Below are positions 1-60,450 of a stretch of 60,450 bases of DNA, piece by piece. Location: NCBI GenBank assembly GCA_020356065.1, contig CP070632.1:1026423-1086872 (forward strand). The letters run 5' to 3'. Position 1 is the stretch's first letter; the number at the start of each line of letters is the position of its first letter. The stretch is from Nitrospiraceae bacterium (lineage in GTDB: Bacteria > Nitrospirota > Thermodesulfovibrionia > UBA6902). The notes under the pieces were generated by a model that saw nothing but the letters and a program-made list of their open reading frames with translations, made no database searches and had not been told where the DNA came from. The translations under genes and the position numbers were made by a program.

Positions 1-11
1 TGACCTGCCCC
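1..11. repeat. IS terminal inverted repeat, outer end
   Basis: TGACCTGCCCC, an 11-bp perfect inverted match to 1214-1224. It lies exactly at the window edge. Confidence 0.85.
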
Positions 12-14
12 AAG

Positions 15-833
15 TTATTGTACCACTCCATGAGTAGCACTTGATGTTAAGTAACTGGGCAATATAGCTTCTGGAACAGGTGGTCTATATCCAAGAGCAC
101 TATGCGGCCGTATATGATTATACTCTCTCCTCCAATTTTCCGTAAGCACCTGAGCTTCATACATCGTCATAAAGATTTCACCATTTATAAGCTCATCTCG
201 CAGCTTTCCATTAAAAGACTCTATATAACCATTTTCCCAAGGGCTGCCAGGCTCGATGTATAACGTCTTTACTTGTAAATCAGTCAGCCACTTCCTTATT
301 GCCTTTGCTGTAAATTCAGGAGCATTGTCAGACCGTATATGCTCAGGAATACCTTTCAGTATGAACAATTGAGCAAGTTCCTGAATTACATCCTCTGCTG
401 TTATGCTGCAGGCTACTTTAATGCAGAGAGATTCACGGCTGTGTTCGTCAATTATATTCAGTATCCTGAAAGCCTTTCCATTATGCGTTCTTGATACCAT
501 CATGTCATAACTCCACACATGATTCTTTCTCATAGGCTTCAACCGTATGCATGAGCCATCATTCAGCCACAACCGTTTTCTTTTAGGCTGCTTACGGGGA
601 ACCTTAAGACCCTCCTGCCTCCATATCCTCTCTACCTTCTTGTGATTCACCTTCCATCCTTCTTGCCACAGTAGTGCCGTGATCCTCCTGTAACCATACC
701 GACCATATTTTGTTGCAAAGTCTATTATTCTTTTCCTCAATAGCACATCTTTCTCACGGGCAATCGGCTTATATCTTTGCGTTGTTCTCCATTGCCCAAG
801 TACTTTACATGCCCGACGTTCTGAAACATTCAT
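15..833 (-). CDS. IS3-family transposase OrfB (DDE integrase core)
   Basis: Catalytic half of the transposase: it cuts and joins the IS ends. The 272-aa stretch from the first ATG carries an HTH_21-like region (residues 30-85, with KYGRYGYRRI), then an rve integrase core. The catalytic triad is visible as D in WSYDMM, D in RSDNAPEF, and E in ENGYIESFNGKLRDE, with the conserved K/R seven residues after the Glu. The reading frame stays open upstream of this ATG to about 893 (GKLLSPARRSKAVEKVKEE...), so the native product is probably an OrfAB fusion made by -1 frameshifting rather than a protein starting at 833. Identification is certain at family level. Confidence 0.95.
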   Translation of the reverse strand: MNVSERRACKVLGQWRTTQRYKPIAREKDVLLRKRIIDFATKYGRYGYRRITALLWQEGWKVNHKKVERIWRQEGLKVPRKQPKRKRLWLNDGSCIRLKPMRKNHVWSYDMMVSRTHNGKAFRILNIIDEHSRESLCIKVACSITAEDVIQELAQLFILKGIPEHIRSDNAPEFTAKAIRKWLTDLQVKTLYIEPGSPWENGYIESFNGKLRDELINGEIFMTMYEAQVLTENWRREYNHIRPHSALGYRPPVPEAILPSYLTSSATHGVVQ

Positions 834-877
834 TTCTTCCTTTACTTTCTCTACTGCCTTGCTTCTTCTTGCCGGGC

Positions 878-1156
878 TTAGTAGTTTCCCTTGAGGGCTT
901 CCTCCAATATTGCCTTGTCCAGATTTAAATCAGCTACCAGCTTTTTCAATCTGCTATTCTCTTTCTCTAGGTCCTTCAGACGCTTTGCCTGCTCTATCTG
1001 CATTCCGCCGTACTCTTTTCTCCAACGATAATACGTAACATCACTGACTCCCAGTTTGCGACAGATATCATCTACTTTGTGTCCCTGGCTCGAGAGCACA
1101 TCAGCTTGTCGCAATTTGCTTATGATTTGCTCAGGTTTGTACCCTTTTTTTCTCAT
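878..1156 (-). CDS. IS3-family transposase OrfA (helix-turn-helix)
   Basis: DNA-binding half of the transposase, 92 aa. Residues 1-55 form the HTH_Tnp_1 domain (EQIISKLRQADV, then DDICRKLGVSDVTYYRWRK) that recognises the IS ends. Residues 57-85 are a leucine-rich coiled coil (RLKDLEKENSRLKKLVADL) typical of OrfA multimerisation. The stop codon lies inside the overlap with the open extension of OrfB. A GGGAAAC heptamer three nucleotides before the stop is a good site for the -1 shift that makes the OrfAB transposase. Confidence 0.95.
   Translation of the reverse strand: MRKKGYKPEQIISKLRQADVLSSQGHKVDDICRKLGVSDVTYYRWRKEYGGMQIEQAKRLKDLEKENSRLKKLVADLNLDKAILEEALKGNY
884..890 (-). promoter_or_regulatory. 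-1 ribosomal frameshift heptamer (G GGA AAC) in IS orfA/orfB overlap
   Basis: On the minus strand orfA ends AAG GGA AAC TAC TAA. The heptamer G_GGA_AAC fits the canonical X_XXY_YYZ slippery form in the orfA frame. Moving back one base puts the ribosome into the frame reading GGG AAA CTA CTA AGC, which runs open into orfB. IS3 elements are known to make their transposase by -1 frameshifting. The site is seen directly; its use is inferred. Confidence 0.7.
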
Positions 1157-1213
1157 TCCTACCTCCTTCTTTTATTCATCCAGATTCTACACATACTCTG
1201 GACCTGTTTTCAG

Positions 1214-1224
1214 GGGGCAGGTCA
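1214..1224. repeat. IS terminal inverted repeat, inner end
   Basis: GGGGCAGGTCA, the reverse complement of bases 1-11. The flanking sequence beyond it starts GGTG, the expected place for a 3-4 bp target duplication. Confidence 0.85.
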
Positions 1225-1542
1225 GGTGTCCATTTTTTCGGGGAAAGACCAGAGAATAATCATGTATTTCAAAAGGATGTAGAAATCGTTTGTAATTAGA
1301 TACAACATTCAAATTTAAAGTAAATCTTTTATTCAAGACAATAGAGAATTATAGAGAATCTTTTATAGCACAATAATTTATTGAATATTATTCGTAATCC
1401 CTTTGATCAAATGAATGTTGGGTCTGGCTTGAATATTGAACTTCTCAACAAATGTTTGTGAAATCGGGCAAGGTTTCTGTTAACTGTTAAATTTGAGAGC
1501 GGGAAAAACCAAAAGGTTCATAGAGAAAATTCTAATAACCAA
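1225..1542. other. 318-bp gap between the IS and a decayed gene; no gene seen
   Basis: AT-rich sequence with stops in all frames. No RNA gene, promoter pair or long inverted repeat was recognised. It may be remnant DNA beside the IS insertion. Confidence 0.4.
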
Positions 1543-1897
1543 TTACAGATCGCATGATTTCATTTTTCGTTGGATTGCGGATATGATTTTTAGGAGTTCA
1601 TCGAAATCATTCAGTAACGAAACACTATGATATTCTTGTATGTATCCACTATCTGTTACTAGCCTTATCCAGTAATATGCTTCACGGGCTTCTTTATAGA
1701 AATTGAAATGTTGGCTAAAAAGTCTTTTCCTGACTGACCGCCGATCGCTTCTTTAAATTTGCACCGATAGAATTCCCGGATCTCAATAGCTGTTTTGACA
1801 AAACATGCTCTTTCTTATTCACACAAAGATACTCATATGTCTTAATGATCCTCAATGCGAACACATAGCTCTTATCCTGCGACACATTGCGTTTCAT
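1543..1897 (-). pseudogene. Four-helix-bundle protein (S23-type family), frameshifted
   Basis: The first 49 residues from the ATG at 1897 match the small four-helix-bundle family first noticed in 23S rRNA intervening sequences (SYVFALRIIKTYEYL, then LSKQLLRSGNSIGAN). After about 1750 the frame is lost. The next frame gives AIGGQSGKDFLANIS, and after about 1700 the third frame gives YKEAREAYYWIRLV through IISAIQRKMKSCDL and a stop at 1543-1545. Joined, the three pieces make a normal-length protein of about 118 aa, so two single-base indels have broken it. The biochemical function of the family is poorly known. A short product from 1715 could still be made but would lack half the bundle. Confidence 0.8.
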
Positions 1898-2085
1898 AAT
1901 ATGGCCTTCAATTAGTGATTCTTAATTGATTTCATCCTTGTCCCCTTCGGCAATTGATTATAACATAACGGAAAGTAGGTATGAAGGATGAAATGGTGAA
2001 ACGCTGTCAGTTTAAATGTGACCGTTAAGTCATAGATAATGATCTGATCCCTTAAATCATAGATATGAGTCCAATGTACCTGTAT

Positions 2086-2457
2086 TTAGACATGTTGATC
2101 GACAAGGATTGGATTTCCATCAGGATCGACTGCGACAAAACTCGCTGGCCCGGTGGTTGTCTTATCAGCTTCAGTTATAAGCTGTACCCATTGAGCTTTT
2201 AACTGGCGCTGCAGCTCGCGGACATCAGTGAATGTGTCGAGCCTGTTTGCGTTGCTGTCCCATCCCGGATTGAATGTTAACGTGTCCTTTTCGAACATAC
2301 CCTGAAAAAGACCGATTACATGACTGCCGTTTTTGAGAATGAGCCAGTTTTGTGAGGCTTCTCTGCCGAACACGTTGAAGCCAAACTTTTCATAGAAAGC
2401 CCTCGATGTTTCAATGTCTTTGACTGCCAGGCTGACTGAAAAAGCTCCGAGTTCCAT
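2086..2457 (-). CDS. VOC (glyoxalase/bleomycin-resistance) superfamily protein
   Basis: A 123-aa single VOC module with the usual two beta-alpha-beta-beta-beta repeats: residues 5-50 (FSVSLAVKDIETSRAFYEKFGF) and 75-123, ending FVAVDPDGNPILVDQHV. Members bind a metal and act on small molecules (glyoxalases, dioxygenases, resistance proteins). The substrate cannot be told from sequence. The N-terminal half begins with the pattern of small lactoylglutathione-lyase-like proteins, but the usual metal-binding set is not obvious. The start ATG at 2457 has an AAAGGAGTGAATC ribosome site. It lies 123 bp downstream of the kinase-like gene on the same strand and could be cotranscribed. Confidence 0.85.
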   Translation of the reverse strand: MELGAFSVSLAVKDIETSRAFYEKFGFNVFGREASQNWLILKNGSHVIGLFQGMFEKDTLTFNPGWDSNANRLDTFTDVRELQRQLKAQWVQLITEADKTTTGPASFVAVDPDGNPILVDQHV

Positions 2458-2580
2458 GATTCACTCCTTTAGAAGGTAACCTTCTGGATTAAAGGTATAA
2501 ACAAAATATTCAACAGGTTCTGTATATCACCAAAATATAAGCGGCACCATCCACTGTCCAATGCTGCCCCCTGTCCTTTT

Positions 2581-4338
2581 CTAAATCCCGAAGACTGCTA
2601 TCTGATTGTTATGAACAGACTCTGAGATATACCATATGTACTGAAAATTACATATAACAACTACGGGTGTATTATCAGAATCATTTACGATGTTACCATC
2701 CTGGTCAATTGACATAAGCAGGTCCTGTGGTTTTAATAATGATCCTTCATAACCTGCTTTTTTGAGCTTGTTTTTTTTTCTCTCCACCAACGCCTGACAT
2801 TGCCCGGCATCAATGAGTCCTTTGGTCAGAGCGTCTGCCAAATCGACGCGTTCATACAGCTGACCGGTCTGACGGGCAACCCAGTAGTCCGGGCCATTAT
2901 AATATCCTCTGATTGTTATATAGTTACGGTTTTTCATCAGTACAGGGCTCCCATCAGGGTTGAGAATATTTTTATGAGATTCATAGCGTCTGACATCCCT
3001 GGATTTTTCGATTTTGCAGCTTCCTGTCATATATATTGCTCTTACATAAGCGCAGAGGATGTTCCTGCTTGTTAAATCATGAGCAATAGCAAATTCTTCA
3101 AAAGGGCTGTTTATGCCATATTTCTTTATGAGAGGATCATAATCAGCATCAGCTTTACGTGGCATCTCCCCAACACAGGATGTTTCCCATGCGAGACGAA
3201 CATTGTCTTTTGTTATTGTATAATAAATCTCTCTGCTGCCGGGTAATCTTAACGTATGAGTTTTTCTCCATCGTTCAGGAAGGAAATAGTCAAACAGATG
3301 CGCATTGTTTCCGACAACCCACAGGTTCCCTCCCGTGCTTTCTGCATGGCCAAATATGTATGGCACACCAAGTATTTTTACGCTGCTTAGATGCGAAGGT
3401 ACCGGGGTTGGGGTATAACGGTTTATCTGGTTATCAAGGTATGAATGTCTGCGGGAATCCTTGACTTCCTGTTCATGATCCGGGGTGCGGAGTAATAATT
3501 CATAGTCTATAATTGAATATTTGTCCATTTCAATAAGATGATACAGGTACGTAATTTGTTCTTTTGAGGTCCCTGAACCAGCGCATGATCCTAATTTCAT
3601 AATATGCTCTGCTTCATCAGTGGATATAATGATATGGTCAGGTTTTGTGTCTGCAACCAGGTACCCTTTTTTTGACATATCAGATACAACCATCTGATCA
3701 AGAGTAACAAGATGATGTTTCCGTTCATCAGTATCGACGGCTATAAATTCAAATATTTCAGGAAGGTTATATCCCTCTATCCACCGGTAAACGAGCTTGT
3801 ATTGTTTTAGAATATCGAGGTCTATTCCAGGGTGACGCATACGGATTTTATTGATTTTTGATCGGGACCGCCCACTTTGCCAGAGCTGCATCTTTTCCGG
3901 CGGTACGTATATCGCCATGGGGAGCTGTGTTTTAATTTTCTTATGTTTCGGACCGTATTTACCCTCCCGCATTTCTTCAACCAGCGAGAACTCTTCCCAC
4001 GGGCTGTTGAACTCTGCATTGCAGAACTCCTCCAGAGTGTGTGTATCGAGAGGGACATCTTCTCCAACACGGCAGTTTTTGACAACAAAATCAAGGCTTA
4101 TTCCATCTACCTCTTTTGTAGGGACCTTATAGACCGAGCCTGTACCCTTTAAAGGGATTTTATAATTATTGAACCACCGCTTTTCGAACCAGTTTTCAAT
4201 CGAGAGGTGTTTCCTGAATTTCTGGGCATATCTTGTCAGATATAGATCGCCGTCGTCATCTGTCTTCAGGTGTTCAAACACAACACCCAGTACATTAATT
4301 AATGTATTGCCATGTATCCCATACCCGGTGATGTTCAT
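2581..4338 (-). CDS. Predicted kinase-pseudokinase tandem protein (uncharacterised)
   Basis: A 585-aa protein with no family I can name, but its layout reads as two protein-kinase-like modules. Module 1 has a glycine loop GTGSVYKV (65-72), a candidate ATP-binding lysine in FVVK (K87), a Glu-rich alphaC segment EEFSLVEEM (115-123), a hinge-like YKLVYRWIEGYNL (180-192), a catalytic loop DTKPDHIII (D230, K232, H235) and a metal-binding IIDYE (D278), which resembles aminoglycoside-kinase-type IDFE. Module 2 (about 355-585) repeats the pattern: INSPFEEFAIAHDL matches FNSPWEEFSLVEEM, and KAGYEGSLLKPQDLLM matches KKGYLVADTKPDHIII. In module 2 the catalytic Asp is Leu, the DFG-type Asp is Asn (N564) and the lysine is missing, so it should be inactive. 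No signal peptide or membrane segment is seen. Kinase assignment is inference from motif order. Confidence 0.55.
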   Translation of the reverse strand: MNITGYGIHGNTLINVLGVVFEHLKTDDDGDLYLTRYAQKFRKHLSIENWFEKRWFNNYKIPLKGTGSVYKVPTKEVDGISLDFVVKNCRVGEDVPLDTHTLEEFCNAEFNSPWEEFSLVEEMREGKYGPKHKKIKTQLPMAIYVPPEKMQLWQSGRSRSKINKIRMRHPGIDLDILKQYKLVYRWIEGYNLPEIFEFIAVDTDERKHHLVTLDQMVVSDMSKKGYLVADTKPDHIIISTDEAEHIMKLGSCAGSGTSKEQITYLYHLIEMDKYSIIDYELLLRTPDHEQEVKDSRRHSYLDNQINRYTPTPVPSHLSSVKILGVPYIFGHAESTGGNLWVVGNNAHLFDYFLPERWRKTHTLRLPGSREIYYTITKDNVRLAWETSCVGEMPRKADADYDPLIKKYGINSPFEEFAIAHDLTSRNILCAYVRAIYMTGSCKIEKSRDVRRYESHKNILNPDGSPVLMKNRNYITIRGYYNGPDYWVARQTGQLYERVDLADALTKGLIDAGQCQALVERKKNKLKKAGYEGSLLKPQDLLMSIDQDGNIVNDSDNTPVVVICNFQYIWYISESVHNNQIAVFGI

Positions 4339-4738
4339 ATTAATCTATGATAGCGTATCTTTTTACTGCTTATCCATAATTACTGGAACGGTAATTACCA
4401 ATTACGAATTACTCATTGCCAATCATTAAAAAAAACCGAATGAATCATGGAGCTTGCCTATTATTACAGCGATAATAGATGCAGGCTACTTTTTTTTTCG
4501 TCCACAATTAGTAATTAGTAATTAATTTAACCCTTTTCCCCTGCAGAAATTGATTATAAAACATAAGAATCAGCGCATGGAAATAAATAAATTGAGGAGA
4601 GAAGACCTCCATGTATTAATCATTCCACATAGACAGTATGATTTTTACGTGATATATAGACAGGATAAAGAGGAATACAAAAGCTATTTCTCATAAGTTA
4701 AATTCAGCAAACCGTAGTCCATTAAGCTCAAGGAGGCG
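4339..4738. other. 400-bp intergenic region with AT-rich repeats and a hairpin
   Basis: No gene seen. Two stretches of TAATTA/AATTAC-type low-complexity sequence (4378-4420 and 4505-4530) lie either side of a hairpin with a T-run at 4451-4498. The leader of the GerW cassette occupies the right part, ending in the ribosome site CAAGGAGGCG just before 4739. Confidence 0.5.
4451..4498 (+). terminator. Orphan terminator-like hairpin upstream of the GerW cassette
   Basis: AGCTTGCCTATTAT pairs with ATAATAGATGCAGGCT (one 2-nt bulge), followed directly by nine T residues. No plus-strand gene ends upstream, so it may terminate a leader or an unannotated transcript, or insulate the downstream cassette. 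Confidence 0.5.
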
Positions 4739-5101
4739 ATGATGAAGGACGTAGAAAAGCTGTTTGGCACTGCCGTTAATGAAATCGAACGCATGTTAAA
4801 CACCAAGACGGTTGTCGGTGATCCCATCACGATAGAAGGCAATACGCTTATTCCCCTGATAAGTGTCGGCTTTGGCTTTGGGGTTGGCGGCGGTGAAGGC
4901 TCAGACCCGGGCAAGGGTGCCGGTACCGGCGGCGGCACCGGTGGTGGTGGCGGCGTTAAACCTGTTGCACTGGTTGTCATCAACAAGGACGGCGTGCGCA
5001 TTGAACCCATTAAAGGGGGTACGACCTCGGTACTGGAAAAAGTAGTAGAAACAGTCGGCAAGGCAACAGCTGGCAAATCAGGAAGCAAAAAAGCGGATTA
5101 A
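4739..5101 (+). CDS. GerW/YtfJ-family protein
   Basis: A 120-aa protein of the GerW (YtfJ) family. Residues 1-40 (VEKLFGTAVNEIERML, then VVGDPI) are the family N-terminus. Residues 41-60 hold the conserved LIPLISVGFGFGVGGGEG, followed by a glycine-rich linker (about 60-78) and the core VKPVALVVINKDGVRIEPI. In Bacillus the homologue sits at the forespore membrane and is needed for germination, but family members also occur in non-sporulating bacteria, where the role is unknown. A strong ribosome site (AAGGAGGCG) precedes the ATG. Three base pairs separate it from the DUF2953 gene, and this pair is also adjacent in Bacillus (ytfJ-ytfI). G+C is markedly higher than in the flanks, suggesting transfer. 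Confidence 0.9.
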   Translation: MMKDVEKLFGTAVNEIERMLNTKTVVGDPITIEGNTLIPLISVGFGFGVGGGEGSDPGKGAGTGGGTGGGGGVKPVALVVINKDGVRIEPIKGGTTSVLEKVVETVGKATAGKSGSKKAD

Positions 5102-5104
5102 CCG

Positions 5105-5707
5105 GTGAGTTTCGTATTGCTCACTATTGCGATCCTGCTGGCGCTATTGCTCATATTACTGGCCGTGCCAGTCACGGTGGCATTCAGGGTCGACCGGATC
5201 ACAGAGATCACGGGGCACCTGAATTTTCACTGGCTCTATGGGCTGGTGCGATTTCGGATCGGCATTCCGGGCACTGCCAAAGCTGGACCACATCGCAAAC
5301 ATAAGCCCTCGAAAAAAAACGGGAAACTCAGGTCTGGCCCTCATGCGCATGGTGTTTTTGCACTGCTAAGACAGTCGGCATTCCGCCGGCGCAGCATTCG
5401 ATTTATCAAAGATGTGTTACGCGCAACCCATGCGCACGATCTTTATTTTCGTTTACGTATCGGGCTGGGTGATCCTGCTGACACAGGTCGACTGTGGGCG
5501 CTCCTTGGCCCTGTTGCAGGCTTCGCTGCAGATCTTCACAGCGCAGAGGTTAGCATTGAACCGGAATTTATGGACCCTGTGCTGGAGGTCGAGAGTCATG
5601 GTGAGTTCCGCCTCATACCACTTCATTTCATCGCCCTGGCCACAGCATTTGTAGTATCACCGGAGGCCCTGTGTGCGTGGCGCACCCTGCGCCGGAGAGC
5701 TGCATAA
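5105..5707 (+). CDS. DUF2953-domain protein (YtfI-like)
   Basis: A 200-aa protein starting with GTG three bases after the GerW stop. Residues 3-27 form one hydrophobic membrane segment (LLTIAILLALLLILLAVPVTVAF). A basic linker (about 57-78) follows, then the DUF2953 region with FRLRIGLGDPADTG and VSIEPEFMDPVLEVESHGEFRLIP. Its function is unknown. The tight linkage GerW-DUF2953 is conserved across distant phyla, which implies a joint role at the membrane. The last base of its TAA is the first base of the next ATG, so translation is probably coupled. G+C is near 57% in the part counted. Confidence 0.85.
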   Translation: MSFVLLTIAILLALLLILLAVPVTVAFRVDRITEITGHLNFHWLYGLVRFRIGIPGTAKAGPHRKHKPSKKNGKLRSGPHAHGVFALLRQSAFRRRSIRFIKDVLRATHAHDLYFRLRIGLGDPADTGRLWALLGPVAGFAADLHSAEVSIEPEFMDPVLEVESHGEFRLIPLHFIALATAFVVSPEALCAWRTLRRRAA

Positions 5708-5973
5708 TGGATAAACTGCGTGCTGCCCATCCCATGGATGCAGGCGAAGTCACCCTTGTGCCCATCGAGCGCTGTTTTATTCAGTCCGATACCGGACACA
5801 TGGGATGCTGGATAGCCGGTCTTAAAGAGCCCTTTGCGGTAATTGTTTGTGATACAACCGGAATCCGTGCTTTTGATACGGAAGCAACAGAAATCTCAAT
5901 TGAATCCCTGATGCAGAAAATCCCGGATCTCGGTGCGGTAATGACTTCCCTGTCAATAGAACGGATTAGGTAA
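5707..5973 (+). CDS. Conserved hypothetical protein, third gene of the GerW cassette
   Basis: An 88-aa protein starting at the ATG that overlaps the DUF2953 stop (TAATG). Starting further upstream is possible but would bury the start inside the preceding gene. It has no signal peptide or membrane segment. Conserved-looking parts are VTLVPIERCFIQSDTGHMGCW and EPFAVIVCDTTGIRAFD; two Cys (C23, C36) could be redox or metal residues. I do not recognise the family. Translational coupling and shared high G+C make it part of the same transferred unit, and a role with GerW/DUF2953 is the only contextual hint. Confidence 0.75.
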   Translation: MDKLRAAHPMDAGEVTLVPIERCFIQSDTGHMGCWIAGLKEPFAVIVCDTTGIRAFDTEATEISIESLMQKIPDLGAVMTSLSIERIR

Positions 5974-6018
5974 TTTAGGACTTAACTGCTGTTTAATATA
6001 ATCGCTGGCTCACCCTAT

Positions 6019-6552
6019 TCAGGAGCTGACTTCTGCGCTGTTCTGCTTCCCAGGGTAGAGAATCGGCGTAACACTGTTTAATTCAAGTGAAATATTCATC
6101 GGAAAATGAAATTTCGGGACAACGTCAAAAATACCTTCGGATTCCATGCCATGGAATACCCTGCAATCGGTTGATGCAAGCATATCAGTCACATTTATAT
6201 ATGCGGGTTCACATCCCATAACAACGACAGCTTCGTATTGAGATGCATGTCTTTGAAATTTCTGCCTTTGTCCTGACGTCCACATACATATGATAAAATT
6301 CAGCGGCATGGGGAGAAGATTGCCTTTAAACACACCCGTCTTGAGACCCTGCGATTCCAGACGGGATTGAATATTGCTGATATGCTGTTCATAAGATTCT
6401 GTATTAATAAACCTGTGAAAGAATTCAATATAAGGTTGCTGCTTTCTCACCGCCAGACTGGCAGCCGGACAGAACCGGCAGAGAACGATCAGGGCTGAAC
6501 GGAATCTCTCAACCTCATGTACGACCTCCTTTTCTTTTAAATAAAATGGCAT
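6019..6552 (-). CDS. Uncharacterised 177-aa protein
   Basis: The start ATG at 6552 has a very strong ribosome site (GGAGGTGACTC). It is a soluble protein with no signal peptide. An N-terminal helix (EVVHEVERFRSALIVL) is followed by CRFCPAASLAVRKQQPY (C25, C28), then an acidic-basic helical region (SYEQHISNIQSRLESQG), a hydrophobic stretch LLPMPLNFIICMW, and YEAVVVMGCEPAYINVTDML, which looks like the end of a Rossmann-like strand. Single cysteines at about 95, 115 and 129 could bind metal with the CxxC pair. It is isolated on the minus strand between the GerW cassette and the MDR gene, which are separated from it by normal intergenic DNA. Confidence 0.7.
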   Translation of the reverse strand: MPFYLKEKEVVHEVERFRSALIVLCRFCPAASLAVRKQQPYIEFFHRFINTESYEQHISNIQSRLESQGLKTGVFKGNLLPMPLNFIICMWTSGQRQKFQRHASQYEAVVVMGCEPAYINVTDMLASTDCRVFHGMESEGIFDVVPKFHFPMNISLELNSVTPILYPGKQNSAEVSS

Positions 6553-6691
6553 GAGTCACCTCCTGTTATTATGATTTAGTGGTTGATTTCTGGTTCATAG
6601 CATCGGGCAGCGCTCCCAGAAATTGATAGGAAATTTTATCAGTCTTAATGTAATGTTAGCAGAATAATTGTGGGAGTCAATGGGGACAGGG

Positions 6692-7669
6692 TCATGTTTT
6701 GTTATTATGCTCAACAGTTATCACCACGTTTCCCTTTTTGTGCCCTTTTTCAACATACCTGTGGGCCTCGACAATTTGTTCTATAGGGTAGACTCTATCA
6801 ATTACCGGTTTTAACGTTCCCGTCTCAATTAGCCCTCTGAGGAAAATCAGATCTTCGTTATGTTCAGTTGCTACCCCGCCTATAACTTTCTTGCTGCTTG
6901 TCATTGTTATCCATAGTCCCCGGACAATCGGTGATAACGACATGTGGACAGTCCTGAGATAGATTCCTTTTTTCTTCAGTGATGTTACACATCCTGAAAA
7001 TGGACTCTTGCCCACCGTGTCAAAAATAACATCATAGGTCTGACCGCTTTTAGTAAAATCCTCTTTCGTGTAATCAACGACAGAAGCTGCTCCCAGAGAT
7101 TTCACCAGTTCCAGGTTTGCGGTACTGCACACCCCGCTTACTTCAGCTCCAAAGTACCTGGCAAGTTGAACTGCATATGTTCCTATCGCACCGGATGCGC
7201 CATAGATAAGTACTTTCTGTCCGCTCTTAATATTTCCCTTTTTAAGAAAATGTAATGCAGTATGAGCAGCAAAAAAGACGGCAGCTGCCTGCTCATATGT
7301 TATATTGGCCGGTTTTTTTGCCAACACTGCTTTTTCAGGCAGACATGTGTACTGGGCATATGCCCCCATTCCAAAATCAAATGTTGATCCAAAAATCTGA
7401 TCACCTTTCTTGAAGCGTTTAACATTTTTTCCTGTTCTTTCAATTTCTCCGGCAATATCCACCCCAAGAATTGTTTTTCTTGGTCTCAACAGGCCGGTGA
7501 CAAACCTTGCAATAAATGGATTCGCCTTTCTGAGTCTCACGTCTCCGGATGTCACTGTTGTTGCATGTACTCTGATCAATACCTCATTGTCCCCGATAAC
7601 AGGTTTTTCCACCTCTTTGATCTTAAGAACTTCCGGTGGTCCGTATTTTTCATATACAATTGCTTTCAT
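6692..7669 (-). CDS. Medium-chain dehydrogenase/reductase (NAD(P)H:quinone reductase-like)
   Basis: An MDR-family oxidoreductase of about 325 aa, starting at [15 protein letters not shown]; a TTG four codons upstream is a possible alternative start. The N-terminal GroES-like domain contains [18 protein letters not shown] and [15 protein letters not shown]. The Rossmann domain has the cofactor loop [15 protein letters not shown], where Ala-rather-than-Gly spacing favours NADPH. Catalytic zinc ligands of alcohol dehydrogenases are absent (no GHE pattern), so it belongs with zinc-independent quinone oxidoreductases or enoyl reductases. The substrate is unknown. It is monocistronic, transcribed away from the GlcF-like gene. 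Confidence 0.88.
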
Positions 7670-7895
7670 GATACTTCTCAAATATTCCTTTTGTTCGTCT
7701 GATGACAGTTTACAATATCTCCAGGGCCAGGGCTACATTAAACCAGTGTGTTAATGAGCAGCCGGGATACTCATTCTCCCCTTTTGTGTTCTTTCCTGTT
7801 TTCCTGTTACGATAAATTTTGATGAACGATATGATTAAATTCAGATCATTCATATGATATATCCTTGCCTGTTTAATTTTTGTGGATGATTAACA

Positions 7896-9089
7896 TTGGA
7901 AACTATGGTAAGCACAGCTCTCTCTACAGAACTTCAGAAATGTGTGCGATGCGGGACCTGCAAGACCCTGTGTCCGACATATCACCTGACGTGTAACGAA
8001 TCATTCGGGGCACGGGGCAGGGTTGTATTACTCGGTGAACTCTGCTCAGACAAACTCGCTCCGAACAAAAAACTTGCAGAAAGGATTTACAGCTGCATGC
8101 TGTGTGAAGCATGCAAAGGTGTCTGTCCCACAGGCATTAACATCCCTGAAGTTATCTACAAGGGGCGGGCATTACTGAAAAAATCATTCAAAAAAGGTTA
8201 TATATCCAAAAAGGCTTTGCGCACCGCAATTACCTATATGAACAGTACCATGCCTTTTGCCAGAGTATTTCAGAAACTCTTTTACCGGCCTTTTTCCCGT
8301 ACCTTTGGGCTTCGCTACTTTCCTGAGATATCATCAAAACCGTTCAATAAAAATATCCAGGTATATAAGAATGTTAAAAAAACCGGCCGGATAGCCATAT
8401 TTGCCGGCTGCAATGTTAATTACTTCTATCCACACCTTGGCTATTCACTTTCACATGGACTGCTTTCCAGGGGGTATGAAGTGGTGGTCTTTAAAGGGGA
8501 GGAGTGCTGTGGAGCACCCCTGAGATCAATGGGCCTTGAAGATGAAGCATCAGACATGGCCAGAAGAAACCTTGATCATTTTAACAGGGTGCGGGCAGAC
8601 GCGATAATCAGTCTCTGCCCGACATGCACACTGGTAATAAGGGAACAGTATCCACTGATTGTAGGCGATACGATCTCTAACATTATGGACCTGAATGAAT
8701 TTCTGATCAAATTTGATTTCATTCATGATCTCGAGGCAGCAACCGGGATAGTCACCTATCACGACCCCTGCCATCTCAGTCATGGACTGGGCATAAGAGA
8801 GCAGCCCAGAAAGATATTAAATTCAATCAAGGGCCTTGAGTACAGGGAGATGAAGCATGCTGATGAATGCTGCGGCTTTGCCGGATTATTCAGTATGCAG
8901 TTTAAAGAGATGGCAAACACGATCGGCATGAAAAAGATTGAGAACATTTCCAATACATCTGCGGATACGGTCGTTACATCCTGCCCCGGCTGTATAATGC
9001 AGCTTGAGTCTTTATGCAGAAAGGCCCATCTCAGAATCAATATTAAGCATATGGTCGAAGTGGTTGATGAGGCCATGCATGGACATTAA
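7896..9089 (+). CDS. GlcF-like (Fe-S)-binding protein (CCG domains)
   Basis: A 397-aa Fe-S subunit of the glycolate oxidase/heterodisulfide reductase-like class. Two 4Fe-4S motifs are present (CVRCGTCKTLCP at about 16-27 and CMLCEACKGVCP at about 67-78), then two CCG domains: FAGCNV with GEECCGAP, and HDPCHLSHG with ADECCGFAG. These Cys-rich domains usually bind a cubane or a non-cubane cluster and pass electrons. The start is a TTG at 7896 or the ATG three codons in. The FAD subunit (GlcD) that normally lies next to it is missing here, so the partner must be elsewhere or different. It could serve glycolate, lactate or another 2-hydroxyacid oxidase. Confidence 0.88.
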   Translation: METMVSTALSTELQKCVRCGTCKTLCPTYHLTCNESFGARGRVVLLGELCSDKLAPNKKLAERIYSCMLCEACKGVCPTGINIPEVIYKGRALLKKSFKKGYISKKALRTAITYMNSTMPFARVFQKLFYRPFSRTFGLRYFPEISSKPFNKNIQVYKNVKKTGRIAIFAGCNVNYFYPHLGYSLSHGLLSRGYEVVVFKGEECCGAPLRSMGLEDEASDMARRNLDHFNRVRADAIISLCPTCTLVIREQYPLIVGDTISNIMDLNEFLIKFDFIHDLEAATGIVTYHDPCHLSHGLGIREQPRKILNSIKGLEYREMKHADECCGFAGLFSMQFKEMANTIGMKKIENISNTSADTVVTSCPGCIMQLESLCRKAHLRINIKHMVEVVDEAMHGH

Positions 9090-9234
9090 AAACAGCAGAG
9101 AATAGCCAGTAAATTACGACAGCATATTCAGCCTGATAAATTTCGATTTTTATAATATACTGATGTTATATCTTAAGCAATCAAAATTAACTATAAATTA
9201 AATAGAGTCGTTGCACAAGGTCAAATTTTACACC

Positions 9235-9343
9235 GTCATTCCCGAAGTCTTCAGGCGGGTTGGAGCGACTCTCGCATAGACTTGTATCGAGAATCCAGGC
9301 TTTTTATTAATACTGGATACCCGATTGAAGCTCTCGGGTATGA
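9235..9343. repeat. Intergenic imperfect palindromic repeat (GTCATTCCCG type)
   Basis: GTCATTCCCGA at the left pairs with TCGGGTATGAC at the right (10 of 11 match), and inner arms GAGAATCCAG and CTGGATACCCG also pair. This is the architecture of the dispersed GTCATTCCCG...GGGAATGAC hairpin elements common in many bacterial genomes. Only one copy is in this window. It ends 51 bp before the aldolase start, and no function is evident. Confidence 0.65.
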
Positions 9344-9394
9344 CAAAAACAAAAAAAGAACTATATCTACTAACACTAAAAAAAAGGAGTCGTT

Positions 9395-10039
9395 ATGAAA
9401 TTTTTTATTGATACAGCCAATATCGAGGAAATAAAGGCAGCATGGGAGCTGGGAGTGCTCGACGGCGTTACCACAAATCCTTCGCTCATTGCCAAGGAAA
9501 ATAAAAAGGCCGGACCTCTATTTAAAGAGATCTGCAGCATAGTTGACGGACCGGTTAATGCTGAGGTAGTAAGTCTTGACGCTGAAGGCATGGTGAAGGA
9601 GGGTAAGCAGCGCGCAAAAATTCATAAGAACATCGTTGTCAAAATCCCGATGACCGTGGAAGGATTAAAGGCAGTAAAGAAACTGACTGCTCTGAAGATA
9701 AAGACAAATGTCACCCTCATTTTTTCTGCAAATCAGGCGTTGCTGGCCGCAAAAGCCGGAGCCACATATGTCAGTCCCTTTGTGGGAAGGCTTGATGACA
9801 TCAGCCATTTCGGTATGGACATCGTCAGTCAGATCCTTGATATTTATGATAACTATGGATATGAGACTGAGGTTATCGTTGCGAGCATCCGTAATCCTCT
9901 GCATGTGCTTGAAGCTGCCACCATGGGTGCTCATATCGCAACAATTCCTTATAAGGTAATTGAACAGCTTTCCAAACACCCTCTGACTGATATCGGGCTT
10001 GAGAAATTTCTGGCTGACTGGCAGAAGGTGCCGAAATAA
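9395..10039 (+). CDS. Transaldolase / fructose-6-phosphate aldolase family protein
   Basis: A 214-aa single-domain aldolase of the TalC/FSA type. The N-terminus [20 protein letters not shown] and [12 protein letters not shown] are signatures. The Schiff-base lysine lies in VVKIPMT (about residue 83). [20 protein letters not shown] and [12 protein letters not shown] complete the (beta-alpha)8 active site. The enzyme links pentose-phosphate and glycolytic sugars, either as a short transaldolase or by cleaving fructose 6-phosphate; sequence alone does not separate these. The start ATG has an AAAAGGAGTCGTT ribosome site. It is a single gene, preceded by a palindromic repeat. Confidence 0.93.
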
Positions 10040-10119
10040 ATGAACTATTAAAAATAAAAGGTAAAAAATAATGAAAATTAAACAATATTCAAAATATTAT
10101 AAATTTGTATTCAACAATT

Positions 10120-10148
10120 TTGATGTTTTCTCTTTAATTTTTTATAGT
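10120..10148 (+). promoter_or_regulatory. Sigma70-type promoter placing the FmdB start at +1
   Basis: TTGATG (10120-10125), 17-bp spacer, TATAGT (10143-10148). Transcription should start about 10154-10155, which is the GTG start codon. No Shine-Dalgarno sequence lies between, so the mRNA looks leaderless. Confidence 0.6.
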
Positions 10149-10153
10149 ATAAA

Positions 10154-10360
10154 GTGCCTATATTCGAATACAAATGTGATGATTGTGGAGAGGAGTTTGA
10201 GAAACTGGTGTTCGGCTCTCATCCTGAAATGACATGTCCGAAGTGCAGTAAGAATAATGTAACAAAGAAGATGTCTGCCTTTGGCATGAGTGGGGTCGAG
10301 AAGCAGACATCCTCAGGCTGTACTTCCTGCACAAAGTCCACCTGCAGTTCATGTCAATGA
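10154..10360 (+). CDS. FmdB-family zinc ribbon protein
   Basis: A 68-aa protein starting with GTG. MPIFEYKCDDCGEEFEKLV followed by MTCPKCSKNNVTKKM gives the two CxxC knuckles of the FmdB putative regulatory zinc ribbon. The C-terminal tail is rich in Cys and Ser (GCTSCTKSTCSSCQ), as in many family members, and may bind a second metal. The family was named from a regulator near formamidase in Methylophilus; the molecular role is not established. The MPI(F/Y)EY start is fixed for the family, so the leaderless GTG start is well supported. Confidence 0.9.
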   Translation: MPIFEYKCDDCGEEFEKLVFGSHPEMTCPKCSKNNVTKKMSAFGMSGVEKQTSSGCTSCTKSTCSSCQ

Positions 10361-10706
10361 TGTAATTATTTTTTTTCCCCTGCCTGCATACTCTCTGTCT
10401 GTTATCAACTGCTTTCATAACTATACATTTGCCTATATTTCCGTCAGTCTTCAGTACCCTGCTTTTTTTCGAGCAGAGTACGCTGAGTACACCTCATTCG
10501 TCTATACATACAGAACGTCAGTCCCATACCGAAAACAGCGTTCAGATACTGAATATCGGCAGTGCCTGAATACCCCGGATTGCTGAATAATATAAATAAA
10601 TCAAATAGTTAAATATTGGCAAGGGTATTGCTTTGTTAAAGGTATGATGCTGAAAACAATAAAAAATTCAAATAACTCTTTGATTCACAATGAGGGGGAA
10701 ATTACC
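10361..10706. other. 346-bp intergenic region carrying a sigma54-type promoter
   Basis: No gene seen apart from very short frames. The left part is pyrimidine-rich after the FmdB stop. The right part holds the -24/-12 element at 10617-10632 and a leader of about 64 nt before the small membrane-protein gene. Confidence 0.5.
10617..10632 (+). promoter_or_regulatory. Sigma54 (RpoN) -24/-12 promoter
   Basis: TGGCAAGGGTATTGCT fits the sigma54 consensus TGGCAC-N5-TTGC, with GG and GC exactly 12 bp apart. Start of transcription is predicted near 10643, 64 nt before the likely ATG at 10707. No enhancer site was identified. Confidence 0.65.
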
Positions 10707-10967
10707 ATGGAAACAACATTAACAAATGATTATTATCTTCAGTTCAATGAGACATATTTCGTAGCGCGTGGAAATTCAAAGAGAGAAGACACAAAAAAGA
10801 AAGCCATAGCTGTCAGTAATACGAAAGCGGGACTGCTCGGACGCCTAATCTGTAAGGGATTGTGCAGGACAGCTGGAGAGATTCTGGTGGTAATTTCGCT
10901 GCTTGTGGCCTGTAAATATACCGGGCTCTATGATGTATGGGTTCAGCTCATAGACAGGCTTGTGTAA
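10707..10967 (+). CDS. Small hypothetical membrane protein behind a sigma54 promoter
   Basis: An 86-aa protein. The ATG at 10707 was chosen because TGAGGGGGAAATTACC provides a ribosome site; an in-frame ATG at 10644 lies at the predicted transcription start and has none. The N-terminal half is hydrophilic (NDYYLQFNETYFVARGNSK). A Lys-rich stretch and GLLGRLICKGLCRTAGEI precede one hydrophobic segment (LVVISLLVACKYTGLYDVWV, residues about 60-79), so it is probably a single-span inner-membrane protein. I do not recognise the family. A stress, nitrogen or envelope response role would fit RpoN control but is only a guess. Confidence 0.65.
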   Translation: METTLTNDYYLQFNETYFVARGNSKREDTKKKAIAVSNTKAGLLGRLICKGLCRTAGEILVVISLLVACKYTGLYDVWVQLIDRLV

Positions 10968-11062
10968 TACAAACTGAACAGTTCAGGAACGGTCATTATA
11001 TTTTGAAATGCTATTGATTTTGCCCGCGAGCATATCGGCTATGAAACAAATAACCTGATAAT

Positions 11063-12709
11063 TTATTCCTGGTTTATATTCTTTCCCAATTCCATATACT
11101 TGAGGATTTCAACTCCGGCTCTGTCATAGTAAACGCTTGTTGATGGTATGTTATCAAGAGTCGATATTGCTTCGATAAATTTACCTTTATCAGCTTTATC
11201 GTATGCCTCCTGCATTATCATCTGATATCCCAGCTCTGTCTCTGCCTTGTTTTTCAGCAGCTCTGCTTCATAATTATCCGGATCAACGGACAATACGTTG
11301 TTTAACTCAGAAATTGCCTCATTCCACGATTCCCTGTTCATAAAATTCTTGCTGTTACTCAGGTATAAATTAATAGAATTTACATTTGCAGTCTTTTTCG
11401 CGTTCACAGCAGCAGGCTGTTGCGGCTCTGAATCTTTTTCATTCCCTGACATAACGAACAGCAACATAAGTGCAAGGAAAAAGAAGGACAGGGAAACAAG
11501 AATGGGTCGGGGAACTGTTTTAATAAATTTTACTATCGCATGTTCTTCGCTTTCTTTTCTCTTTAAGGAAACAACCTCTCCCGGTTCAATAAATCTTAAA
11601 AAAGTATCTCCAATCTGAATTTCCATGCCGCTGGCAAGTATGGCTTCCTTTATTTTTGCTTTTCCTATCAGAACGCCATTTACGCTGTTCAGATCTGTAA
11701 TGGTGATCCAGTCATCTTTATGACGGACAACCTTTGCATGATGTCCACGTGAAACAAGCGGATCCTTAAGTACGATATCATTGTCTTCAGAGCGTCCTAT
11801 TAACAGTTCTTTATTTATGTAAAACTCTTTTCCGGTATCTTCTCCTGAAATTATCACCAGTTTCGGCATTTGAAGGAGGCTTTTCCCTTTGTCCATGTTG
11901 AGAGTGCCGCTTTCGCTCATATCAGCCGGTATGTTAGATTTGATGCTCTTCTGTTCTCTCGTAACTTTATCATGCTGAATGTCAGCCTGCGGCCTGATTT
12001 CCTTCTCTGTCAAAGAGGGTTTCGGTTTTGTGATAACCGTTTTATCAATACCTTCTTCTTCACTGTATTCTTCAAGATAAAATACATTGAGCCCTATTTT
12101 TATTTCATCTCCCGGAGAAATGTTTACTGCCTTAGCGGCCGGAATTTTATTGCCATTCACGAAAACTCCGTTCGTACTGTCCAGATCTTTTATATACACT
12201 TTATTCTGACGCAAAGAAATCTTTGCATGGTTGAGCGATACGCTTGTATCATTGAGCAAAAGAGTGCTCCCTTCACCTCTGCCGATTATGATTGGCTTGC
12301 TCGTAACAGACGTTTCTCCTGATGTTTCCCTGTCTCCTTTTAAAACAAGTTTGAGCTTCGCATCAGTGTGCGATTTATTGATTATCACTGTTCTTTCCGT
12401 GTCTGCGTCATCAGTACTTTCTTCAAGATGCAGTATGTTGAGCCCTATTTTTATTTCATCTCCGAGGACAATATGCTTAGATTTCTCACTTGAAATCCTC
12501 TGACCATTTACGAGGACGCCATTTGTGCTGTCCAGATCCCTGATAAAGACTTTGCCCTGACGCATCGTAATTTTGGCATGGTTGAGAGATATACTCGAGT
12601 CATGAATCAGGAACGTGCTGCCTTCGCCTCTGCCGATTATGATTGGCCTCGTGGTGACAGACGTTTCCATTGATGTACCTTCATCCCCTTTTAGTACAAG
12701 TTTTAACAT
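11063..12709 (-). CDS. Triple FHA-domain protein with membrane anchor and TPR-like tail
   Basis: A 548-aa protein. Three forkhead-associated domains occur in a row: residues 1-75 (IIGRGEGSTFLIHDSSISLNHAKI, DLDSTNGVLVNG), about 115-195 (near-duplicate), and about 275-365 (IGRSEDNDIVLKDPLVSRGHH). Each keeps the GR...S..H...N pattern that binds phosphothreonine. A hydrophobic segment (LVSLSFFFLALMLLFVMSG, about 400-420) is followed by a helical TPR-like region (EAISELNNVLSVDPDNYEAELL). The FHA part is N-terminal and likely cytoplasmic, the TPR part on the other side. The first two FHA units are close copies, so they arose by recent duplication. A single-FHA gene lies 50 bp upstream on the same strand. 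Such proteins read out Ser/Thr kinase signals; the partner kinase is not adjacent. Confidence 0.88.
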   Translation of the reverse strand: MLKLVLKGDEGTSMETSVTTRPIIIGRGEGSTFLIHDSSISLNHAKITMRQGKVFIRDLDSTNGVLVNGQRISSEKSKHIVLGDEIKIGLNILHLEESTDDADTERTVIINKSHTDAKLKLVLKGDRETSGETSVTSKPIIIGRGEGSTLLLNDTSVSLNHAKISLRQNKVYIKDLDSTNGVFVNGNKIPAAKAVNISPGDEIKIGLNVFYLEEYSEEEGIDKTVITKPKPSLTEKEIRPQADIQHDKVTREQKSIKSNIPADMSESGTLNMDKGKSLLQMPKLVIISGEDTGKEFYINKELLIGRSEDNDIVLKDPLVSRGHHAKVVRHKDDWITITDLNSVNGVLIGKAKIKEAILASGMEIQIGDTFLRFIEPGEVVSLKRKESEEHAIVKFIKTVPRPILVSLSFFFLALMLLFVMSGNEKDSEPQQPAAVNAKKTANVNSINLYLSNSKNFMNRESWNEAISELNNVLSVDPDNYEAELLKNKAETELGYQMIMQEAYDKADKGKFIEAISTLDNIPSTSVYYDRAGVEILKYMELGKNINQE

Positions 12710-12759
12710 GATACTATGTCCTGCCTCTCATGATTGATAATGTGTACAGCGTAATAGGA

Positions 12760-13143
12760 TCATTTATCCCGTTTTAAAAAATCATGAATTTTTTTTACCT
12801 GAACTTTTTTGCCGGAAGAAAGCATGGTTTGATCCAGTAATGATTCTGAGCCTGCTTCAGGGCATATAAATTGTACAGGTATATTTCCAATATGTAACAT
12901 GTCCTGATCATGGAGTAAAGCCCTGCTGATCTTTTTTCCGTTGAGTTCGGTACCATTGCTGCTTTCAAGATCAACAATCTCAACCTGATCCTGATGCAAA
13001 AGAATTTTCACATGGTACCGGGAGACGCTCTTGTCATTAATCATAATGTCATTGTCCATTACTCTGCCCAGTGTAATCTCATCCTGGTCAAATTCGAAAG
13101 CCATGGGTTCACCTTTACTCTCAACGACAAGTTTACATTTCAT
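12760..13143 (-). CDS. FHA-domain protein
   Basis: A 127-aa protein made of one FHA domain (residues 1-100): ITLGRVMDNDIMINDKSVSRYHVKIL, then DLESSNGTELNGKKI. The phosphothreonine-binding residues R, S, H and N are in place. A short basic tail (KKVQVKKIHDFLKRDK) follows. It has no membrane segment. It is the first gene of a two-gene unit with the triple-FHA protein and may compete for or relay the same phosphorylated partner. An AAGGGAATTATC ribosome site precedes the ATG. Confidence 0.9.
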   Translation of the reverse strand: MKCKLVVESKGEPMAFEFDQDEITLGRVMDNDIMINDKSVSRYHVKILLHQDQVEIVDLESSNGTELNGKKISRALLHDQDMLHIGNIPVQFICPEAGSESLLDQTMLSSGKKVQVKKIHDFLKRDK

Positions 13144-13412
13144 GATAATTCCCTTCTTTTATAAATCAATATTCTATCACTTTCGGTACATTCTGTGCTT
13201 TTTAACCATGAACATGAAATTTCAGGTATGAAACACCTGTCACGATTTTTTCTAACATACATAATACTGCAGATTAGTATCAAGGCATCATACCGTCATG
13301 TGTCATTGCATCAAGTCCTTTTATACACCGCAAGAACAACTGCATACCGAAATTCAGTACCCTGGACAGAACCCCGCCTTAATATCTTTCATAAAAACAG
13401 GCACTTGCCTAA

Positions 13413-13428
13413 TGGCAAGGTAATTGCA
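13413..13428 (+). promoter_or_regulatory. Orphan sigma54-like -24/-12 element
   Basis: TGGCAAGGTAATTGCA, with GG and GC 12 bp apart. It is nearly identical to the element at 10617. Transcription would begin near 13439 and run into 2 kb without a plus-strand gene, so it is either a small-RNA promoter or a chance match. A CTTGCC-TAAT-GGCAAG hairpin overlaps the -24 box. Confidence 0.4.
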
Positions 13429-13564
13429 ATAAATTATCTCGTATAAGACAGACAATACCTTATTGCAAAGGATGTTATTTTTTATGGATAAAGAGCGCAT
13501 TTTATTCTGTTAATGAGTTGCATGATATTCTCATCTTTCCTGAAATCCTGCCAGTACACCTCGC

Positions 13565-13592
13565 CAAAAAAAGGGCGGCCCACAGGCCGTCC
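13565..13592 (-). terminator. Rho-independent terminator (minus strand)
   Basis: On the minus strand GGACGGCC-TGTG-GGCCGCCC forms a G+C-rich stem (7 of 8 pairs) followed by seven T residues. It lies about 310 bp beyond the stop of the GT39-like gene and would stop read-through into the FHA pair. Confidence 0.75.
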
Positions 13593-13900
13593 TCTCTGCT
13601 CTCCTGTTGCTCTTACTTTTACTCATACACTGGAAACCTGCAAGACAGTATAATGATTTGTATCACTGAATATCTGTCGAAGCTGCTTGGTGCGTAGACT
13701 CCTCAGGTACCTGATTAAAGACTTCGGGCAGAACAAAAATCTATAATATCGAGGTATCAAAAAACTCTCATTGGCACGGGAAAAAAGTAAGAAGGACGAT
13801 CAAGTCACACGAAGATTATGAGTTAATATACACTTGAGCCCCCGAATCCTTTTTAATAACTACGTGGAAGAAAAACTAGTTTTACTTATAGCTATCGTAT

Positions 13901-15646
13901 CTATTGAGGTATCTCGACAGGCTGAAAGATTGTAACAACGGGATCGTATCGAAAAATACCGGTTGTAGTATTGAACATTATTTTCTGCTCATATCCATTG
14001 AGTTCTTCATTTACATTATCAGGCAATTCATCTTTTCCATTGGAAATAACCGCGACGGCTCTATAAACGTTATCAATAGGTATTGAAGTCTGGTAATAAC
14101 CGGGATTTGTATATTCCCAGGTAAATCGTAATGGTGACTCTTGAATCTTTTCCAGAGGAGGTACATTGTGAGCATCGTATTGGTAACCGATTTTTTTATG
14201 CGTATATAAATCCAGCACAGGCACGGATACAGCCGGATTTGCCACTGATGTTTCAGAGGGTATGGTGATTACCCTGATAAAGGGGGCATCAATAGTATTC
14301 AAGTATGTACCGGCTAAGTGAAGGTTTTCTTCACTCATTGTCCTGAGAAAGGGCAGGTATGCAAAGAACGCAACAATCAGGGAAAAGGCAGCAATGGACG
14401 TAACAATGTACCTCTTCAGATCGGAACTTTTCAGACAACACAGCCCGTAAGAAGCCATTAATGTGAACATGGGAAATATTACCATTACATACCTTGACCG
14501 CCTGATCTGTAGAATAATCACAAGGATGGTGAGCCAGCTGATGATAATAAATTTTACATCCCGTCTCTTTATCGCAAAATACAAGGAAATGATTGCAGAG
14601 AAGGTGATAAAGGGATGTGTCTGAAACAGAAATGTTGAAATAAAACTCTCTCCCCACCTCTTTAGACCGGGCGCCTGGTATTCGCTGAGGAAAGCGATCT
14701 GGCTCAGCATATTATCTGATTTAAGAAGGAACACGATCCCGGAAAGGATGAAGGTCATGCCGGCAACAGAGACTCCCCTTGACATATACGATCGTCGTGC
14801 GATGTGTGTTATGCGTTGATTATTGTCCGTTGAATGCGGTTCGACGTTCTGAATCACATAAACGAAAAATATCACGATCAGTACTGAAAGCATCACCCAC
14901 GCTGAGTATTTGGAGAAGACAGTGAAGAAGATTGCAAGGGAGGTTGATACAATCCAGACCCCGCCTTTTTCCATTGCAGTAATAAAGGTATAAACAGAGA
15001 GAGTGAGCAGAAACATGGTAGGCACATCTACCAGCATAAGCGGGACCTGCGAAAATATATATGGAATTCCCAAAATCATTGCACCGGCAAAATAACCAAC
15101 ATCATCACTCCATAATGTCTTTCCGATAAGGTAGGTGGTTATGACGGTTAGTGAAAAAAGCGAGGAATTCAAAAGCTGAATATATATTCTGGATTCACCA
15201 AAAAATTTAAATATGAGACCGTACAGAAAGGGGATAAGGGGAAGGTCTGTCCATGGACTGATTGCATTACCCCACTGAGACAGAAAATTCCCGGCACCGT
15301 ACAGTTTAAGATGCTTGGCATATGTGAAATATCTTGAGACATCAATAATGACTTCAGGCTGTTTCCAGAAAAGGGCTGATGCGGCAAAAGAGGTGATGAA
15401 AAGTGTCAAGGCAGGCCTGTATCGTTCGTATGTAACGAGTGATATGGCATAGGCCAGTGCGAGCCCGAGAGCCAGAACAGGAACAAACCAGACCAAGTCC
15501 ATATATGCGAACGTCCATTGCCAGCTGGTAAGCCTGTTATCATCAACGTGTCTGAAAAGATACAAAAGGGTAAACGATAAGACAGATAAAAGAGGGACCA
15601 GTATCATAAGGAGGTTCTTCCTGACAGAGGACGCATTTTCATTCAT
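13901..15646 (-). CDS. Glycosyltransferase family 39 (ArnT/PMT-like) membrane protein
   Basis: A 581-aa integral membrane protein with about 11-12 hydrophobic segments beginning at residues 13-30 (LMILVPLLSVLSFTLLYLF). The first large loop has EVIIDVSRYFTYAKHLKLYGAGNFLSQWG, with the Asp and aromatic pattern of the PMT_2/GT39 active-site loop. These enzymes move sugar from a polyprenyl-phosphate donor to protein, lipid A or glycolipid on the outer face of the inner membrane. A soluble C-terminal domain (about 440-581) is predicted periplasmic. The acceptor is unknown. It is divergent from rluD with only 45 bp between the starts, where overlapping TATAGT/TATACT elements may serve both directions. 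Confidence 0.85.
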   Translation of the reverse strand: MNENASSVRKNLLMILVPLLSVLSFTLLYLFRHVDDNRLTSWQWTFAYMDLVWFVPVLALGLALAYAISLVTYERYRPALTLFITSFAASALFWKQPEVIIDVSRYFTYAKHLKLYGAGNFLSQWGNAISPWTDLPLIPFLYGLIFKFFGESRIYIQLLNSSLFSLTVITTYLIGKTLWSDDVGYFAGAMILGIPYIFSQVPLMLVDVPTMFLLTLSVYTFITAMEKGGVWIVSTSLAIFFTVFSKYSAWVMLSVLIVIFFVYVIQNVEPHSTDNNQRITHIARRSYMSRGVSVAGMTFILSGIVFLLKSDNMLSQIAFLSEYQAPGLKRWGESFISTFLFQTHPFITFSAIISLYFAIKRRDVKFIIISWLTILVIILQIRRSRYVMVIFPMFTLMASYGLCCLKSSDLKRYIVTSIAAFSLIVAFFAYLPFLRTMSEENLHLAGTYLNTIDAPFIRVITIPSETSVANPAVSVPVLDLYTHKKIGYQYDAHNVPPLEKIQESPLRFTWEYTNPGYYQTSIPIDNVYRAVAVISNGKDELPDNVNEELNGYEQKIMFNTTTGIFRYDPVVTIFQPVEIPQ

Positions 15647-15691
15647 GCCCTAGTATACTATACTGTTCGGGGTATCAATTAAGGACGATAC

Positions 15692-16624
15692 ATGGGAAAT
15701 AAATACACCGTAAGCTTTGATGAGATGAATGAAAGGCTGGACAGCTTTCTTTCCTTAAAAAGTAATATTAAGCGGTCGGGCATTCAGCGGCTGATTAAAA
15801 GCGGACTTGCCATGGTAAACGGGGGAGTTGAAAAACCGGGTTATAAGGTAAGGGCAGGTGACGTTATCGAGCTTATTGTGCCTGATGAGCCTGATACCAT
15901 TCTGATTGCTGAAGACATCCCTTTGGACATATTATGGGAAGATGACCATATGGTGGTGGTCAACAAGCCTCCCGGCATGGTCGTATATCCTGCAGTCGGC
16001 AACAGAAGCGGCACGCTCATGAATGCCCTGGCTTTCAGATGCAGGAAGCTTTCTCCGGTAGGGGCTCCCTTACGACCCGGAATAGTGCACAGACTGGACA
16101 AGGACACCTCAGGAATCATAGTAATAGCAAAAGACAACGTAACTCATTACAACCTCGTGGACCAGTTCCGCGAGCGTGAGATTGAAAAGCAGTATCTTGC
16201 ACTTGTGTTTGGTGACCTGAAAGATGACAATGGAGAGATCAAAAAGGCAATAGGCAGGTCCTGGTCAAACAGAAAGAAGATGTCGACAAAGGCAAGGCGG
16301 GCAAAAGAGGCGATAACACAATATGAAGTTGTTCAGAGGTTTGGATATGCAACGCTGGCAAGGGTCAGGATCCTGACCGGCAGGACACACCAGATTAGGG
16401 TGCATTTTGCTTTCATTGGCCATCCGGTGCTTGGAGACAGCCTGTATGGAAAAAAGCTGAAGCTTGAGACTGAAAAGGGATTCATAAAGTTTAGCCGACA
16501 GATGCTGCATGCGTGCAGCCTGAAACTGAAGCACCCGGCAACAGGGGATTACAGGGAATTCAAAGCACCAATGCCGGGGGACATGCAGGAGGCGATTGAT
16601 AAGCTGAAAGAGTTTTCGACATAA
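15692..16624 (+). CDS. rluD: Ribosomal large-subunit pseudouridine synthase, RluD/RluA family
   Basis: A 310-aa enzyme that isomerises uridines in 23S rRNA helix 69 if truly RluD. The N-terminal S4 RNA-binding domain (residues 10-75; RLDSFLSLKSNIKRSGIQRLIKSG) is followed by the catalytic domain with GIVHRLDKDTSGIIVIAK, in which the Asp of HRLDKDTSG is the nucleophile. LTGRTHQIRVHFAFIGHPVLGD and the C-terminal HACSLKLKHPATG are family-typical. Full length. The ribosome site is AAGGACGATAC. RluC or another RluA paralogue cannot be excluded, but the S4-plus-RluD length fits. Confidence 0.92.
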   Translation: MGNKYTVSFDEMNERLDSFLSLKSNIKRSGIQRLIKSGLAMVNGGVEKPGYKVRAGDVIELIVPDEPDTILIAEDIPLDILWEDDHMVVVNKPPGMVVYPAVGNRSGTLMNALAFRCRKLSPVGAPLRPGIVHRLDKDTSGIIVIAKDNVTHYNLVDQFREREIEKQYLALVFGDLKDDNGEIKKAIGRSWSNRKKMSTKARRAKEAITQYEVVQRFGYATLARVRILTGRTHQIRVHFAFIGHPVLGDSLYGKKLKLETEKGFIKFSRQMLHACSLKLKHPATGDYREFKAPMPGDMQEAIDKLKEFST

Positions 16625-16815
16625 TCTGGGCTACCAAGGTTTTTATCACATCCTGGATGTGACGACTTGTAAAAATTGGCAATACAGTTGATTAAGACCT
16701 CATAAGTCAACGTAAAAAATTCATTTCATAAGGGATTCCCCTATCAAGTTTAATATGATCGCTACCGAGAGTATAACCAATCTTAATTAAAATTTATATC
16801 AAAGGAGCAACTTAT

Positions 16816-18534
16816 ATGAAATTGAGTGATATGAAGGTGGGAACACAACTATTTGGAAGCTACGGAATAATTATTCTGCTTATTATGACAGCGATTGTCA
16901 CAAATTTAATATCCATTAACAAGATTGTTGATAATTCACATCATGTCGGGGAAGAGAGCTTCCCGTTTGCTCTGATTGCTGATGACATCGTATTAAGTAC
17001 GTTGCAGGTTCAGCAGTGGTTTACCGATGTATCAGCAACACATAATCCGGACGGTTTTAAGGATGCCGAAGATTCTGCATTGACTTTTAAGGAAGATGTC
17101 GCAAAGTTCAAAGCGATGTTTAAAGAAGAAAATGATACAAAGGCCCTGACGGAAATAGAAGGAATAGAAGCTGCCTTTAATGATTTTTATCATAAAGGCA
17201 GGCAGATGGCTGATGCATATATGACAAACGGAATTGATGCAGGTAATAAATTGAAGGAAGAGTTTGATGAGGCATCAGATCAATTAGCAAATAAAGTTAA
17301 AGAATTAAGAATAAGCCAGACTCATGAAGCAGAAGAAAAGATACAGGAAATCGCAATGGCCAGCAGCAGGGCAAAGAACATCCTCTATGTTTTGATAGGA
17401 ATCATTCCCATTCTTTGCTTAGCCATTGGATATCTCATGACGAGGAACATTCAGCAGCAGCTTGGCGGTGAGCCGTCTAAGATTGCAGGGATTGCCAGGA
17501 GACTTGCTGATGGAGATTTAACGCTGGTTTTTTCAGATGATCAGAATAGTGTGGGTGTATACGATGCTATGAAAGGTATGGTGAATAATTTAAAAAAGGT
17601 TGTTCAGGAGATCACTGGTGGATCAGTGACGATCGCGAGCAGTGCAGAGGAGTTGTCAGCTGCATCAAACCAGATAACGGCGGCAATTGAAGAAGAGTCA
17701 AAACAGATTGATCAGTCAGCAACCGCAACGACAGAGGTGTCTCAGACCATTGTAGAAGTAGCCAAAAATGCAGGCGATGCATCAAGTCTGGCTCAGGAAT
17801 GTCTGGAAATTGCCAAAGAGGGGAAATCTACAGTCGAGGAAACAGTTTCCGGCATGCAGAATATCACTGCATCCTTAGCAGAATCATCACATACCATAGG
17901 AGAACTTGGAGAGAGCAGCAAGCAGATAGGAGATATTATCGGCGTCATCAATGATATTGCAAGTCAGACCAATTTACTTGCTCTCAATGCTGCTATTGAA
18001 GCTGCTCGTGCGGGTGAGCAGGGAAGAGGATTTGCGGTAGTCGCTGATGAAGTCAGAAAACTGGCTGAAAGCACAGCGGGTGCCACCGAAGAAATAACGA
18101 ATAAGATCAAGAAAATACAGAATGATACTGAGTCCTCAGTGCAAAGCATGGATAAAAATAAAATTGATGTGGAAAGAGGAGTGAAACTGGCTGAACAATC
18201 CAATGAATCCCTTGGCAGAATAGTGCATGCCACTGAAAGATGTCTTGATATGGTACGGTCTATTGCTACTGCAGCAGAAGAGCAATCCACAGCAGTCGAA
18301 GAAGTTTCAGCCGGTATGGAAAATATTGCGAGTATGTTTGGCGAAACAAATAATTCTGTAGTTCAAATTAATAAATCAACGAATGATCTTGCTAAAACAG
18401 CCAGCGATCTTAAGCACGCCATATCATGGTTCACCATAACAGGTTCCGTCCATAAAGGGAAGAATATAAGTATGCGTCACAGCGAATCTCCTGCTGGTGC
18501 ATCACTCAATGGCGAGATTGAAGCAGTATCTTAG
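16816..18534 (+). CDS. Methyl-accepting chemotaxis protein
   Basis: A 572-aa chemoreceptor. First membrane helix 14-34 ([19 protein letters not shown]), then a periplasmic four-helix-bundle sensor to about 188 and a second helix about 192-210 ([20 protein letters not shown]). A HAMP region follows ([21 protein letters not shown]), then the coiled-coil signalling domain whose tip reads [20 protein letters not shown] and [13 protein letters not shown]. This region binds CheA/CheW. No C-terminal pentapeptide tether is seen. The ligand is unknown. AAAGGAGCAACTTAT precedes the ATG. No other chemotaxis gene is near, so it is an orphan receptor. Confidence 0.95.
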
Positions 18535-18559
18535 TTTATTCAGGAAATTCACTACAGAT

Positions 18560-18588
18560 TTGACATTTTTATGCCGTTAGATTAAATT
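18560..18588 (+). promoter_or_regulatory. Sigma70-type promoter for the 52-aa CxxC protein
   Basis: TTGACA (18560-18565), 17-bp spacer, TAAATT (18583-18588). The predicted start near 18595 leaves a leader of about 130 nt before the ATG at 18728. Confidence 0.5.
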
Positions 18589-18727
18589 ATTTAGTCGCAA
18601 TAAATCTGCATCGCTGTCCTGGTTTTACCCAATCTAGACAGAGGATACATCGAAAGTATTGTGTGCGCTTAATACGGGCAAAAAAATTGTGCGTAAAAAT
18701 AAAAAACGATTTTGAAAGGAGGCCGCC

Positions 18728-18886
18728 ATGTCTGGAAAAGCTAAATCAAAGACTGATGTTTCTGCAAGGGCCGGAATGAGAAATGCCGGAAAACATTGCA
18801 GCTTATGTGGCAATAAGGTTGAGGTTGTCATGTCAGTTACTCCATCAGGAAAGAAAAGCATGAGACGTCTTTGCTGTGGTGAATAA
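18728..18886 (+). CDS. 52-aa Cys-rich (zinc-ribbon-like) small protein
   Basis: A short frame with one of the strongest ribosome sites in the window (GAAAGGAGGCCGCC before ATG). The product begins MSGKAKSKTDVSARAGM, then GKHCSLCGNKVEVVM, and ends RRLCCGE, so it has a CxxC knuckle and a CC pair about 22 residues later, a plausible four-Cys zinc site. It is strongly basic with Lys/Arg throughout, as in small nucleic-acid-binding or ribosome-associated proteins. I cannot name the family. It has its own promoter and a hairpin after the stop, so it appears monocistronic. Confidence 0.75.
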   Translation: MSGKAKSKTDVSARAGMRNAGKHCSLCGNKVEVVMSVTPSGKKSMRRLCCGE

Positions 18887-18897
18887 GCGTATTGTAG

Positions 18898-18932
18898 CTC
18901 CTGCGGTCAACACTGCGGTTTAACCGCAGGAG
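18898..18932 (+). terminator. Strong hairpin after the 52-aa gene
   Basis: CTCCTGCGGT pairs perfectly with ACCGCAGGAG (10 bp, 15-nt loop). The loop contains CTGCGG, which can alternatively pair with the same right arm. A pyrimidine-rich tail (TTCTTCCTCCCT) follows instead of a clean T-run, so it could be a terminator or an RNA-stabilising structure. Confidence 0.55.
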
Positions 18933-18970
18933 TGAATTCTTCCTCCCTCACCATTCATAATTATCGATAC

Positions 18971-19204
18971 CTAGTTCTCAGAGATAATTTTCACGGGGAA
19001 TCCAAGCCTGCGGACTGCCATGTACACATGTTTTCGGTCGATAACGTCAGGATTGTACCTTACCTGGATAATGTCATCAATGAAATTTACGGAGGCATCT
19101 TCAATGCCTTCCTTGTCCAGAAGCAGATCTTCCATGTCCTTTGCACAACCTGTGCATACTATGCCGTCTGCTTTCAGGTTCATCTCTTTTAAATTGGCGC
19201 TCAT
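18971..19204 (-). CDS. Heavy-metal-associated (HMA) domain protein, CopZ-like
   Basis: A 77-aa single HMA domain. The start is taken at MSANLKEMNLKADG; the frame continues upstream but that part is not HMA-like and the upstream region overlaps the divergent gene's leader. The metal motif is GIVCTGCAKDMEDLL: here CxxC is CTGC with a preceding hydrophobic residue rather than the classic GMTCxxC. VNFIDDIIQVRYNPDVID and a YMAVRRLGF tail complete the ferredoxin-like fold. It probably carries copper or another soft metal to a P-type ATPase, or may be a mercury-type binder. No ATPase gene is adjacent. Confidence 0.85.
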   Translation of the reverse strand: MSANLKEMNLKADGIVCTGCAKDMEDLLLDKEGIEDASVNFIDDIIQVRYNPDVIDRKHVYMAVRRLGFPVKIISEN

Positions 19205-19300
19205 GACTTTAATCCTGACTATATATTTCAGATATCTTATTATAAAACAGTTCTGACATTCTGGGTACAGCCAGTTTTCTGAGTTAAAGGAGATCTTCTC

Positions 19301-19570
19301 ATGGCAGATTTTATCGGCTGGATAGGTTCGATCGCTTTTGCTGTGTGCGGCATTCCCCAGGCATGGGAATGTTATCAAAACAGAAGCGCCAGGGGGATTA
19401 ACCCCTTTTTTATAATACTCTGGCTAATCGGAGAGATTTGTTATGTGGCAAGTGTGCTTATGAAGTTTGGCTGGGTCAACTGGATGATGTTCAATTATAC
19501 CGCCAATATATTCTCTATCACTGTCATTATCTACTATCTTCTCATGGACAGGCGTGACGCGGCTTCTTAA
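19301..19570 (+). CDS. SemiSWEET / PQ-loop family transporter
   Basis: An 89-aa membrane protein with three helices (about 5-22, 37-55, 62-80), the half-unit of the SWEET fold. The PQ motif is in VCGIPQAWECYQNR, followed by SARGINPFFIILWLIGE. An Asn in FNYTANIF matches the substrate-pocket Asn of SemiSWEETs. Such proteins dimerise to move mono- or disaccharides across the inner membrane. The ribosome site is AAAGGAGATCTTCTC. The substrate is unknown. Confidence 0.85.
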   Translation: MADFIGWIGSIAFAVCGIPQAWECYQNRSARGINPFFIILWLIGEICYVASVLMKFGWVNWMMFNYTANIFSITVIIYYLLMDRRDAAS

Positions 19571-19661
19571 ATTAAATGAGCAATTCCATGCTTAACATGC
19601 TTATTTCATGCAGCTTTCAGGACTCCTGCATACTGGAGTAATTTCAGATTGAAAAAAAACC

Positions 19662-19690
19662 TTGACAAGCCTTGCCAATTCCAATAAAGT
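19662..19690 (+). promoter_or_regulatory. Sigma70-type promoter of the PilZ-CBM48 gene
   Basis: TTGACA (19662-19667), 17-bp spacer, TAAAGT (19685-19690). A perfect -35 and 4 of 6 at -10. Transcription start is near 19697, 44 nt before the ATG. Confidence 0.6.
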
Positions 19691-19740
19691 CTAATAATAC
19701 ATGGCAACCTGAAATCACCTTTTTTTGAAAGGAGACAGCA

Positions 19741-20496
19741 ATGCTGAAAAGCAAAAGGGAATTTACAAGGTTTGATTTGCCGCTTATTGTAAAGTTCCGA
19801 CCGTCAGACGGGACTGCCCGCTATTCACTTGGATTATCAAAAAACTTTTCATTTAACGGTCTTGGCCTTGAAGCAAGGGATTTTAACTTTATCAAGAATG
19901 AGAATCTGGAGATGGAAGTAAAATTTCCACAAAGCGGATCGTCCGTGTCTCTGGCAGGTGATGTTGTCTGGAATAAACAGGCCGGTTCAAGCAACATGGC
20001 CGGAGTCAAACTCATTATGAAAGACAAAGAGTCTCATGAGGAGTTAATGGGTAAAATCTCATCAAACTGGAACATCCCGATAGAGAGTATCATAAGAAAG
20101 GGGGACACCGGCAACGAGAAAGCAGTTCCCAGGGGAAAAAAGATCGCAAAACCTGCCAGTAAGAATGACAGGGCTGAATTGCAGACCAGGCAAACAGGTT
20201 TTATTAAGAAATACCTTGCAAACGGAAATTGTAAAGTCACTTTCAGATTACCAAAAGAAGCTGCACCTGATGCCGGGGAAATAGCAATTGTGGGTGATTT
20301 CAATGAATGGGACCAGCGCCAGGCATTCATGATTCGAATGAAGAACGGGGATTTCAAGGCCACACTGGAGATACCTGCGGGGAGAGAGTATCGCTTCAGA
20401 TACTTTATCGACGGAACCAGATGGGAAAATGACTGGCAGGCAGATAAATATGTGCCGAATGATTACGGGTGTGATGATTCGGTCCTGTTACTCTGA
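19741..20496 (+). CDS. PilZ domain fused to AMPK-type glycogen-binding (CBM48) domain
   Basis: A 251-aa two-domain protein. Residues 1-105 look like a PilZ domain: an N-terminal KREFTRFDLP (the RxxxR c-di-GMP motif may be KREFTR), LSKNFSFNGLGLEA (equivalent to DxSxxG, here NFSFNG) and VVWNKQAGSSNMAGVKLI. A basic linker (about 110-155) follows. Residues 160-251 match the CBM48/AMPK beta glycogen-binding fold: KVTFRLPKEA, IAIVGDFNEWDQ and RYFIDGTRWENDW. The combination suggests a protein that responds to c-di-GMP and binds a glucan or acts as a beta-sandwich interaction module. The end overlaps the convergent MFS gene by 34 bp. The RxxxR is degenerate, so ligand binding needs testing. Confidence 0.75.
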   Translation: MLKSKREFTRFDLPLIVKFRPSDGTARYSLGLSKNFSFNGLGLEARDFNFIKNENLEMEVKFPQSGSSVSLAGDVVWNKQAGSSNMAGVKLIMKDKESHEELMGKISSNWNIPIESIIRKGDTGNEKAVPRGKKIAKPASKNDRAELQTRQTGFIKKYLANGNCKVTFRLPKEAAPDAGEIAIVGDFNEWDQRQAFMIRMKNGDFKATLEIPAGREYRFRYFIDGTRWENDWQADKYVPNDYGCDDSVLLL

Positions 20497-21863
20497 TAAT
20501 CACCTGAATTTTTAAACGTGATGTAGAAAAGAAGGGAAGATGCTGTGACCACTGCAGCAAGCATGATAAAAATATTGCTGTAGATCCATCCTTTCAAACA
20601 TGCATTAAACGGATTAAGACAGAAACCGGATGATCCGAAATCAAGAAGCCTCCCTATTCCTGCTGTGCTGAACGCCCCCGATATAAAAAAGAGAAGGTTA
20701 TATATTCCCATACCGATCCCTGTCTGCTCTTCTGATAATGAAATTGAGATTGTATGCGGCAGAGAAGATTGAAGCATGGCAAATCCGGAATAACTGATAA
20801 TCAGGGTAAGGGCCACTACCCATGGCTTTTGTCCTGCGACCGTGGATAATGTAAGAAAACCTGCCGCTAACAGGATGCTGCCAAGGGAAACAACAAATCT
20901 GCTGCCTTTCCTGTCTGACAGTCGACCGCCCAGAACCCCTGCAAGTACGGCGCAGATAGCGCCCGGAAACAGCGTCAGTCCTATACGATCGGAGCCTATA
21001 CCGTTCAGTTCCCTGAGCATTATGGGGACCATAAAAAGCATGCCGAATACAGAACCTATTGAAAGGAATGTAGTTATGACGGTGTTTCGGTAGTGTTTAA
21101 CCGCAAACAGGGCAGGACTGACAAAGGGGGTGCGGATTTTTTTAATATGAAAAATAAAATATGTTGCTGATATTACGGTACCGGCAAGAAATAACCGGTT
21201 ACCCTGCGTCACATACATGAGCAGAAATAATGACGCACCTGAAATAAGCAATGCTCCGGGGTAATCAAACATATGAGAACTTTTTTTCTCGTCCGGAAGT
21301 ATACGCCTTAAAAAAGGGATGGCGAAAACAGTGGCCGTTGAGAGAAGAAAGAGATATCTCCAGTGAAACAGGTCAGCAATAAATCCGCCCATAATAGGGC
21401 CCAACCCTGCAGCAAGGGCAACGGTGGAAGCGATAATTCCCAGCAGATTACCTCTGACATTGGGCGGGAAATATCTGGTAACAACAATCATTGCCAGGGC
21501 AGGAATTGCAGCACCTCCGCCGGCCTGAATCAGTCTTGCAACAATTACCATTGGATACCATTTTGACATCATACCAATGACGGAACCGGCATTCATCAGG
21601 ATCAGTCCCACTGTAATCAGCCTTTTTACAGGATATATGTCGGCAAGTTTACCGTACATCAGCGCCCCAACGGCAAAAACCAGTATATACCCGGTCATGA
21701 CCCAGCTGACCTCAGAGGGAAGAAGACCATACTCAGCTGATATGTCAGGAATGGCCACCTGAAACATCATGCCATTAAGAACCGAAAAGAAGATGATAAA
21801 ACTGAGAGGAAAGGTAATTTTATTCAGTGAGGGAGCTGATGATGTATGAGATTTTATGCGCAT
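20463..21863 (-). CDS. MFS transporter, DHA2 (EmrB/QacA) family
   Basis: A 466-aa major facilitator with 14 hydrophobic segments expected for DHA2 drug exporters. Signature pieces: VAIPDISAEYGLLPSEVSWVMTGY (motif at helix 1-2), GALMYGKLADIYPVKRLI (motif A) and GGAAIPALAMIVVTRYFPP (motif C region), followed by GNLLGIIASTVALAAGLGP. It exports drugs or metabolites using the proton gradient. The periplasmic adaptor (EmrA) and outer-membrane factor are absent nearby. The 3' end overlaps the convergent PilZ-CBM48 gene. Confidence 0.9.
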   Translation of the reverse strand: MRIKSHTSSAPSLNKITFPLSFIIFFSVLNGMMFQVAIPDISAEYGLLPSEVSWVMTGYILVFAVGALMYGKLADIYPVKRLITVGLILMNAGSVIGMMSKWYPMVIVARLIQAGGGAAIPALAMIVVTRYFPPNVRGNLLGIIASTVALAAGLGPIMGGFIADLFHWRYLFLLSTATVFAIPFLRRILPDEKKSSHMFDYPGALLISGASLFLLMYVTQGNRLFLAGTVISATYFIFHIKKIRTPFVSPALFAVKHYRNTVITTFLSIGSVFGMLFMVPIMLRELNGIGSDRIGLTLFPGAICAVLAGVLGGRLSDRKGSRFVVSLGSILLAAGFLTLSTVAGQKPWVVALTLIISYSGFAMLQSSLPHTISISLSEEQTGIGMGIYNLLFFISGAFSTAGIGRLLDFGSSGFCLNPFNACLKGWIYSNIFIMLAAVVTASSLLFYITFKNSGDYQSNRTESSHP

Positions 21864-22063
21864 GAATTACTTTATGACCGGCAAAACCATTATACATAAA
21901 ATTCAAGTAAAAGAGGCGGGATTTCGATTATGAATAATGTGATATACTTTTAATACTTTAATTATTAATCATCGTCTTATCGACGAGCGGGACATACATA
22001 TCAGTAAAACAGTATTTAACGAGGGTGTCGGATCATCTCAGACAATTAATAACAGGTGAGTAC

Positions 22064-23383
22064 ATGCGTTATTTAATTATATGTGTTTTCACTTTGTCAT
22101 TCTTCTTATATCCTGTATTGATTGTTTATTCTGTTGATTACGGATCTTTGGATGATCAGTACTGGCCTTCATCAACATGCCGTGATTGCCATGTTAAGAT
22201 AATTGAGCAGCACCTGAAGTCAATGCATTCACGATCGTTCACGAATGACGTGTTCCAGGCCCAGTATTTTAAGGAGGTAGTTCCTTCTATTGAAAAAGAA
22301 AATGGCATTGCACAGGATGCAGAGGGTTGCATAGCCTGCCATTCTCCTGTTGCATATAATACCGGCAAGAAATTGGTCATGTCAGAAGACCAGATCCAAC
22401 ATAACTCATCAGGAGTTACCTGTGATTTTTGTCATACCATAAAGGACTACAAAGGAGAGACTCCGGGAGGCGGCAATTATATTTCAACACCGTCAAAACA
22501 GAAACTTGGGCCATTTAAATCAGAATCCAACTGGCATCACACATATTCAGAGCTGCATACAAAAAGCGAATTTTGCGCGATTTGTCACAATATGATAAAC
22601 CGTCATGGCGTGGAAATTAAGTCAACCTACTCTGAGTGGAAAAACAGTCCGTATGCTGAGCAGAAAATCCAGTGCCAGGACTGTCATATGAACGCGAGAG
22701 GATATCTCATAGAAGATGAACCTGTATATGAATCGGGAAAGGCTTCCTATTCGCTTCTCGGTCATTCCCCTCATCGCGAAAGACTGTATACTCACCGGTT
22801 CCCGGGTGCCCATATTAAGGAGCAGATTGCCGGATCTATTACTCTCGATATGGAATTCAGCAGTTCTGAAGCATCAGCGGGAGATGAGATCGTCATTAAA
22901 GTAACTATTGATAATTCGAGGACAGGCCATAAGATGCCTACAGGCAGTGCGGACCTCCGTTTCATGTATCTGGAGCTCAAATCGTCAGCTGGGAATAGAT
23001 CGTATGTTATTCCCGCGATTCCTGAGAAAGGATTATCTGGATATGATGTAACAGGGTCAGGCCCCTCTGATGCAGAAATTCTTGGAAATAAAATTGCTGA
23101 TGGAATGCGTATATACCGGTCCATATATGTTGATAAAGAATCCAGACATACATTAGCTTCCTATGAAGCGGTAAGGATTATATTTGATAATCGTATACGT
23201 GCATGTGAAATGCGGGAAGAAACATATGATTTTGAAATTACCGATAATGCCGGAGATTCCATAACTATTGAAGCCGGTTTATATTATATGCCTTATCCGG
23301 CCGCATTTGCAGAGAAACTGGACTTGCCGGAGCCGGAAGCATTTGAGATATCGTCAATTAAGAAGAAGCTCATCATACGATAA
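22064..23383 (+). CDS. Secreted pentaheme cytochrome c (cytochrome c554-like)
   Basis: The start is taken at MRYLIICVFTLSFFLY with a GGTGAGTAC ribosome site; upstream codons give no signal peptide. About 439 aa: Sec signal peptide 1-24, then five CxxCH heme sites (CRDCH, CIACH, CDFCH, CAICH, CQDCH), all in the first half. Extra histidines such as HSRSF and HHTYSELH can be distal ligands. The C-terminal half (from about IAGSITLDMEFSSSE) has no hemes and looks like a beta-sandwich. It resembles the multiheme cytochromes of the c554/HAO-like group in the order of its motifs. It is followed by a beta-propeller gene on the same strand; the two may be coexpressed. Confidence 0.88.
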   Translation: MRYLIICVFTLSFFLYPVLIVYSVDYGSLDDQYWPSSTCRDCHVKIIEQHLKSMHSRSFTNDVFQAQYFKEVVPSIEKENGIAQDAEGCIACHSPVAYNTGKKLVMSEDQIQHNSSGVTCDFCHTIKDYKGETPGGGNYISTPSKQKLGPFKSESNWHHTYSELHTKSEFCAICHNMINRHGVEIKSTYSEWKNSPYAEQKIQCQDCHMNARGYLIEDEPVYESGKASYSLLGHSPHRERLYTHRFPGAHIKEQIAGSITLDMEFSSSEASAGDEIVIKVTIDNSRTGHKMPTGSADLRFMYLELKSSAGNRSYVIPAIPEKGLSGYDVTGSGPSDAEILGNKIADGMRIYRSIYVDKESRHTLASYEAVRIIFDNRIRACEMREETYDFEITDNAGDSITIEAGLYYMPYPAAFAEKLDLPEPEAFEISSIKKKLIIR

Positions 23384-23466
23384 TTTCGGAGAAACTCATC
23401 AAGCCTTCATTTCACCTGTTGACCTTTTTTTTTCAAGTCAATATACTAATTCACAATCAGGGACAT

Positions 23467-23547
23467 GGCTTTGCAGTATTCCTTTATTCAAAGCCTGTAC
23501 AGATAAAATTTTTTCTTGTCTTTTTCCGGCACTGCAGGGGTGTGCCG
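23467..23547 (+). other. Two leader stem-loops upstream of the beta-propeller gene
   Basis: GGCTTTG/CAAAGCC (23467-23473 with 23489-23495, perfect 7-bp stem, 15-nt loop) and CGGCAC/GTGCCG (23527-23532 with 23542-23547). They lie between the cytochrome stop and the next ribosome site, with a T-run between. They do not match a riboswitch class I know and could be a processing or attenuation region. Confidence 0.35.
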
Positions 23548-23569
23548 CAAAAGGGGAAAGGAGCTTGTC

Positions 23570-25210
23570 ATGGGAAAGGCAGGTGTTTATTTTGTTGAAG
23601 TAATTTCACTCATACTGTTTTTTACAGCTTCTGCCGTAGCGAATGAGAAAGAGCCCTACAGACAATGGATCAATGTCAGCAATGCTGTCATGGATGCGAA
23701 TATTAAGGATGTAGCTGTCAGTAAGGAGGATCCTGATGTGGTCTACATAATTTCAGATCAGGCTGTTTATATGACAGTGAACAGCGCAAAAAGCTGGTCT
23801 GAGCTGCTCTCCTTCAGGGCAACGGACAACCGTTTGAATACGATTACGCTGTCAAAAGACGCAAACACTGTTTTTGTCGGCACAAAAGATGGTCTTTATA
23901 TGGGGATGGATCGAGGAGCGAAATGGGAAAGAATATTCAGGGGGATAGGTGAGCTTGAGAATGTGGTATATGCCGTTTCAGTAAATGCCCTGAACAATGA
24001 AATCATTATTATCGGGACAATGGACGGAATATGTCACACGAAAGACAGAGGCACAAACTGGTCTAAAGGGAAGAATATTCACGCTCACACTATTGTCACA
24101 TCAATAGCAGCGGACAGTTCTCATCAGGAAATCCTGTATGATTGCTCAAGTAACGGGGTGTATAAAAGTCTTGACAGCGGTTTACGCTGGAGCCGGGTTT
24201 ATGAATTAATAACTCCTGAAGAGGATTATCAGTATCTTTTCGAGGATGAAGATGAAGATATTTCTCAAATCATAGAGGTAATTAAAACAAGAGATATTCT
24301 TGTCGGACCTGCAGAGTACAGCAATATATATCTGGCAACGTCTAATGGTTTGATAATAAGCTCTGATAATGGCATGTCATGGATTAATACCGGCAGTGCC
24401 GGACTGTTAACCCGGAATATTAAATCAATAACAATTGCTAACAATGATATGCTGTACGCGGCCACGGACAGAGGAGTATTTAGATACGTAAAGGATGCTG
24501 ACAGGTGGCAGGCACTGACCAGGGGGCTTTCTACCTTTGATATCCGTTCTCTGGATTCGGGAACATATCGTGGAAGTGACAAGCAGGTTCTCTGGTCAGC
24601 ATCGGGAAACGGGGTCTATAGAACTCCGGGACAAGCAGTTAGTTTCATATCTGGAGAAAACGATATGACAGTGGAAGAAGCCCTTTCCATGTTTTCTCAT
24701 GAGCCGGCTTTGGCGGAGATACGGCAGGTTGCAATAGCATATTCCGAGGTCGAGCCTGAAAAAATCAGGAAGTGGAGAAAGGCGGCCGCAGCAAAGGCAC
24801 TACTCCCTGACCTGAGAGTGGCTTACGATGATGCCAAAGACTGGCAAAGCAGTACCTATTTCTATAAAGATACGTATGAGGAGCAGTATTTAAAAGATGA
24901 TGATATTACGAGGGGGCATGACAAAGGCTGGTCGGTTTCACTTACATGGGAGCTGGGAGACCTGATCTGGAACAGTGCGCAGACAACAATAGATGCCAGG
25001 TCCAGACTCATGGTCCAGTTAAGAGATGATATCCTTAATGAGGTTACACGGCTTTATTTTGAACGAAAAAGGATGCAGGTAGAAATGATCTCCTCTCCGC
25101 CGGCAGATTTTATGAGCAGGATGGATAAAGAGCTGAAACTGCAGGAACTTACGGCCGGTATCGATGCCCTCACAGGCTTATATCTATCCAAAAGACTGGG
25201 CCGGAAATAA
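23570..25210 (+). CDS. Secreted beta-propeller (YCF48/sialidase-like) protein with conserved C-terminal domain
   Basis: The start is chosen at MGKAGVYFVEV, which has an AAAGGAGCTTGTC ribosome site. About 546 aa. The signal peptide ends near ASAVANEKE. Residues about 30-360 hold repeats such as TNSAK/DRGAKWERIF and DRGTNWSKGK and DSGLRWSR, giving the S-x-D-x-G-x-x-W Asp-box pattern of BNR/YCF48 propellers, with about six blades. An acidic insert (EDEDEDISQ) occurs near residue 230. The C-terminal domain (about 370-546) has EIRQVAIAYSEVEPEKIRKWR and MVQLRDDILNEVTRLYFERKR. It is predicted periplasmic or outer-membrane linked. It follows a secreted pentaheme cytochrome on the same strand, so the two may form an extracytoplasmic electron-transfer pair. 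Function is not known. Confidence 0.8.
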   Translation: MGKAGVYFVEVISLILFFTASAVANEKEPYRQWINVSNAVMDANIKDVAVSKEDPDVVYIISDQAVYMTVNSAKSWSELLSFRATDNRLNTITLSKDANTVFVGTKDGLYMGMDRGAKWERIFRGIGELENVVYAVSVNALNNEIIIIGTMDGICHTKDRGTNWSKGKNIHAHTIVTSIAADSSHQEILYDCSSNGVYKSLDSGLRWSRVYELITPEEDYQYLFEDEDEDISQIIEVIKTRDILVGPAEYSNIYLATSNGLIISSDNGMSWINTGSAGLLTRNIKSITIANNDMLYAATDRGVFRYVKDADRWQALTRGLSTFDIRSLDSGTYRGSDKQVLWSASGNGVYRTPGQAVSFISGENDMTVEEALSMFSHEPALAEIRQVAIAYSEVEPEKIRKWRKAAAAKALLPDLRVAYDDAKDWQSSTYFYKDTYEEQYLKDDDITRGHDKGWSVSLTWELGDLIWNSAQTTIDARSRLMVQLRDDILNEVTRLYFERKRMQVEMISSPPADFMSRMDKELKLQELTAGIDALTGLYLSKRLGRK

Positions 25211-25266
25211 GTAAGGAGTCAGGTGTACCGAGTAAGGTGTCATGTACTCCCTTAATCTTACTCCTC
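25204..25266. repeat. Degenerate inverted-repeat element (purine/pyrimidine-biased), copy 1
   Basis: AAGGAGTCAGGTGTACCGAGTAAGG faces CTCCCTTAATCTTACTCCTC, forming an imperfect hairpin. Similar elements occur at 27352-27440, 29977-30049 and 40643-40745. Confidence 0.4.
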
Positions 25267-25276
25267 AAGACTGCCC

Positions 25277-25447
25277 TTATCCCAGTTTCTCTGCTTCATC
25301 GATGAGCATAACCGGTATATCATCTTTTATATGATACAGGAGCTTACAGCTGTCGCAGATAAGACCGTCTTTAGAATCATTAAGCCTGATGTCGCCCTTG
25401 CATTTGGGGCATGCAAGGATGTCAAGAAGTTCCTTGTTTAAGGGCAT
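25277..25447 (-). CDS. Trm112-family zinc-binding protein
   Basis: A 56-aa small protein: MPLNKELLDILACPKCKGDIRL, then GLICDSCKLLYHIKDDIPVML. The two CxxC knuckles and the LLDILACP and DDIPVML boxes are diagnostic of Trm112/YcaR. Eukaryotic and some bacterial homologues bind and activate methyltransferases acting on tRNA, rRNA or release factors; in many Gram-negative bacteria the gene stands beside lpxK or kdsB. Here it stands alone. The start ATG at 25447 has a GAGGTGATC ribosome site. Confidence 0.92.
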   Translation of the reverse strand: MPLNKELLDILACPKCKGDIRLNDSKDGLICDSCKLLYHIKDDIPVMLIDEAEKLG

Positions 25448-25619
25448 GATCACCTCGAATTAATTTTTTATAATAATACCAGTGCGATGAGTGTTATCGC
25501 AAGTCGTGTCTAATTTTTCCTCATCGGGCTTGTTGCCATGCGCTCCTGCAAAGATTACCTGACCTCTCACCCATTACCCATAACCCGGTACCAAAAAATA
25601 CTCGCGGGTCATTTTCAAT

Positions 25620-25648
25620 TTGACTTACTTCAGGGCTATCCTTAAACT
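25620..25648 (+). promoter_or_regulatory. Sigma70-type promoter of argS, apparently leaderless
   Basis: TTGACT (25620-25625), 17-bp spacer, TAAACT (25643-25648). Transcription should start about 25655; the ATG is at 25657 and no Shine-Dalgarno sequence is present. Confidence 0.55.
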
Positions 25649-25656
25649 TATTGTTC

Positions 25657-27327
25657 ATGAAACAGCATGTTGTAAAATCTTTGCAGACGGCGTTTGAAAG
25701 CCTGAAAGAACAATGGGGTATTGACAGCATTCCTGATATCGAAGTAGAGATCCCGAGGGATGAGAAGATGGGGGATTTTGCTACACCGGCAGCAATGAAA
25801 CTTGCCAGGATTCTTAAAAAACCTCCGGGAGAAATTGCTGATGAGATAGTTGTTACATTGCATGAACAGTCTTCAGACATATTTGAAAGTATAGACATCG
25901 CAGGCCCGGGATTTATTAACTTCAGATTTAACAACAATTTTTTCCGTAATCAGCTTAAAGCTCTCCTTGAAGGTGAAAAGTCAATGCTCCAGTCTGATAC
26001 AGGCAAAGGCCGAAAGATCCAGGTTGAGTTTGTAAGTGCTAATCCTACCGGTCCTCTGCATATTGGGCATGGCAGAGGTGCGGCAGTAGGAAACGCTCTC
26101 TGTAATATACTTGATGCCGCCGGGTATGAGGTCGAGAGGGAGTTTTATATAAATGATGCAGGCCTGCAAATCAAACTCCTTGGACAGTCCGTGTATGCGA
26201 GGTATCAGCAGCTGTTTGGTAATGACATTGAGTTTCCTGAAGACGGGTACAGGGGAGATTACATTGACTCTGTTGCCGAATCAGTTAAAGAGAAATACGG
26301 CGACACATATGCGCATCAGACATTTGATGAGTGTGGTGATCCCGTAACAGAGTTCGCCTGTAACATGATGCTGGAAAATATCAAAAAAGATCTGAAGGAT
26401 TTTGGAGTGATCTTTGATTCGTGGCAGAGTGAAAAAGAACTTCATGAAAAAGGCATGGTCAGGCATGCATTAGATACACTGAGAGACAAGGGCCTGCTCT
26501 ATGAAGAAGAGGGTGCACACTGGTTCAGATCAACAGAGTTCGGTGATGACAAGGACAGGGTAATTAAAAAAAAGGATGGTGCGTTTACATATTTTGCCTC
26601 AGATATTTCTTATCACAAAAACAAGCTCGACAGGGGATTTGATGAGATAATTGACATATGGGGCGCTGACCATCATGGATATATACAGAGGATACGGTCT
26701 GTACTTGAAGCGTTTGATCTGCCCAGGGACAAATTCAGGGTAATATTGATACAGATGGTAAGCCTATTGAGACATGGTGAGCCTGTGCCGATGTCAAAAA
26801 GGGCAGGGGCCTTCATAACACTAAGGGAAGTCATAGACGAGGTAGGTCCAGATATCACAAAATTCATATTTCTTACGAGAAAGGCTGATAGTCATCTTGA
26901 CTTTGATATTGATGTTGCCAAGGAACAGTCCTCCGAGAACCCGGTTTTCTATGTACAGTATGCATTTGCACGCATTTCAAGTATATTCCGGCTTGCAGAA
27001 GAAAAAGGGATGAAAGGGGCAGAAAATTTAAATTATCATGATGTTGATTTTTCAGCATTACAGGAAGATGAGGACATGTCTTTAATTAAAAAACTGCTGC
27101 AATATCCCGTGGTTTTTGAAGGTGCGGCAACCGCGTGCGAGCCCCACAGAATAACATATTATCTCCAGGAACTGGCTGGCGTATTTCATGCTTATTACTA
27201 TAAACACAGAGTACTATCAGACGATGGCAGGCTTACTCTTGCAAGGCTCAGCCTTTGCAGGGGAATAAAAATTATTCTGGAACACGGACTGAAACTTCTT
27301 GGGGTGAGCGCACCGGAGAGCATGTAA
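25657..27327 (+). CDS. argS: Arginyl-tRNA synthetase
   Basis: A 556-aa class I aminoacyl-tRNA synthetase that charges tRNA-Arg. Starting at MKQHVVKSLQ (a TTG two codons upstream is possible). N-terminal additional domain residues 1-110 (KMGDFATPAAMKLARILKKPP). The HIGH motif is PTGPLHIGHGRG, and the KMSKS-equivalent is VPMSKRAG. The alpha-helical anticodon-binding domain ends LGVSAPESM. Full length. The gene has its own near-leaderless promoter. Confidence 0.97.
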   Translation: MKQHVVKSLQTAFESLKEQWGIDSIPDIEVEIPRDEKMGDFATPAAMKLARILKKPPGEIADEIVVTLHEQSSDIFESIDIAGPGFINFRFNNNFFRNQLKALLEGEKSMLQSDTGKGRKIQVEFVSANPTGPLHIGHGRGAAVGNALCNILDAAGYEVEREFYINDAGLQIKLLGQSVYARYQQLFGNDIEFPEDGYRGDYIDSVAESVKEKYGDTYAHQTFDECGDPVTEFACNMMLENIKKDLKDFGVIFDSWQSEKELHEKGMVRHALDTLRDKGLLYEEEGAHWFRSTEFGDDKDRVIKKKDGAFTYFASDISYHKNKLDRGFDEIIDIWGADHHGYIQRIRSVLEAFDLPRDKFRVILIQMVSLLRHGEPVPMSKRAGAFITLREVIDEVGPDITKFIFLTRKADSHLDFDIDVAKEQSSENPVFYVQYAFARISSIFRLAEEKGMKGAENLNYHDVDFSALQEDEDMSLIKKLLQYPVVFEGAATACEPHRITYYLQELAGVFHAYYYKHRVLSDDGRLTLARLSLCRGIKIILEHGLKLLGVSAPESM

Positions 27328-27351
27328 TTAATTTTATATATGAAATATATC

Positions 27352-27440
27352 GTTGGCAGTTAATAGTCAGGAAAACAGTATTGCTCGGGAAGTTCCTGTC
27401 TCCTTACTTCTAACTACCAAGTACTGACTACTTTTTTCTT
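27352..27440. repeat. Degenerate inverted-repeat element, copy 2
   Basis: GTTAATAGTCAGGA on the left and TCCTTACTTCTAACTACC on the right form an imperfect hairpin of the same style as copies at 25204, 29977 and 40643. Confidence 0.4.
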
Positions 27441-27459
27441 GTAAAAAAAGGAGCTTATC

Positions 27460-27900
27460 ATGTCATATATAATTGCCCTGACGATTCACATTATATCGAT
27501 TGTCATATGGATAGGTGGAGTGGCTTTTGTGACTATGGTGACCTTTCCAATGATACTTCGCATGGACAAATCACTGGAAATGGTTCTGATGTTCCAGGGG
27601 ACGGAACACAGGTTCGGAAAGATTGCCAAGCTCATGGTAATTCTTGCAGGCCTGTCAGGCCTGTACCTCATTTATGAAAAAGGGATCAGTTCCGGTGTAT
27701 GGCTCATGATTGTTATATGGTCTTTTTATGCAGCCCTCCTGTTCGGTCTTGAAAAGATGATTTTTAAAAGACTCTTTGCCCGGCCATCAAACGATATGGA
27801 TACCAAAAAGGTTTTTAATATTCTTCAGACATTTCACTGGGTCGTGCTTGGGTTGAGCCTTCTGGCGATCATTGCAGGCATATATGCAGGACACTATTAA
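27460..27900 (+). CDS. CopD-like four-helix membrane protein
   Basis: A 146-aa integral membrane protein with four hydrophobic helices (about 3-24, 52-70, 80-98, 120-143). HIISIVIWIGGVAFVTMV holds a His and the HxxxxxWxGG motif shared by CopD copper exporters and related heme-membrane proteins. The C-terminal HWVVLGLSLLAIIAG carries another His. It could move copper or hold a heme; the sequence does not decide. The ribosome site is AAAAAGGAGCTTATC. It sits 39 bp upstream of tgt and may share its transcript. Confidence 0.7.
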   Translation: MSYIIALTIHIISIVIWIGGVAFVTMVTFPMILRMDKSLEMVLMFQGTEHRFGKIAKLMVILAGLSGLYLIYEKGISSGVWLMIVIWSFYAALLFGLEKMIFKRLFARPSNDMDTKKVFNILQTFHWVVLGLSLLAIIAGIYAGHY

Positions 27901-27939
27901 TTTTAAATTTACAAATCCAAAATTCCTAATTATACATTA

Positions 27940-29046
27940 ATGAACTTTGAAATAATGATAACTGACGGAAGCACCCGTCTGGGCAAGATTACAACTGACA
28001 GAGGTATCATAAACACACCTGCTTTTATGCCCGTCGGGACAAATGCCACGGTTAAGGCCATGACCCCCGGCGAGATGAAGGAACTTGGAGCAGAGGTCCT
28101 GCTGTCGAACACATATCACCTGTATCTGCGACCGGGCCATGATGTTGTCAGTAACGTAGGCGGACTCCATGAATTTATGCAATGGGACGGCCCCATTCTT
28201 ACTGACAGCGGCGGCTTCCAGGTCTTCAGCCTAGCGCAGTTGAGGAAGATCAAAGATGATGGAGTTGAATTCAGGTCGCATATTGACGGTTCTCTTCACT
28301 TCCTGACTCCTGAACTGGTCATGCACATACAGGGGGCCCTTGGTTCAGATATTGCAATGGTTTTTGATGAGTGCACACCGTATCCGGCTGATAAGGAGTA
28401 TACAATGAATTCCCTGAAGCTGACGAGCAGGTGGGCTCAAAGATGCCTTGATGCCAGAAATTCGGAACAGTCTTTATTCGGGATAGTGCAGGGCGGGATG
28501 TATAAGGACTTAAGAAGACAGAGCGCGGAAGAGTTGATAGAAATGGATTTTAATGGATATGCGATTGGAGGACTGAGCGTGGGAGAGCCCAAAGAGCTCA
28601 TGTATGAAATGATTCATCATACGGGTCCTCTGCTTCCGAAGAATAAGCCCAGATACCTTATGGGAATAGGTGATCTTCTGGATGTACTTGAAGCAGTATC
28701 GGCAGGGATTGACATGTTTGACTGTGTAATGCCGACACGTAATGCCCGCAACGGGGCATTATTTACAAGCCAGGGAAGAATAAGCATCAAGCGTGAGGAA
28801 TTCAAAAACGACGACGCCCCGCTTGATCCGAAATGTTCATGTTATACATGCAGTAACTTTTCCAGGGCTTATTTGCGGCATGTGTACATGATTAAAGAAA
28901 TCATTTCAATGAGATTAAATACAATACACAATATCCATTTCTTTCTCGATTTCTTCAGAAACATGAGGGATGCTATAGGCAATGGTGAATTTGGAAAATT
29001 CAGAGATGAGCAGACGCCGGTGCTGCAGGAAAATTTTCACCCGTAG
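27940..29046 (+). CDS. tgt: Queuine/preQ1 tRNA-ribosyltransferase
   Basis: A 368-aa enzyme that replaces G34 with preQ1 in GUN-anticodon tRNAs. Active-site and fold markers: FMPVGTNATVKAMTP, ILTDSGGFQVFSL (catalytic Asp in TDSGGFQ), FGIVQGGMYKDLR, GGLSVGEP, and FDCVMPTRNARNGALFT with the second catalytic Asp. The zinc site is CSCYTC with a later His (C at 308, 310, 313 by position in DPKCSCYTC). Full length. No ribosome site is evident before the ATG. No other queuosine gene is in the window. Confidence 0.96.
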   Translation: MNFEIMITDGSTRLGKITTDRGIINTPAFMPVGTNATVKAMTPGEMKELGAEVLLSNTYHLYLRPGHDVVSNVGGLHEFMQWDGPILTDSGGFQVFSLAQLRKIKDDGVEFRSHIDGSLHFLTPELVMHIQGALGSDIAMVFDECTPYPADKEYTMNSLKLTSRWAQRCLDARNSEQSLFGIVQGGMYKDLRRQSAEELIEMDFNGYAIGGLSVGEPKELMYEMIHHTGPLLPKNKPRYLMGIGDLLDVLEAVSAGIDMFDCVMPTRNARNGALFTSQGRISIKREEFKNDDAPLDPKCSCYTCSNFSRAYLRHVYMIKEIISMRLNTIHNIHFFLDFFRNMRDAIGNGEFGKFRDEQTPVLQENFHP

Positions 29047-29076
29047 GGACAGGGCGCTCATGCCCGTGCATTTTGA

Positions 29077-29082
29077 TATAAT
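29077..29082 (+). promoter_or_regulatory. Extended -10 promoter (TGATATAAT) of the TIGR01777-type gene
   Basis: A perfect TATAAT with an upstream TGn, ending 6 nt before the ATG at 29089. Transcription is predicted to start on the start codon, and no ribosome site is present, so the message looks leaderless. Confidence 0.6.
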
Positions 29083-29088
29083 CACGCC

Positions 29089-29976
29089 ATGAATGTTCTG
29101 ATAACAGGCGGCAGTGGATTTGTTGGATCTGCCCTGAGAAGGGAACTCCGGGCAGCAGGGCATGATGTGGCAATTACGACCAGGAGGGATTCAGATTCCC
29201 CGGATGAATTAACATGGAATCCGCCTTCACTTATTCCTCCAAAGAAAATTTCAACGTTTGATTCAATCATAAACCTTGCCGGTGATGCCGTATATTCTGG
29301 CAGATGGACAAGAGCCAAAAAAGAGCGAATACGTTCGAGCCGTGTCAATACAACATATTCTCTAATAGAGTCCATTAAAAATGCAGATGTTAAACCAACC
29401 GTCCTGATAAGCGCTTCAGCAATAGGCTTTTACGGACCTCATGGAGATGAAGAGATTACAGAACATGTTATGCCGGGCACTGATTTCCTTGCCTCTGTAT
29501 GTAAAGACTGGGAATCTGAAGCATTGAAGGCTGAGGAGTTCGGTGTGAGAACAGTCATTATACGACTTGGAATTGTGCTTGGAACGAATGGCGGGGCATT
29601 GCAGCAAATGATAACACCCTTTAAGGCTTTTGTTGGAGGACCCCTTGGATCGGGAAGGCAATGGATGTCCTGGGTGCACTTGGAAGATACTACGGGCTTT
29701 ATCATGTATGCTCTTGAGAAGGAGAAGGTTTCCGGTATTTATAATATGACGGCACCAAATCCTGTGACGAATAAAGAATTCAGTACTGCACTGGGAAAGG
29801 CACTTAACAGACCGTCATTGTTCCCGGTCCCTGCATGTATATTAAAGGCAGCTCTGGGCGAGTTTGGTCATGTATTACTTACAGGCCAGCGATGTTTACC
29901 GGAGAGGGTATTGACAGCAGGGTATTCATTTAAATATCCATTGCTTGATGAGGCCCTGACATCAGTCTTACAATAG
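29089..29976 (+). CDS. SDR-family epimerase/oxidoreductase (TIGR01777, YfcH-like)
   Basis: A 295-aa Rossmann-fold protein. MNVLITGGSGFVGSALRREL is the NAD(P) loop; IINLAGDAVYSGRWTRAKKERIRSSR is the diagnostic YfcH/SDR39U1 stretch. The middle has ISASAIGFYGPHGDEEITE and the C-terminus (LDEALTSVLQ) carries the DUF1731 domain that follows in this family. The exact reaction is unknown; distant plastid and Anabaena homologues are linked to cell division. It begins at a leaderless start and stands beside tgt on the same strand. Confidence 0.88.
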   Translation: MNVLITGGSGFVGSALRRELRAAGHDVAITTRRDSDSPDELTWNPPSLIPPKKISTFDSIINLAGDAVYSGRWTRAKKERIRSSRVNTTYSLIESIKNADVKPTVLISASAIGFYGPHGDEEITEHVMPGTDFLASVCKDWESEALKAEEFGVRTVIIRLGIVLGTNGGALQQMITPFKAFVGGPLGSGRQWMSWVHLEDTTGFIMYALEKEKVSGIYNMTAPNPVTNKEFSTALGKALNRPSLFPVPACILKAALGEFGHVLLTGQRCLPERVLTAGYSFKYPLLDEALTSVLQ

Positions 29977-30049
29977 AGTCTTGAGTTTAGAGGTATGAGT
30001 TCAGTTAGCGGATGAAAATAAATCTTAGCTCTACACTCTTAACTTTAGA
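29977..30049. repeat. Degenerate inverted-repeat element, copy 3
   Basis: GAGTTTAGAGGTATGAGTTCAG faces CTCTACACTCTTAACTTTAG, an imperfect hairpin lying between convergent genes. Related to copies at 25204, 27352 and 40643. Confidence 0.4.
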
Positions 30050-31057
30050 TTATTCTTTCCAGTTCAGTTTCTGAAGCATATTTTTATTGTCAAAAAACCA
30101 CCGGACCGTCTTTTCTATTCCTTTTTCAAGGGGCATCGTCGGTTTCCAGCCAAGCAGTTTTTTTGCCTTGTCAATATGGGCCCACGTAGCAGTTACATCA
30201 GCAGGATGAAGCTTGAATCTTTTAACCTTGACTTTTTTCCCGAGATGCTTACCGAGCATATGTATTACATCATTGAGAACATAAGGGTGGTCTCCTCCAA
30301 GATTTATTATCTCATAGCCAAGAGGTCTTAAAGCCTTGATAGTTCCTACCGCTATATCATCTATATATGTGAAATCCCTTGTCTGTGATCCGTCACCATA
30401 CAGGGGGATGGGTCGTCCTTCATCAATGTTCTTCATGAATTTAAAAATACTCATATCCGGTCGTCCCGCTGGCCCGTATACTGTAAAGTATCTCAATATG
30501 GAAATGTCCAGGCCGTACAGGTAATGGTATGCATGACAGATAGCCTCAGCCCCTTTTTTAGTGGAAGAATAAGGTGCCAGAGGAGTGTCTGTCCTTGATG
30601 ATTCCTTAAACGGCATATCAAGAGACGCGTAGAGACTGGATGTGGAGGCAAGTACGAACTTTTTCACTTTATAATCCTTGCAGCATTCAAGCAGATTCAG
30701 CGTGCCCTGTGTATTGGTCTGAAGGTAAACCCAGGGATCTTCCACTGAGGCCCTGACGCCGGCCCTTGCCGCAAGGTTGATGACTGCATCGATCCTGTTG
30801 TCTTTAAAAACTTTTTTGACTTTTTTATAATCGCCTATGTCCGCCTTGAAAAACTTGAAGTTCTGGCTTGCTTTTAATGACTTCAGTCTCCACCGTTTCA
30901 ACGCAGGATCATAGTAGTCATTCATATTATCAATCCCGATGACGGTCTTATTGGCTTCCAGCAGCAGCTGAGATACTTTCCAGCCTATAAATCCCGCACA
31001 ACCGGTTACAGCAATATTTTTACCTTTAAATGATGTCAATGGCAGTCTCTTTTTCAT
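30050..31057 (-). CDS. NAD-dependent epimerase (UDP-glucuronate 4-epimerase-like)
   Basis: A 335-aa extended SDR. The NAD loop is VTGCAGFIGWKVSQLL; the catalytic YxxxK is YSSTKKGAEAI with the Ser in ASTSSLYA. GIDNMNDYYDPALKRWRL is typical of UDP-glucuronate/UDP-galacturonate epimerases (GAE/CapI). It should make UDP-galacturonate for LPS or capsule. The start ATG has a GGGAGGAATGA ribosome site. It is divergent from the O-antigen ligase-like gene. Confidence 0.9.
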   Translation of the reverse strand: MKKRLPLTSFKGKNIAVTGCAGFIGWKVSQLLLEANKTVIGIDNMNDYYDPALKRWRLKSLKASQNFKFFKADIGDYKKVKKVFKDNRIDAVINLAARAGVRASVEDPWVYLQTNTQGTLNLLECCKDYKVKKFVLASTSSLYASLDMPFKESSRTDTPLAPYSSTKKGAEAICHAYHYLYGLDISILRYFTVYGPAGRPDMSIFKFMKNIDEGRPIPLYGDGSQTRDFTYIDDIAVGTIKALRPLGYEIINLGGDHPYVLNDVIHMLGKHLGKKVKVKRFKLHPADVTATWAHIDKAKKLLGWKPTMPLEKGIEKTVRWFFDNKNMLQKLNWKE

Positions 31058-31168
31058 TCATTCCTCCCTGAAAGGCAATATTGATCGATCTGTTATAATA
31101 CAGCAGAAAATTTATAAAAACAATTTGTATTCATTCATTTTTTAAAACACAGTAACAGGACAATCAGT

Positions 31169-32377
31169 TTGGATGATAGAGCAGAAACAGCTCAATTAAA
31201 GAAGGACGAACTGGCATACAAGCTTCTCTTTGGAAGTCTGTGCTGCATGTTTTTCTTTGTACCCGTTGCAAAATCACCGGCCATCATCTCGGGTCTCATT
31301 TCATTGTGCATCTGGATTTTTTCAGGTATCAGCATACGACGCTTCCAGTATCTGAAAAAGCAGCGTTATCTGTATCCCGTAATTTTATTGATTATCTTAA
31401 TGTGGATGGGATTGCTCATCGCAGAAAATACGAGCTATGAATCAGGACATGTCAAACGCTCCTATTACTGGTTTTACACGCTGACCGTAGCGTCTTTGCC
31501 CTTTGCCAGATTCAATGCGGAAAAACTTATTAAAGCTTTTTTAGCCGGGTTGACGTTCACCGCGGTACTGTCCATCTTGCAGTATTCCGGCCTCGCTCCC
31601 TTAAAATCACATGGCATTCCCATGGGATTATTAAGCAGTTTTCATCATATAATTCTGTCTCTTCTACTTGTCTTTGGCATACTTGTTCTGTCGTTTTATT
31701 TTAAGACATCAAATAATAGAAGAATATCGATACTCATCCTGAGTCTGATGGTTATTTATTTCATTGACTTGGCTGTTGTCGTGTATGGCAGATCAGGGTA
31801 TATTGCATTTATGCTGACTGCTCCATTCATAATTCATAATATGTTTGGAAAGAAACAGTTCATTTTCATAACAGTAATTTATGCTTTACTGTTATTTGGC
31901 TTATTAGCGTCCCCAACGGTGCAAAAACGTATTGGGCATGCAAACTCAGATATCATGAAATATTCTGATGGTGATACAAATACATCACTTGGCATGAGAC
32001 TTGAAATGTGGAAGACATCATTTGACCTGTTTAGAGAACACCCGTTCATAGGAACAGGCTCCAGTGGTTTTAAGTCCGAGTGGGAAAGAACTAAACCATA
32101 TGAAACAGCTTCTGATTTTGCCACTCCTCACAACACTTTTTTTTATGTTGCCTCCGGTTATGGAGTGCCGGGTATTGTCACGATAACCTGGTTATTCGTT
32201 GCGCTTTTTATATCAGGATGGCGCAGCAGAAACACTATTATCGGATTCACAGTTTTATCATTTGCACTGGTATTCTTTATTGGAAGTCTTGCGAATACAA
32301 TGATTTTTGGTTCGGTGAAAACTGCCTGGGCAAGCGTCTTTATTGGTCTTCAGGCTGCTCTGTATAAAAACAGTTAA
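31169..32377 (+). CDS. O-antigen ligase / polymerase-like membrane protein
   Basis: A 402-aa protein starting at a TTG, with about ten to twelve hydrophobic segments. The Wzy_C region includes LRLEMWKTSFDLFREHPFIG with TGSSGFKSEW and ATPHNTFFYVASGYGVPG, which holds the conserved His-Asn of WaaL-type ligases. It would attach O-antigen to lipid A-core in the periplasm, or polymerise repeats. It is the first gene of a five-gene plus-strand envelope group reaching msbA. Confidence 0.88.
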   Translation: MDDRAETAQLKKDELAYKLLFGSLCCMFFFVPVAKSPAIISGLISLCIWIFSGISIRRFQYLKKQRYLYPVILLIILMWMGLLIAENTSYESGHVKRSYYWFYTLTVASLPFARFNAEKLIKAFLAGLTFTAVLSILQYSGLAPLKSHGIPMGLLSSFHHIILSLLLVFGILVLSFYFKTSNNRRISILILSLMVIYFIDLAVVVYGRSGYIAFMLTAPFIIHNMFGKKQFIFITVIYALLLFGLLASPTVQKRIGHANSDIMKYSDGDTNTSLGMRLEMWKTSFDLFREHPFIGTGSSGFKSEWERTKPYETASDFATPHNTFFYVASGYGVPGIVTITWLFVALFISGWRSRNTIIGFTVLSFALVFFIGSLANTMIFGSVKTAWASVFIGLQAALYKNS

Positions 32378-32480
32378 CTGATCATATTCAGCATTGAATT
32401 CATTGTAGAATCAAAATAACGGGTCATTATGATATGAGTTATTTAACATTACCTATTCAATCCAGGGGTATAGTCAGCTT

Positions 32481-33353
32481 ATGAGAGTCAGTGGATTTAC
32501 GTTCCTGAGAAATGCACATTCCCTTGGGTACCCGTTTATTCAGTCCATCTCATCAATATTACCGATAGTAGATGAATTCGTGATAGCCCTTGGCCCCTGC
32601 ACTGATGAAACTGAAAAAATGGTCAGGGACATAGGCAGTCCCAAGGTAAGGATTATTCATACGCAATGGAATGAAAACATGAGGACAGATGTAAAGTTGA
32701 GAGGGTTTGCATACGGTCAGCAAAAGAGCATAGCACTGTTTAATTGTACCGGAGACTGGGCATTTTATCTTGAAGCTGACGAATTAATTCATGAAGATGC
32801 CCTGCCAGTCATAAGAACTGCCATGAAGAATAATCTGGAAAATAAGAGGATTGAGGCGCTGGTATTTGATTATATCCACTTTTATGGAAATAGGAACACG
32901 TATGCATGGTCCCCTGCATGGTATAGAACGGCTCCCCGCATATTACGCAATAATATTCCGGCGTGGGCACCAAAAGGTCTTTTTTTTACCATAATGAAAA
33001 ACCACAAGCAGGGCAGATATCCCAGGGCAGCGCATACAGGAGCACAGATATATCATTATGGATGGGTACGAAGCGAGAATCATATGAGATTAAAAACCCA
33101 TCAGGTCCATAAGTATTGGAGTAATAATATACGGGATGTTCATTACGCCGATATTGACGGTAAGATATTAAGAGAATTTAAAGGGAAGCATCCGAAACTG
33201 ATTCAGGACTGGCTGCCGGAAGCACATGGCATCTTCAAGGCCGATCTGCATCATACATTAACGAATAAGGAACGTAAGCACAGAATAGCTCTGGTCATAG
33301 AAAAAATATTGCGGGTTGATCTCAGTAAGAAGCACTATAAGCTTGTTAAATAA
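32481..33353 (+). CDS. Glycosyltransferase family 2-like protein
   Basis: A 290-aa GT-A enzyme. MRVSGFTFLRNAHSLGYPF is the nucleotide-sugar strand; GPCTDETEKMVRDIGS and YGQQKSIALFNCTGDWAFYLEADE contain the DxD-equivalent (EADE). The length is short, with no membrane segment. The sugar and acceptor are unknown, but its position between ligase and core transferases points to LPS or surface glycan. It begins 103 bp after the ligase gene and is followed by a second GT2 gene after 21 bp. Confidence 0.88.
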   Translation: MRVSGFTFLRNAHSLGYPFIQSISSILPIVDEFVIALGPCTDETEKMVRDIGSPKVRIIHTQWNENMRTDVKLRGFAYGQQKSIALFNCTGDWAFYLEADELIHEDALPVIRTAMKNNLENKRIEALVFDYIHFYGNRNTYAWSPAWYRTAPRILRNNIPAWAPKGLFFTIMKNHKQGRYPRAAHTGAQIYHYGWVRSENHMRLKTHQVHKYWSNNIRDVHYADIDGKILREFKGKHPKLIQDWLPEAHGIFKADLHHTLTNKERKHRIALVIEKILRVDLSKKHYKLVK

Positions 33354-33374
33354 TATGTTATTAACATCAGGCCC

Positions 33375-34118
33375 ATGATCAATATATCAGTTACGATACT
33401 TACAAAAAACTCATCAAAACACATACGAGAAGTTCTAAGCACTTTAAATGAATTTGATGAAATTGTCATACTTGATAACGGATCTACAGACAATACCATT
33501 GATATTGCCAAAAGTTTCAGCAATGTAAAGGTGCATCATGAGAAATTTATCGGCTTTGGCCCTTTAAAAAACATTGCAACAGATATTTCCGGCAATGACT
33601 GGATTTTCTCCCTTGACAGTGATGAGGTGCCAACCAGGGAACTGATAGAGGAATTAAGAACTCTTGATCTGGATGACCCGCACCGTGCCTTCATGATAAA
33701 CAGGAAGAATTTTTTCTGTGATAGGGAAATCAGGCATTGTGGATGGAGCCCTGACCTGCTGCTGAGGATTTTTAACAGGAAGACGGCAAGGTTTAACAGT
33801 AACCATGTTCATGAAAATGTTGTTTGTGATAGTCAGGTCATCATTAATAAACTTAACGGTTCAATTCTTCACTACACTGCGGATAACATCGAAGATATAA
33901 TCAGCAAGATGAATCATTATTCCAGTCTCTATGCCGGTACCGGGAAATTGAAAAAAAGATCGTCGTTTACTGCTTTGATGAAAGGATTGGCTGCCTTTAT
34001 AAAGGCGTATGTGTTGCGGCTTGGATTTCTTGAAGGCTGGAGAGGACTTGTCATTGCGGTGATGGCTGCAAACGGGGCTTTTTTTAAACATGCAAAAACA
34101 TGGGAATCATTAACCTGA
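33375..34118 (+). CDS. Family 2 glycosyltransferase, WaaE/KdtX-like (LPS core)
   Basis: A 247-aa protein very like lipopolysaccharide core beta-1,4-glucosyltransferase WaaE. ISVTILTKNSSKHIREVL is the first strand; IVILDNGSTDNTIDIAKSF and NDWIFSLDSDEVPT hold the DxD. NRKTARFNSNHVHENVV and a C-terminal amphipathic segment follow. WaaE adds glucose to heptose I in enterobacterial core. The present gene is flanked by another GT2 and by a GT9 heptosyltransferase-like gene, matching a core-assembly locus. Confidence 0.9.
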   Translation: MINISVTILTKNSSKHIREVLSTLNEFDEIVILDNGSTDNTIDIAKSFSNVKVHHEKFIGFGPLKNIATDISGNDWIFSLDSDEVPTRELIEELRTLDLDDPHRAFMINRKNFFCDREIRHCGWSPDLLLRIFNRKTARFNSNHVHENVVCDSQVIINKLNGSILHYTADNIEDIISKMNHYSSLYAGTGKLKKRSSFTALMKGLAAFIKAYVLRLGFLEGWRGLVIAVMAANGAFFKHAKTWESLT

Positions 34119-34172
34119 ATGATTCATGAGAGAAAAAACATTACGTGCTAATGATCGTTACGGGAACAGAGC

Positions 34173-35180
34173 GTGAAGATACTAATTATACGAAATGACA
34201 GGTTAGGGGACTTTGTTCTGTCACTTCCTGTATTTCAGGCGATTAAAACGTATAGCCCGGATATTCATACGATAGCACTTATTGCTCCTGGAAACGCAGA
34301 ATTCGCACAACGAATTAATTCTATCGATGAAATTTTAATTGATGATAAAAGGCATCTTATTAAAATGATACATTCGATTATAAAGTTGCGGCCTGACATG
34401 TCCGTTACGCTGTTTTCCACATTCAGAATCGGTCTGATACTGTTTCTGAGCAGAATAAAAAGAAGGATTGCCCCGGCAACAAAACTGGCCCAGATATTTC
34501 ATAATGTAAGACTCATCCAAAGGAGATCAACCTGTAAAAAAAGAGAGTTTGAGTATAACCTTGATCTGCTTACAGGCATTGATCATAACATTAATCCTGG
34601 CTTTCGCAAACCTGTGTTAGCCATTAATAAAACAGAAAGGCAGTGTGCGCTGGCTGAATTTAAGAAACAACATGATATACGGGGACACTTTCAGTACATA
34701 GCTTTTCACCCCGGTTCCGGAGGCTCATCTATCGGGAATCTCACGGCTGATGAATATGTTGATGTAGCCAGGTCGGTTTCCGGATATAATGAATTTAAAG
34801 CGGTTTTTACGTTCGGTCCGGAAGAGAGTGATTTAATGGAAGAAGTTAAGGGGAAAGTCGATTTTGATGCCGTCTTCCATATATCAGACCGGGGGGTGTA
34901 TCCATTCTGTCAGTTGATATCCAATTTTGCAATGTTTGTGAGTACATCGACAGGAACAATGCATCTGGCAGGTGCTGTCAATATACATACAATGTCTTTT
35001 TTTGGTGATGAACGTGCAGCAAGTCCGAAAAGATGGGGTACATTAAGCGAACAAGTAAAGCAAATGAATGTTACCATCCCTTTTGACAGGAGCAGTAGGA
35101 ACAAGGTCATCAAAGACATAAAAAATAAATTGATTAACTTTCTCGAATCATATAAAGGAAGCCGGCATATTGAGGTATGA
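34173..35180 (+). CDS. Glycosyltransferase family 9 (heptosyltransferase-like)
   Basis: A 335-aa GT-B enzyme starting with GTG (MKILIIRNDRLGDFVLSLPVF). NDRLGDFVLSLP is the family N-terminal loop that binds ADP-heptose. The C-terminal domain has IAFHPGSGG, FTFGPEE and VSTSTGTMHLAGA. It probably adds a heptose or related sugar to the LPS inner core. It differs from the waaC-like gene at 41379, so the window carries two GT9 members. msbA starts 35 bp after it. Confidence 0.9.
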   Translation: MKILIIRNDRLGDFVLSLPVFQAIKTYSPDIHTIALIAPGNAEFAQRINSIDEILIDDKRHLIKMIHSIIKLRPDMSVTLFSTFRIGLILFLSRIKRRIAPATKLAQIFHNVRLIQRRSTCKKREFEYNLDLLTGIDHNINPGFRKPVLAINKTERQCALAEFKKQHDIRGHFQYIAFHPGSGGSSIGNLTADEYVDVARSVSGYNEFKAVFTFGPEESDLMEEVKGKVDFDAVFHISDRGVYPFCQLISNFAMFVSTSTGTMHLAGAVNIHTMSFFGDERAASPKRWGTLSEQVKQMNVTIPFDRSSRNKVIKDIKNKLINFLESYKGSRHIEV

Positions 35181-35215
35181 TATGTGTCAGATGATTAAGT
35201 AATGTTCTTCAAATC

Positions 35216-36982
35216 ATGACCCTTGATATAGAAAAAATATTAAAGAACAGCACATCCAGCGACTGGAAGGCGGACGTGAGTGTCTTCCTGCAGTTCACCA
35301 GACCGTTTATGATGAGACTGGTTGCAGCTGTTTTTTTCAGTCTTTTGCTTGCGAGTATTAATGGTGCGATCGCATGGTCTGTAAAACCGGCATTGGACTG
35401 GATATTTGTTATAAAATCCGAATCATATTTAATAGCCCTGCCATTTGCTATTATTGGACTGTTTCTGTTGAGAGGGATATCTACCTATTTGGCTAAATAC
35501 TTAATGAACTCGATTGGCGCCAAGGTAGTGCAGTTGTTGAGGCAGGCCATTTTTGACAAACTGCTCGTCATGCCTCAATCTTATTTCGGCAGAACATCCA
35601 GCGGTTCAGTTGTGTCCAAAGTCCTTAATGACGTTGAAATTCTGCAGAACATATTTGCCGCGACCGTAAAGGATTTCTTTGTGGCCGGTGGTACTGTAAT
35701 TGTATTAAGTATCGTAGCGTTTACGAGAAAGTGGGACCTTGCTTTAATTTCATTTATTGTGATGCCGCTTATCGCTTACAGCATCGGAAGACTGGGCGTG
35801 CGAATGAAAAAAACCAGCGCTCATACAAGAAAGCTCATTTCAAGGGTAACAAGGTTACTTCATGAAAGTCTTTTGGGAATAAAAATCATAAAGGCCTTTA
35901 CCATGGAAAAAGGGATGAGTGACAGGTACAGGACAGCATTGACTGACCATTACAGGAATGTCATGAGGGAGATAAGGATAAGAGGGTTCTCAGCCCTGAT
36001 GGTCGAGATACTGGGAGGCGTGGGTGTTGCCGTCATTGTTTATTACGGCGGGCATCTGGTGATATCAGGAGACATTTCACCAGGCACTTTTTTTTCCTTT
36101 GTCACTGCATTATTAATGATCTATACCCCCTTAAAAAGGTTGAGCAGTGTGCATAACAACTTTCAGCAGGCGCGGACCATTCTGGATCGGGTGAGAGAGA
36201 TTGCATTTGTAGAACCTGAAAAATCAGGAGGCATTGAAAAACGTATTAAGGGAAACATTGAGTTTCAGGGGGTGTCTTTTCGTTATCCAAAAAACAGGGA
36301 TGTAGCACTTAAAAATATAGATATGAAAATCAGGGAGGGCGAGCTGATTGCATTGGTAGGACACAGCGGTGCAGGTAAAAGCACCTTGATCGAGCTTATC
36401 GCCGGTTTCTGGTACCCGACAGAAGGGAACATAATTATTGATGGTATAAATATAAAAGATTTGTCTCTGAAATCATTACGACAACATATCGGGCTTGTAA
36501 CCCAGGATATTATTTTATTCAATGAGACGATACGAACAAATCTTCTCCTCGGCAAACCGAATGCGTCCGATGAAGAAATCGTCGAAGCGGCACAGGCAGC
36601 ATATGCGCATGAATTTATTGAAGAACTTTCTGAGGGTTACGAGACAAAAATAGGGGAGAGGGGAGTAAGGCTTTCAGGTGGACAGAAACAGCGGATAACG
36701 ATTGCGCGGGCGATACTCAAGAATCCTGAGATACTGATATTTGATGAGGCCACCTCTTCTCTTGATTCTGAGTCTGAATCAAAGATACAGAAGGCCATAG
36801 ATAATATTATCCCTGGAAGAACAACGATCATTATTGCCCATAGACTTTCAACAATCAGAAAAGCTGACCGGATTCTTGTTATGGACAGGGGAAACATCAT
36901 ACAGGATGGACAGCACGATGATCTTCTTGTTCAGGATGGCATATATCGTGAGCTTTATCAGATCCAGTTTGAGCCTGAATGA
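35216..36982 (+). CDS. msbA: Lipid A export ABC transporter, ATP-binding and permease protein
   Basis: A 588-aa half-transporter. Six membrane helices lie in residues about 30-310, with SVVSKVLNDVEILQNIF typical of MsbA-type exporters. The nucleotide-binding domain has Walker A GHSGAGKSTL, signature LSGGQKQRI, Walker B ILIFDEATSSLD and the switch histidine in IIIAHRLS. MsbA flips lipid A-core across the inner membrane. Its place at the end of the ligase-GT2-GT2-GT9 run supports the assignment over a generic multidrug exporter. Confidence 0.93.
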   Translation: MTLDIEKILKNSTSSDWKADVSVFLQFTRPFMMRLVAAVFFSLLLASINGAIAWSVKPALDWIFVIKSESYLIALPFAIIGLFLLRGISTYLAKYLMNSIGAKVVQLLRQAIFDKLLVMPQSYFGRTSSGSVVSKVLNDVEILQNIFAATVKDFFVAGGTVIVLSIVAFTRKWDLALISFIVMPLIAYSIGRLGVRMKKTSAHTRKLISRVTRLLHESLLGIKIIKAFTMEKGMSDRYRTALTDHYRNVMREIRIRGFSALMVEILGGVGVAVIVYYGGHLVISGDISPGTFFSFVTALLMIYTPLKRLSSVHNNFQQARTILDRVREIAFVEPEKSGGIEKRIKGNIEFQGVSFRYPKNRDVALKNIDMKIREGELIALVGHSGAGKSTLIELIAGFWYPTEGNIIIDGINIKDLSLKSLRQHIGLVTQDIILFNETIRTNLLLGKPNASDEEIVEAAQAAYAHEFIEELSEGYETKIGERGVRLSGGQKQRITIARAILKNPEILIFDEATSSLDSESESKIQKAIDNIIPGRTTIIIAHRLSTIRKADRILVMDRGNIIQDGQHDDLLVQDGIYRELYQIQFEPE

Positions 36983-37009
36983 TCAAGCGTACTTCATATC
37001 ATACTGTAG

Positions 37010-37747
37010 TTAATTTTGGTCAAACATCAGTTCTTTTAATATTTTTTCAAATTGAGTGTTCTTATCAAATTGTTCCTGTGCTTTTTTCTTTCCTGCAGCA
37101 GCGATCTTTTCTCTGAATGGTTTATTAACGTAAAGAGTCCGGATAGCTTCGATAAGAGATTTAGTGTTCCCGCTTTCAAACAATAAGCCGGTTTCGTTAT
37201 GATCTATAATTTCCGGTATTCCTCCTGCATTTGATCCTATCACAGGAATGTCTGCCATCATCCCTTCTACCAGCACGATCGAGCCAGTTTCCTTTTTTGT
37301 AGTAAGTGCTAGTATGTCAATACACTGTAAAATTTTTGTGGGGTCATTTTGAAAAGGAATCAAGGTTATGCGTTTATTCAGTGACAGGCTTGCTATTAAG
37401 TCCTTCACATCCTTCAGATAACTGGGCCTCATTGCATTTCCTACAAGAATGCCATGGATATCAAATCCCTCTTGACACAACTCGTTAATCGCGTGAATTA
37501 ATAAGTGTTGCCCTTTATAAGGTTCAATCCTACCTACAACACCAACGATAAATTTATTTTCAATATTAAATTCCTTTTTTAAATCGTTAATTTCATCATT
37601 TGATAATTGTGTAGGAGGATTAATTCCGTTGTTAATACGACGGATTTTATTTTTATCCAGAGGTAAGTTCCTTATGGCCTGTTCCATCAGGAGATCAGTT
37701 ATAACAATATACTTGTCGATTTCCTTATAAATGAATCTATGATACAT
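37010..37747 (-). CDS. Glycosyltransferase family 4, C-terminal part of a frameshifted gene
   Basis: 245 aa carrying the GT-B C-terminal domain: VGVVGRIEPYKGQHLLIHAI, TKKETGSIVLVEGMMADIPVIG with GGIPEII, and LLFESGNTKSLIEAI. The Glu pair of GT4 enzymes (EGMMAD...PEI) is visible. The first residues MYHRFIYKEIDKYIVITDL continue directly from the N-terminal part encoded upstream if one base is dropped from an A8 tract (37754-37761). As it stands, this part would be made only by internal initiation or slippage. G+C is low compared with msbA, suggesting later acquisition. Confidence 0.85.
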   Translation of the reverse strand: MYHRFIYKEIDKYIVITDLLMEQAIRNLPLDKNKIRRINNGINPPTQLSNDEINDLKKEFNIENKFIVGVVGRIEPYKGQHLLIHAINELCQEGFDIHGILVGNAMRPSYLKDVKDLIASLSLNKRITLIPFQNDPTKILQCIDILALTTKKETGSIVLVEGMMADIPVIGSNAGGIPEIIDHNETGLLFESGNTKSLIEAIRTLYVNKPFREKIAAAGKKKAQEQFDKNTQFEKILKELMFDQN

Positions 37748-38117
37748 ATCGTGTTTTTTTTCCAGGCAGATTCATTTTTCGCGTGTGTACGATAAAAAAA
37801 TGCTTTTTGCAGATCTTTTTAGCCACGGATACCAATGGCAAATTATCTTTCCAATGCAGATGTACAACATCTATTTTATTGGTCTCAATGAATCTGGATA
37901 GAGTAATTGCAGCAAACAAAGGAAATGGAAGGAACCTGCAGTCTATTGAATGATTCTTAATATTATTGCTTTCTAATGATTGTTGAATATGTGAATTATT
38001 CCTGGTTGCCACATAGAGGTCAATATTGCTTTTATGGGCAAGCCAGACACACAAATCTTTAAAGTTGATTTCAAGTCCCCCAAAACTCGGAGAAAGACAC
38101 AGTTCAAGTAATCTCAT
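37737..38117 (-). CDS. Glycosyltransferase family 4, N-terminal part of a frameshifted gene
   Basis: 126 aa. MRLLELCLSPSFGGLEINFKDL is a GT4 N-terminal start with the GG donor/acceptor loop. IDVVHLHWKDNLPLV and FFIVHTRKMNLPGKK follow; after GKK the frame passes into TRYVS and a stop. Reading the A8 tract as A7 restores HTRKMNLPGKKHDMYHRFIY and joins the C-terminal part, making a normal enzyme of about 366 aa. It could be phase variation, transcriptional slippage, a sequencing error or a true lesion. Confidence 0.8.
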   Translation of the reverse strand: MRLLELCLSPSFGGLEINFKDLCVWLAHKSNIDLYVATRNNSHIQQSLESNNIKNHSIDCRFLPFPLFAAITLSRFIETNKIDVVHLHWKDNLPLVSVAKKICKKHFFIVHTRKMNLPGKKTRYVS

Positions 38118-38374
38118 ATATTATCACTCCTGCATTTGAAATTAGAAAAAGTATATTAATTGCATGTTCTCGTCATTAAACGTACTGTACGTGCTGGCTA
38201 CCCTGCAAGAATTTTAAAGATCTCTTATCGTAAAGTATGTGCTCCACCAGTTCAATAATACCTGTACTGCCAAAGAATTCCATTATTATTAACAGGAGCT
38301 CCTAAGAGGATATTATAGATTTGTTTACTGATAATACAACTTATTCCCGGCTGCAAATAATAATAACGGTAAGG

Positions 38375-39232
38375 TTAAGCAAACTTCAAACTCAGCAGTT
38401 TATATATTAATTTTGCAGCAAGGAAATCAGGAGCAATGTTTTTTGACGGACAGAGCTCAACAATGTCAAATCCAATAATGTTACTTTTCTTGGAAACAGC
38501 TTCCAATAAATCAAGCACGTCATACCAATCCAGTCCTCCCGGTTCAGGTGTACCGGTAGACGGCATAATGGAAGGATCAAAAACATCAAGGTCAATAGTA
38601 ACATATACATTATTATTCAGTTTTTCGACAACATTTTTTATCCATGTCCTGGACTTTCTGACATCTGATGCATAAAACATTTTCCTTTTATTTATATGTT
38701 TCAGTTCTGATGCGTCCATGCTTCTTATCCCGACAGAAATTATCCTGTCAGTAATTTCTCTTGCCCTTGCCATGACACAGGCATGACTGTATCCGGTCCC
38801 GTCATAGGAATCACGCATATCAGCATGCGCATCCAGGTGCAGGATGCTCAGGTTATCAAAATGTTCGGCATGTGCCTTAATCGATCCGAGAGAAACTGTA
38901 TGTTCACCTCCCAGCACAACGGTATATTTCTTATCGGTCAGAAATTTCACGGTTTTCTTATAAACATTGTTTATCATGGCTTCCGGCTTTACGGCAGTGA
39001 TGTAGCCTGCAGTATGTATTCCTTTAGTATAGATTTCCGAGCCTGTCTCAATATCATAGAGTTCCATATTCAGGGAAGCATTAATAATGGCCTGGGGACC
39101 TTTTGATGCCCCTTTGATCCAGGTGGTTGTTTTATCAAATGGAACAGGAAGGATAACTATTTTCGAATTCCTGTAACTTGAATAGTGTTTCGGCAGGCCG
39201 CCGAAATTATTTGAAGGAATAGTTTTTCCCAC
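38375..39232 (-). CDS. speB: Agmatinase
   Basis: A 285-aa ureohydrolase that converts agmatine to putrescine and urea with two manganese ions. The metal ligands are seen in GGEHTVSLG (H), LHLDAHADMRD (D, H, D) and TIDLDVFDPS (D, D). GTPEPGGLDW completes the active site. The frame begins with GTG. It lies 91 bp downstream of the pyruvoyl arginine decarboxylase on the same strand, so the pair makes putrescine from arginine. Confidence 0.94.
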   Translation of the reverse strand: MGKTIPSNNFGGLPKHYSSYRNSKIVILPVPFDKTTTWIKGASKGPQAIINASLNMELYDIETGSEIYTKGIHTAGYITAVKPEAMINNVYKKTVKFLTDKKYTVVLGGEHTVSLGSIKAHAEHFDNLSILHLDAHADMRDSYDGTGYSHACVMARAREITDRIISVGIRSMDASELKHINKRKMFYASDVRKSRTWIKNVVEKLNNNVYVTIDLDVFDPSIMPSTGTPEPGGLDWYDVLDLLEAVSKKSNIIGFDIVELCPSKNIAPDFLAAKLIYKLLSLKFA

Positions 39233-39323
39233 AGGAATAGGTTAAGGATTGCGGGTTTCTATAACATCATTAATTGTTAAGGTTCTTCACCGACAGATGA
39301 TACCTGAAACCTTTCATCTGTCC

Positions 39324-39872
39324 TTACAACAGCATTACTGCAGCTGCAACGGCCGTTGTCCATTGGCCGTTTTTGTTGCCTTCCGTAGACTGACAGATAT
39401 TTGTGGATTTAAAGATATACTGACTTGCTTTGTATACCTGTTTTCTCGAGTCCCATGCCTCGTCAGGGTCAAAGGAAATACCCAGTGTAGTGGCCAACAT
39501 AGTTGCAGCCAGGTCCTCAGCATAGTCTCCCGCTTTTCTTGCGGTTTCACCAAAGGAATGGTGCTCGGAAATATAACCGTAATGCTTCCTATCCTTAGGC
39601 ACTGCCAGGCCCACCGCAGCTGAAATCAACCGGTTAGGTTCATTCGTGTCGTTCCGTGCCATAACACAAAAGGTTATCTGTCCGGGTTTTATTTTCTTTA
39701 GTCCTTTGGTTTTTGGAATGATTACACAGTTAGGCGGAAAAATACTTGATACATACACAAGATTACATTTTTCTATTCCTGCCTTTCGTAAGGCAAGCTC
39801 AAAAGAGGCGAGTTTGTCCTTATGCACGCCCTTTCCTTTTGTGAAGAAGATCTGTTTTGGTATTAAATCCAT
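39324..39872 (-). CDS. pdaD: Pyruvoyl-dependent arginine decarboxylase
   Basis: A 182-aa protein starting at MDLIPKQIFFTKGKGVHKDK; the frame stays open 16 codons further but that part is not family-like. It is made as a proenzyme that cleaves itself between the two Ser residues of YVSSIFPP to generate the pyruvoyl group. GEIxxCVMARN-type text appears as GQITFCVMARNDTNEPN, and the C-terminal EHHSFGETARKAGDYAEDLA is typical. It makes agmatine, the substrate of the agmatinase that follows. This enzyme type is common in archaea and in some anaerobic bacterial phyla, replacing PLP-type SpeA. Confidence 0.93.
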   Translation of the reverse strand: MDLIPKQIFFTKGKGVHKDKLASFELALRKAGIEKCNLVYVSSIFPPNCVIIPKTKGLKKIKPGQITFCVMARNDTNEPNRLISAAVGLAVPKDRKHYGYISEHHSFGETARKAGDYAEDLAATMLATTLGISFDPDEAWDSRKQVYKASQYIFKSTNICQSTEGNKNGQWTTAVAAAVMLL

Positions 39873-39983
39873 AATCAGTAACCGTTTGAAATCCAGGTTA
39901 AAAATATACCGCAAACTCAACTATTATTTCAAGCTGACATGCAAGATATGCATATATTGATTTTTTTAAGTCATCCGGATCAT

Positions 39984-40011
39984 TTGAATTTATCTCTCAA
40001 TAATTCATAAT
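39984..40011 (+). promoter_or_regulatory. Sigma70-type promoter of hisH, apparently leaderless
   Basis: TTGAAT (39984-39989), 16-bp spacer, CATAAT (40006-40011). The start would be near 40018; the ATG is at 40019 and no ribosome site is present. Confidence 0.5.
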
Positions 40012-40018
40012 ATATCAT

Positions 40019-40639
40019 ATGATTGCAATTATTGATTATGGAATGGGAAACCTCAGGAGCGTTGAAAAGGGTTTTCTTAAGGTAGGGGCTGAGGTAAGAG
40101 TTACAAACAAGCCTGATGATGTTCTGAATGCAGATGGAGTTGTTTTGCCCGGCGTCGGCGCGTTCAGAGACTGTATGGGTGAACTCAATAATCTTAATCT
40201 GGTACGTTCAGTTCATGATACTATTAATGCAGGAAAGCCGTATCTTGGTATTTGTCTTGGACTGCAGGTCCTTTTCAGTGAGTCAGATGAATTCGGTAAC
40301 TGCCGGGGTATGGATATATTAAAAGGCAGAGTCATCAGGTTTGATCTGGAAAACAAAGAGTTAAAGATTCCGCAGATGGGATGGAACCAGCTCAATATTA
40401 AGAGAAACAATCCGCTTTTTAAAAATATTCCTGATAAAAGTTATTTCTATTTTGTACATTCCTATTATGTTTCTCCTGATGACAGCTCTGTTATTGCGAC
40501 AACAACTGATTATGGAATAGAATTTACTTCATCAGTCTGGAAGGATAATATATATGCCGTACAGTTTCACCCGGAAAAAAGCCAGACCCATGGATTGCAG
40601 CTCCTCAGAAACTTTACAGATATTGTGAACGAAAAATAA
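40019..40639 (+). CDS. hisH: Imidazole glycerol phosphate synthase subunit HisH (glutaminase)
   Basis: A 206-aa class I glutamine amidotransferase. The nucleophile Cys lies in YLGICLGLQVLF; the His-Glu pair is in VQFHPEKSQTHG. IIDYGMGNLRSVEKG and GVVLPGVGAFRDCM are HisH features. It supplies ammonia to HisF in histidine synthesis. No hisF, hisA or other his gene is in the window, so it is separated from the pathway; related HisH-like proteins also serve amidation of nonulosonic or diacetamidino sugars in O-antigen pathways, which the neighbourhood makes possible. Confidence 0.9.
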   Translation: MIAIIDYGMGNLRSVEKGFLKVGAEVRVTNKPDDVLNADGVVLPGVGAFRDCMGELNNLNLVRSVHDTINAGKPYLGICLGLQVLFSESDEFGNCRGMDILKGRVIRFDLENKELKIPQMGWNQLNIKRNNPLFKNIPDKSYFYFVHSYYVSPDDSSVIATTTDYGIEFTSSVWKDNIYAVQFHPEKSQTHGLQLLRNFTDIVNEK

Positions 40640-40642
40640 AGA

Positions 40643-40745
40643 CAGTATCCAGTAGATAGTAGTAGTTAAGGACATAGAAAGGTCATTTTTTCCACTACGT
40701 GACTCCTCACTACTATCTTCCGGCTACTAACTCCTAGCTCCTGTC
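40643..40745. repeat. Degenerate inverted-repeat element, copy 4
   Basis: GTAGATAGTAGTAGTTAAGGAC faces GTGACTCCTCACTACTATCTTC, an imperfect long hairpin between the convergent hisH and folK genes. It is the longest of the four related copies and could end transcripts from both sides. Confidence 0.5.
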
Positions 40746-41234
40746 TCTTTTTTCATTGTTTCTCGAATAGTCCTGCCTGCTCAGATAGTTTGCGCGCAGT
40801 TCTTTCATGCTTTTTTTAAGTACAGGATGGACCAGGTCAGGGGCAATTTCTTCAAGGGGCTTCAGAACAAAATCTCTTTCTTCTATCTGAGGATGGGGGA
40901 TAGATAAGTCAGGACTCGCAAAAACCAGATCGTCATAAAAAAGGATGTCCAGGTCAATAATCCTGGGACCCCAGCGAACGGTAGCGGTCCGTCCCATATT
41001 CACTTCGATTTCTTTAATCAGAGTCAATATTTTATCAGGTGTCAGGTCTGTTTCAGCTGATACAGCCATGTTAACAAAGGCTGGCTGGTCCTCAAAGCCC
41101 CATGGTTCGGTATTAATAAGAGACGACTTCTTAATTATGGTGATGCCATTGTTGATGAGAAAGCTGATAGCCCTTTCACAATTTTCCTCTCTTTTGCCAA
41201 GGTTGGAGCCTATACCGATATATACAATAGACAT
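40734..41234 (-). CDS. folK: 2-amino-4-hydroxy-6-hydroxymethyldihydropteridine pyrophosphokinase
   Basis: A 166-aa folate-pathway enzyme that transfers pyrophosphate from ATP to the pterin alcohol. YIGIGSNLGKREENCERAI is the start; INTEPWGFEDQPAFVNMA, RWGPRIIDLDILFYDDLV and IPHPQIEERDFVLKPLEEIAP hold the ATP and magnesium residues (the two Asp in DLDI). Full length. It is divergent from waaC, from which it is separated by an inverted repeat holding two outward -10 elements. Confidence 0.95.
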   Translation of the reverse strand: MSIVYIGIGSNLGKREENCERAISFLINNGITIIKKSSLINTEPWGFEDQPAFVNMAVSAETDLTPDKILTLIKEIEVNMGRTATVRWGPRIIDLDILFYDDLVFASPDLSIPHPQIEERDFVLKPLEEIAPDLVHPVLKKSMKELRANYLSRQDYSRNNEKRDRS

Positions 41235-41327
41235 GACAGGATTTCAGACTGAGTATTCAGTTACATTTATGGCTTACTTCAGCTTAAAATTATCATATGT
41301 TCATTTCTCAACGTTTGCCTGTGCCTT

Positions 41328-41372
41328 ATTGTATCACACCGAAAGACAGACCCAACAGGGGTGTGATACAAT
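41328..41372. promoter_or_regulatory. Symmetric divergent promoter/operator dyad (folK - waaC)
   Basis: ATTGTATCACACC (41328-41340) and GGTGTGATACAAT (41360-41372) are perfect 13-bp inverted arms, 19 nt apart. Each arm contains TGATACAAT, an extended -10 (TGn + TACAAT), facing outward: to the right it ends 6 nt before the waaC ATG; to the left it faces folK with a leader of about 90 nt. A dimeric regulator could bind the dyad and control both genes, or it could fold as an RNA hairpin. Confidence 0.55.
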
Positions 41373-41378
41373 GATTCG

Positions 41379-42386
41379 ATGAAAATACTTGTTATTAAAC
41401 CCAGTTCTCTTGGTGATGTCATACATGCCCTTCCGTTTCTGAAGGCTGTTAAAGACACATTTCCTGATGCCGATGTAGACTGGTTAATCAGCACTCATCT
41501 TAAAGGACTGATCGAAGATAACCCATTCATAAACAGGATATTTACCATTAATAAGGATTCATGGAAACGGTTCAAAAACTTGTATCAGACCGTGTCGGAA
41601 ATCTTATCTTTGAGACAGAGGCTGAAGGATGAACATTATGACCTTGTTGTTGACCTGCAGGGTCTGTTCAGGAGCGGGGTAATTGCCCAATTTGCTGCTG
41701 CATCAAAAACTTTAGGTTTTGCCGATGCACGTGAAGGAAGCCGCTTTTTTTATGATGAGAAGATATCGGTAGAAGGGATTTCCCACGCGGTCGACAGGTG
41801 TCTAGAGGTAGCCAGGGCTCTCGGAGCAAAAGTGAAGAAGGCAGAATTCCCGGTTACGGTTAATGATTCAGCCATGGAAAAAGTAAAACAGATGATAGGT
41901 AATTCTGATGAATATATTGTAATAGCTCCTTCGGCACGGTGGCTTTCCAAGCGCTGGCCAGCACATTATTTTGCTTCTCTCATATCAAAGCTGCATATAC
42001 AGTGCATTACTATTGGCAGCAAGGATGATACAGGACTGGTAAGACAAATAGTTGCTTTATCACAAGGCAATGCTGTTAATGTCTGCGGAAAAACTGACCT
42101 GAAGGAACTTGTGTCACTCATATCAGGTTCTCGGGCGATAGTCTGCAATGATTCCGGGCCCATGCATATAGCGGCTGCTCTCAACATACCGACTATCGCT
42201 CTATTTGGCCCCACAGTACCGGAACAAACAGGGCCATATGGATGGCAGTCCAATACACATTTCAAAGTGATAAAGGCAGAGGTACCATGCAGCCCATGCA
42301 GGAAGAAGGACTGTAATGACCTCATCTGCATGGATAGCATTAGTGTCAAATCAGTGCTGGCAGAACTGGATAGATATCTGCCCTGA
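41379..42386 (+). CDS. waaC: Lipopolysaccharide heptosyltransferase I-like (GT9)
   Basis: A 335-aa GT-B enzyme that adds the first L-glycero-D-manno-heptose to Kdo2-lipid A. MKILVIKPSSLGDVIHALPFL is the WaaC start, DADVDWLISTHLKGLIEDNP and DLVVDLQGLFRSGVIA follow, and the C-terminal domain has CNDSGPMHIAAALNIPTIALFGPTVP. The Cys-rich tail (CSPCRKKDCNDLICMDSI) is found in WaaC/WaaF relatives. The start appears leaderless from the dyad promoter. Confidence 0.9.
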   Translation: MKILVIKPSSLGDVIHALPFLKAVKDTFPDADVDWLISTHLKGLIEDNPFINRIFTINKDSWKRFKNLYQTVSEILSLRQRLKDEHYDLVVDLQGLFRSGVIAQFAAASKTLGFADAREGSRFFYDEKISVEGISHAVDRCLEVARALGAKVKKAEFPVTVNDSAMEKVKQMIGNSDEYIVIAPSARWLSKRWPAHYFASLISKLHIQCITIGSKDDTGLVRQIVALSQGNAVNVCGKTDLKELVSLISGSRAIVCNDSGPMHIAAALNIPTIALFGPTVPEQTGPYGWQSNTHFKVIKAEVPCSPCRKKDCNDLICMDSISVKSVLAELDRYLP

Positions 42387-42565
42387 GGGTGTGATTATCA
42401 CTTAATATGAACCCGTACCGGCTTAGAACGTCGTTAAGAAAATGCGAGAACGATTTGCTCTTTTGTTTCTGAATTTTATAACATATTGACCGTATTCACC
42501 TTAACGTAACTGAATTCATCTCTTGGACATCGATTAATATATTATTAGCGTAAAAGGAGGATGTA

Positions 42566-43426
42566 ATGAGTAATGCAAGAAAATTATTTGTGATATTTAT
42601 AGCGTGCAGTGTAATTGGTTCCGCATTTTTAACAGTCTCTGTACATGCAGCGATGAATGACGAACTGATAGAAGCGGCAATGAACGGTAAAGCCGGGGTC
42701 GTGAAGAAATTACTGGAAGGCGGTGCTGATGCAAATGCCCGGGACGCAGCCAAAAGAACTGCGCTGATGCTTGCTTCTTTTAAGGGACATTCAGATGTCG
42801 TGAAGCTTCTGCTTGCCAATGGAGCTGATGTTAATGCCAAGACGGTTAAGAACCAGACAGCTCTCATGGCTGCATCGTTTGGTGGTCATGGTGATATTGT
42901 GGAGTCTCTGCTTTCAGCAGGTGCTGATGTAAACAGTATAGATGCACTTGGCGGAACAGCCCTCATGGACGCAGCATTCAAAGGGAATTTGTTAATTGTG
43001 GAGCTGTTACTTGCCCAGGGAGCGCATATTAACGCTCAGGACTCGATGGGGGGCACAGTTCTGATGGATGCTTCTTATGAAGGTCATACAAAAACGGTTG
43101 AGCTGCTGCTTTCAAAGGGGGCTGACGTTAACCTGAAAAATGATAAAAATCAGACGGCCCTCATGGATGCAGCTGCCAGGGGACACCTTGACATTGCAAA
43201 AATGCTTATTGATAAAGGAGCGGATGTAAATGTCAAGGATGTCGAGGGAGCTACTGCATTAATGGATGCTGCAATGCACGGACACTATGATATTGCGAAA
43301 TTACTTATAGATAACGGTGCCAATGTGAATATCAGAACTGTTAATAATGAAACAGCGCTGACCTTTGCTGAGGCAAACGGTCATCCGGCAATTGTTAATC
43401 TGCTCAGACAGGCAGGAGCCAGGTAG
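42566..43426 (+). CDS. Secreted ankyrin-repeat protein
   Basis: A 286-aa protein. A signal peptide (1-26, FVIFIACSVIGSAFLTVSVHA) is followed by eight ankyrin repeats of 33 residues from about residue 30 to the end, each with the pattern TALMxAxxxGHxxIVxLLLxxGADVN. Repeats 2 to 8 are highly alike, which suggests recent internal expansion. It would be periplasmic or exported and mediate protein binding. The partner is unknown. The ribosome site AAAAGGAGGATGTA is strong. Confidence 0.9.
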   Translation: MSNARKLFVIFIACSVIGSAFLTVSVHAAMNDELIEAAMNGKAGVVKKLLEGGADANARDAAKRTALMLASFKGHSDVVKLLLANGADVNAKTVKNQTALMAASFGGHGDIVESLLSAGADVNSIDALGGTALMDAAFKGNLLIVELLLAQGAHINAQDSMGGTVLMDASYEGHTKTVELLLSKGADVNLKNDKNQTALMDAAARGHLDIAKMLIDKGADVNVKDVEGATALMDAAMHGHYDIAKLLIDNGANVNIRTVNNETALTFAEANGHPAIVNLLRQAGAR

Positions 43427-43443
43427 AGGTTATCGTACCGGTA

Positions 43444-44619
43444 TCACAGAATTTTCTTAATCCGGTCTATTGCTTCCCTCATCCTTTTGACCGGGACGGT
43501 CAGAGCAAATCTTATGTATCCTTCACCCGGTGAACCAAATCCGTTCCCCGGAGTTGTCAGTATTCCTGCCTTGTTTAAAAGGAGTGCGGTAAAGTCCATT
43601 GAAGAAATACCTTTTGGACATGTTACCCAGAGATAAAATGTAGCATCAGGTTTTGATACATCAAGGCCAAGTTTCTTCAGCCCGTTATACAGAACATCTC
43701 TTCGTTCCTGGTACATAGTTCTCAGTTTTCTCAACTCAGCATCCTTTGTCTGAAGGGCAACAATCCCTGCTTCCTGAATTGCCTGGAAAATGCCGGAATC
43801 TACATTTGTCTTTATCTTTCCGAGTCCTGCAACAGCACTTTTATTACCTGTTGCAAAGCCTATTCTCCAGCCAGTCATGTTATATGTCTTCGACAGAGAG
43901 TGAAACTCAATACCAACATCTTTTGCGCCGGGCAGCTGCAGAAAGCTCAGGGGTTTCGCATGTCCATAATACATCTCTGAATATGCCGCATCATGACAGA
44001 TTAAGATATTATGTTTCCTCGCAAATGAAATAATGTCTTTAAAAAATGCCCTGTCAGCACATGCAGTCGTAGGATTATTCGGATAATTAATGAACATCAG
44101 CTTTGCTTTTTTCAGGACGTATTTTGGAATTCTGGTCAGATCGGGGAAATAACTGTTTTTTTCAAGCAAAGGCATTTCATAACTTATCCCTCCGGCAAAA
44201 AGTGTGGCAACCGGATAAACAGGGTAACCGGGAGAAGGTACAAGCACATAATCACCGGGATTGATAAAGGCAAGCGGCATATGTCCAATACCTTCCTTGG
44301 AGCCTATGAGAGACACCACCTCGGTTTTCGGGTCCAGCCTGACATTGAACCTCTTTCTGTACCAGTCAGCCACAGCCTGTCTGAATGACAGCATACCCGC
44401 ATATGACGGGTACTGGTGATGTAAAGGGTTTGTAACTGCCTTTTGCATTGCCTTGATTATATGTGCGGGAGTCGGTGTGTCCGGATCGCCGATGCTCAGA
44501 TCAATAAGGTCGACCCCTTTTGCAAGGGCCTTTTCCTTCATTTTGTCTATTGTTGCAAATAAATATGGCGGAAGGTCCCTGACCCTGTTAGCTGGTTCTA
44601 TCTTAATTTTTTGGCTCAA
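43444..44619 (-). CDS. dapL: LL-diaminopimelate aminotransferase
   Basis: A 391-aa PLP fold-I aminotransferase that converts tetrahydrodipicolinate to LL-diaminopimelate for lysine and peptidoglycan. LPPYLFATIDKMKEKALAKG is typical of DapL. IDLSIGDPDTPTP, FINYPNNPTTA and SLSKTYNMTGWRIGF (PLP-binding Lys) are visible; the last Arg for carboxylate binding is in YIRFALT. It starts at TTG with an AGGAGGAATACA ribosome site. Other class I aminotransferases (such as alanine or MfnC-type) share the fold, but the N-terminal motif favours DapL. Confidence 0.9.
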   Translation of the reverse strand: MSQKIKIEPANRVRDLPPYLFATIDKMKEKALAKGVDLIDLSIGDPDTPTPAHIIKAMQKAVTNPLHHQYPSYAGMLSFRQAVADWYRKRFNVRLDPKTEVVSLIGSKEGIGHMPLAFINPGDYVLVPSPGYPVYPVATLFAGGISYEMPLLEKNSYFPDLTRIPKYVLKKAKLMFINYPNNPTTACADRAFFKDIISFARKHNILICHDAAYSEMYYGHAKPLSFLQLPGAKDVGIEFHSLSKTYNMTGWRIGFATGNKSAVAGLGKIKTNVDSGIFQAIQEAGIVALQTKDAELRKLRTMYQERRDVLYNGLKKLGLDVSKPDATFYLWVTCPKGISSMDFTALLLNKAGILTTPGNGFGSPGEGYIRFALTVPVKRMREAIDRIKKIL

Positions 44620-44829
44620 TGTATTCCTCCTGAAAGAAATAAGATGAAAATAACAGTTATGAAAGAATTACTAATTTATTATAATTAAAGGAAAGATGCA
44701 AATTATTTATTCAACAGAATGTAAAGAATGAAAATTTTCAGTCAGCGCTTGATTAATCCTGCATGAACTCAAGCATTAAATAGAAGGTATATCGGAACAG
44801 GAGGGTATTGTAAAGTCAGAGTCCCCTGA

Positions 44830-45300
44830 TCAGTATCTTAGCGTTGCTTTCAGACGTTTTGGATGCAGCAACAGGTCAAGGCCGTTATTAATGCCTGTAA
44901 TATGTACATCACCTGCCATAAGGATGTCAACTGCACAGCCTTCTCCTTCGGTTACTGCAATACCGATTCTGGCCACTCTGAGCATTTTCCTGTCGTTATT
45001 TCCATTGCCAAAAGCTACAACAGACATTGCTCCAAGTTTCTCTATATATTCTTCCTTTTGAAGATCATGATATTCTCCTTCCAACACATGGACATCACAT
45101 TTTACTTCGCTTAATTCAGCTTTTGCAGTACCAAATGTATCTGAAGTCAAAACATGGATGTACAGCATGTTCGCAAGATCATTCAGTTTTTCTTTCACCC
45201 CGGGGATCATTTTTCCGTTAAACGAAAGAGTCCCCGTAAAATCAGATACCAGATGCTGGAGCTTAACTGCGCCAAAGCCCGGTATGTCCAGATCAATCAT
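44830..45300 (-). CDS. HAD-like hydrolase, soluble P-type-ATPase-like
   Basis: A 156-aa HAD protein. Motif I is SDFTGTLSFNG: the second Asp of phosphatases (DxDxT) is Thr, which matches the DKTGT of P-type ATPases. Motif II is VLTSDTFG, Lys occurs in KEEYIEKLG and motif III/IV is VVAFGNGNNDRKMLR. No cap domain is seen. It is similar to the small 'soluble P-type ATPase' family of archaea and some anaerobes. The substrate is not known. The ribosome site GGGGGAATA precedes the ATG. Confidence 0.82.
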   Translation of the reverse strand: MIDLDIPGFGAVKLQHLVSDFTGTLSFNGKMIPGVKEKLNDLANMLYIHVLTSDTFGTAKAELSEVKCDVHVLEGEYHDLQKEEYIEKLGAMSVVAFGNGNNDRKMLRVARIGIAVTEGEGCAVDILMAGDVHITGINNGLDLLLHPKRLKATLRY

Positions 45301-45360
45301 TATTCCCCCTTTTAATGTTGTTATATGGTATTAAATCCCGTGATAAAATTCAATGAACTG

Positions 45361-45777
45361 TTATTCCTCATAAAAATCAGATAAATAAGATCGGTCTTTT
45401 TTCTTTTCAGATGTTCGATGCTTGTCTTCAAGCATTTTTTCTTTGGAACGTCGTGAACGTTTTCTTTTCTGTCGCCGTAACCTGGATATTCGTCTGGCTT
45501 CTTCGCTTTCTTCCCCATGGAGTGCCCGTTCAATTTTCTTGTATAAGAGAATTCTGGCATGATAGCGGTTAAGTCCTTGGGTCCGGGCCTTCTGACATTT
45601 AACCTCTGTTCCGCTAGGAATATGTTTCAGATGCACACAGGTCGCTACTTTATTTACATTCTGTCCACCTTTTCCACCTGAACGGATAAACGACTCTTCA
45701 ATATCCTTTTCATATAAGGCGAGGCTGTCAAGCTTTTCTCGCAGTTTTTTTTCTTTTTCAGGGCTGACAGGGAACAT
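45361..45777 (-). CDS. Peptide chain release factor-like protein (GGQ domain, ArfB/C12orf65-like)
   Basis: A 138-aa protein with a single RF-1 catalytic domain: SFIRSGGKGGQNVNKVATCVHL carries the GGQ that triggers peptidyl-tRNA hydrolysis. There is no codon-recognition domain. The basic tail (RISRLRRQKRKRSRRSKEK) resembles the ribosome-channel-binding tails of ArfB and mitochondrial ICT1/mtRF-R. It likely rescues stalled ribosomes. Start chosen at MFPVSPEKEK; the frame opens 7 codons earlier at a second start. Confidence 0.88.
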   Translation of the reverse strand: MFPVSPEKEKKLREKLDSLALYEKDIEESFIRSGGKGGQNVNKVATCVHLKHIPSGTEVKCQKARTQGLNRYHARILLYKKIERALHGEESEEARRISRLRRQKRKRSRRSKEKMLEDKHRTSEKKKDRSYLSDFYEE

Positions 45778-45849
45778 AACTCTCAACAGCCGGAGCACAT
45801 GTCATACGGTGCGGTCCGGAATAACCTGGATATTGTAAATATTTGTATC

Positions 45850-45875
45850 AAGACAGTCATGCTAAAAAACTTATT
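45850..45875 (+). repeat. Short repeat R1, left arm of an inverted pair
   Basis: AAGACAGTCATGCT then six A and CTTATT. It pairs with 45987-46012 (21 of 26 match in inverted orientation) to bound a 163-bp segment and matches 48157-48183 in direct orientation. A perfect 16-bp palindrome (CCTTCCGGCCGGAAGG, 45886-45901) lies just inside. Confidence 0.55.
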
Positions 45876-45986
45876 CACCGACCTGCCTTCCGGCCGGAAG
45901 GTATCGTAGAGATAAACTATAAAAAATACTCTGTTAAGATGAATACTTTAACTGTTATGATGCATACAATTAATCTCATCACAATT

Positions 45987-46012
45987 AATAAGTTTTTTTA
46001 AATGTATGTCTT
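45987..46012 (-). repeat. Short repeat R2, right arm of an inverted pair
   Basis: Reverse complement begins AAGACATACATTT and ends CTTATT. It is the inverted partner of 45850-45875 and of 48157-48183, and ends 20 bp before the stop of the 692-aa gene. Confidence 0.55.
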
Positions 46013-46031
46013 ACGTTATAAATGATTCTGA

Positions 46032-48110
46032 CTAAACGTTAACTTTACATGATTCAACAACAGAGAATGCTTTTTTCTTTAATTCAAAAGTGAAGGCATC
46101 CCCGTCTGCTAAACCGCCTTCAATAATATCCAGTATGTCATAAAACATGTCCCAGCCTTTTTTTCCCCGTTTATACAGATCAATAAGGGGATTGGGATCT
46201 TGAGTTAAATATGAAATAGTGTCGCCAATTCTCTTACACCCGCTTTTCATGAACTCTTTGCCTTTCCGTGCGCTGACACCAGATGAATCAGCAATTAATG
46301 ATGCGGTCTTCAGTGCAAAACGCAGATACACAACAGTAAGCGGGATCTTCGATATAAAGCAGCCGGTAAACGGGTCAACCTCTTTTTTAATTTCATCAGC
46401 CGACCATGGCAAGGCCCTACAGTAATATGAAAAGAGTAATATTCTGATATAGTCCCCGATCATTTTCCCTATGGCCGCCTTTTTTATTGCCTCAACAGCA
46501 AATGTTTCCTTGTCGTGACGCATAATGAGGCCGTCTTTATGTACATACCGCAGTTTGTCGTCGTGTTCCTTGAAAATTACGGACAGGATGTAAGCCTGAT
46601 CTTCGGCCCTTCCTATGATTGAAGGGGTAAACGGCCTGTGTTTTCTGAGGGAATCCAGCAGGATACCGTTCGTACCCCCTGTAACGTGGAAGCGCTGAAT
46701 ACACTGGTGAATGCCGTCCGGCTGACGGTCTGTATATCTCGTCATCATTTCTGCTTCTGTTGAAAGGGCCTGGGGCAGTTTACTGAAAAAGACCAGTTCA
46801 TCAGCCTTCATTTCGTTTGGAGGGAAACAGACATCGGGAAAGAACAGGGAGTGTTTCATATCTGTCTGGTTGACAAGGGCGCCGGCAATCATTCCAAGTT
46901 CGACTTGATTGCCTTCCCAGTCAGTACCTCTTGCGCCCCACAAAGGTGTCTTGAAATGCTCAAACGCTGAATGACCGGTTTGCTCCACGAGGTTTTCCTG
47001 AGGGAATATCTGGTCAAGATCTATTTTAAATGTGCCTTTGATTTCAGGATATATCAAGACCTGCCAGAAAGCAGCAACAGCTTTTAAAAAACTGTAATGC
47101 CTTCCATACTCTCCATCAACACCAAAGACTTCATGGAGAAGCGAAGCATCTGTTTCCATATTATATTGAACTGCAGCCGGAAGCAAAATCTCATCAATGA
47201 GCCTTCGTGAGTCTGATTCAGTGAAGATATATATATCAAGATGGCTGATATTCTTATTTTTCACCAGCTCCTCTTCGAGATATCGCTTTGCGATCTGCTG
47301 CAGTCCCTTATGAGTCACCGAAACTGATAATAGGCATGTAAGTTTTGATTCCCTGTCAATTGTGCCTTTTTCTTTTTCAAATGCGACAGCTCTGTCAAGT
47401 CCATCCAGACCATAAAGGATCTCATTGCAATCAGGAGAAATTCCTACAGGAATCGGATGGTCATACCAGAACAATTGATCTTCATCAACAATACTTTTCA
47501 ATTTGTGTCTCAGCGTATCGCTCACAAATGAACTGTCAATATCGACTGGTGTGGTAATGAGAACATTGGATGTGAATACAAGCTGTTTAACAGGATCAGT
47601 AATCGGGGTCCGGTTTAAGCTGCTGATATCTACACTACGTTTGTTGCGGAGTGAGGTAATCTCATCGAGCATGTTCATGCCCGGCCCCTTTCCTTCGGGA
47701 AAGAAAAAATTTCTGATCATTTCTGATGATATCTGCCGGTTTGCTGCATTGGCCGGATCCTGTATCCATGTAGACAGATCAATCAGATGTTCAGCAAAAG
47801 ACGGATCGTTGTCGCATGCAGATGATATTTCAGAAATTATATTTTCCCGTCCCTTCACATAAAATCCGGCCTTGTCTTTCCATTCAGGGAGCATTTCAAT
47901 TTTTCTGATATATTCGGCTGCTTCTCTGTACAGAGGGTGGGTTTCTCCTGCTAATATTATAAGAAAGGCTGCATTGAGGTTTTCTTCAACGCCAACTCCG
48001 TCGGGATTTTCAGGGTGAAACTGATCAGGTATATTTACACCGCATAATGAATTATCAAACAGTTCAGTCCCAATAATATATGTGATTATTTTTTCAAATT
48101 CAGCCAACAC
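46032..48110 (-). CDS. Uncharacterised 692-aa protein, possible GT-A glycosyltransferase
   Basis: I do not recognise the family. It has no signal peptide or clear membrane segment. A central region (about 285-535) has the layout of a GT-A transferase: KNISHLDIYIFTESDS, then FKIDLDQIFPQ (a DxD at 364-366), TGGTNGILLDSLRKHRPFTP, GRAEDQAYIL (an xED-type base near 502-504) and LIMRHDKETF (a C-terminal His). The N-terminal about 280 residues and C-terminal about 150 residues are helical and unknown. The start is a GTG with no ribosome site, so the 5' end is uncertain. It is flanked by inverted short repeats, which hints at mobility. Function is inference. Confidence 0.5.
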   Translation of the reverse strand: MLAEFEKIITYIIGTELFDNSLCGVNIPDQFHPENPDGVGVEENLNAAFLIILAGETHPLYREAAEYIRKIEMLPEWKDKAGFYVKGRENIISEISSACDNDPSFAEHLIDLSTWIQDPANAANRQISSEMIRNFFFPEGKGPGMNMLDEITSLRNKRSVDISSLNRTPITDPVKQLVFTSNVLITTPVDIDSSFVSDTLRHKLKSIVDEDQLFWYDHPIPVGISPDCNEILYGLDGLDRAVAFEKEKGTIDRESKLTCLLSVSVTHKGLQQIAKRYLEEELVKNKNISHLDIYIFTESDSRRLIDEILLPAAVQYNMETDASLLHEVFGVDGEYGRHYSFLKAVAAFWQVLIYPEIKGTFKIDLDQIFPQENLVEQTGHSAFEHFKTPLWGARGTDWEGNQVELGMIAGALVNQTDMKHSLFFPDVCFPPNEMKADELVFFSKLPQALSTEAEMMTRYTDRQPDGIHQCIQRFHVTGGTNGILLDSLRKHRPFTPSIIGRAEDQAYILSVIFKEHDDKLRYVHKDGLIMRHDKETFAVEAIKKAAIGKMIGDYIRILLFSYYCRALPWSADEIKKEVDPFTGCFISKIPLTVVYLRFALKTASLIADSSGVSARKGKEFMKSGCKRIGDTISYLTQDPNPLIDLYKRGKKGWDMFYDILDIIEGGLADGDAFTFELKKKAFSVVESCKVNV

Positions 48111-48156
48111 GATTATTGATCCGTTCGGTTCAGATTATTCGTATATTATAGTAATA

Positions 48157-48183
48157 AAGACAGGCATGCTAAAAAAACTTATT
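48157..48183 (+). repeat. Short repeat R3
   Basis: AAGACAGGCATGCT then seven A and CTTATT, a near copy of 45850-45875. Together with 45987-46012 it brackets the 692-aa gene in inverted orientation. Confidence 0.55.
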
Positions 48184-48524
48184 AAATACGATGATATTGA
48201 TTATGTGCATCGTTACCGTTATAGATCTTATTTTACAGAATGTGTTTGATCGTTGTCTCGAAGGTACCTGCCTGGCGGCAGACAGGTCGATGAAACAATT
48301 TGTTCAGCCTGCCTGACTTATTTTATGAGTATGGGTCAGATTTATGAGAAAGTATAACTTTCCTCGAATTAACCATACGAAAAGCTTTGGGCAGCTGTCA
48401 AACCGTATTCGAAAAAAAACATTTGAAGAAAGGATTGAACTGCCCTTACCATATACTTTAGTCATAAAAGTCGGGGAGTTAGCTCAGTATAAGCTTAAAT
48501 TATAAATCGATAACTTTTTCTTTT

Positions 48525-48552
48525 TTGACAAACAGCGTATTTATGAGATAAT
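48525..48552 (+). promoter_or_regulatory. Sigma70-type promoter of the respiratory locus
   Basis: TTGACA (48525-48530), 16-bp spacer, GATAAT (48547-48552). Perfect -35 and 5 of 6 at -10. Transcription begins about 48559, 50 nt before the first cytochrome ATG. Confidence 0.7.
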
Positions 48553-48608
48553 GTATATCCCACTTTTTGTCCTCAAATTAAATTCCGTGTAACTAAGAGG
48601 GAGAAAAA

Positions 48609-49070
48609 ATGAAAAGTCATGCATGGAGACCTTTGTTCGTGTTTATCGGCGTAATAATTCTCGCACTGATAGCACGATATTTTGTTGTCCCCAGAGATTT
48701 TGGTGTTGGGGAAAGGGGATTCATGTACAGCTTCCACAGATTAAGTAATGAAGATGAGTGGCTGGAGTTTAAGGTAAAGTATCAGGGAAAAGAATACTGC
48801 AGCGAATGCCATGATGAGAAATATGAAACCAACATGGCATCTAAACATAAAATCATTGAGTGTGAAAACTGTCATGGCCCGGCCATTGAACATCCCGAAG
48901 ATCCGGAAAAACTTACCATAGACACAAGCAGGGCACAATGTCTCAGATGCCATGCTTACCTGCCGTATCCGTCAAGTCAAAGAAATAAAATCAAGGGCAT
49001 AGACCCGACAGACCATAATCCGGAAGACCTTTGTGCTGATTGTCATGATCCGCATGAGCCGGACTTATAG
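48609..49070 (+). CDS. Membrane-anchored tetraheme cytochrome c
   Basis: A 153-aa protein. One hydrophobic helix at 9-27 (LFVFIGVIILALIARYFVV) anchors or exports it. Four CxxCH sites follow: CSECH, CENCH, CLRCH, CADCH. Extra His (HKIIE, HDPHEPDL) may be axial ligands. It is the first gene of the locus, 9 bp from the Fe-S subunit, and is probably the c-type electron donor or acceptor of the first Fe-S/NrfD module. The ribosome site is AGAGGGAGAAAAA. Confidence 0.9.
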   Translation: MKSHAWRPLFVFIGVIILALIARYFVVPRDFGVGERGFMYSFHRLSNEDEWLEFKVKYQGKEYCSECHDEKYETNMASKHKIIECENCHGPAIEHPEDPEKLTIDTSRAQCLRCHAYLPYPSSQRNKIKGIDPTDHNPEDLCADCHDPHEPDL

Positions 49071-49079
49071 GAGCAGGAT

Positions 49080-49850
49080 ATGAAATTTTCCAGGAGAGAT
49101 TTTTTATCAACGGCGATTAAAGGGGCCTGCATCGCATCATTACCCATAAGCGCCTTCAGAATATTGAACCCCAAGGAAGCAGAAGCTGCGGTCAAGGGGG
49201 CTAACATGAGGTGGGGTTTTGTCGTTAATACCGAAAAATGTGTTGGATGCGGGTTCTGTGTCAAGGCATGTAAATTGGAAAATGAAGTGCCGTATGATGT
49301 TGCAGTAACCAGGACCTGGGTTGAGCGTTATGTAGTTTTAAAAGACGGGAGAAGGCTGATCGATACTCCCCATGGTGCGAGAGACGGATTTACCAGTTCT
49401 GAAGTAGATGGCAGAGACGTAAATCCCAAAGATATTGCCAAGGCATTTTTTGTCCCCAAGCTCTGCAACCAGTGTGAAAATCCACCCTGTGTTCAGGTCT
49501 GTCCGGTAGGGGCAACGTATCAGACGTCGGACGGCATAGCGCTGGTTGACAGGTCATGGTGCATCGGCTGCGGATACTGTATTATGTCCTGCCCCTATGG
49601 CGCCAGGTTTTTCCATCCTGTGTACAAGGTAGCAGAGAAATGTACGTTCTGTATCCATCGTTTAAGGCAGGGGATGAAGACAGCCTGTGTCGATGCCTGT
49701 CCTTTTGGTGCGAGGATGGTCGGTAATCTTAAAGATCCAAATGATCCTGTCACCAAGATCGTATTGTCTGAACGGGTTGCGGTATTAAAGGATTCCTATG
49801 GAACCAAACCCCAGGTCTATTATCTTGGCCTGGATGAAAATGTGAGGTGA
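49080..49850 (+). CDS. Periplasmic four-cluster Fe-S subunit (DsrO/NrfC-like), module 1
   Basis: A 256-aa protein with a twin-arginine signal (FSRRDFLSTAIKGACIASLP). Four [4Fe-4S] motifs follow: CVGCGFCVKAC, CNQCENPPCVQVCP, CIGCGYCIMSCP and CTFCIHR...CVDACP. This is the electron-transfer partner of NrfD-type quinone proteins. The catalytic molybdopterin subunit seen in many such complexes is absent. It is followed by nrfD-like after 4 bp, so they form one module with the tetraheme cytochrome. Confidence 0.93.
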   Translation: MKFSRRDFLSTAIKGACIASLPISAFRILNPKEAEAAVKGANMRWGFVVNTEKCVGCGFCVKACKLENEVPYDVAVTRTWVERYVVLKDGRRLIDTPHGARDGFTSSEVDGRDVNPKDIAKAFFVPKLCNQCENPPCVQVCPVGATYQTSDGIALVDRSWCIGCGYCIMSCPYGARFFHPVYKVAEKCTFCIHRLRQGMKTACVDACPFGARMVGNLKDPNDPVTKIVLSERVAVLKDSYGTKPQVYYLGLDENVR

Positions 49851-49854
49851 TGTA

Positions 49855-51144
49855 ATGAGCGCGGAATTAGCAGGAATAGCAGCACATGGCGCTGAATTAG
49901 CAGTTCATGGAGCTGAATGGACAACAAAGGAGTTGTTTACGTATCCGAATGAATTTGTGTACTGGACAATACAGATTGTTATGTATCCATATATAACGGG
50001 GCTTGTTGCCGGTGCATTTGTTCTGTCCTCACTATATCATGTGTTTGGTCAGGAGGACCTTAAGGACATCGCCAAGTTTGCGCTTGTTTTTTCTTTTGCC
50101 CTTCTTATTGTCGCTCCGATGCCGCTGTTATTTCATCTTCAGCAGCCACAAAGAAATTTTGAGGTTATGCTCACACCCCATTTCACTTCTGCCATAGCTG
50201 CATTTGGAATGGTTTATTCATTTTATATGGCGATCGTTGCGGCAGAAATATGGTTTGTTTACAGGAAATATTTTGTCGAGCAGTCCGTTGCCCTCAAAGA
50301 AGCAAAAGGCTTTTATAACAAACTCCTGGGAAAAACGTACAAAATCCTTACACTGGGTGCCAATGATATCAGTGAAGGCGCCCTGCATACTGACCATAAA
50401 ATTGTTAAATATTTGGCGGCACTCGGCATTCCGGTTGCCTGCTTTCTTCACGGGTATGCTGGATTCATATTTGGATCGGTAAAAGCAAACGCCCTATGGA
50501 CTACACCGCTTATGCCGGTCATTTTTATCATGTCGGCGATTGTTTCCGGAATAGCTCTTTGCATGCTGACAGACATCATAATGATGGAGTGGAGAAAATT
50601 CAGGATAAAACATTCCAAGAAAGAGTTCCACATGACTGCTGATGAGGTAAAGGGTGAAGAGGTAGAGGTTACCAAGAAGACTTCAAAGTTTCTTCTTGGA
50701 GCCATGGTAGCGGCAATTGTGCTCGAACTGCTTGATCTTATTTTCAGAGGATATACAGCCACAAAATCCTGGGATATTTTAAGAACAGTTATCTATGAGA
50801 TGGACTTTACCAAAATATTTATAATGCAGTACGGAATCGGTAATGCCCTGCCTTTTATTATGCTGCTGCTTCCTGGACTGACCGTGAGAAGGGCTGCAGT
50901 AGCCTCTGCCCTGGTCCTCTTTGGAGTGTTTATGATGCGGTGGAATGTTGTCATCGGCGGACAGGCATTTTCCAATTCATTTGCCGGATTCATGCATTAC
51001 CATATGCCCATTATTCCTCATAATGCAGAGACATTTAAAGAAGGTCTGTTGGGAGCCATGTTTATGGGCGGGTTACCGTTCGTCCTTTTCTGGCTGTTTA
51101 ATAAAATTGTCCCTTCAGTCAAATATACACTGAGGGAAAAATAA
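49855..51144 (+). CDS. NrfD/PsrC-like quinone-interacting membrane protein, module 1
   Basis: A 429-aa protein with nine to ten membrane helices (about 40-60, 80-110, 120-140, 183-205, 215-240, 280-300, 315-335, 345-365, 395-420). The Arg/His-rich periplasmic loops and the TPLMPVIFIMSAIVSGIALCML segment match NrfD/PsrC. These proteins bind quinone near the periplasmic face and pass electrons to the Fe-S partner; some may pump protons. A GAGGTGATGTA ribosome site precedes the ATG. No heme-binding motif is in it. Confidence 0.92.
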   Translation: MSAELAGIAAHGAELAVHGAEWTTKELFTYPNEFVYWTIQIVMYPYITGLVAGAFVLSSLYHVFGQEDLKDIAKFALVFSFALLIVAPMPLLFHLQQPQRNFEVMLTPHFTSAIAAFGMVYSFYMAIVAAEIWFVYRKYFVEQSVALKEAKGFYNKLLGKTYKILTLGANDISEGALHTDHKIVKYLAALGIPVACFLHGYAGFIFGSVKANALWTTPLMPVIFIMSAIVSGIALCMLTDIIMMEWRKFRIKHSKKEFHMTADEVKGEEVEVTKKTSKFLLGAMVAAIVLELLDLIFRGYTATKSWDILRTVIYEMDFTKIFIMQYGIGNALPFIMLLLPGLTVRRAAVASALVLFGVFMMRWNVVIGGQAFSNSFAGFMHYHMPIIPHNAETFKEGLLGAMFMGGLPFVLFWLFNKIVPSVKYTLREK

Positions 51145-51173
51145 GGAACAGGGCATTATAAGAATCGTTTATA

Positions 51174-51202
51174 TTGACATATCTATTTGATTTTGTTACA
51201 GT
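51174..51202 (+). promoter_or_regulatory. Internal promoter before the Rieske gene
   Basis: TTGACA (51174-51179), 17-bp spacer, TACAGT (51197-51202). Lies in the 88-bp gap after NrfD module 1, so the Rieske/cytochrome b part can be expressed alone. Confidence 0.55.
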
Positions 51203-51232
51203 TTTAGAACTCAACGTAGTAAAGGAGGGTTA

Positions 51233-51637
51233 ATGCAGAGACGCAGTTTTTTAAGTATGATTTTTGCGATAATTGGTTCTATCTCATTAGGTTCCCTCGC
51301 TTATCCATTTCTGAAATATCTTGCTCCACCCAAAGCTGAAATCAAGGCCGGAAAACAGACGATCCGCAAATCTGACGTTGGTGATGCAAAAGAGATACTT
51401 TATCAAAACACCCCGGCTATCATCATAGACCGTCCTGGCAAGGGTCTTATCGCACTCTCAAGGGTATGCACTCATCTTGGCTGCCTTCTCGACTATGATA
51501 AACAGAAAAAGAGGCTGATATGTCCCTGTCATGCCGGTATATTCAATCTTGAAGGGCGTGTAGTTTCCGGACCACCGCCAAAATCTCTAACTGTTATTCC
51601 TCTCAAAGTTGAGGGCGAAGATATCGTGATAGGATAA
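51233..51637 (+). CDS. Rieske [2Fe-2S] protein of a bc-type complex
   Basis: A 134-aa protein. The N-terminus MQRRSFLSMIFAIIGSISLG has an RR signal-anchor of the type used by Rieske proteins. The cluster box 1 is CTHLGC and box 2 is CPCHAG; the two Cys and two His bind the 2Fe-2S. GPPPKSLTVIPLKV follows. It moves electrons from quinol to a c-type acceptor. The AAAGGAGGGTTA ribosome site is strong. Cytochrome b starts 7 bp after its stop. Confidence 0.95.
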   Translation: MQRRSFLSMIFAIIGSISLGSLAYPFLKYLAPPKAEIKAGKQTIRKSDVGDAKEILYQNTPAIIIDRPGKGLIALSRVCTHLGCLLDYDKQKKRLICPCHAGIFNLEGRVVSGPPPKSLTVIPLKVEGEDIVIG

Positions 51638-51644
51638 AAATACT

Positions 51645-52739
51645 ATGTGGCAAAAGATCAGAGAAGGGTTAAATTTAAGGATAGGTCTTACGGATCTTGT
51701 CGACTCCTCCCTTAAAGAGCACAGGGTCCCAAGCGACACCAACATCTTTTATACAATCGGTATTGTTACATTAGTGGCATATTTTATTATGGCTGTAACA
51801 GGCTATTTTCTTCTCATGTACTATGTGCCCCATACAGATCACGCATTCAGCAGCGTTCAGAATATTATGACAAACATATCCTTTGGCTGGCTCATACGAA
51901 TGATTCATATCGTTGCCAGTAATCTTATGGTTGCTCTTGTATTTATTCATTTAATATCAATTTTCTTTATGGGAAACTATAAAAAGCCCCGCGAGATTAC
52001 ATGGCTTGCCGGAGGACTGCTCCTGCTTGTGACCCTGCTGTTCTGTCTGAGCGGATATCTGCTGCCATGGAGTCAGAGGAGTTACTGGGCGACGACCATT
52101 GTTACCAATATTCCTACGGCTTTTCCTGTTGTGGGTGAATATCTGGCAAATGTTTTAAAAGGTGGCGAAGCCATATCAGGAGTAACATTAACGAGGTTTT
52201 TCTCGCTTCATGTAGGGTTTCTTCCGCCTGTCTTTATGGCCATTGTAGGTCTGCATATATTTCTTGTATGGCGGATAGGGCTTTCCGTTCCTCCTTTCAG
52301 CAAATCGGCTGAGGAAGAGAAACCATGGACTGAATACAGTCATACAACATACGCGGAAAGTTACCCATTTTATCCTCATTTCTTTATGAAAGAAGTGTCC
52401 ATGGTCATGCTGCTTTTTGCAATTATATTCTTCATAATTTCATTTTTTCCGACCATGTTCATTCCGGAAGCTGCCAATACGCCGGCTGATCCGTTTAAGA
52501 CTCCGGCTGACATAAAACCTGAGTGGTATTTTCTTGCACCCTATCAGATGATGAAACTCATTCCTAACAAGTTCTTTGGAATAAGTATTCAGGTTATAGC
52601 TATTTTTACTTTCCTGTTTTGGCCTTTCTTTGATACAGGGGATGAGAAAAACATAATAAAGAGACCTGCTCTCATGGGGGCATTTATCATTCTCCTGTCA
52701 GTATGGTTTGCCTTAACTTTCTGGGGGAGGTACTCATGA
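51645..52739 (+). CDS. Cytochrome b of a bc-type complex (fused)
   Basis: A 364-aa protein with eight membrane helices. Heme ligands are the pairs in RMIHIVASNLMVALVFIHLI (two His, 14 apart) and FFSLHVGFLPPVFMAIVGLH (14 apart). The Qo-site PEWY motif is in DIKPEWYFLAPYQ. It combines the b6-like and subunit-IV-like parts in one chain. It oxidises quinol together with the Rieske protein. The stop overlaps the next ATG by 4 bp (ATGA), so expression is coupled to the pentaheme cytochrome. Confidence 0.95.
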   Translation: MWQKIREGLNLRIGLTDLVDSSLKEHRVPSDTNIFYTIGIVTLVAYFIMAVTGYFLLMYYVPHTDHAFSSVQNIMTNISFGWLIRMIHIVASNLMVALVFIHLISIFFMGNYKKPREITWLAGGLLLLVTLLFCLSGYLLPWSQRSYWATTIVTNIPTAFPVVGEYLANVLKGGEAISGVTLTRFFSLHVGFLPPVFMAIVGLHIFLVWRIGLSVPPFSKSAEEEKPWTEYSHTTYAESYPFYPHFFMKEVSMVMLLFAIIFFIISFFPTMFIPEAANTPADPFKTPADIKPEWYFLAPYQMMKLIPNKFFGISIQVIAIFTFLFWPFFDTGDEKNIIKRPALMGAFIILLSVWFALTFWGRYS

Positions 52740-53590
52740 GATATTTCTGCTTCATGATAATCGTTGTCATTTTGTCCATCACCGTACCGGTATCCGCCGG
52801 ATACAGGGAGCTTTTTGAAAAAGAATTTCTGAGCAAACCCTGGTCATCAGAGATCCTTGAGGAGAGTGCCTGCGTTGAATGTCATACGTCCGAGGCCATG
52901 CCCGTGGAATTAAGAAGTATCCCTCAGGAATGGCAGCTCAGCTGGCACTATCAGAATGATGTTTCATGCCATGACTGCCATGGCGGCGACAGTACCGACG
53001 CAACCATGTCCATGTCCCACAAAAGAGGATTTACCGGTACCCCCAAATATACTGAAGTCCCTGAACAATGCGGTAAATGCCATATCGGTATTCTTGAGCA
53101 TTATATTGAGAGCGGCCATGGAAAGGCGTTGAAAGAGACAGGTGACGGACCTAACTGCGTGACCTGTCACGGGGCACACAATATCCAGCAGGTAAGCATA
53201 GACATAATTAATGCCCAGCGCTGTTCAAAATGTCACTCATACGACAGGGCAAAGATGATGAAGCAGGCACTGTTTCTGACTGATGAAAAGATTGAAAAAA
53301 TTGACGAAGACCTCAAGCAGTTAAGATCAAAAGGGGTATATCCTGAAAAGGAAGAAAAAAGACTTTTTGATACCCAGGCAAAATTTCGGACGTTATTCCA
53401 TTCTATAGACGTTGCCAGAGTGAAAAGCGAGACCGATTTTTACACTGAACAGCTTGATTCCATAGAGGCAGACGTTCAGAAGACATATGATCAGCTGGCT
53501 TTCAGGAGAAAATTCTCAACTTTTCTTATGCTGATTTTTGCAGGATCATGGATTGTGGCATCTTATATTTCGAAGTCATACAAAGATTAA
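52736..53590 (+). CDS. Pentaheme cytochrome c coupled to cytochrome b
   Basis: A 284-aa protein starting at MRYFCFMIIVVILSI within the cytochrome b stop. The signal peptide ends near VPVSAGY. Five CxxCH sites: CVECH, CHDCH, CGKCH, CVTCH, CSKCH. An acidic coiled-coil segment (EKIEKIDEDLKQLRSKG, about 180-200, then about 235-255) precedes a C-terminal hydrophobic helix (FSTFLMLIFAGSWIVASYI) that anchors it. It probably replaces cytochrome c1 as the electron acceptor of the Rieske protein. Confidence 0.92.
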   Translation: MRYFCFMIIVVILSITVPVSAGYRELFEKEFLSKPWSSEILEESACVECHTSEAMPVELRSIPQEWQLSWHYQNDVSCHDCHGGDSTDATMSMSHKRGFTGTPKYTEVPEQCGKCHIGILEHYIESGHGKALKETGDGPNCVTCHGAHNIQQVSIDIINAQRCSKCHSYDRAKMMKQALFLTDEKIEKIDEDLKQLRSKGVYPEKEEKRLFDTQAKFRTLFHSIDVARVKSETDFYTEQLDSIEADVQKTYDQLAFRRKFSTFLMLIFAGSWIVASYISKSYKD

Positions 53591-53729
53591 CTTCAGGCCT
53601 GTTTATCTTCCGGGTTTGAAGGAGCGATGATATCCCGTTTATCAACTGGTATAATGAAATATACAAATGATCAACCACTGGTACTTTCCTTTCTGTTCGA
53701 TATAGGTAGCTAAATATCCACTCCACGTA

Positions 53730-53758
53730 TTGCATTATATAAGATATTATTATATAAT
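53730..53758 (+). promoter_or_regulatory. Internal promoter before module 2
   Basis: TTGCAT (53730-53735), 17-bp spacer, perfect TATAAT (53753-53758), in a 236-bp AT-rich gap. It could transcribe the tetraheme/Fe-S/NrfD module 2 separately. Confidence 0.5.
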
Positions 53759-53826
53759 TATTAAATTTTAAAATAACTGCGTGTTTTCTTACTTCACAAC
53801 TAAGCCAAGGAAGGAGAATTAACAAA

Positions 53827-54450
53827 GTGGGCATACCTCTTCAATCCTCTTACATTAGGGCCATGGGTCTTGTCATGATGTTCTTTGCATCATTCTTTCT
53901 GATTCAATATTTGCATGTTTCTGATGCTTTCAGTTCTGATGATATCCCTGACTATTTTGTTCCTCCACCACCGTTTTCAGAAGGCATATACCCCTGTTCT
54001 GACTGTCATGCCGATCTGGAGGTCAATGAGACACGGAGAGAGCTTGATTTTCATGAGGACATTGTACTGAAGCACGCAGAGGAGCAGAGATGGTGTCTTG
54101 ACTGCCATAATCCTGCAGACAGGGACAAGCTGAGATTAGCAAATGGTCAGCTTATATCGTTTGAAACATCTTATCACCTCTGCGGCCAGTGTCATGGAAC
54201 CATCTTTCGTGACTGGAAAGCAGGAGTACATGGAAAAAGGACAGGATACTGGAACGGCAAGAAACAGTACCGTCTCTGTGTTCATTGTCATAACCCGCAC
54301 AGTCCCCGTTATAAGCCTATTGAGCCGCTGCCTCCTCCGATTCGGCCGGACGAGCTGAAATACACAAAATCTGAGGATGATAAGATTCCCAGGAACCCCT
54401 TAACCAGCAATTATAAAGCGGAGCGTAAAGATGTCAAAGAAAAACATTAA
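53827..54450 (+). CDS. Tetraheme cytochrome c, module 2
   Basis: A 207-aa protein starting with GTG after AAGGAAGGAGAATT. A hydrophobic segment (MGLVMMFFASFFLIQYLHVS, 13-32) is a signal or anchor. Four CxxCH sites: CSDCH, CLDCH, CGQCH, CVHCH. The C-terminal region is proline-rich (EPLPPPIRPDEL). The end overlaps the Fe-S gene by 20 bp, so the two are translationally linked. Confidence 0.9.
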   Translation: MGIPLQSSYIRAMGLVMMFFASFFLIQYLHVSDAFSSDDIPDYFVPPPPFSEGIYPCSDCHADLEVNETRRELDFHEDIVLKHAEEQRWCLDCHNPADRDKLRLANGQLISFETSYHLCGQCHGTIFRDWKAGVHGKRTGYWNGKKQYRLCVHCHNPHSPRYKPIEPLPPPIRPDELKYTKSEDDKIPRNPLTSNYKAERKDVKEKH

Positions 54451-55363
54451 TCATATATGTGACAAACCCTTACGAAGAAGGACATTGCTTAAGGGCGCTG
54501 CATTTGGGCTTACTTCGTTGGCACTACCTTTTGGTAATGCTGATGCCAGTGTATGGGAATCTTTTTTTCAGAAGCATTTCCACCAGATGAACAAGGACGA
54601 GCTCCAGAAAGTCATAGCCAGACTGGAAAATGAATATAAGGAAGATTACGGAAAGGATTTTAATATAAAATCGACCAAACCCATTGATGGCGTGAAGTTC
54701 GGCTATGGTCTGGACCTTTCCAGATGTATCGGATGCCGACGGTGTGTATATGCCTGTGTAGAGGAGAACAATCAGTCCAGAGACCCCCAGATACACTGGA
54801 TATCAGTGCTGGAATTTGAAAAGGGGCACAGATGGGTCAATGTATTTGAAGAAGCGACCAAATATTATAATCCCCATACGGTTCCTGAAGAAGGATATTT
54901 TTACATGCCTGTCCAGTGCCAGCAGTGTGAGAACCCGCCCTGTGTAAAAGTCTGTCCTACGAAGGCAACGTGGAAGGAGAGGGACGGTATCACGGTAGTT
55001 GATTACAACTGGTGTATCGGCTGCAGGTATTGCATGGCGGCCTGTCCATACGGGGCGAGACGTTTCAACTGGGCCAAACCCCAGATTGCTAGGGAGGAAA
55101 TAAACACAGAGACCCACTACCTTGGCAACAGGCCCAGATATAAGGGAGTGGTTGAGAAATGCACGTTCTGTATTCAAAGGACCAGGGAAGAACCCGGCAC
55201 ATATCCCGCCTGTGTTGAGATCTGTCCTGTTGGAGCCAGAAAATTCGGAAACCTGCTTGACCCTGAGAGTGAAATACGCTACAGCATTGAACACAAGAGG
55301 GTTTTCCGTCTTAAAGAGGACCTGAACACTTCGCCGAAATTTTATTATTTCTTTGCAACATAA
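54431..55363 (+). CDS. Periplasmic four-cluster Fe-S subunit, module 2
   Basis: A 310-aa protein. The twin-arginine signal is RRRTLLKGAAFGLTSLALPF. Four [4Fe-4S] motifs: CIGCRRCVYAC, CQQCENPPCVKVCP, CIGCRYCMAACP and CTFCIQR...CVEICP. It is longer than the module 1 subunit because of an N-terminal helical insert (about 38-85, KDELQKVIARLENEYKEDYG). It is the partner of the NrfD that follows after 21 bp and of the preceding tetraheme cytochrome. Confidence 0.93.
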   Translation: MSKKNINHICDKPLRRRTLLKGAAFGLTSLALPFGNADASVWESFFQKHFHQMNKDELQKVIARLENEYKEDYGKDFNIKSTKPIDGVKFGYGLDLSRCIGCRRCVYACVEENNQSRDPQIHWISVLEFEKGHRWVNVFEEATKYYNPHTVPEEGYFYMPVQCQQCENPPCVKVCPTKATWKERDGITVVDYNWCIGCRYCMAACPYGARRFNWAKPQIAREEINTETHYLGNRPRYKGVVEKCTFCIQRTREEPGTYPACVEICPVGARKFGNLLDPESEIRYSIEHKRVFRLKEDLNTSPKFYYFFAT

Positions 55364-55384
55364 ATTGCCAAAGGAGAACAATAT

Positions 55385-56617
55385 ATGTCTGACTTGTTAC
55401 AACCCATAAGAAATTTCTTCACAGCTTTGAAGTTTATCACAAAAGGAGGAACAGGATACTATGCCTGGCTTGCCTTTCTTGCCATGCTGATCGTTTACGG
55501 ACTGTATTCCTATATTACTCAGCTTGATCAGGGACTCATAGTGACAAATATGAGAGACCAGGTGTCATGGGGATTCTATATTTCAAATTTTACCTTTCTG
55601 GTTGGGGTTGCGGCTGCTGCGGTCCTGCTGGTCATCCCGGCGTATCTTTATAACTTTAAGCCCATCAAGGAGATCGTCCTGCTGGGAGAAATGCTGGCAA
55701 TAGCAGCAATTATCATGTGCCTCTTATTTGTCATATCTGACATGGGAAGGCCGGAACGGGGATGGCATATACTGCCTTTTCTGGGGACCATGAATTTCCC
55801 TGCTTCCCTTCTTGCCTGGGATGTGCTGGTGCTGAACGGTTATCTTGCGATTAACTGTATTGCGGTTTTTTATGTGCTGTACAAACTTTCCTATGGCAAG
55901 GAATATAAAATGTCATTTTTGTGGCCCATAATCATTTTGTCCATACCATGGGCTGTCAGTATCCATACGGTTACCGCCTTTCTGTATAACGGTCTCTCGT
56001 CACGGCCTTTCTGGAATGCATCGATTCTTGCTCCCCGGTTTATTGCGTCTGCGTTATGCTCGGGCCCTGCCTTGATGATCATTCTTTTTCAGATAGTCAG
56101 AAAGGTATCGGAAATGGAAATATCAAATACAGCGATATTCAAGATCGCCGAGCTTATTGCCTATGCCATGGGGATAAACCTGTTCCTGTTCATGGCTGAA
56201 TTTTTCAAGGAGTTTTATTCAGGGAGTATCCACCTGGCGCCAATGGAATACCTGTACTTTGGATTGCATGGTCATTCCAATCTCGTTGCCTGGATGTGGC
56301 TGGCGTTCATTTTTAACCTTAGCGCCTTTTTTCTCCTGTTGCGGCCAAAGACAAGAGAAAACTTCTTTACGCTTAACATGGCCTGTGTGATGATCATTAC
56401 TGGGGTGTATATTGAAAAAGGCATGGGCCTTATCATTCCTGGTTTTATTCCCGGAACTCTGGGAGAAATCTATGAGTATGGACCGTCAGCAGTTGAAAAG
56501 AGTGTGTCCATGGGTGTATGGGCATTTGGGGCGCTGTTTTTTACACTGCTGCTGAAATTTGCTCTTCCCGTGTATACAGGAAAACTGAGGTTTAAAGCTT
56601 CCGAATCAGGAGATTAG
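55385..56617 (+). CDS. NrfD/PsrC-like quinone-interacting membrane protein, module 2
   Basis: A 410-aa polytopic protein with about ten helices, starting MSDLLQPIRNFFTALKF. RDQVSWGFYISNFTFLVGVAA and SDMGRPERGWHILPF are NrfD-type quinone-site segments. It has another charged loop, AEFFKEFYSGSIHLAPMEYL. The ribosome site is AAAGGAGAACAATAT. It closes the locus; a strong terminator follows 25 bp after the stop. It is clearly not a recent copy of the module 1 protein, so the two modules have separate histories. Confidence 0.92.
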   Translation: MSDLLQPIRNFFTALKFITKGGTGYYAWLAFLAMLIVYGLYSYITQLDQGLIVTNMRDQVSWGFYISNFTFLVGVAAAAVLLVIPAYLYNFKPIKEIVLLGEMLAIAAIIMCLLFVISDMGRPERGWHILPFLGTMNFPASLLAWDVLVLNGYLAINCIAVFYVLYKLSYGKEYKMSFLWPIIILSIPWAVSIHTVTAFLYNGLSSRPFWNASILAPRFIASALCSGPALMIILFQIVRKVSEMEISNTAIFKIAELIAYAMGINLFLFMAEFFKEFYSGSIHLAPMEYLYFGLHGHSNLVAWMWLAFIFNLSAFFLLLRPKTRENFFTLNMACVMIITGVYIEKGMGLIIPGFIPGTLGEIYEYGPSAVEKSVSMGVWAFGALFFTLLLKFALPVYTGKLRFKASESGD

Positions 56618-56642
56618 AAAAACAATAACTTATCAACATTTA

Positions 56643-56676
56643 AGCAGTCAGTTTTAATGAACTGGCTGCTTTTTTT
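56643..56676 (+). terminator. Rho-independent terminator of the respiratory locus
   Basis: AGCAGTCAGTT (56643-56653) pairs with AACTGGCTGCT (56660-56670) with one G-T pair and a 6-nt loop, followed by seven T. Confidence 0.9.
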
Positions 56677-56712
56677 ATGAATTATGGGGGATGGAGGTGA
56701 ATTTCCGGCTCT

Positions 56713-57393
56713 TCACGTCTTTGCCCTGCTCTCGATGGGTAGACAGCATTCATCTGCATATTTTTCACGAATTTTTTGAAAGTCCCCGGCAATCTGCACG
56801 GGGTCATGGGGCGGGGGAAATGTTGCCCGCAATCTGCCAAGAGGATCAATCAGTAAAAAAGATGCTGTGTGATCTACCAGATAATCCTCCTCTGACTCCT
56901 TTCCTGTCTCACGCATATATGCAACGCCAAGAGGATGGGCCAGCTTCTCAATCATGTCAGGATCAGCGGTGAGGCCGATGAAGTTTTTATTGAAAAAGGG
57001 GACATAGTCGTTCAGCTTTTCTACTGTATCCCTCTCAGGATCCACGGTAACAAATATAAACTGGGTATCAACATTATACTTTTTATAGACAAGGGCCTTC
57101 TGTTCAAGGAGATGGTGATATACAGCATTTAGATCAACCAGGGCCATCGGGCACACATCAGGACAGTGAGTATAACCGAAAAACATAAAGGACCACTTTC
57201 TGGCAAGCCTGCGAACTTTAAAATTCTGACCTGTATGATCAGTCAGTGAAATCTGAAAAATAGGGATCGGCACCTCAAGGACGGTTGCGCTCGGGTAGTT
57301 ATCTGAGAGAAATCTGGCCGTATAGTCCCGCCCCAGCCAGATTCCCATGATGAACAGGACTATGGCAATTAATATAAAACGAAATATTTTCAT
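56713..57393 (-). CDS. SCO1/SenC-family copper chaperone
   Basis: A 226-aa protein starting at MKIFRFILIAIVLFIMGIWLG, a signal-anchor helix; the frame continues upstream but that part overlaps the next gene's end. The thioredoxin-like fold contains the copper motif GYTHCPDVCPMAL (two Cys in CxxxC) and the ligand His in DHTASFLLIDP. Sco proteins deliver copper to the CuA site of cytochrome oxidase or act as thiol reductants. No oxidase is in the window; the neighbouring cytochrome locus suggests a maturation role. Confidence 0.9.
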   Translation of the reverse strand: MKIFRFILIAIVLFIMGIWLGRDYTARFLSDNYPSATVLEVPIPIFQISLTDHTGQNFKVRRLARKWSFMFFGYTHCPDVCPMALVDLNAVYHHLLEQKALVYKKYNVDTQFIFVTVDPERDTVEKLNDYVPFFNKNFIGLTADPDMIEKLAHPLGVAYMRETGKESEEDYLVDHTASFLLIDPLGRLRATFPPPHDPVQIAGDFQKIREKYADECCLPIESRAKT

Positions 57394-57464
57394 TTTGCAA
57401 TCTGGATTAGCTTTTACAGGGTTTTTAACATAATCTGCATTACATATCAAATTTATATTTTTAA

Positions 57465-58490
57465 TCACCTGCAATGTGCCAGAGAAGAAGGTAGAATAGT
57501 ATCACCTATGATATTTTCAATAGATTTATGATACATTGAAATTGCATTTTCTGAATCACCTCTTGATTCATAGGCCCTTCCAAGTTCATAGAATGTCCGC
57601 CCTGGATAGGGATTCATCAAAAGAGCTTCATTGAGGACTTTTATTGCCCTGTCAGCTCTGCCTTTTTCGATGAGCGCGCTTCCAAGTCCTGTTCTGGCAT
57701 CGTTTGAAGATGGTTCGATTTGAAGAGCTGTATCAAACTGCTCAATTGCATTGTCTGTTTCTTTTGCATCAAGATATAAATAGCCAAGCAGGATATGAGA
57801 TTTTATCAGGTCCGGGTTGGCTTTGATAGACTGTTTAACAAACTCAATCGCTTGATCAAATAGTCTGGCTTCTGTAAATCTCAGGGCCAGGTTGTATTGT
57901 CGCTCTGCATACAGGACTGTCTGGTCCATTACCCGTTTTTCCGGTGAAATGATTCTTTCCAACTGTGATTCATCTATCTGCCCCAGTACAAACCGAATTG
58001 TACCTTCCAGTCTTATCTTGTAACTTAAGGCATGTCCCGGTATCGCAGCTGCGACTTTGCCTTCCCTGTCAATGATAAGAGTTGAAGGATAGACCCTTAT
58101 TCCATAACTCCCGTAAACATCCCGTTTCATATCGATAAGTACCGGGAAATCAATCTCAATTTCTTTCAGTTCAGTGAGCAGGAGTTCCTTTATTTGTGTC
58201 TCCGCAGTTATTCCGATAAATTTTAATCCCTTTTCTGCATATCTGGAACGAATATCGTTAAGATCCTTAAGGGCCATTCTTGAACGTATCTGTTCCGGTC
58301 TGAAATAGAGAAGGACCACTGTTGAACCTTTAAAGTCATGTAATGATAGTGAGGGACCCTCTGACGAAGATAAAGTAAAATCAGGCGCTGTTTCACCGGT
58401 TGTTACAGAAACAGCAAACGCTGTACTGCATGACAATACGAATGTCAGGAATAAACAGCAAATGGTGTTGAATAGAAAAGATTTCTTCAT
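57465..58490 (-). CDS. Thioredoxin-like/redoxin domain protein with TPR tail, active Cys lost
   Basis: A 341-aa exported protein starting at MKKSFLFNTICCLFLT; the signal peptide ends near AFAVSV. Residues about 25-160 follow the AhpC/TlpA fold (TGETAPDFTLSSSEG, VLLYFRPEQIRSRMALKDL, YPSTLIIDREGKVAAAIPGH). Where TlpA has WxxCxxC there is FRPEQIRS, so no redox Cys exists. Residues about 175-340 carry four TPRs (AIEFVKQSIKANPDLIKSHILLGYLYLD and similar). It is next to the SCO1 gene on the same strand, with a 72-bp gap, and is probably a periplasmic scaffold. Confidence 0.85.
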   Translation of the reverse strand: MKKSFLFNTICCLFLTFVLSCSTAFAVSVTTGETAPDFTLSSSEGPSLSLHDFKGSTVVLLYFRPEQIRSRMALKDLNDIRSRYAEKGLKFIGITAETQIKELLLTELKEIEIDFPVLIDMKRDVYGSYGIRVYPSTLIIDREGKVAAAIPGHALSYKIRLEGTIRFVLGQIDESQLERIISPEKRVMDQTVLYAERQYNLALRFTEARLFDQAIEFVKQSIKANPDLIKSHILLGYLYLDAKETDNAIEQFDTALQIEPSSNDARTGLGSALIEKGRADRAIKVLNEALLMNPYPGRTFYELGRAYESRGDSENAISMYHKSIENIIGDTILPSSLAHCR

Positions 58491-58561
58491 ATATTGCACA
58501 GACACGGATTTTCTTAATAGTAACATAATGACTTGTAACCGGGCTGAACAGACTGAGGATT

Positions 58562-59086
58562 TTATTCTGTCAAAACTGTTACTTTTGCGAGTATGATATC
58601 CGGTAAAGAATCTCTGTTACCAAGGGTAACTTCTGATATGTCGATGTCAGCTCTGTCTTTTATTGATTGTATGAATTCATCACCTCCCAATGTGATAGTA
58701 CCTATAACAATATTATGAGAATCAAGAGCTTTTAGCGCAGCCTCCTTAAATAAATCTGAAAAACACTCCATCTTGCCAATTTCATCCAAAATTATTATGG
58801 CATTGGCGACCGGTAATATTGAGGGCACAGCAACTGTGTCTATATTATGGATGCTTACTCCGTAACGTCTGATACAGAAATCAGACGTTATATCCTGATG
58901 TGCCAGATATGCTTTCCTCCCGTCAAGCGTATTCATCATAAACCCAACGCGTCTGTCTCCTGATATTTCCTCCTCAGTAAAAAAGCCCTTGGCAGGCAGC
59001 GCCAGTCCTGATATAACTTTCCTGATAACGGTGGTCTTTCCGCAGGAAGGCGCGCCTGTAAGGAATATGTTTTTCTTTATGGACAT
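58562..59086 (-). CDS. THEP1-type nucleoside-triphosphatase (NTPase)
   Basis: A 174-aa P-loop enzyme, starting at MSIKKNIFLTGAPSCGKTT. Walker A is GAPSCGKTT and Walker B is IIILDEIGKME. GFFTEEI and GRKAYLAH are typical of the THEP1 family (cancer-related NTPase homologues). It hydrolyses NTPs in vitro; the physiological role is unknown. A TTG two codons upstream could also start it. It is downstream of no recognised promoter; the intergenic region to the pseudogene is 133 bp. Confidence 0.9.
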   Translation of the reverse strand: MSIKKNIFLTGAPSCGKTTVIRKVISGLALPAKGFFTEEEISGDRRVGFMMNTLDGRKAYLAHQDITSDFCIRRYGVSIHNIDTVAVPSILPVANAIIILDEIGKMECFSDLFKEAALKALDSHNIVIGTITLGGDEFIQSIKDRADIDISEVTLGNRDSLPDIILAKVTVLTE

Positions 59087-59219
59087 ATACAAGTTTACTC
59101 TTTTCTAAAATTAATCCTGCAAGGACATGGCGTGCCATGCTCTTACAATAATATAACTTTTGTATTACCAAATGTTTTTAAAGACCCATTAACTAGAAAT
59201 AGAAAAGGAATGACTATAA

Positions 59220-59500
59220 ATGAAAGCTATATGAAATAATGAAACATTGGCTGAATGCCATGACACCATAGTCATAGAAAGTAACCAATACTTTCCATCC
59301 AGCTCGATCAGGAAAGAATATTTTCAGAACAGTGAAACTCATATACCTCTCCGTGGAAAGGGAAAGCCAGTTACTATAACTTAGTGATTAATAGAGAAAT
59401 CATCAACGATAGCGCATCGTACTAACCTGAACCAAAGAAAGCAGCAAAAGACATTAAGGATTATGTGGCGTTCTGGAAAGGAGTGGAGGTTGTAGATTGA
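59220..59500 (+). pseudogene. DUF427-family protein, decayed
   Basis: A DUF427 gene broken in three places. Frame 1 from ATG 59220 reads MKAI, then a TGA (59232-59234, where the family has Trp), then NNETLAECHDTIVIESNQYF. After about 59342 the frame shifts by one and reads YTSPWKGKASYYNLVI and INDSASY, then TAA (59423-59425) where the family continues, then PEPKKAAKDIKDYVAFWKGVEVV to the stop at 59498-59500. All the parts of the roughly 93-residue domain are present in order. The family function is unknown. It is a recent loss since most of the sequence is intact. Confidence 0.82.
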
Positions 59501-59827
59501 TATGAATTCTCACAATAATATATAAATTCATTTACTCTGAGGATAATAAATGATTATTTTTTAAGTTTTGAAGTAAGTTGAATATGAAGACTGTACCGAC
59601 ATAGTGTGGAATTTGAAGCGGTCGTATGGTCACTGACTTTTTATAATTATCTTCAAAGTCGATATGGTTCTATGGCTGAAGTTTTCATCATGTTATGTTC
59701 GGCATTTGGACATCACGTAGATTACTGATAACACCTATCTATTAATACAATGGATGAGTCATAAAAACACTTATTACTGATTGATAGTAAGTAGAAAAAT
59801 GGCCTTTATATATAATGAATGATAAAC
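59501..59827. other. 327-bp AT-rich gap; nothing recognised
   Basis: Stops in all frames, no inverted repeat with a T-run and no promoter that I would trust. It lies between the DUF427 pseudogene and the 3' end of the secreted protein gene. Confidence 0.4.
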
Positions 59828-60450
59828 TTAATGTACTGTAAATGTTCCGTCTTCAATTATTAGGGTTCCATCACTGATTGTCATGTTACCGTTAAGTGTA
59901 GTTTCTCCAGAAGGAGGATCATTATAATCACAATCATATCCACCATTCAGAGTCACTGATATATTCATATCAATTAAAAGGTTTTCGATAAAAACTATAG
60001 CCTGACTCTGAATTGTATCACCGCTTACCATTGCATCATAGGCATCCTGAAGTACAGTGTAATATACAGGAGGGACATCTACAATCCCTACAGGAAGATT
60101 TGGACAATATTCGGGATTCAACTGCCAACCTATGTCCTGGAAGAGTTCTACAGTAAGCCCTGGATGGTGGTTGGGGCCTGTATAAAAGGGCTCCATAAGT
60201 TCATCAGGGGCGACTGCTGTATTGAAGTGCGAGACCGAAGAGCCCGACTCCGCCGGATTAGGTCCATACATCTGTACATGCGTTCCGTAGACTCCTGCTG
60301 TCTTGTCACCACTGGCCCCCTGCACATTTATGCCTGTCCAGTGCAGATCAGGCCCTGATCTGCTGGCTGTCATACGCTGGGCATTAGTCATGGAGGGGAA
60401 GTCAGAAGGTGTTGAGTTGTGGTGCTCAAGGTTGAGCATATATGTATCAT
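59828..60450 (-). CDS. Secreted protein, C-terminal part (runs off the window end)
   Basis: The frame is open through the last base (DTYMLNLEHHN...), so only the last 207 residues are visible. The region about 20-105 has GVYGTHVQMYGPNPAESGSSVSHF, then ELMEPFYTGPNHHPGLTVELFQDIGW, a stretch I associate with the end of secreted metallopeptidase-like proteins (SxSHFD...ELM.PF...PGL...QDIGW). After the P-rich CPNLPVGIVDVPP it continues with YYTVLQDAYDAMVSGDTIQSQ and a short repeat-like beta tail (LNGGYDCDYNDPPSGETTLNG, TISDGTLIIEDGTFTV), as in right-handed beta-helix or filamentous surface proteins. The protease active site, if any, is outside the window. Confidence 0.65.
   Translation of the reverse strand, partial: DTYMLNLEHHNSTPSDFPSMTNAQRMTASRSGPDLHWTGINVQGASGDKTAGVYGTHVQMYGPNPAESGSSVSHFNTAVAPDELMEPFYTGPNHHPGLTVELFQDIGWQLNPEYCPNLPVGIVDVPPVYYTVLQDAYDAMVSGDTIQSQAIVFIENLLIDMNISVTLNGGYDCDYNDPPSGETTLNGNMTISDGTLIIEDGTFTVH

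Follow-up and report, generated by a model that had tools for sequence, protein, structure and literature searches.

PEPCK controls entry into gluconeogenesis. Dedicated regulatory kinases of a single central-carbon enzyme are exemplified by AceK and by PDRP, the PPDK/PEP-synthase regulatory protein, both of which also remove the phosphate, and the AceK gene lies beside its pathway genes in aceBAK. Pyruvate phosphate dikinase/PPS and plant PEP carboxylase have regulatory kinases of their own, and GTP-PEPCKs are under no allosteric control, according to a review (PMC8100219). Plant PEPCK, which is of the ATP type, is phosphorylated, and the responsible kinases are unsettled (PMC10441589). Among bacterial pseudokinases, the families ActPs1-3, GLW, CP1, DYD and DLHK have been described, and those of the DYD family carry Arg for the strand-3 Lys and lack the helix-C Glu (PMC12599244).

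Here we describe a bacterial protein composed of a kinase-like half and a degenerate copy of that half, encoded in a Nitrospiraceae genome within a 60,450-nucleotide stretch of DNA, the whole of which is called the window below. A search of the open literature turned up no account of a bacterial kinase dedicated to PEPCK, nor any description of the tandem family or of a PEPCK-linked pseudokinase; a mention is possible in a review from 2020 that covers forty kinase-like families of bacteria (cited in PMC10870513).

Results

A tandem gene family in three phyla

The open reading frame at 2581-4338 (minus strand) encodes a tandem protein of 585 residues, whose features are collected in Table 1. 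As a single query, the window protein has no match in Pfam, NCBIfam or PDB sequences, and no Pfam or NCBIfam model exists for the family when 29 members are scanned, so that the family is as unrecognised as a preliminary description of this DNA had supposed. The protein kinase model PF00069 (Pkinase) does not match the window protein and reaches 2 of 29 homologues only at E 0.067 or worse. Other Pfam matches of the homologues (Csm1, DUF2846, Phage_XkdX) are weak and scattered, and were put down to chance.

Table 1 Features of the tandem gene in the window; residue counts leave gaps out.
Feature	Position	Strand	Evidence
Tandem kinase-pseudokinase gene	2581..4338	-	585 codons ATG to stop, stop codon included
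Half 1, residues 1-309, catalytic residues kept	3412..4338	-	78-homologue counts, AlphaFold, Foldseek
Glycine loop GTGSVYKV, residues 65-72	4123..4146	-	G65 77/78
ATP-binding lysine K87 in VVK (85-87)	4078..4080	-	K 77/78, R in one
Helix-C motif PWEEFSLVEEMRE, residues 113-125	3964..4002	-	E116 77/77; helix in model
Family-specific insert PPEKMQLWQSGRSRSKINKIRMRHPGIDLDIL, residues 146-177, between strands 4 and 5	3808..3903	-	R157 77/77, W153 73/77
Catalytic loop DTKPDHIII, residues 230-238	3625..3651	-	D230, K232, H235 each 77/77
Metal-binding DYE, residues 278-280, DFG equivalent	3499..3507	-	D278, E280 78/78
Half 2, residues 310-585, pseudokinase copy	2584..3411	-	Profile homology to half 1; one clade, 100/100
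Helix-C-like motif INSPFEEFAIAHDLTS, residues 409-424, copy of half-1 motif	3067..3114	-	S411 to E414 in 75/75 tandem sequences
Degenerate catalytic loop YEGSLLKPQDLL, residues 530-541	2716..2751	-	Leu535 for catalytic Asp, 72/74
Degenerate DFG equivalent ICNFQ, residues 562-566	2641..2655	-	Asn564 for metal-binding Asp, 73/74

A genome search detected homologues in 30 of the 61 related genomes examined, and a contig scan adds others from Nitrospirota, Fibrobacterota (Fibrobacteres, Chitinispirillaceae) and Planctomycetota, the phyla that were sampled. The sample of 296 Nitrospirota genomes gave 41 matches, one of them weak and to an ordinary kinase; those of Fibrobacterota and Planctomycetota added 15 and 9, again including weak ones. 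The weak match in genome G071 (E 3e-5) was taken to be an ordinary kinase and was not counted as a family member, and the similar Planctomycetota matches at positions 165-263, most of them in frames of 700-1300 aa, were likewise read as ordinary kinases and left uncounted. Some homologues have in-frame stops, which could be read as pseudogenes; the stops lie at the match edges, and the frames when re-read are intact at 562-622 aa. An alignment of 29 sequences runs over the full length at 44-67% identity, and a larger one of 78 distinct homologues with the window protein underlies the residue counts.

Two variations in gene form were seen. A genome of the Fibrobacterota group (G391) carries two complete tandem genes side by side (L147, 7663-9405 and 9537-11252), and three Planctomycetota relatives are of a single domain, equivalent to half 1 (L142 8066-8938, L143 8241-9227, L144 8109-9359), one of them with Arg at the Lys87 equivalent; their genomes also carry GTP-PEPCK.

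In the window itself, positions 4739-5707 hold a GerW/YtfJ-type sporulation-family gene (TIGR02874, E 5e-17, below cut-off) followed by a membrane protein gene; spore formation is, to our knowledge, not reported from this lineage. Further along, a 548-aa protein (11063-12709) seems to combine three FHA-type repeats with a transmembrane segment and, at its end, tetratricopeptide-like sequence.

Half 1 keeps the kinase residues on a divergent fold

The ordered motifs listed in the preliminary description were recovered in half 1, namely GTGSVYKV (65-72), VVK (85-87), YRWIEGYNL (184-192), DTKPDHIII (230-238) and IIDYE (276-280). The four residues that mark the kinase-like superfamily, the strand-3 Lys, helix-C Glu, catalytic Asp and metal-binding Asp, are all present (K87, E116, D230, D278), and across the 78 homologues the core kinase residues are all kept except the Asn of the catalytic loop. 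That Asn normally binds the second metal in kinases. Its place is taken by His235 in 77/77 sequences, a replacement already remarked on from the window protein, making the loop pattern D-x-K-P-x-H; the Asn that ends the catalytic loop in the PF00069 family is thus absent, and the D-x-K-P part resembles Ser/Thr kinases. Because the metal-binding Asn is His in every sequence, ordinary phosphotransfer by half 1 is not assured. The family-specific insert has G156, R157 and D175 invariant in a 43-sequence alignment and forms helices at 152-155 and 159-168 in the AlphaFold model.

The AlphaFold model of half 1, built with 71 sequences, has a pLDDT of 86.2 and a pTM of 0.84. When it was compared with the PDB by Foldseek, the 50 matches listed were all kinase-fold proteins, with probability mostly 0.97-1.00. 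The kinship is distant, because TM-scores among the matches listed are low (0.20-0.40) and the best E is 6.5e-4; the best TM-score among them, 0.40 with an rmsd of 6.5, belongs to WaaP. Similarly, 51 of 52 matches of the half-1 profile to PDB sequences (E up to 10) are protein kinases, the best at E 0.0073. A two-lobe kinase fold is thus found as a distant match; a fold unrelated to kinases, which would have spoken against the preliminary description, did not appear.

In the model, a single helix (286-305) follows D278, and then half 2 starts. Only about 30 residues follow DYE, and therefore the substrate-holding C-lobe helices of typical protein kinases are missing; neither the APE activation segment nor helices F to I, which come after DFG, appear in the model of half 1. 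As modelled, half 1 is a divergent kinase-like fold with a short C-lobe, not an ordinary eukaryotic-type kinase.

Half 2 is a conserved, degenerate copy

That the protein contains an internal repeat is real, and the repeat is longer than was noted by eye. When the halves were compared as single sequences by BLAST, the match was weak (E 0.007). Profile-profile comparison from 29 sequences gives a probability of 98-99% and E 2.9e-13, and hhalign from 43 sequences gives E 1.5e-18 with a score of 131, far above the 40 column-shuffled controls, of which the highest scored 24.5, and above the reversed profile, which scored 13.4. The duplicated unit takes in the first ~60 residues, VLGVVY.H.KTSDGGDLYLT being aligned with IFGVPYIYGHAESTGGHLWVV. 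When the full-length protein was modelled with AlphaFold (pLDDT 78.6, pTM 0.72), one order of strands and helices appeared twice. One chain therefore holds two homologous kinase-like domains, as a tandem should.

Of these, the second lacks both the catalytic and the metal-binding Asp family-wide, Leu and Asn standing in their places as had been read from the window protein (counts in Table 1). It has no glycine loop, and position 385, which corresponds to Lys87, is in most sequences occupied by Glu, Lys or Arg. Helix C, by contrast, retains its Glu, with E414 in 75/75 and E415 in 74/75 sequences. The two halves are equally conserved, the mean majority-residue frequency being 0.72 for half 1 and 0.73 for half 2, which argues that half 2 has a function.

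In a tree of halves, the second halves form one group with support of 100/100 and the relatives with a single domain are interspersed with the first halves, their placement being moderately supported and their branches long. From this topology there was one old duplication, and a few Planctomycetota lineages now carry the presumably active half alone.

GTP-PEPCK accompanies the gene

In most Nitrospirota, the tandem gene lies directly downstream of a GTP-PEPCK gene on the same strand, the neighbour being identified as PEPCK (GTP) by NF003253 at E about 1e-289. At 41 distinct Nitrospirota loci, both genes were recovered no more than about 6 kb apart, and at all 41 PEPCK precedes the kinase gene on a shared strand; the gap is below 210 nt in about 30 of the 41, and two are 8-nt overlaps. 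Across the 296 Nitrospirota genomes, GTP-PEPCK is present in 40/40 kinase carriers versus 8/256 non-carriers (Fisher 7e-42, a value that overstates the number of independent events, as the carriers are related and much of the Nitrospirota linkage is one inherited arrangement). PEPCK_ATP (PF01293) has no match in any of the 40 carriers of this sample. Incidentally, about 50 Nitrospirota genomes encode a protein of ~560 aa with a weak PEPCK_ATP match at E about 1e-9 to 1e-17 (e.g. G004:C15:18144-19274); it is absent from all 40 carriers and possibly represents an unrecognised PEPCK-like family.

The window genome departs from this arrangement. Its PEPCK gene lies about 2 Mb from the kinase gene (G000:C1:3105464), which is nevertheless intact. 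Two adjacent open reading frames near the kinase gene (15-1156, minus strand; 272 aa and 92 aa) have the look of a transposase pair of the IS3 type, and a glyoxalase-like gene lies there too. These neighbours suggest a moved locus, and the IS3-type pair may explain why the kinase gene is unlinked from PEPCK.

Association is not mutual. At least 10 GTP-PEPCK-positive Nitrospirota have no kinase, so PEPCK can work without it. The dependence therefore runs one way, the kinase requiring PEPCK and PEPCK having no need of the kinase. On a PEPCK tree, kinase presence changes at least 8 times on well-supported branches, so that it is not just a matter of belonging to one PEPCK clade. A scan of conserved Ser/Thr residues in PEPCK, carriers versus non-carriers, gave no clear phosphosite tracking kinase presence and one weak candidate, S120, conserved at 98% versus 74%.

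Outside Nitrospirota, GTP-PEPCK was found in 15/15 carriers tested versus 16/40 non-carriers tested from Fibrobacterota and Planctomycetota. Linkage recurs there in various forms. The kinase precedes PEPCK by 74 nt in G337, follows it in G413, and adjoins it head to head in G403, while in G627 a single-domain relative is two genes away from PEPCK. These linkages, of which the three between adjacent genes are from Fibrobacterota, are independent of the Nitrospirota arrangement. The adjoining PEPCK of G413 is of a divergent type, a bacterial-type PEPCK being elsewhere in that genome, and the divergent tandem kinases of G403, G464, G363 and G597 all accompany a divergent PEPCK type, which is probably archaeal-like. 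Co-occurrence and linkage, as expected of the proposed PEPCK regulator, were thus both found, with G019, G028 and G333 as exceptions in which the kinase is present and no PEPCK match was found.

Discussion

We take the protein to belong to a new kinase-like family, marked by its tandem pseudokinase and its metabolic partner. The PEPCK link carries most of the functional information, and a functional tie to PEPCK is very probable. Catalytic activity of half 1 is likely, judged from its residues: K87, E116, D230, K232 and D278 are essentially invariant, and the single-domain relatives keep half 1 only. It is an evenly balanced proposition that the tandem protein is a dedicated GTP-PEPCK regulator, its pseudokinase half controlling an active kinase half. 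That PEPCK itself is the substrate phosphorylated by half 1 falls a little short of an even chance. The whole reading, a new three-phylum kinase-like family whose active half is under its own ancient pseudokinase copy and has the one job of phosphorylating GTP-PEPCK, is put forward tentatively.

On such a reading, half 1 would move phosphate from ATP to a serine or threonine, most likely one in PEPCK itself, and would thereby switch flux at the PEP-oxaloacetate step. Half 2 might dock PEPCK, or sense a nucleotide or metabolite, and would hold half 1 on or off.

The PEPCK link would equally fit a kinase-fold protein that acts on PEPCK without phosphorylating it, be it an allosteric subunit, a folding or metal-loading partner, or an enzyme that transfers AMP or another group. 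The change of the metal-site Asn to His in all sequences and the short C-lobe speak for this, and kinase-like families with other chemistries exist (PMC10870513). SelO and SidJ are kinase-like proteins that transfer AMP or another group. However, a pure binder would not need catalytic residues, whereas K87, E116, D230, K232 and D278 have been retained as a set by nearly all 78 sequences while half 2 has lost key ones, and we consider such a partner unlikely. The short C-lobe would also suit a small-molecule kinase, like those for aminoglycosides, choline or Kdo, that makes a metabolite tied to PEP metabolism, and WaaP, which has the best TM-score (0.40) among the half-1 Foldseek matches listed, is an LPS sugar kinase. 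Yet the D-x-K-P pattern is present, the profile matches are almost without exception to protein kinases of the Ser/Thr kind, and no such small-molecule family was matched in the Pfam or NCBIfam scans, which makes this very improbable.

A protein kinase might instead serve another central-carbon target, PEPCK being only an operon partner and both genes serving gluconeogenic growth. Some unlinked copies do lie beside other sugar-metabolism genes, for example a PfkB-like kinase (G391, G357) or a phosphofructokinase-like gene (G363), neighbours that were named from sequence alone. These sugar-gene neighbours vary, however, whereas PEPCK is in nearly every carrier, over three phyla and in several linked arrangements, so that another target is distinctly unlikely. 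It is hardly credible that both halves are catalytically dead, or that shared descent alone has kept the gene at the side of PEPCK as a passenger. The gene is indeed lost in some relatives and most of the linkage is one inherited arrangement, but the catalytic residues are strongly conserved, the copy in the window genome is intact far from PEPCK, and new linkages occur in Fibrobacterota. A role in phage defence, raised by PADLOC matches to PD-T4-6, was rejected, as these reflect distant kinase kinship, a defence context was not seen, and neither plasmids nor viral contigs gave a match.

If phosphorylation of PEPCK by half 1 is true, the protein would be the first dedicated kinase of GTP-PEPCK, and central metabolism in bacteria would contain a built-in kinase-pseudokinase switch. 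Because a conserved companion accompanies PEPCK across phyla, two purified proteins suffice for a direct test of how the enzyme is regulated. The tandem protein would also be a bacterial case in which a pseudokinase has stayed next to its active counterpart ever since a single ancient duplication, and for which the natural single-domain forms are a built-in control.

Comparison with known systems

Like ActPs1-3, GLW, CP1, DYD and DLHK, half 2 is a bacterial pseudokinase with conserved motif losses (PMC12599244). Neither a tandem nor a carboxykinase is mentioned in the text of that review, and Nitrospirota, Fibrobacterota and Planctomycetota are likewise absent from it. The window protein is not of the DYD type, as half 1 keeps both residues that define it by their loss and half 2 keeps the helix-C Glu, and the DLHK motif pattern described there does not fit the tandem protein. 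The best matches to the phage-defence kinase PD-T4-6 (PADLOC, E 1e-5) and to Bud32 (NCBIfam, 1.8e-4) are weak in sequence and amount to distant kinase kinship.

The bacterial eukaryotic-type Ser/Thr kinases such as PknB and Stk1 (PF00069), which are the top Foldseek and profile matches of half 1, share with it the glycine loop, the VVK Lys, the helix-C Glu, D-x-K-P and the Asp at the DFG position. Unlike them, the tandem protein has His for Asn, DYE for DFG, a short C-lobe, the insert between strands 4 and 5 and a fused inactive second copy, and no Pfam match.

AceK and PDRP resemble the proposed role, each being a dedicated kinase of one central-carbon enzyme; by the Pfam and NCBIfam scans of 29 members, in which their family models gave no match, they are not homologous to the tandem protein. 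In architecture only, the protein resembles the tandem kinase-pseudokinases of plants and animals (WTK1/Yr15, JAK), which likewise join a kinase and a pseudokinase in one polypeptide. Unlike in those, the bacterial halves are copies from one duplication within the family, the kinase comes first, and the context is that of a metabolic enzyme.

Follow-up and report, generated by a model that had tools for sequence, protein, structure and literature searches.

We found that a single protein of 251 aa encoded in the window, a 60,450-nucleotide stretch of a Nitrospiraceae genome (3.17 Mb in a single contig), joins a PilZ domain to a CBM48 domain of the type found in AMPK beta subunits. We tentatively read the protein as a cytosolic c-di-GMP receptor and alpha-glucan binder that would relay the signal to glycogen or to the enzymes that act on it. 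This reading is built on the architecture, the predicted folds, the conservation of the motifs, the purifying selection, and the distribution described below, from which we infer that the protein binds both c-di-GMP and glucan and that the two activities are coupled. The gene is an open reading frame with an ATG start at window positions 19741 to 20496 on the plus strand, as are all of its parts listed below. A ribosome-binding-like AAAGGAG (19728 to 19734, plus strand) can be read in the sequence ahead of it. Farther upstream lies a sigma-70-like promoter match, TTGACA-17-TAAAGT (19662 to 19690, plus strand; 10 of 12 matches). Sigma-70-like sites number 9 in the region, with 3.3 expected, and the promoter match is no argument for function.

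The PilZ domain spans residues 5 to 102 (19753 to 20046) and scored 36.8 bits against PF07238, for which the cutoff is 22.5. The CBM48, or AMPK-beta-type glycogen-binding, domain spans residues 152 to 251 (20194 to 20493). There, AMPK1_CBM (PF16561) matched residues 179 to 226 with 30.1 bits (Pfam cutoff, 26.8), and CBM_48 (PF02922) matched residues 175 to 235 with 23.4 bits, barely above its Pfam cutoff of 22.4. The first-pass annotation had proposed that one 251-aa protein carries both PilZ and CBM48, and this was borne out, as neither half fails its Pfam cutoffs. PilZ, CBM_48, and AMPK1_CBM were also matched (E ≤ 1e-3) by all 23 rows of alignment A1, which holds the window protein and 22 relatives; it includes the fusion of genome G046 (L019) and leaves out a decayed clade from genomes G004, G018, and G024. 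NCBIfam models of GlgB matched residues 161 to 236 only, which is the CBM48 part. Among the five Pfam matches at an E value of ≤0.1, we found no catalytic domain in the 251-aa protein. In AMPK beta, the kinase and gamma subunits are bound by the C-terminal AMPKBI domain, which had no Pfam match in the protein at the same threshold. There is no hydrophobic segment (the highest 19-residue Kyte-Doolittle mean is 0.42), and inspection of the sequence by eye found no signal peptide.

The AlphaFold2 model of the 251-aa protein consists of two beta-rich folded domains and a linker (mean pLDDT, 76; pTM, 0.48). The linker is predicted to be disordered at residues 119 to 149 (20095 to 20187; pLDDT, <50). 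In the 294-aa fusion protein of G002, a genome of the same genus, the linker and lead-in segment is apparently tandem-duplicated (L018:1195-2079). When the halves were compared with known structures by VIA-align, the N half matched 4xrn_D, a PilZ domain with c-di-GMP, with a Z score of 13.1 (rmsd, 2.2; 104 residues aligned). The C half matched 1z0m_B, the glycogen-binding domain of AMPK beta1, with a Z score of 12.7 (rmsd, 1.4; 80 aligned) and 5e6z_B, the branching enzyme of Escherichia coli, with a Z score of 13.1 (rmsd, 2.9; 96 aligned). CBM48 domains of feruloyl esterases (6rzn_A and 8bf3_A) were also among the fold matches, and thus the sugar cannot be told from the fold by itself. A CBM48 fold can also act as a protein contact. 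The top sequence relatives in the PDB were AMPK beta glycogen-binding domains.

We found both c-di-GMP motifs in the PilZ half. The RxxxR motif is R6-E-F-T-R10 (19756 to 19770), and its two arginines are invariant both in A1 (23/23) and in a further set, made up of 33 fusion proteins (33/33). This second set, scored per alignment column, includes the window protein and paralogues and is without the G046 fusion (L019). The [D/N]xSxxG motif is N35-F-S37-F-N-G40 (19843 to 19860). S37 and G40 are invariant in A1 (23/23); in the second set, G40 is kept in 33/33 proteins, N or D occupies position 35 in 33/33, and S37 is kept in 30/33. The canonical forms given in the available portion of PMC11800159 are RxxxR and [D/N]xSxxG. 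It had been suggested at first pass that the motifs, seen there as KREFTR and NFSFNG, are degenerate and that c-di-GMP binding may have been lost. In contrast, R6-EFT-R10 and NFSFNG match the canonical forms exactly and are conserved in relatives, so a loss of binding is not indicated.

The CBM48 half retains the main residues through which AMPK beta1 holds glycogen. According to the part of PMC6274970 that was available, glycogen binding by AMPK beta1 is abolished by W100G and K126Q and weakened by W133L and G147R. The equivalent of W100 is W190 (20308 to 20310), a tryptophan in 33/33 fused and 26/26 stand-alone CBM48 domains. R220 (20398 to 20400) stands at the position of K126, which is R or K in 29/33 fused and 26/26 stand-alone domains. 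W228 (20422 to 20424), equivalent to W133, is W in 30/33 fused and 26/26 stand-alone domains, and G243, equivalent to G147, is kept in all 33 fusion proteins. Three further AMPK contacts, L146, T148, and N150, are replaced, by Y242, C244, and D246 in the window protein.

The exceptions at S37 and W228 all come from the decayed clade. In the fusion proteins of G004, G018, and G024, which form one clade, the PilZ motif reads DLCSEG or DLCSGG, with S37 replaced by C, R220 by S, and W228 by R; only these 3 of the 33 proteins are altered at S37 or W228. A separate CBM48-PilZ gene pair in G004 and G024 keeps its motifs. This joint decay of the PilZ and CBM48 sites, a single event in the sequences, is no more than suggestive of sites that are coupled. 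The double loss would also be expected if a redundant protein were simply decaying as a whole. Because the PilZ serine and the CBM48 contacts were lost together in this clade, with the separate pair intact in G004 and G024, the two sites may be functionally coupled. If so, the fusion could be a bacterial counterpart of glycogen sensing by AMPK beta, in which one small protein reads both a second messenger and a fuel store, and we regard this extension as doubtful.

We found the fusion in at least 27 of 61 genomes, the window's own included. It was recovered in one piece in 22 of these and as two pieces within one open frame in 5. The carriers comprise at least 25 of 37 genomes of the same family and at least 2 of 4 of a second family of the order; among the matches listed, it was present in 0 of the 20 others. 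Five of the 27 (G007, G009, G020, G028, and G031) have two or three copies. A scan of the phylum gave matches in 53 of 395 genomes at an E value of ≤1e-20. Both halves were covered only in family f1; beyond it, the matches cover the CBM48 half only, at a threshold that more divergent fusions would escape. When relatives were searched for with patterns from the CBM48 half only, PilZ and CBM48 never shared a frame in the 80 loci kept (the best 80 of 151 relatives). One locus, L047, was set aside as a fusion: the match seemed to span both halves, but the CBM48 gene and the PilZ genes after it are in fact separate. Phages gave no match. On plasmids, the matches listed (20 of 35) all begin at residue 104 or later and never reach the body of the PilZ domain.

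A tree of CBM48 domains unites the 32 fused ones from family f1 in a single branch (support, 97/92) and groups the f5 fusion protein of G044 with stand-alone CBM48 domains. A single change suffices to explain the fusion in 24% of bootstrap trees. It is possible that the fusion arose once or twice. We compared the window protein with its nearest relative (G001) and found dN/dS ratios of 0.11 for PilZ, 0.36 for the linker (residues 116 to 150), and 0.075 for CBM48. Taken together, the conserved distribution, the one-branch tree, and the low dN/dS ratios lead us to conclude that the PilZ-CBM48 protein is a stable, selected architecture and not an accident of annotation.

According to our tentative model, the CBM48 half would, rather like the AMPK beta subunit, dock on glycogen or on an alpha-glucan related to it, and the flexible linker, about 30 to 45 residues in the window protein, would tether the two domains. 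The protein would most likely be an adaptor because it has no catalytic domain. c-di-GMP would alter either how firmly the protein holds the polymer or how it interacts with enzymes of glycogen metabolism, for example the branching enzyme, GlgB. The storage or use of alpha-glucan might thus follow the lifestyle that c-di-GMP controls. The first-pass annotation had proposed a link from c-di-GMP to glycogen or surface glucan. We retain the link to glucan as the best reading, and we consider a surface glucan less likely because the protein has no hydrophobic segment and no signal peptide that is recognizable by eye.

The other readings differ in what they ask of each half. The CBM48 half could be a protein-docking module and not a glucan binder, passing the signal to an enzyme partner (GlgB or a debranching enzyme, for example) or to the CBM48 proteins that stand alone; this is possible, if somewhat doubtful. 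Consistently with docking, the available part of PMC6274970 reports that the debranching enzyme binds residues 68 to 123 of AMPK beta1 independently of glycogen. The replaced equivalents of L146, T148, and N150 point the same way, as does the fact that the presence of the fusion does not track canonical glgA. However, docking alone would not need W190, R/K220, and W228, and these are kept at the frequencies given above (33/33, 29/33, and 30/33 in fused domains and 26/26 in stand-alone domains). An unlikely reading accepts both c-di-GMP binding and glycan binding but takes the glycan to be another polymer, exported or on the surface, so that the protein would regulate exopolysaccharide and not storage. 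PilZ domains often control exopolysaccharide synthases. BcsA and Alg44 structures were among the fold matches of the protein, as were the CBM48 domains of feruloyl esterases, which act on xylan. The lack of a hydrophobic segment and of a signal peptide (by eye) argues against this reading, and we saw no polysaccharide export gene among the window neighbors scanned. That the top sequence relatives in the PDB are AMPK beta glycogen-binding domains also argues against it. Finally, the PilZ half might have lost c-di-GMP and serve as a structural adaptor, as was first proposed. The loss of the motif serine in the G004, G018, and G024 clade indicates that this can happen in the family, but the exact and conserved RxxxR and NxSxxG of the window protein make it very improbable here.

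In favor of our reading, the genome in which the window lies has features of both glycogen metabolism and c-di-GMP signaling. We found 27 GGDEF-matching stretches in it, along with GlgA, two GlgB proteins, GlgX, and TreZ. Its glycogen cluster (G000:C1, approximately 43 to 51 kb) encodes GlgA, a GH57-type branching-enzyme-like protein (113 bits on a fragment, under the cutoff), and GlgB. A GGDEF protein (L202:9049-12714) is encoded divergently to glgB in this cluster, and the same order occurs in G001. By eye, no GGDEF gene adjoins glgB in four other loci (L204 to L207, from G007, G009, and, for two of them, G031). The fusion gene itself lies outside any glycogen operon.

We considered glgA as an obligate partner of the fusion and rejected it, since canonical glgA (TIGR02095, above cutoff) is present in only 10 of the 27 genomes listed with a fusion, compared with 27 of the 34 others. 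Within the family, it is present in 9 of 25 genomes with a listed fusion and in 7 of 12 without. That glgA is rarer where the fusion is present is the opposite of what a simple tie to glycogen synthase would give. PF08323, in whatever form, occurs in 24 of the 27 fusion-bearing genomes, mostly as a divergent form of approximately 580 aa where glgA is absent. A CBM48-bearing frame of at least 300 aa is listed for 26 of the 27. Such frames were identified as GlgB by NCBIfam for the two of the window's own genome, one each in G007 and G009, and two in G031; the others are defined by length only.

Among the fusion loci listed, we saw no neighbor conserved across the family. Two window neighbors, an HMA protein and an MFS transporter, are shared with G001 and G002, and the HMA protein is also found in G003. 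A pseudouridine synthase gene lies approximately 3 kb upstream of the fusion (window positions 15692 to 16624). G009, G020, and G028, which fall on one branch when the fusions are placed in a tree, have a relative of this gene close to their fusion. Elsewhere in the window are genes for a multiheme cytochrome c554-like protein (22025 to 23383) and, after it, a YCF48/BNR-like protein (23516 to 25210).

The fusion can be compared with several known systems. It shares the PilZ fold, RxxxR, and [D/N]xSxxG with the PilZ c-di-GMP receptors (for example, the Pseudomonas aeruginosa PilZ domain of 4xrn, VCA0042 [2rde], Alg44, BcsA, and YcgR). Unlike the fusion, none of the receptors of this kind described in the open-access literature that we found has a CBM48 or AMPK-type domain. 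With the AMPK beta CBM (PF16561; 1z0m and 4yee), it has in common the CBM fold, the W100/W133 pair, and the basic position of K126. It differs from AMPK beta in lacking the C-terminal interaction domain (by Pfam) and in carrying a PilZ domain N-terminal of the CBM. Small stand-alone CBM48 proteins are homologous to its C half and are without the PilZ domain. GlgX of Streptomyces venezuelae, a precedent for the link proposed here, ties c-di-GMP to glycogen, and the available text of PMC9530166 describes it as a glycogen debranching enzyme that is activated by c-di-GMP. In that account, GlgX is an enzyme that binds c-di-GMP itself, whereas the window protein has no GH13 catalytic domain (by Pfam) and would sense the messenger through PilZ.

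The titles and abstracts listed for our searches of the open-access literature contained no description of a PilZ-CBM48 protein; one open-access paper mentions PilZ and CBM48, but apart from each other in the portion available. We concluded that c-di-GMP control of glycogen is known, from GlgX of Streptomyces, and that a PilZ receptor with a CBM48 output domain would, by these searches, be new. If our reading is true, the fusion would be a second, unrelated c-di-GMP route to energy storage, in a phylum other than that of the actinobacterial GlgX as presented in the accessible part of PMC9530166. It would also make it possible to test directly whether control of carbon storage by c-di-GMP is a more general phenomenon, and it would supply a partner and a hypothesis for the small CBM48 proteins, which are widespread.

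These stand-alone CBM48 proteins form a family that is present in records of many phyla, and in Pseudoalteromonas, Vibrio, and Streptomyces replicons the CBM48 relatives are annotated as isoamylase early set domain-containing proteins. The window's own genome encodes three of them, 53 to 59% identical to the C half of the fusion. In G004, G006, and G024, a stand-alone CBM48 gene and one or two PilZ genes that also stand alone lie next to each other and share a strand. Such neighbors were seen for 3 of 26 stand-alone CBM48 genes, in two genera, among loci picked for the pair, so this is no rate. At eight loci (L174, L178, L184, L187, L192, L193, L197, and L198), the stand-alone CBM48 gene recurs near DUF255/YyaL-like and rubrerythrin-like genes, often along with rhodanese-like and oxidoreductase-like genes (named by eye).

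Each of the two domain types also occurs with other partners. In the window's own genome, a paralogue on the minus strand (L005:895-1977) has the same type of PilZ domain and a SPOR domain (36.1 bits, Pfam), a peptidoglycan-binding fold. A second protein of that genome, encoded on the plus strand (L006:1492-2526), resembles it by eye, with PilZ alone scored. The PilZ module seems to be employed repeatedly with partners that bind glycans. In a member of the Planctomycetota, a ParA/MinD-like ATPase carries a C-terminal AMPK1_CBM domain (L124:4558-6225; 46.6 bits), and it is possible that this protein is a glycogen-positioning ATPase.
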